Assembly (NCBI RefSeq): GCF_965363235.1
Contig: NC_134850.1
Location: 40,544,602-40,608,601 of the forward strand
DNA from: Mytilus galloprovincialis
Lineage: Eukaryota; Mollusca; Bivalvia; Mytilida; Mytilidae
Direction: 5' to 3'
Length of the DNA stretch: 64,000 bases
This document shows positions 1 to 64,000 of this stretch, piece after piece (position 1 is the stretch's first letter; every line of letters starts with the position of its first letter). The notes under the pieces were generated by a model that saw only the letters and a program-made list of their open reading frames with translations, made no database searches and was not told where the DNA came from. A program made the position numbers and the translations under genes.

Positions 1-2771
1 CAAGACAAATAGTTATACCCTGAAAATGAAAATGAGGCCTTGGTTAGATGAAAATTGGCAGACAGATAGTAAAGCTTTCTATAAGGTATGGGTTTTGCTC
101 ACTGTTGAAGGACATACAGTGACCTAAAGTTGCTTACATCAATGTAATTTGGTCTATAGTGGATAATTCTTGTTGGCAATCATACCACTTATTTTAATTT
201 TACAATGTGTATCTCTATAACTTCAGTACATATCAAATACATTTAACCTACTACTTGTTGTATTTGAAAAACATACCTTATCAGGGAAAACTTAACCGTG
301 ATCTATGAAATGAGCTCAAGGTCAGATGAACCTTGCAAGCCTTGCGAGAATTCCCTATACCAAATATAAATATTCTTTTACTAACTATATATTTTGAACT
401 AAATATATAGTGAGCTATATAGCCAGTACATAAAAAATCTGGCTCAGCATTGCCGTAGGGTTCATATTCATATTATTTTCCAGAATTCAATTTGCCACTG
501 GACAATTAGCAACAATCTGTCATCGATTCATCATCTTCAAAAGCATATATCAAGCTACCTATACTGGCTCCTCGAGTCCACAGAGCTCATAATTTTCATT
601 GCATATTGTAAACAATGAATTGTAAGAGAGAAAATAATGTCTTTGATCAAACTTAAGTTCACTAATTTTTATTTTTTGCAACATTTTTGATACTAAACAA
701 AAAACTAAAAGTTATCAAATTCTCCTTTGAAACTACTAGAACTGTGTAAAAATCAATATCAAAGCGTGCTGAAAAAAGACAACACCATGGCCAAAAGATA
801 AAAATAGATCAACATGCCTATAAAAATTCATAGTACAAAAAAACTAAAAACTGAGCATCTTGAGCTAAGATCCTGTTCCAATAGTGGCACCCATCATCCA
901 TGCATATGAAAAATGCTGTCATAATAATCTCAATGAGATTTATTTTCTCGCTTGAGCCGGTACAGCGAAGTGAGAAAAGCAATAAGTTGAGATGACCAAT
1001 GATAATCTGTTTATCGATATTTTACCTATGGCCACGTTGTTTGTTTTATTGACAATGGGCATGTGCCCCCTTAGTTTCTAGCGAAAAAAATTTCATATCA
1101 CTCGACTCAGAAAGGAAATTATAAGTAAGATTAAAGGAAAATTTCGTAAAATAGTGAAAATGTTTTTTAAAGAAGAAAAAAAACCAAGATAAAGGCTAAG
1201 ACAAGTGGAACATAAATTTTAGACAGATTATTAAAACAATGAGACATTTGAGCCAAGCTGGCTAGTTTATTATGTCATCTGTGCCTGCTTACATTATAAG
1301 AAAGCTACACTATATTCAAATTTCTACAGTTAGGACGGAAACAGTAAAATGTAATATTTCTCAGAATTTCTAAAAACATTGAAAAAAAACAATATAACAT
1401 ATAAATAAACATAGACAATAATGTCCAAAATTTGTATCACAGTTTACAATGTATACCACAATTTCTACAATATAAAAAATAAATTACAATAAAATGCATG
1501 AATAAAAGACAAATTTATCAAAATATTTTGATTATTTAACATGATCATAACACATTTTTATATTTTCCAACAGCTTTCAGTATTTTGTCATAGGGCTATT
1601 CCATTAAAATGTATGTGGGAGGGTAGGAAGGAAAGTTTTTAATTATTGAATGTTGGACGTGTGTTGCTTTTCAGTATGTGTCTATTACCATTATGCAAAA
1701 TTATCAAAAAATGGTTCTGCGTTGTAGGGGTATTTTTTAATCCCTACCTATCCTCCCCCATACATTTCAATCAAAATAGCCATAAGTATGTCAGACTCAA
1801 TAAATTTTCTGTTGTAATTTAAAAAAAAAATTTCTCTTAAAATCAAACTTCATGTAAGTCCCCAATGTGGGTAAATCTTAAAACAGAAAAATCACAATTA
1901 AAAAATAGTCATCTCATCTTATTCCTATTCAGCAAAGAGGTTTTTATATTTCATATTAATGAATGTAAAGTTTAAGTAAGGGAATGTTATCAATTGGTAA
2001 ATAGTATACTAAGCAATATAAAAATACAAACTCAAGTATCAATTAAACTTAATAGACCTATTCTAATACTTCTAAATAATAACTACCTAAGTTCAATGTT
2101 GTTATCATGAAAAAGATCTTTAATAGAAATAAAAATAAGAAAATCAGACTCTTGAGCTGTTCCTGAAATTTGATATTCCTGGCTATCATTAGAGCTTTTC
2201 CTGCTATATAAAATTATCAAATAAACTATAATATTCACCAGCAATCATTCCACTTCTTATATCATTTAAGACAACAATAAAACTACATGCAACAAAATAC
2301 TTATACATCAATTGGACTGATCTAAGCAGAAATTTTATAATGTAAATCTGAACCACGTTCAAAATACTTAAATTGTTTTAATTTCTTTAAAAATCCCAAT
2401 CGTCAGATACCTAATTTCCATTAAATAACAATGCTTTCAAAAACTAATTACGAACCAAAATATTTTGTTTTTTAATTGATTAACAAGTGTCAACATCATC
2501 CGACCATGAGCACGCTATCTCAAAACCTGCATCTTTTAACTGACTGATGCTAAATGAATATATATTATTGCTTGTTCAATTTGATACACATGATAATATA
2601 ACACATGTTAAATATTTGTTATCTTTTTATGAACTAGTATGTTTTGTATACAAGCTGTCTATCCAATCTCTCTATGATAGTTATGAAGCACCAGTTGCCC
2701 AGAGACATCATCAGAGTAAGGTCTAATCTAGGGTTTATAACATAGTCTATTTATAGCTCTGGGGTTAAAAA
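1..2771. other. FHAD1 3' flank, no gene seen
   Basis: AT-rich sequence without a supportable coding region. It should include the FHAD1 3' UTR, but several weak poly(A)-like words (ATTAAA type near 2471, AATAAA type near 1266) leave the end undecided. About 280-430 carries a weak match to the tandem-repeat family at 21322-22457 (GAGCTCAAGGTCAGATGAACC-like words), so an old decayed element is likely. Confidence 0.6.
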
Positions 2772-34659
<31,888 letters not shown>

Positions 34660-35275
34660 CTTGACACTCTAGAAAGTTGTTTACATTTGGTTGCTGCTCG
34701 GGTTACCAAATACTCATGAACAGGTGCCCGTTTTCCCACGTGCTTCCTGAAAATATTGCTTCAGTTGTCAGTTTTGATGAGATATTTGCAGACTATATCA
34801 ATATAGGATTAAATTCTCCACGAGGGATTAGTAAATTAAGTCTGAATCAATTGTTTTTCTATTTTACATGCAGAATAAACAAGTTTTTTGTCGGCGCGAG
34901 TGATGTTGCGCATGCCCAATAGCGCATAACAACCAAACATCCGAAACCTCGAACCTGGATACAAAAATAAACAGAATTGTTTTTATCTCTGAATAATATT
35001 TTTAATCAAATAAAGGCTATATCTTTAATTGTCTTTTCTAGTGTTATGTAAGATATAAATCTTGTAGGTACACTTTAATAATTTTTACTAAATCTTTCTA
35101 GTAGAGATTATTAAATAAATATCTGTATCGTTTATACGTTTAATCAAAGGAAGTAAGTAGGAGGTTAAACAAGTTGCATTGTGCTTCTGAATTTAATGTT
35201 TACCTATTTTTTAATCAAATTCGGACAACTTTGAAATATTAAATTGCCAAGTGACAGCTTTAAACAAAAACAAAA
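34660..35275. promoter_or_regulatory. Shared FHAD1/PARK7 divergent promoter region
   Basis: The 616 bp between the two oppositely directed start codons. It holds a TGCGCATGCC word (34907-34916) close to the NRF1 consensus, an overlapping CCAAT box (34916-34920), a second GCGCAT nearby, and the most CG-rich stretch of the interval (GGCGCGAG near 34893). No clear TATA box. Both 5' UTRs must start here unless upstream non-coding exons exist. Confidence 0.65.
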
Positions 35276-35359
35276 ATGCCAAGTGCACTTGTTCTACTCG
35301 CCGAAGGGGCAGAAGAAATGGAAACCGTCATCACAGTGGATGTTCTAAGACGGGGAGGA
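35276..35359 (+). CDS. PARK7: PARK7 exon 1 (residues 1-28)
   Basis: [20 protein letters not shown] to LRRGG, containing the conserved Glu16 that polarises the catalytic cysteine in the family. Donor GTACGT, phase 0. Confidence 0.95.
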
Positions 35360-35565
35360 GTACGTACACCTTATCGCTAATATGAGGCAGGCATAACCTG
35401 TGAATGAGGACGAAGTCTGTATAATTTTTTTTATAAATCAAACATGTTAAAAAGAGAAACGTTATGCCGTCATATTCAATGTAAACAAAGAAGGTAACGT
35501 TTCCGATTTTGGTTCTGTTGTTAGGGATTTATATGGGGACGAAGTCCCCTATTACAGTAGAAAAT

Positions 35566-35596
<31 letters not shown>

Positions 35597-38500
35597 GCGA
35601 AAATTTCCAGAATTTTTCATTGTACTAATGAACTCAAAATCGTTCAATTTTTTTTTGTCGTGTTTTTTAATTTCCGGATCTGCGCAGAACACATAACTCT
35701 ACTTCCTTCTTCCGGTCATGTTGTTGTGAGACTTTGGTTAGTCTAGTAAAATATAGAAACTCAAGGAACACAATACCAATATTAATTATGATTAATATTT
35801 ATTTTAATCATTCTTTGTCTTTGGTATGAATAAACGTTAGGCCTACCTGATGCATTGCGTTTCTTTGTTTACATTGAACATGACGTCATAACTTAAATAA
35901 TGTCACAAGTAAAATCCCTAACAACAGAACCAAAATCGGAAACGTTACGGTATTTTCGTATCTTTTTTTTTAACAAATATTTAAAATACAAAAAAAAATA
36001 ATTTAAACAAACTTCGTCCCCATTCACAGGTAATACCTGCCTCATATTAACAAGCAATATTTAAAAATGAATTAGTATTGAGTTCCTTTTCCTTTCTTAG
36101 ACTGATAAATATACATTTTATTCAAAGTCTCATGCAAACAAGACCGGAAACAAAAGTAGATTTCTGCGCAGATTCGGAAATTCAAAAACGCGACAAAAAA
36201 AATTGAACGATTCGAGTTCATTAGTACCATGAAAATTTCCCGATTTTTTTTAAATTTTTTTTTATTGAATGTTCTACTGTTATTGGGGACTTCGTCCCCA
36301 TATAATTCCTGGCTATCAGATCCGAGAATCTGTCACGCATGAATAAACTAATGAACTAATGTATCTTAATGTGCATGTTATTGTAACGGATCACATCAAA
36401 GACATCAAATAAGGCAATAAGTCGAGTATGCGGTCTATATAAGTATCTTTATTCGAATTCTTGACAGTTCGGCACCCAGACAAATCTGTACCTTGACAAA
36501 TTCGGCACCTAACAAAGACAAATCGGCACCCTTACCATAAAAAACAATTCGGCACCCAGACAAATAGGCACCTAGAAAAATCAGCACCTTATAAATTATT
36601 TATCTTTGATCTAGATACAGTACATTTGCAGAGTTCGCTAAAAGTGGCGGTCCTCAGGATTTTACCACCATTATTTTGCATAGGACTGAGACAATTTAAG
36701 TTACTTATCAATAGATTTAATAGTGAGGACCAGTAGATTTTCTTCAAGGACCTCCAGGTAAAAAAAGAATTTTGCGAACTCTGCATTTGGAGACTTACTT
36801 TGATGTGTCTTAGAATATCAAATAACTTGCAATGAATAGAAAACTAGACAATGTAATGTACATCAAAAGCACAACGTCATAAAATTTAAAAATGGGAAAT
36901 ATTATAATGTTCATAAGCGCAACACTACATATGCGCAAATACCCAAAAATAGTATCTACGAGTATTATTAATAAAATAAATAAATTCAGTAATATTAAAT
37001 GAAGTAACCAAAGAATTTGGAATTACATTTCAAATCTAACAGTTATATTAATGTTTCCGGATAATAACTTTAGTATAAGTAAATAGAAATCAATAAAATT
37101 GTAACACATGTTTATAACCACAAAAGGAAGGTTGGGATTTATTTTGGGGTTTATGGTCTCAAAGGTTTAAAGGAATAAGGAGCCAAAATAAACATTTTTG
37201 TAGTTTCAAGGTCAATAGCTTGTGATTAAGTGTATGAATCTCTCATACTCTCTGAAATTATACCACAATTTTCAATACTACAAAGGGATGGTTATGGAGT
37301 GGGATGGGGGTTGTTATGTCTCAAATCATTTAGCAATTAGGGGCAAAAAAAGGGGGGAAACAAGGGTATTTCTGGTTAAAGGACAGTTTTGACAATTTAA
37401 AAGCAGTGTAAGGGAGGTAACCTAATTCTATTTGAAGATACTTATATAGCCGCATACTCGACTTATTGCCTTATATATATATAATAAAAACTATAACACA
37501 AATTCCCATACGTTTCGGCCATTACGGCCTTCTTCATTGGAATAAATTACAACATTGAAACAACAATTACATTCAGGAACTCAATTTTCGGCTCTCCCTT
37601 GACACCATCTGTGAGTATGGTCTTGAGGAAACGATGATAGTCCGTCGGAAGGGGACGATAAATGGCTGACCCGTGTTAAGAGAGAGCCATATCTCTTGCA
37701 CGTTAAAGACACCCTTGTAGATTTCGAAAAAGAGTAGGCTAATGCCGCTACAAGGCAGCACTCGCACCCGCAAAGTGGAAAGGCATTAATATAAGTTGCA
37801 AAACTTGTTTCCCAATCCACTATAAATAAATATGTTTAAACTAAATAAATATGTTTAAACTAAATAAATATATTTAAACTAACAATTGCATTGCTTGGAT
37901 ACATTACGTTATAATAACTTTTATGACGTTCATTTGCCGCGTTTTTCAATTTTTTAATATAAATATTTTTATTATCGTTCATACATTGTGTTGAGTCCTT
38001 CAGGTTCTAAAGTTTTTAATTTTTTTATCCAAAAGGCTATTTTAGTTTTTTTGTAAGTTTCTGTCCCAAATACTCTTTCTATGGCGGTAACTTTTAAATT
38101 TGTCATTGAATGATTCTTCTGAATGAAATGGTTGGCAACTGGATCTTCTGTTTTCTTTGTTCATATTTTTGAAAAGTTCAATAGCATTCGTTGATATAGT
38201 GTATCACCCGTTTGTCCTACATATATAACTTTTTCACATTTTGTACAATTAATTAAATATACCACGCCTACGGTTTTACAATTTATTTGTCCCTGAATGG
38301 TATATTCTTAGCCGGTGTTGTCACAATAATAATAAAATAACACAATGCATTAGAAATCTAGTCCCCCAAGAATATATGCAGATATCGATAAAAAAGATGA
38401 ATTATGGTAAAAATGTTTATATTGTTGAGTCCAGTATCTTCTATGGGAATATTTAACAGGTACATGCATATGTAGAGGGGTTAAACTAGTTATTTGCGAT

Positions 38501-41500
38501 CTTAGCCCTTTCCCTTATTAATCTTGGTCAGCCTAATCAGAGGTCTCACATTAAAAGAATTAGTACAGGAAAAAATGGTCATTGTATAATAGATAACAAA
38601 TGCACAGAATAACCTACAAATTATATATACCATATTCATTTTATATTAAATCATTCAAATCATTCAATCCTAGGTCATGTAGGTATACTCTTCATAACCC
38701 ATGATGTACATGTATTTCAACAAAATTATAGATTTTATACTTTTAGATACACTATAGATTAAAATTTCATCAATTATGATGTCATCATATCATAATATAG
38801 GCTTCTACTTTATGTACATAGCCTTTGGTCTTTCTTTATTTACAAATCATTTGGCTTTATTATATAATGTTAGATTGAAATTATGACAAAAAGAGTCTTA
38901 ACATCCCACTTTCTTTTCAATGAAGAAAGCTTAAAAATATTTCCCCTGTAAACTTAATATACATGTACCTGTCTGTTATTATAGGTAGATGTGACACTTG
39001 CAGGTATTGATGGCATTGATCCAGTTGTCTGCAGTAGACAGGTGAAAATTGTTCCTGATAAGAGTCTTGATGATGCTTTGAAATCTGGTCCTTATGATGT
39101 GGTGGTGTGTCCAGGTGGAGCAGGAGGAGCAAATAATCTCTGTCAGGTATCTCCATAGTAACCATAGCTTATTTATTTCATCAGATCAACCAGATCCTAA
39201 ATGATGTAGAACTTAGCAAATATAGGTCACTGCACAGACATCTACAATGAGCAAAACGTATGGCATAGCAAGTTTTAAAAGGCAGTGGAATGACAAATGT
39301 AAAGCAATTCAAATAAAAAAGCTAATGGCCTGATTTATGCCAATTATGGACATTACAATAAACAGAATAACAAATATGATATACAGCAACAAACAACACC
39401 CAATTGAATTACAGGCTCTAGTATTAGATATTAGGTTTTGGTCTATTTCTCAGATTCTTTGAACATAATGGCTTTTATATTTGATGAATGGAATGAGTGA
39501 GGTGTACATGAATGTCTTGTAAATTTCATGTGACCTTGCCGACATTTTCAAAGTTCCTTGATCAATGTGTGCCAGTTTACATTTATCAGATACTTTGAGC
39601 TATAAATCAACTACATTTGGGTATGGAATGATTGTAAAGTGTCTGTTTGACAGGGTTTACTTGACCTTGATCATATTTATATGGATCATTGATAATGTTA
39701 AATTTATGTGATACCATTCTTTTTGTTCTTCAACATACTAACTTTTATCATAATAAGTAAAGTAGGCGACACATGTCAGTGTGTGGTCTCTTGTTTCAAC
39801 TTTTGCATTTGGTATTTGGGTATTTTATGTAAGTTTTAAAATCCTATTTATTTCATTTACCGGTATAGTCTACTGCAGTTGGGAATCTGCTTCAAGAACA
39901 AGAAAAGGGTGGACGATATGTAGCTGCTATTTGTGCAGGTATGGCATTATATTGTTCTTATCTTAAGTCAATGAACACATGATACAAGCCATTTAATGTT
40001 CGTGATCCCTAATGGTAGTTCAATTATTTAATCTTATCCGTTTTTGTCATATGTAATACCTATATAAGTAATATAATGAGAATTTTCTGCTCTGTATGCT
40101 CTAAATGGACAAGAGAAATTTACAATCTGGTTAGATAACCCAAATGTATAATAAAATGTGTAGTGTATTCATTCTTCAATGACCAATGCCACCTTGCATA
40201 ACAAAAACTTGTAACACATCTAGATGTCATCAGAATTGTTTTCATCAATAGACAGTGGTTTTTACACAAAGTCATGCTCTTTCAAACAAGATTTGCATTT
40301 TGTGTATACCAGTAGACTTAAGCAGTATTTTATTATTATTCTTCAGTATTTCTTTGTGTACTATATTTAAAGGTCCAACAGCTCTGAAAGCTCACAAGAT
40401 ATGTGGTGGAAAAACAGTTACATCTTATCCAAGTATGAAAGATAAAATGGTGGAAGGTAAAATTTTAGTTTTTTAAACACAGTAAAATAAATTTTTAAAC
40501 ATTATCTTGTTTTGTGAAAATTTAAAACTTGTGCACCTAAATATTAGCTGTTATTTATAGTTTACAAATTTATGCAAAGAATTTAAGATATGATATATAT
40601 CAGCAGCAATCTTTGGAAACAAATCTCCTTTTTATTTGCCCAGTTAATGCAGAGTTGAATAGCATATAGATTTTTTTTTTTAAATAAGAACCCAAGGCTG
40701 ATTGCAAGACATAAATCAAGACATGTCTAATCAATCAGCCAGACTAAGACTTGTGCTTTTTAAGATCATATATTGGTTGTGATCTACAGTTGGCTTTTTG
40801 ACTAATAATAACACATCTACTGTTTTGTGTGGACTAAATAGGTTGAAATGCTGAATTTCTTCTTTCAATCTTATTCTCTTTTATGTCCATTGGCAACTTG
40901 AATTTCTGGTTCATTCTTGGTGAAATGCTTTTAAAAAGCTACTGGTTTCATAAAAACAAGCACAAAATACTGAATTTTAAGTAAAATTCAACTACATTGG
41001 CTAGAGGTATAGGGGGAGGGTTGAGACCTCACAAACATGTTTAACCCCGCCGCATTTTTGCGCCTGTCCCAAGTCAGGAGCCTCTGGCCTTTGTTAGTCT
41101 TGTATTATTTTAATTTTAGTTTCTTGTGTACAATTTGGAAATTAGTATGGCGTTCATTATCACTGAACTAGTATATATTTGTTTAGGGGCCAGCTGAAGG
41201 ACACCTCCACCTTCTGCTGTTGTTTTTTTCTATGGTCGGGTTGTTGTCTCTTTGGCACATTCCCCATTTCCATTCTCAATTTTATTAAATAATTCTTTAA
41301 AATAAAATGATGTATGAAACAACTAGAAATCTTTGCATATTTCAACTGAATTGTTTGCAGGATTTGTGTAATACACAAGACATCATTTGCATCCAGTTAT
41401 TTAAATTATTTCTTAAGAGTTTCCTTAGTCCCATCTACTTTAAAAAACCTCCATCAGTAACCTTCCCATATGCCTATATTTGGGAAAATACACCAATATC

Positions 41501-44500
41501 TATTTAAAAATAAATTTTCCTGTCTAAAATTGAGGACAAGAAATTGTGTGCTTAAAAATAATTATTGTGAATTTCACAAACACTTTCAGCATTCATATAA
41601 ATTAGTATTGCTCAGTTGCACTAGTTGTGTAAACCATAGAGTACTTGCTAACCATAGATAAAAATAAAAGGAATATAACATCAGACCAATTTTAAAGAAT
41701 TACCATTGCTCATCCAACACCCCAAAGTTATCCTACCAACTGTAAACACATGTTTTGTATGCCCCCGTTGTAGCAGAGGAGGCATTAAGTTTCACCCTTG
41801 TCTGATTCTATGTACATTCCAAAATTGGTTTCCGTTCTCTAACTTGAGTTTGCCTCAACCAAATGTTATGACACTTTTACACAATGCTTTTTACCACAAA
41901 ATACAGATCAAATTTGAATTTCGGTGGTGTCACTGTAACAGTTCTAGAGTTGTGTCCCTTTATAAAAAGAAAAATTGCTAAATTTTTAGTTTCTGTTCTC
42001 AAACTTAAGCTGCCTCAACCAAATATTTTAATCATTTGTCAAAATGTTGTTTATAGTGCCTTTTTCCAAAATATAATAAAAAGTATGGGTCACCACACTT
42101 TTTTCACGCTACATCAAACTTATACACAATGCTTATTTCCACAAAATACAGATCAAATTTGAATTTCGGTGGTGTCACTTTAACAGTTCTAGAGTTGTGT
42201 CCCTTTATAAAAAGAAAAATTGCTAAATTTTTAGTTTCTGTTCTCAAACTTAAGTTTACCTCAACCAAATGTTATGAAACTAACACACAATGCTAATTAG
42301 AATTATACAGATCAAGTTAGAATTTTTGTACCATAATTCTTACCGTTTTAGAGTTATGCCCCTTCATAAATGGAAAACTTACAAAATTTTTGGTTTCCAT
42401 GCCCTAACTTAAGTTTGCCTCAACCAAACATTATGAAACTTACACACAAAGCTTAACATCACAAACACAGATCAAGTTGAATTTGGGTAGTGTCACTTTA
42501 ACCATTGTCCAAACATTATGAAACCTATACACAATATTATACTTATTACCACGAAACTCATATCAAGTATAAATTTGGGTAGCGTTACTTTTATCGTTCA
42601 TGAGTTATTTCCTTTTATAATGTTGTATGCAAGCGGGGGCATCATCTGTGTCCATGGGGACACATTCTACATTTATTTTCCCCCAAGTTTTCCTATGGCT
42701 CTTTCTACTATTACTTTACAAATCAACCTTTTTATATGACTGCAAAAAAATATTTTGGGGTTCATATATTGCTTTGATGTTGTTGTGGTCGTTTGAATTC
42801 ACATTTGGTTTCTGAAAAATAACTTAAGTTTAAGTGAATTGATTTCCAATAAATTTTACAAGAAAGTTTAATACCACATAAGGAAGGTTGGGATTAATTT
42901 TTGTGGATATAGTACCATCAGTTTAGGAATTAGGGACAAAAACAAGCATTTTTCTAGTTTCCAGACAATAACTTGTAAGTATGGATATCTCTTAAATTGT
43001 ACAAGGTTCCATAATACAAAGGTAGGCTGAGATTGAGTTTTGGGGTAATTGTTCCAAGGGGGTTGGCGGTGGTCAAAAAGTATGGGTGATTATTATCAAG
43101 GGGGTAATTTTTTTTCAAAATTTTTCAAAATTTATTTAGAATATTTTGGAAAGTTTCAAGAAAAGAAAATATCTTTAAATTCATAGTATTGTGCAATAGA
43201 TTTTCAAGATCTTTGACCTCATATATTATGTGTCAGAAACCTATATTATGTCAAAAATTTGCCCACAATCCAAATTCAGACAGTATCAAGCTTGAATATT
43301 GTGTCCAAATTTGCCCCAACTGTTCATGGTTTGAACTCTGCAGTCGTATCAGGCTGTGCTCAGCAAAGCATTTTATTTAGATTTTATATGCTTACAAATG
43401 GGTCAGGATCCCTAATAGACCTTGAGATGAGGAACTCAGATGACGTAATTAAAAAAAATATTAGTCCGCCATACAATTGTGGATGCTGTGATTTTAAAAA
43501 TGGACATAAATGAACAATAAGAACTGTTTTATAGAGCTGGTGTGATGAGAAAAGAAAGATGTAGATTTGACCTGAAATAAATTATTAGAAAGGACAATTT
43601 TTTTATTGAATTTTATGATCCGAATTTTGGGATTATTTCATGAGGAGAGTGACATTTTTCACCATCTTCCGGGGTCCATCAATTTGCGAAAAAAGTAATC
43701 TCACTTGCCACCCCGAAAATTTAACCAGACATGTATAAATGTATCAGCTTCGATATGAGCCATCATACATGTTCAAGTAAACGATATGGACTGAGCAACG
43801 GAGGAAAACGTTACCATTACGGCCTATGGAGAATTAATTGTAAATGTATACCCAAATTAGAAGCTTAATTCCAGAAGTTTTCAGGCTGATTTATGGATGA
43901 TTTCACCTTGTACACCACCGAAAATGATGGTTAGTAGTTTTTTATTTATACCTTGTTATTATAAATGGTTTAAGATAAATATTATTGATAAAGATCAGCA
44001 AAAACTCAATGAAACTTTGCTTTTAAAATGCATTACTGGCACGGGGCTGAACACTTTTTTTAGGCACAATCATAACTTTGTTTACTTCCGAGAGATCCGA
44101 AAGGAATTTGTTTACTATATTGAAAAAGGCAAGAAACAACTTTTAAATATTATTAAATTGTAAGTAAACATGACACAATATAGTCTTTGTTATGTAATTA
44201 TCACTTCGGTCTACAGGAATACCTGATAATCAAGGGAGATAACACACTTCATACGAGTAAAGTGAGATACATCATCGCATGTGCTTTTATCCAATGATTT
44301 GACCCCTGGTCAGTAGATATCATATGCAAAAAAACAGAAAAAACATGTACATGTTTTAAGAAAATCATGAACTAATATTTTTAATGCACTTGAGCAAAAC
44401 AATAGATATTGTCATTTCTCAGTGAAAAGGGGGAGGGTCAAACCTTTTTGAAAACAATATTTCTGCACCTATTCAACTATTAAGCTAGTTAGCTACTACC

Positions 44501-47500
44501 CATTGCTTCTAAAATAAAAGGTTTAAATGAAGGTGACTAAGCCACAAGGGAGAAGCATTTGTCTTTCTTTGTGATTAAACTTTCAAGAATTAGATTTTTC
44601 TCTCTCAATAGTATTTCTGTATTTAAATCAAATGATAACACAGCCTGAGTAATTTTTTTGTCTTATTTCAGTTCCAGACATATCATTACTTTTTAACCTG
44701 AGATGGCAAACTAGAGGTTTTAAAAAGTCCTGAATAACTGGTAAGCATTTTGCTTTATTAGGCAAGCTCTAAATTGTTTATTTATGGTATTTATGCAATT
44801 GAAATTACAGTCGGTATGTTAAAAATATGCAAATATGAAAACTGTTGCTATGGTCTTGGTATTAAATGAAAAGGCTTAGTTACAGATCGTTTCGACTCAA
44901 TATTTCGAGTTAAATCTTGCGGTAACTGTTTCTCACGTAACACTGCAAACTATATTTAGCTCTATTTTGATCTGTCGTTATTTAATGACGCCATAATACA
45001 TGTGATGTCACAATGTTTCCTTTAAAACCTCATGTGGATTTCTCACTAATAAAAGGTTTTCACTGAAATACATGTTAAAAACATTTTTTCTCAAATAGAA
45101 TTATGTGAAAGGACAAGTTTTGAAAATTTGCACTATATTGCACTCTAATTATATGATAAGGATGACTTTCCAAGTAGTTAAGAGTGCTTTCCACAGTTTT
45201 AAATACCAGATTTCCACTAGTAAGAATAATTATTTTGGTGTTGGTTTTTTTATAAAATCTTCATTTTTGCATAATTTCTCTGTCAAAATGCACTTTAAGG
45301 CACAAGAAAATTTTATAGAATGCTTTAACAGGGTCTGTGTATTGTAATTAAAGGTTATAATCAGAAGTTTTGTCCTTGTTTTGACTAGTGAAGGTATTCT
45401 GGAAGAAATTAATTATACAAACACATTGTATTCAAAATAAATGAATATAGCGACGAAAGTGTCATTGCCGTATAGTGCTAAAACAACTTTATTTTTTTTC
45501 AGAAATGGACAAAAATACACAGATTTATTCAGAATGTTATACCGATGAAGATCACATAAAAATATTTGGAAAAATCAGAAGTATGAATTTCAATATTAGA
45601 AGCTTAATTCCAGAAGTTTTCAGGCTGATTTATGGATGATTTCACCTTGTACACCACCGAAAATGATGGTTAGTAGTTTTTTATTTATACCTTGTTATTA
45701 TAAATGGTTTAAGATAAATATTATTGATAAAGATCAGCAAAAACTCAATGAAACTTTGCTTTTAAAATGCATTACTGGCACGGGGCTGAACACTTTTTTT
45801 AGGCACAATCATAACTTTGTTTACTTCCGAGAGATCCGAAAGGAATTTGTTTACTATATTGAAAAAGGCAAGAAACAACTTTTAAATATTATTAAATTGT
45901 AAGTAAACATGACACAATATAGTCTTTGTTATGTAATTATCACTTCGGTCTACAGGAATACCTGATAATCAAGGGAGATAACACACTTCATACGAGTAAA
46001 GTGAGATACATCATCGCATGTGCTTTTATCCAATGATTTGACCCCTGGTCAGTAGATATCATATGCAAAAAAACAGAAAAAACATGTACATGTTTTAAGA
46101 AAATCATGAACTAATATTTTTAATGCACTTGAGCAAAACAATAGATATTGTCATTTCTCAGTGAAAAGGGGGAGGGTCAAACCTTTTTGAAAACAATATT
46201 TCTGCACCTATTCAACTATTAAGCTAGTTAGCTACTACCCATTGCTTCTAAAATAAAAGGTTTAAATGAAGGTGACTAAGCCACAAGGGAGAAGCATTTG
46301 TCTTTCTTTGTGATTAAACTTTCAAGAATTAGATTTTTCTCTCTCAATAGTATTTCTGTATTTAAATCAAATGATAACACAGCCTGAGTAATTTTTTTGT
46401 CTTATTTCAGTTCCAGACATATCATTACTTTTTAACCTGAGATGGCAAACTAGAGGTTTTAAAAAGTCCTGAATAACTGGTAAGCATTTTGCTTTATTAG
46501 GCAAGCTCTAAATTGTTTATTTATGGTATTTATGCAATTGAAATTACAGTCGGTATGTTAAAAATATGCAAATATGAAAACTGTTGCTATGGTCTTGGTA
46601 TTAAATGAAAAGGCTTAGTTACAGATCGTTTCGACTCAATATTTCGAGTTAAATCTTGCGGTAACTGTTTCTCACGTAACACTGCAAACTATATTTAGCT
46701 CTATTTTGATCTGTCGTTATTTAATGACGCCATAATACATGTGATGTCACAATGTTTCCTTTAAAACCTCATGTGGATTTCTCACTAATAAAAGGTTTTC
46801 ACTGAAATACATGTTAAAAACATTTTTTCTCAAATAGAATTATGTGAAAGGACAAGTTTTGAAAATTTGCACTATATTGCACTCTAATTATATGATAAGG
46901 ATGACTTTCCAAGTAGTTAAGAGTGCTTTCCACAGTTTTAAATACCAGATTTCCACTAGTAAGAATAATTATTTTGGTGTTGGTTTTTTTTATAAAATCT
47001 TCATTTTTGCATAATTTCTCTGTCAAAATGCACTTTAAGGCACAAGAAAATTTTATAGAATGCTTTAACAGGGTCTGTGTATTGTAATTAAAGGTTATAA
47101 TCAGAAGTTTTGTCCTTGTTTTGACTAGTGAAGGTATTCTGGAAGAAATTAATTATACAAACACATTGTATTCAAAATAAATGAATATAGCGACGAAAGT
47201 GTCATTGCCGTATAGTGCTAAAACAACTTTATTTTTTTTCAGAAATGGACAAAAATACACAGATTTATTCAGAATGTTATACCGATGAAGATCACATAAA
47301 AATATTTGGAAAAATCAGAAGTATGAATTTCAATATGGGTCAGGATCCCTAATAGACCTTGAGATGAGGAACTCAGATGACGTAATTAAAAAAAATATTA
47401 GTCCGCCATACAATTGTGGATGCTGTGATTTTAAAAATGGACATAAATGAACAATAAGAACTGTTTTATAGAGCTGGTGTGATGAGAAAAGAAAGATGTA

Positions 47501-48160
47501 GATTTGACCTGAAATAAATTATTAGAAAGGACAATTTTTTTATTGAATTTTATGATCCGAATTTTGGGATTATTTCATGAGGAGAGTGACATTTTTCACC
47601 ATCTTCCGGGGTCCATCAATTTGCGAAAAAAGTAATCTCACTTGCCACCCCGAAAATTTAACCAGACATGTATAAATGTATCAGCTTCGATATGAGCCAT
47701 CATACATGTTCAAGTAAACGATATGGACTGAGCAACGGAGGAAAACGTTACCATTACGGCCTATGGAGAATTAATTGTAAATGTATACCCAAATATCGAT
47801 TCCATTTCTCTTTATATAACTTATCCACTGATTAATTTTATACTATTTTCTGAAACTCCTATTGGATGTAAACAATTATCTTCCCTATGAAGATATTGTC
47901 ATTCAATCTGACATACTTAATAAGGTTGTGTAAATTAACCTGAGTTTTTTAAAAACATTAAATCACACAACTTACCATTTTGTTTTTTATTTTTGATAGG
48001 TGGATACAAGTATTCAGAAGACCGTGTAGTGAATGATGGTAAGGTGATCACCAGCAGAGGACCAGGAACAACTTTTGAATTTGCTTTGAAAATTGTGGAA
48101 AAATTGCAAGGAGCAGAGAAGGCCAATTCATTGGTCAGTCCAATGCTTGTGAAGATGTGA
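35276..48160 (+). CDS. PARK7: PARK7/DJ-1 orthologue, whole coding span (5 coding exons, 186 aa)
   Basis: Five exons with GT-AG borders join to 186 residues (human 189). DJ-1 is a dimeric DJ-1/PfpI-fold protein of cytosol and mitochondria, acting in oxidative-stress protection and in handling methylglyoxal-type damage. Visible here: [10 protein letters not shown] with Glu16 (human Glu18), CPGG at the oxyanion strand, AAICAG with the nucleophile Cys104 (human Cys106) on the elbow, and [13 protein letters not shown] near the C terminus. Cys44 matches human Cys46. Human Cys53 is Val51 and human His126 is Tyr124 (TSYP for THP). The start is the ATG giving [11 protein letters not shown], the family's N terminus. 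It runs opposite to FHAD1 from a shared promoter. Introns 1 and 4 carry many insertions. Confidence 0.96.
35373..36310. repeat. Interleaved inverted repeats in PARK7 intron 1
   Basis: Three inverted pairs can be read. A: near 35373-35415 with 36010-36050 (GAGGCAGGCATAACCTG type). B: 35491-35530 with 35911-35952 (AACGTTTCCGATTTTGGTTC). C: 35530-35710 with 36165-36306 (TATGGGGACGAAGTCCCC and GTAGAAAATTCAATAAAA). Pair C's second arm lies outside pair A's second arm, so the pairs interleave. GGGGACGAAGTCCCC is itself a palindrome. It includes a 24-base A run. Probably two MITE-like elements inserted and rearranged. Confidence 0.75.
36412..37471. mobile_element. TA-flanked inverted-repeat element (Tc1/mariner-like MITE) in PARK7 intron 1
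   Basis: Ends are about 38-bp inverted repeats starting AGGCAATAAGTCGAGTATGC, with a single-base indel between them, and TA on both sides (36410-36411 and 37472-37473). Inside the left end are about seven copies of a short ACAAATTCGGCACC-like word (36462-36590). The right part (about 37120-37395) is also similar to 42865-43045. No transposase frame, so non-autonomous. Confidence 0.85.
37490..38307 (-). pseudogene. 5'-truncated Penelope-like retroelement, GIY-YIG endonuclease remnant and 3' region
   Basis: On the minus strand 38307 to 37972 reads as a broken GIY-YIG C-terminal domain. The first part is [20 protein letters not shown], then [20 protein letters not shown], ending in a stop. After a frame change come [29 protein letters not shown] and a TAA at 37974. 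This layout (CxxC, IYVGQTG, late FWIKKL..GLN) is typical of Penelope-like retroelements. The following 480 bp is its 3' region, with GGCCGTAATGGCCGAAACG near 37515-37535. The reverse transcriptase part is missing. Confidence 0.8.
38308..38984. other. End of PARK7 intron 1, nothing recognised
   Basis: AT-rich intron sequence between the Penelope-like fragment and exon 2. No gene or clear repeat is visible. Confidence 0.6.
38985..39146 (+). CDS. PARK7: PARK7 exon 2 (residues 29-82)
   Basis: [20 protein letters not shown] to [19 protein letters not shown]; acceptor TTATTATAG, donor GTATCT, 54 whole codons. Contains the conserved Gly-Gly of the oxyanion region. Confidence 0.96.
39420..39797 (-). 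mobile_element. Partial element B in PARK7 intron 2 (reverse orientation)
   Basis: Ends with the reverse of the element-B left terminus (AGTGTGTGGTCTCTTGTTT, near 39779-39797, after GTAGGCGACACATGTC). It carries decayed body words such as TGTGACCTTGCC and GACCTTGATCATATTTATAT. The right-end hairpin is not seen. Confidence 0.7.
39869..39938 (+). CDS. PARK7: PARK7 exon 3 (residues 83-106, nucleophile cysteine)
   Basis: [20 protein letters not shown] then ICAG; Cys104 is the redox-sensitive nucleophile. Acceptor GGTATAG, donor GTATGG, leaving phase 1. A second CAG ten bases inside (CTGCAG at 39878) is not used because it breaks the frame. Confidence 0.95.
40373..40456 (+). CDS. PARK7: PARK7 exon 4 (residues 106-134)
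   Basis: [20 protein letters not shown] then MKDKMVE; acceptor TTTAAAG, donor GTAAAA, phase 1 in and out. Tyr124 stands where human DJ-1 has His126. Confidence 0.95.
41028..41290 (+). repeat. SINE-like dispersed repeat in PARK7 intron 4
   Basis: A compact segment from about CCCGCCGCATTTTTGCGCC to the tail GGTTGTTGTCTCTTTGGCAC and CCCCATTTCCATTCTCAATT. Degenerate tails of the same kind are at 20955-21035 and 51930-51998. I recognise the tail as common in bivalve sequence, but I cannot assign a named family. Confidence 0.65.
41758..42642 (+). mobile_element. Tandem-repeat element with GCCCCCG/CGGGGGC ends in PARK7 intron 4
   Basis: TATGCCCCCG on the left (41758) and the inverse CGGGGGCAT on the right (42634-42642). 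The body holds about four diverged units with CTCAACCAAATGTTATGA words near 41850, 42010, 42260 and 42420. No coding capacity. Its geometry (short inverted ends, tandem body) matches the other tandem-repeat elements here. Confidence 0.8.
43256..43380 (+). repeat. Fragment of a dispersed repeat next to the X-R-R-X block
   Basis: GTTTGAACTCTGCAGTCGTA and CAGGCTGTGCTCAGCAAAGC resemble a mollusc repeat I recall (a ..TCTGCGGTCGTATAAAGCTG.. type). The match is from memory and moderate. It stops shortly before the first X copy. Confidence 0.4.
43398..43857 (+). repeat. Direct repeat X, left copy (460 bp)
   Basis: Identical, as far as I can read, to 47335-47794 at a constant offset of 3937. Its ends are inverted (TGGGT .. 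ACCCA), LTR-like. It contains AATAAA near 43578 but shows no primer-binding site after it. Confidence 0.9.
43858..45596 (+). repeat. Tandem repeat R, copy 1 (1739 bp)
   Basis: Repeated directly as 45597-47336; the only difference I found is a T7 versus T8 run (near 45250 and 46990). It contains an 88-codon open frame (43897-44163) with no recognised similarity, and exon-like segments after TCTTATTTCAG (near 44670) and ATTTTTTTTCAG (near 45490). Confidence 0.93.
45597..47336 (+). repeat. Tandem repeat R, copy 2 (1740 bp)
   Basis: Near-perfect direct copy of 43858-45596. A 44-codon frame starting [20 protein letters not shown] (45505) crosses the R-R joint and ends in copy 2 (45639). At the R-X joint the same frame ends after a few codons. 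Confidence 0.93.
47335..47794 (+). repeat. Direct repeat X, right copy (460 bp)
   Basis: Second copy of 43398-43857. Beyond it normal PARK7 intron resumes, 206 bp before exon 5. AT stands at each joint of the X-R-R-X block. Confidence 0.9.
48000..48160 (+). CDS. PARK7: PARK7 exon 5 (residues 134-186 and stop)
   Basis: [20 protein letters not shown] then [15 protein letters not shown] to LVKM and TGA; acceptor TTTTGATAG, phase 1 in. The SRGPGT..EFAL motif is a DJ-1 hallmark. Confidence 0.96.
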
Positions 48161-48921
48161 TTGGATAATTTTACAATGGCAGAGTTTGGTGCTTGTTTGT
48201 TGATTTTTTTACATACTGACAAAAAAACTGATATGAAAATTCAAATGTGGGAAAAAGATCACTATTGCTCACATGTAGAAGTTGAATCATAAAGACATAT
48301 TTTAAACTAAATCATGTGATAATCTGATAAATGATAGTTTTTAAGGATGTTTGCTTGTCATGTTTTGGAATTTTCGTCAGATTTTCGGAATCCTCTGGTT
48401 TTATCCATTTGAATGCCTTAAAAAAATTTGCACATGGACCCCCATTTTTCTTTTTATAAATCTTTTACATGTATAATTTTAAGCCTTTTGTAAAAGTCTT
48501 ATAAAATCTTATTTATTTTTTAATAGTATTTGAGAACTTGAACTGGTCAATGATTAAGCTATGAAAAATCAAGAGAGAACATTTTCCCGCCAAAATTCCA
48601 ATGGCAAATATCTCAAAAACAAGCACATTGACCCCTATATTTTTTTTTTTGGCTTTTTTGATTCCCCAATCCCTCCCCTATCAATATATGCTAGTTTTAT
48701 GAAAAGTTATTTATTTTGAAACTGAGCAGCAAACATCTTTAAGTCTTTGTTGACAAAGCGTTCCAATTGCTTTGAGTTTATGCTTTGTTTGAAAAATTCT
48801 GAATTTTGAATCATTGCAAAAATTATTACACTGATGCTTCAATCGTGCCATAATATGTTGTTATAATGTCATTTTCATATACTGTTTGACATTTATAGAA
48901 TATCATGTTTTGTTGATTGAA

Positions 48922-48927
48922 AATAAA
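48922..48927 (+). terminator. Candidate PARK7 poly(A) signal
   Basis: First AATAAA after the stop codon, 762 bases downstream, in an A-rich context. No earlier AATAAA was seen. The T-rich run near 48630-48650 is upstream of it. Confidence 0.45.
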
Positions 48928-48969
48928 AAAAAAATATAAACAATTAGATTGTTATATATCTTAATGTCT

Positions 48970-50168
48970 CGAGATAAATATCACTAAGTGTCCATTGCTC
49001 AGTGTTAAATTTTGTGTTTTTTGGTATGTTTTTCTTAAACTATAAGCAAAAGGTAAACTTTTTTTGTTGTATGGAAGGATTGTAAGCTGTACATATCTGC
49101 CTGGCCTGCATGGTACATCTGACCTTGACCTCATTTTCATGGTTCATTGGTCAATGTTTAGTTTTCTTGGTTAAGTCTGTTTCTTAGAAACTATAAGCAA
49201 TAGGTCAACTAAATTTAAATTTAGAGTATTGAATGATTGTAAGGTGTACATGTATTTCTGGTTTGGTTAATATGACCTTGACCTCATTTTCTTTAATGTT
49301 TTATATTTAGGACTGTCAACATAATATCAATGCTTAATACAGAAGGCGAGACATTTCAGTGTGTGCACTCTTGTTTTTCTTATTTTGAATGTTATGAGTA
49401 ACATAATGGTTGTATTTGGTTTGTGGGATCTTTGCAAGTTCTTCATGTCTCTTAAACAGGGTTTATCTAACCTTTGACCTCATTTCATTGATCAGTGTTT
49501 AAGGATAGTTACTCCATTAGCTGTTTATCTATACATTGTACTATAAAATCAGTTGGTCAAGTACATTTGGTGCATACAATGATTGCAAGGTGAAAATGTC
49601 TGACTGGCAGTTGACCTCTGTTATTTCCATCTTTCAAAGGTCAATGTTATTTATTGTTCTTTGTTTGGTTTCTGAGAAACTATTAGCAACAGGTAAACTT
49701 TATTTGGCCTATGGAATGATTGTAAGGTGTACAGGACCTCATAAAGTGATTCATCAGCTATTCTGATTTTAGTGTTTTGGTGGTTACTATGATACTATAT
49801 TCATTAGGTCAACTATAATAGGCGTATGGAATGATTGTCTGAAAGATAGCAGATAACTATGTTCTTAATTTCATGGTTTATTGGTCAATGTAATGAGTCT
49901 AATGTCGAATGGTAGACAAATAAAAAAACTGACATTAAATGGAGGACATAGAGGAAAGAACAACAGCAGTAGACGCTCATATGAAAGCATTCTGCTTCCT
50001 CCCTATGCAATATATTGTGCTTACTGAGTTGTAAGTTGTTAGGTCTGTTTCCATATGCTAAAAACTAACTTTTATTTAGTTTTTGAATGATTGTCAGAAA
50101 TACATGTCCATCTTGCAGGTTTTAATGGACCTTGACTTTATTTATATGGACCTTTCATAAAGGTAAGT
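48970..50168 (-). mobile_element. Element B copies, reverse orientation, in the PARK7-SLC25A11 gap
   Basis: Units with TGACCTTGACCTCATTTTCA TGG recur near 49120, 49270, 49470 and 49600. The left terminus in reverse (AGGCGAGACATTTCAGTGTG then TGCACTCTTGTTTTT) stands at 49344-49378, so 48970-49378 is one copy. 49380-50168 is a second, more decayed body without clear ends. Confidence 0.8.
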
Positions 50169-50169
50169 T

Positions 50170-50540
50170 TAAAAAAAAAAGTTGGGGTATACTGTTTACC
50201 TCTGTCTGACTGTGTGTCAGTCCACCCATCAGTCAAATCACCTGTACAAATCATCTTTTTTAGGAACTACGTTGCAAGGATTTCTGGTTTCAGGGTTTAT
50301 ATGAGTCACCATTGTGATGTGTTTTCAGATTCATCACTCAACAACTTCAGCTAAACAGGAAGTTGAAAATTTTCATCACATTTTCTGAACTACATTACAG
50401 GGATTTCTGAAATTTGATTTCAGGGTTTTCTGAAGTCAGCTATACTGTGTGATGCATTTTCAGATTCATCCCTCAACAACTTCCTGTTAACCATCAAGTG
50501 TTTGGGTAGGGGTATTATCAGTGAGCAATAGATTTTGTGA
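50170..50540 (-). mobile_element. Decayed ATACCCCCGC-type element, reverse orientation
   Basis: Reverse complements of the units at 56149-56772 (ACAACTTCCTGTTAACC, TTTTCAGATTCATC, CAGGGATTTCTGAAAT) with GGGGTATACTGTTTACCTCT at its start. About 1.7 units remain. Confidence 0.75.
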
Positions 50541-52904
50541 AGGGCAGTGACTGGTGGCATAAATGTCTTTCAGGAATATCCTAAAATTCTTCTTCTCAGT
50601 GGTTCATAAAAATATTTCATTTTTTGTTTATTTTTTGTTTGTTTATTTTGTATACACTGCATATTTCTACTGCCTGGATGCAGGACTATTAGCATCTAAT
50701 ATACATTTGTTGTAGCAAGTCTGATAACAACAATACACTGTTTTCAAATAAGTCGTTTTATTTTAATGTAACATTAGTTTGAGTTTCAAACAAATTAAGC
50801 ACATGATAAAGGTGACAAAAAAATAAACATACTTAACAATGGTAAAAATGCACTCATTTCAACTACACATAAAATCTTCCAAAATTTAATTACAAAAAAT
50901 ACTGCTTATGACCATTTATATCATATTTTGGACTTTTGGTACAATGGATTCACTCCATACATGTATACATATTGAATTTTTCATGTATGAAATTTTTAAA
51001 TCTTGTTTGATAATATTGATGTTGGTATTTCTGCTGGTTTGTTTATTCTTAAACATTGAAAATCTTTAAAATATCTATAAAGAAGGATATATAGTTTTGA
51101 TTTTTTTTTCATTCCTCTTTAGAAAAAACACAATATTTCCAATTTGTGTTCAAAATTTGGCTAATCATCTTTTTTTTTATATTTAATTTAAAAGAAAAGT
51201 TATGAAAATGAATAATGTGGAGAATTTTATACTTGCTAGAAGGAATTAACTATTCAACTTTTAAATGAGACAAAATGAAAATTTAATAATGTTTGCAAAT
51301 AATGTGCAATTTCTTTATATGAATAAAGGGAGATAATTTGTTTGCATTCTGTTCATTAACCTAAATAAATACATAATACGAATAACAAATTTTGTTTACA
51401 AACACACATAACAGCTGAATAGACAAAACAATGAAGAAAAAATGTCAGTATTATACAAGAACAACAAATTACATAAATGGATTTTCTCAAAAATAAGAAA
51501 AGTTTTTCATTAAGAAAAGCTTTTTAAAATAGTTTCTAACCTAGATTTTGTATGTAAACAAATTCATTGACTAAAATTTTTTCAAAACTCATTGAGGTTG
51601 GTAGCGTTTTTTTTAACGGTCAGGATGATTTTTTGGATAGAAAAAAGACATATTATTAAAAAAGGCAACAGAGTTTGTACAGGTCTAGTTTCAACTTCCT
51701 TTTTTCTTCCACTATAATTATCATATTTTGCTCATGTCATACTGGCTTTTTTTAGCTTTTTTTTATTCTTTTGTATAAGATTTCTATTTTAAGAAAACCC
51801 CATATTGAGTAAAAAATATGTACACAGATTTTTTGTAAAGAATGTGGAAAAATTAATCAATGTTAATTTTTTTTCTCAAATTGCTACCAGTACCAATTTT
51901 CACTAATTAGCAGTTTCTTCACAACTGCCTTTACTTATTCTTTCAAGCGACTTGTTGTTTCTTGGACACATCTCCCATTTCCATTCTAAATTTTATATAA
52001 TTCATTTGCTGGATGAAGACACATTATTTACAATTGATTTCACTTCCTTTTATAAGAAAAACAATGATTGTTAAAGCACTTTTCTACAAACATCAGGTTG
52101 ATGCTATATATTTTTCTAAGTTTTATCAAATAAGGAATAATTAACCATATGTAATGTATATATATCTATAAAAATAATGATAAAATAACAAGTACTACAA
52201 AATCTGGTTAAACCCCAATTGATAACTGTAATATTGGAAAAATTTGGTAGTTCATAACATATGTGTATAGTGTATATAAATTTCAATAAATACAAATTAT
52301 GCTATTTTATTTAATATCTTAAGTAGCTGTAAAGAAAAATCTTTAAAACTTTTACTTCATAAAAAGTTTGAAAAAATTATTCCTACTAAAATACATATCT
52401 CATTTCAAGGTACACATGTATATGCTTTATAATCTTGTTACATATCAAATAAATGTACACAATGTAAATATTTTTAGTGTGATTAAATAAAAACTATGTT
52501 TCTTAAACTGACAACTAGGATATAACTTCCATATGAATATCTATTCTATTATAAATGCCCCTTGTGTTGATGCCCCTGTTAGGCAAACATATTAACCCGT
52601 TGAGTTTATAATCAGATATACCAACTATGGAAGTTTTTAACTACCTTGACTGGCTACACAGCCCTTGCACGGTCAGCCCTGGCTTGCACCTATTCGGGCA
52701 TTTAAATAATTTAATTCTTACCATAAGGTTATTGATATAAGATATGAGGACAAAGGATGCAGGTAAGATGGTAGTTTAGAAATCATAAATTGCTAAAGAG
52801 CAAGATGTATCCATGGGGATTTCATAAAACCTTTTTACTTTTTGTCCATAATACCAACTGACATTTATAGTGTAAAAACTTACATTTATCTGAATTAAAA
52901 CCGG
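50541..52904. other. Intergenic, mostly unassigned
   Basis: AT-rich, no gene seen. Contains a degenerate SINE-like tail (51930-51998, GACTTGTTGTTTCTTGGACA) and the short repeat at 52610-52715 that is the inverse of the one at 8185-8260. Confidence 0.6.
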
Positions 52905-53117
52905 ATACTGAGGATTCATCTATTTTCGTTGGTACCACTTTGTGGATTGAGGAAACCTTGCTTTTTTCGTGGATATTTTATTTTGTGGTTTTCAAAAGTC
53001 TGCATAAATTCCTGAACAAAACTTGTAAATCATTGGATATTTGAATTCATGGTTTTCTTGGTTACCACGAAATCCAAGAAAATTGATATTCAACGTATAA
53101 AAATGAATCCACAGTAT
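52905..53117. mobile_element. Palindromic MITE with GTGGATTCAT ends, second copy
   Basis: ACTGAGGATTCATCTATTTT CG on the left; AAAATGAATCCACAGTATG on the right. Same family as 23673-23865. Confidence 0.8.
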
Positions 53118-53216
53118 GTAAAAAAAAGTATACATAGTATGATTGCTAAGCTTAAAATATAATGGCATTGTTTAATGATATATAGCATTTTACAAATAAA
53201 TTTGAGATTCATATTG

Positions 53217-53222
53217 TTTATT
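53217..53222 (-). terminator. Candidate SLC25A11 poly(A) signal
   Basis: AATAAA on the minus strand, about 330 bases after the stop codon. A nearer ATTAAA-like word stands at about 53545, so the choice is uncertain. Confidence 0.35.
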
Positions 53223-53553
53223 CACCAGAAACATGATAAACCATGCAAGTGTGACAGGTAAAAATTCTTGATTCAAACGATTTAACCCTGGATTAACACA
53301 AATCATTGCTGACACATTTTCAAACAGCCCTTTAAAATTCCTTAATAGAATTGTTCACTTGCAATTGGTTGATGAATATATGGTTTATGTTGTACAACAA
53401 AAAAACATGGTGGATATTTTCTCTCGACATTTGTTAGATTTCTTCATGAATATTTATAAAAGCTAGTTTAACATCACATAATAAAATGACCAATCCTCCA
53501 TTACAATTAATGTAGAATTTATAAAACACCAAAAAAGCCTAAATTTAATTTCA

Positions 53554-53727
53554 TTATAAACCCCCACGGCCTTCAACACCTAGTACATATTTGTAATAAA
53601 ATTTGTTAAGTTGTTCTATAAATATAAATGTAAGAACTGTATGAGGTCCTAATCTAAAGTAGTAAGGCGTAAATCCTTTCCATAGACTGAAAAATCCTTC
53701 CTTCCTCACAGTTTTGAATATCACATC
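53554..53727 (-). CDS. SLC25A11: SLC25A11 last exon (C-terminal 57 residues and stop)
   Basis: DVIFKTVRKEGFFSLWKGFT then PYYFRLGPHTVLTFIFIEQL and a Gly-rich end before TAA; acceptor ATTGCAG. Contains the sixth transmembrane helix. Confidence 0.96.
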   Translation of the reverse strand, partial: DVIFKTVRKEGFFSLWKGFTPYYFRLGPHTVLTFIFIEQLNKFYYKYVLGVEGRGGL

Positions 53728-56700
53728 CTGCAATGACAAAATATTATACAATTACTGTCTTTTGATGAGGTAAAAATGCGGTTTTATTGACTTTTGAAAA
53801 AATGATATTCACTGAGGCCGACGGCCTCAAGATCCAATTCATATAGAGAAACCTACTAAAATAATACCAATATGGAATAAACAATTTTATACCAGCAAAA
53901 AATTGACAGTTGTCAATAATGACCGTACATTTAGAAGCATAAATATTGATAGTGTTCAAGAAATATAGTTAGGCACATGTTTTTTTTTAATTCTATCTAG
54001 ATACATGCATCTGAAAAAAATAGAATTTTGGAAAACAATAAACTTGCAGGTTTCTATATGTTTCTATATTTGTCAGAATGAATTTAATGTTGTATGTTTA
54101 ATATATTGTAAATTCAGAAATGTTTGCATTTCTTTTTTTTTGTGAATTAAAAACAGAATAATTTTATAAATGGCAGATTTATTATTGTAAATCAAGAAAA
54201 TACTACATGCAATTAATGATATCAAATTTAAAATGGGAGTTATTTTGGGGGATTGGGGGAAAACATACCCTTAAGCAATTTTGGTAATACATGTAGTAAG
54301 AACTTTAAAAAGGTATTGAATTTATAAAGTATTTGAAATAGCAAGAATCTTATTATCTTTGTCAAATTAAATCAACAAAGCACTTGGAATTATCTGCAAT
54401 TGTTTGAACTTTGTGTAAGGTATTGTAATGGCAACAAATGTGTTTAATTCCCATGCTTAGTTTGTGAAATTTTAAACTTAAAAGTTTTCAAATAATTTTT
54501 CCAATCCTAAACCTACATAAACTAGACAAAACTTGTATTGCCTCTTGAAAGTAAAATTAAAGTTTTTAATTATTTATTATTCTTTAAAAGCATGAAAATT
54601 ATTGTTTCGGTCAGATTAATATATGACATACCAAAGCATTCTTATACTCTGGTTTTCCATCAATTATCTTCATGTTCTGTACTCTGAAGTATAAAAAAAA
54701 ACAAGTAATGATTAATACAAATAGTATAGGAAATTGAATACAAAGAATCATTTTTTTTTTCAACCTGTATAGTATAGAAAATTGTATACAATCATTACAA
54801 AGAATAATATTTAATATCTTTTCAACCTGCATAGTATAGAAAATTGAATACAAATAATATTTATATCTTTTCAGCCAACATAGTATAGACAATTTTATAC
54901 AAAGAATAATATTTAATATTTTTTTAACCTGCTGTGAAATCAAAGTGTAGCGAGGAAGACATAGTTGGGTGTCTTGTCAGAGCACAGATAATTTAATCAA
55001 AATACATTTCTCAGCTGTTGCATTTTTTTTTATATGTGTACAAGTAGCTAATGGTGAGCTCAGGTCCAGTTCCCAATAGATAATTCATTCTCCTACCTTT
55101 TTCTATAACTCCATTAATTGTTCATGTATAAATAAAAGAACCTCCCATTTGAAGAACTATTGCATTTTTTCCAATTTGTACATTTTCCAGTAGTATTCTT
55201 TTTCTCACAATCATAAATATGTATGAATGAACCATGCATATCTGTCATTACTACAGCTTACTCTTACACTTTGAGTGAAACCCTCTTTTGTAAATGAATC
55301 ATTTTTTTTAAAATAAAAAACATTTAATTGTGCATTATTTAAAATGACTCTGTTTACATGAACGCTTAGAGATGAACAAAATATTATGAAAGACTTAATA
55401 GTTAACATTTATCCATATAAAAGTAAAGATCATCTATTAACCAAATTTAATAAAAATGCTTTTTCAAGTAGGGGCTGAATTTTTGGCCCATTATTCTCTA
55501 TTCTTATAATTTAGAACCTCTATTCTTATTTCTTTATTTGTTTTATACGTTTTTCTTTGCTCTTTATTCTTTGTCCATTATTTTCTTTTTTCTCTGTAAA
55601 CCTAATTTAGGTCTGTTTAAGGTGCAAAATACTAAAGTAATACTTTACCTTGTCTTTGCAATATCTGTTGGCATTGATGCAATAGTTGTAACTAAACCAC
55701 TAAACATACTGGAGACAAAATGTAAGAAAATACCCTCTCCAAAATATCCTGAAAATATAAAACCATTGTTTAATACGCAGAATGCACAAATTTCCTACAT
55801 CCACCACAAATAAACAAAGCCTCTTATGTTGAAATTAAAATGTTCTGTAACTGGCCGTGTATAGGGCGTACCCCCTTCCTATCCCCCAAAAGGGGTCTAA
55901 TTGGGGGGTTCTGATCCTGGATCCCACTTACTGTTGTCAGATTCCTGTTTCCTGTTTACACTATGTACGTAAGCAATTTTCATTTTTTTTTGTAATTTCC
56001 TGTGTCCTGCTAGATTTTATTTTCTGTTATCACGGCACAATAATTTGACTTTCAGGTGTCACATTAACAAAATAAATCTGCAATCCAATTGATAACCACC
56101 AAAAAATCGTGAAAAAAAAGTGAAACTGCGAGCTACTGCTCACTGATGATACCCCCGCCGCAAGAGGATAATATTAATAGTGTAAAAATATGCAAGTGTT
56201 CGGTAAACAGGAAGTTGTCGAGTGATGAATCTGAAAACGCATCACACGGTATAGCTGACTTATATAAATCCTGAAACCAAATTTCAGAAATCCTTGTATT
56301 GTAGTTCCTGAGAAAAATGTGACGAAAATTTTCAAGTTGGCTATCATGTGTAAAATCATACAAGTGTTCGGTTAACAGGAAGTTGTCGAGTGATGAATCT
56401 GAAAACGCATCACACGGTATAGCTGACTTATATAAATCCTGAAACCAAATTTCAGAAATCCTTGTATTGTAGTTCCTGAGAAAAATGTGACGAAAATTTT
56501 CAACTTGGATATCATGTGTAAAATCATACAAGTTTTTTCGGTAAACAGGAAGTTGTCAAGTGATGAATCTGAAAACGCATCACACGGTATGGCTGACATA
56601 TATAAATGTTGATACCAAATTACAGAAAGGGTGGATGTGTAGTTCCTGAGAAAAATGTGACGAAAGTTTCATGGGACGGACTGACTGACGGACTGACGGA

Positions 56701-59700
56701 CGGACTGACAGACAGAGGTAAAACAGTATACTCCCCCTTTTTTAAAGCGGGGTATAACTAAAGCGGGGGTATAAAAAGTTGAAAAAAAAAATTAAAAAGT
56801 AGTTCACTGTTAAAATCCTTTGACAGGGACCTTTTAAAATATGTGAATTATGCAAAAGATCCTAAGTTAATGAACGATTATTGAATACCCATGGCCAGTA
56901 ACATTCATGGAAATGAGAAACACAATGCTTTACCACTTCAAACCAAATACCATAGACTTATCATATATGGTTCCCTTTAAACTATGCAAACATTTTAAAG
57001 TCTTTAAACCATGATGAGAGGGTGTGCAGCCATATATTCTCCATTCAAATGAAATGTGCCAATGCTGATAAACTGCATACCAAATATCATTAATTTAATA
57101 TTATTGGTTCATCGTAAACTGACTCTATCACATACTAACACATTGAAGCCGCCACCCAATAATTTCATGGTTAAATCTCATAAAAGTTAGGAATGTAATT
57201 TGGAAGAATGAAACTAAAATGTTTTTTCATGTTTCTAAAAGAGACAGTTATTTGTGCAATTTCTATTTTTTATGATATCCGGTGCAAAAACATTCCAGTC
57301 AATTAACAAATACTTAAATTTACAGCTTTTACATTAATGCTAGCAAGACAAATCTTTGTTTGGCTTGCTTGCTTTGTTTGTATCAATGTTTGCTCAAGCA
57401 TGGCAATTAAGATAGGCGGGATTTCAGCTTGTATACATCATACTTAAATTTTATTGGACGTTATGTTTGAGGTTATGGACACTTAATTTTAAAACATCAC
57501 ATGACAAATATTCTCACATGTTTCCTTACCTGTAAATAAACAATACAGTCAGGATTCTACTTCGTCAAAATTATCTCCCCATTACGGCAGTTCATTTTCA
57601 CAATCGTAGAAATGGAAACCAAAATTTTTTCGAAGATATGCATTTTCATCATCCAACTTAAATATTGTCGTCAAATACTTTTAGTAAAATAGCTATTCGA
57701 ACACACCTACTCTGATTTTGTGATTCATTGGATAGGTATTTCACTTGACCCCTACATTTAATCTTTTAGTATTGTGATTTTTTTATGTTATAAAGTCAAC
57801 CTGTAGCTTTGCTATATAAAAATGATAGAATCTGAAGCGAGATGATGTATCAAATACTCTTCCTTTGTACGTTTTCAAGACAAAATATTCATCTCAAACA
57901 CACCCTAACATAAAAAAAGGTGCACTCGATTTTCTCTTTTCGATACAATTGTTACCCATTTATTGGAATTTTTTCTTGAGTTACATAAATGAATGGGCAG
58001 ACATGGAAACAACTGAACTAATAGATTGATATGTTATAAAAAAAAAAACAATGTTAAGTTTATATTTTTCTTTCATTGACCAATTATTGTATTTTTTCAG
58101 GTGAGGAAACATGTGAGAATATTTGTCATGTGATGTTTTAAAATTAAGTGTCCTAAACCTCAAACATAACGTCCAATAAAATTTAAGTATGATGTATACA
58201 AGCTGAAGCCCCGCCTATCTTAATTGCCATGCTTGAGCAAACATTGATACAAAAAAAACAAGCAAGCCAAACAAAGATTTGTCTTGCTAGCATTAATGTA
58301 AAAGCTGTAATAGAATAAATTTCTTTTAATCTACTGTACCTGTTTTCTTCAATTCTTCTTTAGCTTGAGAATATGAAGCTAACTGTGCTGCATTAACTAC
58401 CATAGCTCTTGCAACAGTTGGCTGCCATCCCTGTAAAAATTAACAAACTATGGTTTCGACTGATTGACAAGGTTTAACTATCGTAGGAGTCAATGGTCAG
58501 AGTGACCTGACTTTGGTACATTTCTATTTGAAAATTTTTTTGTTCTTCAGACGTATTTGAGTGTTACAATTTATTACAATGTAGATTATAAAATGGATAT
58601 GTAGAGTTATAATAAATGAGAAAGCAATGCTGCAACCTAATTTTTTTCTGGTAAAAATTAAGAATATTTTTAAACAAACAAATCTTTATGTTAGTTGGCA
58701 AACTATTGTTTTTGCAAAAGTGGTGGATAAATTCAAAATTTATCCCAGGAAAACTGTTGTGTAGTGTTTAATCTTACCCTCCACATAGTTAAAATTCCCT
58801 CTTCTGAAATAATTCTAGATATAGCATTAAATACTCCAGTGTAACCTCTTCTTTGGTCAATAGGTAATCTGTAAAAGTTTTTGTAAAAAGTGCTCAACTG
58901 TAAATTTTAAAAGTATATAAGGGTTATACTCACATATTCTTTAAGCATTAGGGTACTTTATGATAGATGATATCCAATTTATATCATGTTTATATGTATC
59001 CCAAAATATCATATAAATTTAGATGGTAATAAGCCAAAAGTATTAGATAATTAGTTTGATATAGCCATTGAAATGAAAATATCAATCTGAACACAAAGAA
59101 ATGCAAATAAAAATCTATAGACACTGTGAAATCTTTATTAAGTCATAGGCTATACCCTTTTATGGATTTCCTTGGTACAGTATTTGGTTCCTTTGATTTT
59201 TAACTTCCTCTTCCTTACCTTCCATCAGCTGTCATTCTAATTAGACAAACTTCTGCTGGTGTTCCTACAAAGGCTCCTATACCACCAGCTGTACACCCCA
59301 TAAACAACTTTTGAAATGCATTTGGAGGCTTGCCCTCTCTGAAAAATACAATCATCCAGTTCTGACAAACATGTTGCATTTTGATGATTTGAAACAATTT
59401 GTTTAAATATGGTTAAAAAACAAATGCAATTCATACTTCACCAAATTCATTATATTTGTCATCATTAATACTTGAATGGTGTTTATCATTCAACATCTTA
59501 CAAATGTTAATAGTACAGATAAGAAAATTGATGGTCATATCAATCACTCATATTTCTATCACTCATTTTCATCTCATATGTTCAGTAGATGTCACCAAAA
59601 TGACAAAATTGTAATAATAAATGCAAGCAATAATTTCTGAATTTACAGTATCATCTTTCATAAAAAGTATTCATCTTCTCTCAAACATAGCAATCATGTA

Positions 59701-62700
59701 TATATTATAATTCAAATTATAACGTAGACTTACCTTGATTTTGATACATAATCAAATATATTCATGTAGACCCCCAGTCGAGTTGTTGTGTATGTTGCCT
59801 GTCTCAACAGTCCTGCTGAAAGACTGAAACAATCAAATAATCATAAGCTGCAATCCTACATGTAAAATACACAAAACACATTATCTTTAAATTTAATATT
59901 ATTTCATAATACACAATATGCTTAATTTTAGTAAGAATGCATTTCTAAAAAGTTCAGTTTTTAAGATGTTTTAAAGGATCTTTATTACATCTCTACATGT
60001 ATTACTGAATGACACATATTTCAGGGAAACAGAAACAGCCTTCCTTTTTTTTCTTGTTTTCAGAATATGCAAATTAAGACTTAACATAATCCAGTTAGCA
60101 TTAATCTTGAAAAATTTACCGAATAAAAAACAAAAACATATTTTCAATCAATCTTTCATTTATACCTTATAACATGTATAACAAGAGACTCAGAGAAACC
60201 AGAAATGCTTGTCTGGCATCAATTTATCCCTACATTCAAGACAAGATTACATCGTACATAAATAGCTTCATGTCACTCTTTTTCATTAATTTCCAAAAAT
60301 TCAAATATTTGGCCTTCTTTCAAAAACATTTTAAATTTGACGATTCAGTAAAAATATTGAGTCTGATGACCATGGCTTCAATTGGATGTAAAATACCAAT
60401 CCATAATATCACCAACAATTCTTATATTTTTTCAGGAAATCATATACAGTCAAACCTGAGTAAACCGGACCCTGAATTAATCGGATTCCTGTTCATTCTG
60501 GCCGAAAATTAAAGTCCCATTTTTTTCCCTTCAATGTCTTTGTTAAAATACCCTTTGTAAACCGGACCCTGTGTACTCCGAATTCCGGTCTTATGATGCA
60601 GTCCTAATACTCTTAATCAAATCAATTATATATGTAGGACTCTAAAGTGCGATGGTACTCTAAAGTGCGATGGCTACGCTAAAGTGCGATGGTCTACGCT
60701 AAAGTACGATGGTGTCGCACGCTAAAGTGCGATGGTTGTTTGTTCGCTAAAGTACGATGGTATATCACGCTAAAGTGCGATGTACCAAAGGTTAAGGTTC
60801 AAGAGCTTTATGAAAAAAACAACGTTAAAGAACACTCAATGCAACAATAGCCCTTTTGTATTATCTAGTATTATAAGGTGTATACCATAGGTTTGAAAGG
60901 CAGTATAATTTAACAGTAGCCTTAAGTGAATAATTCTCAAAGACCGAACACATAATAATTGCTAAAATGGTAATTAAGGTGTCGCAGAATACGATATATT
61001 TCTTCTTATAAATGAATTTTTGACAACTCGTGCGTATTAAATATTGTTATAATTGGTGTAGCTTGTCGTACACAGTCTATCGCTTATGGGAACACCTCCC
61101 CTTACAATCGTCCGTTTTAAGTTAAAAGATACAAAATTCGATTATTGTCGGAATATGTAACATTTATTTGTTTAATTTAAATGAGAGAGAAAGGCGATGT
61201 TTTCCGAGCTTAATTTTCTTCATTTTTGTAGCAACTACACATCCATGTTATATGACCCATATATTTTCAGGCAATGTACAAACTAATGTTTTAGGCGATT
61301 AGTTATAACTTACGCATGAAAGTATGTACCTTTATATTGTACACGTTACTTTTCAATAAAAGCAACATTTTAAAGGGAACCGCAAAATAAAGTGCAACAT
61401 AAACAATGATTCAAATGTATCCGTTCGCTTCCAATAAAAGCAGGATACAAAATATCTATGCGAATACTACTTGTATCTATTAGGCCTATAGTAAAACGAT
61501 CGACTGCAGCAGGTTACAAGTTCTTCTTCCAGCTACAGAAATAAAACACATTTTCTCTAGCCGACAAAGCACTGTTAGATTTAAATTATCTTAAGTTATT
61601 GCTTCAAAAGTTTTTAATCAAATATTTGTAATTGTCTACCGGCGTGTTCATTTGTGGTTTGTATAAACGACTGTTAAGGACTGTTAACGTCATAATCAAA
61701 CTACGTTGATAACGTCTATACTTTCGCGGACCATCGGACTTTAGGGGATGGAGGCATCGCACTTTAGCGTATACCATCGCACTTTAGCGTGACCATCGTA
61801 CTTTAGCGTCCCCATCGCACTTTAGAGTCCTACATATATATTACCTGTCAAAACTAGTTTGTCTAATTAATGACAAATGATCGATATGCAATCAAAACAT
61901 ATTTGTTTATACAATATGGCTTTTCAAGGTAATCAATTAGCCAGGTGTTTAACTGTGAACTTACAATCGTACAGTAGTCTTAGATAGTAGTGAACTGTAT
62001 TATTCATTATAAAGTGTCAATTAAACGAAAAGACACGCCGAATATATCTCGGATTGAACTTATTTTGTAACTTGGATACAAAAAAATCAAAATCGCGGAA
62101 TAAGAAATTTATATCGTGTTTTCGAAATCCTTGGTACCCTGTTGTGAACCCCTTAACCAATGACCCTGATAATGAAGAACACCCGGATGATAACAATCAA
62201 TATGTATTGAACACTGTACAACAATATTTCGATAGTGATGAAATTTTGTTAGAAAATATTCTGGCTTTTTAATCAGCCATACCAACGTTTCAAGTTACGG
62301 ATCATGGAAATAAATAGAAAATCTTGTATCACAATCCAAACCAAGCGAGTATTATGATGCAAATGGAAACAATGAAAAACGAAGTGAAAGTGAAATTGAC
62401 AAGTCAGAGACTGATGCTACTGAGGTCTATTTGATATACGATGACATGCGAGGAAATGTAACACACGGTGGAATTATTTTTTTTTTAAATTCGAGGAACA
62501 ACCAGTTTCTTATAAATTAAAATACTATAACCAATGAATATGAAGATTCAAAACAACGATCATACGTTATTTCGTTGTTGTGTTTGGTTTTGTATTTGAA
62601 TTTATCAGTTTCTAATTTACAATCGGACAGAACTTTTACATGCAATATGTCGGACGTCTGAATTCATTTACTTCCGGTCAAAATGGAAACCTGAATATAC

Positions 62701-62959
62701 CGGCTCACAGTCCAAACCGGCCCTTTTTCATAGTCCCGTAGCCGGCCGGTTTATACAGGTTTTACTGAAGTTACCAAAAAATAATTACACATAAATGTAT
62801 GTGCAATTCCTTGGTCACTGCTTATAATTTCATCAAAATACAAAAATATTAGACTAACTGTTAATTACCCTGTATATATTCCTCTCACACCTTCCTGTCT
62901 CAAAATAGTTATTAGTGCATCACCAGTGTTTTTGTATTGTTTAGTTTTACCCATTTCAC
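53554..62959 (-). CDS. SLC25A11: SLC25A11, mitochondrial 2-oxoglutarate/malate carrier, last 8 exons (5' end outside window)
   Basis: Eight exons join in frame to 269 codons including the stop, beginning at the equivalent of about residue 56 of the roughly 314-residue human protein. The product swaps 2-oxoglutarate for malate across the inner mitochondrial membrane in the malate-aspartate shuttle. Visible: the loop after helix 1 (GEMGKTKQYKN), LSAGLLRQATYTTTRLG of helix 2, the second carrier signature TPAEVCLIRMTADGR, DQRRGY, ARAMVVNAAQLASYSQAK, the third signature MPTDIAKTR, IDGKPEYKN and the C-terminal GFTPYYFRLGPHTVLTFIF. The first carrier signature (PLDLVKNR type) and the start lie beyond 64000. 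The last residues (GVEGRGGL) extend a little past the human end. Confidence 0.95.
54632..54683 (-). CDS. SLC25A11: SLC25A11 exon encoding RVQNMKIIDGKPEYKNAL
   Basis: A 52-nt exon, acceptor TACTTCAG, donor GTATGT. It completes the split Arg of AKTR and forms the matrix loop after helix 5. Confidence 0.93.
54715..54940. repeat. Diverged tandem repeat of about 60-70 bp in a SLC25A11 intron
   Basis: Four units with ATAGTATAGAAAATTGAATA CAAA and CTTTTCAACCTG words, next to the acceptor of the preceding exon. Confidence 0.75.
55649..55748 (-). CDS. SLC25A11: SLC25A11 exon with the third carrier signature
   Basis: YFGEGIFLHFVSSMFSGLVT then TIASMPTDIAKTR; acceptor ATTTTCAG, donor GTAAAG. P-T-D-I-A-K is the third Px[DE]xx[KR] motif. 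Confidence 0.95.
56149..56772 (+). mobile_element. Tandem-repeat element with 10-bp ATACCCCCGC inverted ends
   Basis: ATACCCCCGC (56149-56158) and its exact inverse GCGGGGGTAT (56763-56772). The body has three units of about 180 bp (GGTAAACAGGAAGTTGTCGA, GAAAACGCATCACACGGTAT, GTGACGAAAATTTTCAA), then a GGACTGACTGACGGAC run and GTAAAACAGTATACTCCCCC. Non-coding. Related copies are at 12040-12450 and 50170-50540. Confidence 0.88.
57323..58307. mobile_element. MITE or foldback element with about 210-bp inverted ends in a SLC25A11 intron
   Basis: 57323-57533 and 58098-58307 are near-perfect inverted complements, starting CAGCTTTTACATTAATGCTA. TA stands on each side (57321-57322 and 58308-58309). 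The middle 560 bp is unique AT-rich sequence without a transposase frame. The TA duplication suggests a Tc1/mariner-type origin. Confidence 0.85.
58340..58430 (-). CDS. SLC25A11: SLC25A11 exon encoding WQPTVARAMVVNAAQLASYS
   Basis: Helix 4 region, ending KEELKKT; acceptor TTTTACAG, donor GTACAG, leaving phase 1. The long-inverted-repeat element ends about 30 bp from this donor. Confidence 0.95.
58778..58868 (-). CDS. SLC25A11: SLC25A11 exon encoding LPIDQRRGYTGVFNAISRII
   Basis: The second matrix loop, with DQRRGY and SEEGILTMWR; acceptor TTTTACAG, donor GTAAGA. Confidence 0.95.
59219..59338 (-). CDS. SLC25A11: SLC25A11 exon with the second carrier signature
   Basis: EGKPPNAFQKLFMGCTAGGI then GAFVGTPAEVCLIRMTADG; P-A-E-V-C-L is the second motif of the family. 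Acceptor TTTTTCAG, donor GTAAGG. Confidence 0.95.
59734..59823 (-). CDS. SLC25A11: SLC25A11 exon encoding LSAGLLRQATYTTTRLGVYM
   Basis: Helix 2 with the substrate-site region, ending FDYVSKS; acceptor GTTTCAG, donor GTAAGT, phase 2 in and out. Confidence 0.95.
60447..62766. mobile_element. pogo/Tigger-like element, interrupted by a second element, in a SLC25A11 intron
   Basis: The ends are inverted: CAGTCAAACCTGAGTAAACC at 60447 and the inverse of CCGGTTTATACAGGTTTTACTG at 62745-62766. The CAGT..ACCTG..TAAACCGG style is that of pogo/Tigger elements. A second TAAACCGGACCCTG copy stands just inside the left end. Flanking TA is seen on the left but the right reads AA. A 72-codon frame at 62054-62272 (acidic, DPDNEEHPDDNN) may be a transposase tail remnant; I cannot confirm it. 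Bases 60634-61833 are a separate insertion. Confidence 0.7.
60634..61833. mobile_element. Inverted-repeat element with iteron-like 17-bp arrays, nested in the pogo-like element
   Basis: A perfect 22-bp inverted end (GTAGGACTCTAAAGTGCGAT GG at 60634; inverse ends at 61833) lies within TATATAT on both sides. Inside the left end are seven copies of ACGCTAAAGTGCGATGG, starting at 60639, 60657, 60676, 60696, 60719, 60744 and 60767. Inside the right end are four inverted copies, at 61755, 61774, 61793 and 61812, and one degenerate copy at 61731. Copies carry G or A at one position (GTGCGA/GTACGA). The centre is non-coding. Subterminal arrays of this kind are usually transposase-binding sites. Confidence 0.85.
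62869..62959 (-). CDS. SLC25A11: SLC25A11 exon, first one inside the window
   Basis: EMGKTKQYKNTGDALITILR then QEGVRGIYTG; acceptor ATTTGCAG, donor GTAATT. It enters in phase 1, so at least one upstream exon lies beyond 64000. Confidence 0.94.
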
Positions 62960-63439
62960 CTGCAAATAATAAATAAAAGTTTTTAAATATGTGATTTTTC
63001 TTACTTAAAACCAAGCTTTTAATTAGTGTTGACTTGCATAAAAATTCAACCATCACTAATTTAGGGGTACAATTAAAGATATGTCTCATACAGTAAAATT
63101 TTCAAATTAAAAATGAATGTGGTGTGCCAAGTGATATAAATTTTGGATTTTAAACCTCCCATTTGAATTTTTTTTTTAAAGTTTAATCATCTCAATTTGA
63201 GACAATATTATACATTTTTGTATCTGACTCAGTCCAGTGATTTCTGAAATTGATGGATTTAAAAATATCCCTACCTTAGAAACAATATGGACAATAAGAT
63301 TTTTTCATTTTATATGCAAATTTTTGTTTGTTTTGTTCTATATATATATGTCAGCATACCCTTAACATCAGAATTTTCATTAAGAATTTTTCATATGAGT
63401 TCAGAGGCAAAGTTGACAATCATTTATGAAACCATTTTA

Positions 63440-63545
63440 TTCTATACTGTGGATTCATTTTTATTCATGGTATACCAATTTTCGTGGGTTTCGTGGGTCA
63501 CAGCGAACCACGAATTTAAGAATTCAACGAAGAATAATCCCAAGA
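63440..63545. mobile_element. Truncated GTGGATTCAT MITE, third copy
   Basis: TACTGTGGATTCATTTTTAT then TTTTCGTGGGTTTCGTGG and CACGAATTTAAGAATTCAAC; the right inverted end is missing. Confidence 0.7.
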
Positions 63546-63663
63546 AATGTGTATGGAGTCGGATGTTATGCAGTTCTAGTATAGTGTTGACTAGGGACAA
63601 ACATTGTAACATAACACGTGTTTTTTATTGAAAGAAGATACAAGTATTTTGATTAAATCTATA

Positions 63664-64000
63664 ACAAGAGGCTCTCAAGAGCCTGAATCGCTCACCTGGT
63701 AAACAATGCCTTATTGAACATATTGAACCATGCCAGGCAAACATGTACAGCTAACAATTCTTCAATATTACAAATATATATGACTTACTGTTTATAAATA
63801 AAGAAAATGAGACCAAAACACAAACACTTAAAACTTAGCAATGGACTGTGAAAATGAGGTCAAGTTCAAATAAAACCTGCGTAACCGACATATAGATCAT
63901 AAAATATTTTCATACACCAAATATAGTTGACCTAATGCATAAAGTATTAAAAAAATAGACCAAAACTAAAAAAGTTAACTTTGACCACTGAATTATGAAA
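63664..64000 (+). mobile_element. Chimeric tandem-repeat element: element-A left end with element-B body (runs off the window)
   Basis: Starts AACAAGAGGCTCTCAAGAGC, then GCTCACCTGGTAAACAATGC as element A, and from about 63710 continues with element-B units (GAACCATGCCAGGCAAACAT, GTGAAAATGAGGTCAAGTTC). The right end is outside the window. Confidence 0.85.

Follow-up and report, generated by a model that had tools for sequence, protein, structure and literature searches.

The X-R-R-X block described here lies in the window (the whole 64,000-nucleotide stretch of Mytilus galloprovincialis DNA that was analysed) and is a young non-autonomous copy of an abundant dispersed family. This X-R family is of the KolobokP type, a known kind of DNA transposon with the architecture LTDR-INT-LTDR, published in 2022 by Kojima and Bao (PMC9587614). 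X is the LTDR (long terminal direct repeat) of such a transposon and carries its ends; R is the internal region, without recognisable coding. Judging by the LTDR match, the anatomy, Pfam and motifs read by eye, on which the KolobokP placement rests, the block is very probably a member that lost its middle X. The loss itself probably took place in situ, after insertion.

Comparison within the window confirmed what had been noticed from the letters alone, namely an identical X at both ends and a tandem R with a single T-run difference. Positions 43398-43857 and 47335-47794 are identical, and the two 1.74-kb copies of R agree at 99.94%, with one T against a gap, at a run of T (near 45252 and 46991), as their only difference. 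The original length of 460 bp for X needs revision: it is true of the identical repeat, but X proper has 454 bp, and the extra AT and AAAT are matching flanks (Table 1). The block is far beyond chance. Nor is it peculiar to one spot of the assembly, because X/R units recur at other loci and R-R joints in five regions.

Table 1 Features of the X-R-R-X block (window coordinates).
Feature	Position	Strand	Remarks
Left target-site duplication AAAT	43396..43399	.	Same as 47791-47794
LTDR 1 (X1), 454 bp, GGGTC...ATACCC	43400..43853	+	Identical to X2; 95.8% to both L050 LTDRs
Internal region copy 1 (R1), starts with X-flanking AAAT	43854..45596	+	99.94% to R2
R-R joint AATATT	45592..45597	.	Left flank AATAT retained, right flank AAAT missing
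Internal region copy 2 (R2), AATAT at its end before X2	45597..47336	+	Comparison with R1
LTDR 2 (X2), 454 bp	47337..47790	+	Identical to X1
Right target-site duplication AAAT	47791..47794	.	Same as 43396-43399

Seven open reading frame pieces of X and R gave no match in Pfam. Rfam returned nothing near a gathering score, two small-RNA families appearing weakly and far below their cut-offs. Splice-like signals flank short open pieces within R (window 45490-45596 and 44670-44740), and close to the end of its INT the L050-type coding element described below has a comparable pyrimidine tract with a CAG; R may retain remnants of transcribed leader or tail sequence. A retrozyme was also considered and rejected, as no hammerhead match was found up to E 5 in 43300-47900.

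A 52-residue peptide near the insertion matches 1p5f (DJ-1/PARK7-like, E 5e-13). The block sits just upstream of the apparent last exon of this DJ-1/PARK7-like gene (about 48000-48160), so the insertion is probably intronic. Elsewhere in the window we observed a 492-bp tandem repeat in three copies (4428-5937), a 168-bp repeat present at two places (56180-56669 and 12071-12403) and, at 57320-58310, an inverted repeat of 226 bp around a 539-bp loop.

A genome search for other X and R loci, suggested along with the original prediction, found several forms, all present in the 20 stretches read (19 loci and the window): X-R-X and solo X, and arrays that are either (X-R)n-X or contain R-R joints. 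A 24-base query for the left end of X, allowing one mismatch at most, located 414 places in the 1.38-Gb genome, a total that takes in the LTDRs of coding relatives; the reversed control gave 0. Searching with X itself yielded at least 40 matches (40 scored of 1337 candidates). The 100 left ends listed out of 414 form 37 clusters, of which 21 are singletons; this is an upper bound for solo X, because coding elements may also appear single. Neighbouring ends among these 100 are mostly one X-R length apart (2190-2205 in 41 of 63 intervals), followed by X-R-R (3940-3945, eight), X-X (464-465, three), X-R-R-R (5680-5684, two) and nine other intervals, the classes being assigned by spacing and a minority of the intervals read base by base. 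With R, the search located an array on C4 (75.29-75.39 Mb) with 29 units among the matches listed, spaced mostly by 2198 bases.

Divergence was compared over near-complete units free of N (47 X, 36 R). Copies of R inside one array are mostly near-identical (mean 0.013% over 36 pairs in C6; 0% over six pairs in C1b), against an average of 1.70% between loci, which makes a local origin of the X-R arrays probable. More variation, 1.45% in R (three pairs), was found in the C1 array at 126.99-127.01 Mb. Among the loci read, the closest to the R of the window is C4, with 0.06% difference. In one locus, L020, R is interrupted by a second transposon-like sequence that has inverted ends (about 3620-5380).

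The family has coding relatives in the same genome. We found at least 150 matches to the nuclease family PF05551 (150 scored of 224 candidates) and none in 14 control genomes. Two of the six His-Me nuclease loci fetched carry an X-like LTDR (L046, 95.6% over 455 bp; L044, 78.7% over 442); in the other four (L045, L047, L048, L049) there is no X-like LTDR, merely short weak matches. A whole element of 5.1 kb, L050 (285-5395), is bounded by two identical LTDRs, each 95.8% identical to X over 455 bp. It holds a 749-aa transposase frame (PF20700, E 6.4e-59, a Pfam model named Mutator-like) and a 144-aa His-Me nuclease frame (PF05551, E 4e-13), the latter matching I-PpoI of the PDB directly but weakly (E 0.016). 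By eye, the transposase shows the motifs MDGT, TDGD, DTIH and CESVN as well as two Cys clusters, ordered as in the KolobokP paper.

The inner flanks, AATAT before the LTDR and AAATT after it, are common to X in R arrays and to the LTDR of the coding element. The right end of R resembles the INT end beside the L044 LTDR (71.6% over 102 bp, E 3e-11, low complexity masked). It also resembles the INT of L050 over about 95 bp at 69%, a match that vanishes on low-complexity masking, and most of R has nothing clear in common with that INT. Tandem arrays of I-PpoI-like nuclease elements, with periods of about 2.0, 2.2, 4.07 and 4.65 kb, were seen at C10:72.89-72.94 Mb, C1:63.79-63.81 Mb, C61 and C62, and further ones at C12:64.92 Mb, C11:77.88-77.91 Mb and C7:46.36-46.39 Mb.

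The LTDRs of published KolobokP elements measure about 450 or 660 bp, their target-site duplications are 3-5 bp, and their ends are RR...YY (PMC9587614). The GG...CC ends of X and its 4-bp duplication fit both rules. Identical 4-bp duplications flank 13 of the 14 insertions with both ends read, and all 13 are ANNT. Ten of the eleven complete insertions are matched (AAAT, AATT, ATCT and ATTT twice each, AACT and AGAT once each), the sole mismatch being L020, flanked by ATCT and AAAT. The other three are the C1 array, counted as one, with AACT at both outer ends, L050 with AACT on both sides, and an X-10bp-X unit (L053, below) with ATAT. The solo X at L024 has its own ATTT duplication. Four rows with one end read or intact were left out of the count, and all are ANNT as well: L027 (AACT), L034 (AACT), L051 (AGTT, left LTDR end lost) and L052 (ACAT). 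One could equally assign the outer T and A to the element and call the duplication 2 bp; the product is the same.

Empty sites were judged at three loci. The hosts of L017 and L023 are satellite arrays, in which other units carry a single tetramer at the site. L025 is inserted in a dispersed repeat, and L024 holds an empty copy of that repeat (78.8% identity), again with one tetramer. The perfect terminal inverted repeat is 4 bp in X (GGGT) and 6 bp, with an imperfect extension, in the L050 LTDR. Two LTDR pairs stand in direct tandem, 10 bp apart, at L052 (C1:76287000-76288700) and L053 (C1:70543900-70545300), with the same 10-bp junction, AAATTATATT; the L053 unit has ATAT on both sides, so the two LTDRs may be mobile together. 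For their termini or target duplications, two other groups had been weighed from partial accounts, IS481EU and the PHIS transposons (Pangu, ANT target); both were dropped after the LTDR match to KolobokP.

The joints between neighbouring R copies look like footprints of X loss. At the loci read, the left flank of X beside R is AATAT in 35 of 36 joints and the right flank AAATT in 32 of 33. Since the inner flanks differ (ATAT left, AAAT right), many R-R joints reveal which side was lost. A clean exit of X with both flanks retained would give the joint AATATAAATT; this intact ten-base flank occurs at none of the 17 R-R joints read. They read AATAT (eight), AAAATT (four), AATATT (three), A (one) and AATATATT (one), with 4-5 bases lost in 15 of 17, nine in one, from both sides, and two in one. 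These joints come from fetched loci in five regions, and the minimum of independent events is the five types, because joints inside one array may copy one event. In the C11 coding array, five of the seven nuclease spacings are 4652-4661 and two are 4193; both of the latter are INT-INT, lacking the LTDR and five flank bases.

KolobokP is reported as solo LTDR, (LTDR-INT)n-LTDR and LTDR-(INT)n-LTDR, and INT-INT was explained by LTDR excision that takes 1-5 flank bases, on one side per event (PMC9587614). Except for the nine-base joint, the losses observed here fit that rule. Of the three origins offered in the original prediction, the KolobokP anatomy and the joints favour the second, in which a non-autonomous element bounded by direct repeats lost its middle X. 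Alternatively, X may have been lost through recombination at its AT-rich flanks. Two odd joints stand apart: near 8900 of L031 AATAT is replaced by AATATATATT at one R-X joint, and in L059, of the same array, the R-R joint is the AATATATT one; perhaps they mark a reinserted X.

A dimer could also have formed elsewhere or from a circle and been inserted ready-made as X-R-R-X, with no local loss of X; we regard this as possible but unlikely. The 4-5 bases missing at 15 of 17 joints would suit it, as Kojima and Bao liken the flank loss to the circle spacer of IS3 and IS256 elements (PMC9587614), and so would the zero substitutions between R1 and R2, compared with the difference from C4. However, several joint types occur inside long arrays together with X-R units, where excision in place is simpler. 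A non-autonomous LTR retrotransposon (TRIM or LARD), with X as LTR, R as interior and tandems made by recombination or template switching, is very improbable. Direct terminal repeats, a short target duplication, solo X, (X-R)n-X arrays and T-GGGT...ACCC-A ends that recall TG...CA all gave rise to the LTR-like look noted at the outset, but this look is misleading: the 25 bp beside X contain neither a TGG-type primer-binding site nor a polypurine tract (the latter by eye) on either strand, X serves as LTDR in an element that has frames for transposase and nuclease, and recombination between LTRs is not expected to give X-less R-R joints. Misassembly of a single X-R-X or of a heterozygous site, also raised originally, has hardly any credibility: copy counts are unsure at such high identity in assembly sequence, yet one T distinguishes R1 from R2, the joints are of five types in five regions, the assembler would have to drop X at a base-precise joint every time, and INT-INT is published in other bivalves.

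Under the preferred reading, loss of the middle X in place, we would order the events as follows. An X-R-X monomer would have transposed into an ANNT target (here AAAT) and duplicated it, a step well supported by the anatomy, with transposase and I-PpoI-like nuclease presumably supplied in trans by an autonomous-type relative whose near-identical LTDR suggests that its enzymes act on X. Unequal exchange or a circular X-R unit could then have turned X-R-X into (X-R)2-X. Finally, the middle X would have been excised with its right-hand AAAT, joining R to R at the cost of one 4-bp flank. The sequence of steps and the route to multimers are our proposal from sequence comparison.

As far as the accessible text of PMC9587614 goes, the X-R family equals KolobokP in LTDR length, ends, target duplication, flank loss, coding partner and solo, multimer and INT-INT forms. 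KolobokP hosts are bivalves, Mytilus among them; non-autonomous oyster copies measure 1.7-3.3 kb, and coding copies carry a transposase and an I-PpoI-like nuclease (PMC9587614). The family may already be named among the 228 published KolobokP families. One-sided flank loss is itself already published (PMC9587614), and the unequal flanks found here merely ease its reading. Three differences emerge from the same text: the target is ANNT in all 13 matched duplications here, whereas KolobokP is given no strong preference; the perfect inverted repeat of X has 4 bp, compared with 11-18 bp at LTDR ends of oyster families; and the X-10bp-X units find no counterpart in the description (PMC9587614).

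Another bivalve system, biv-TRIM, is alike in its terminal direct repeats, its solo and tandem forms and its hosts, Mytilus included, but differs, in the part of its description at hand, by repeats of 202-218 bp and an interior of 77-80 bp with a polypurine tract, and is classed as a retrotransposon (PMC6934838).

The authors of KolobokP find its composite-like structure unlike other eukaryotic DNA transposons and leave the pathway open in the text we drew on (PMC9587614). The X-R family is abundant and young, its genome also holds a partner whose frames are open, and empty sites exist, so that their excision model could be put to a direct test. It is conceivable, though less likely than not, that the LTDR is an excisable, ANNT-strict module that leaves with one 4-bp flank, and that LTDR-10bp-LTDR units are mobile; if true, this would suggest that a eukaryotic composite transposon passes through a circular or abutted-end intermediate. 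Bacterial composite transposons and IS26 pseudo-compound transposons show a likeness in the direct mobile end modules around a cargo and in arrays that share modules. In these bacterial systems the end module encodes the transposase; X differs in having no recognisable coding, and its enzyme would come from another element.
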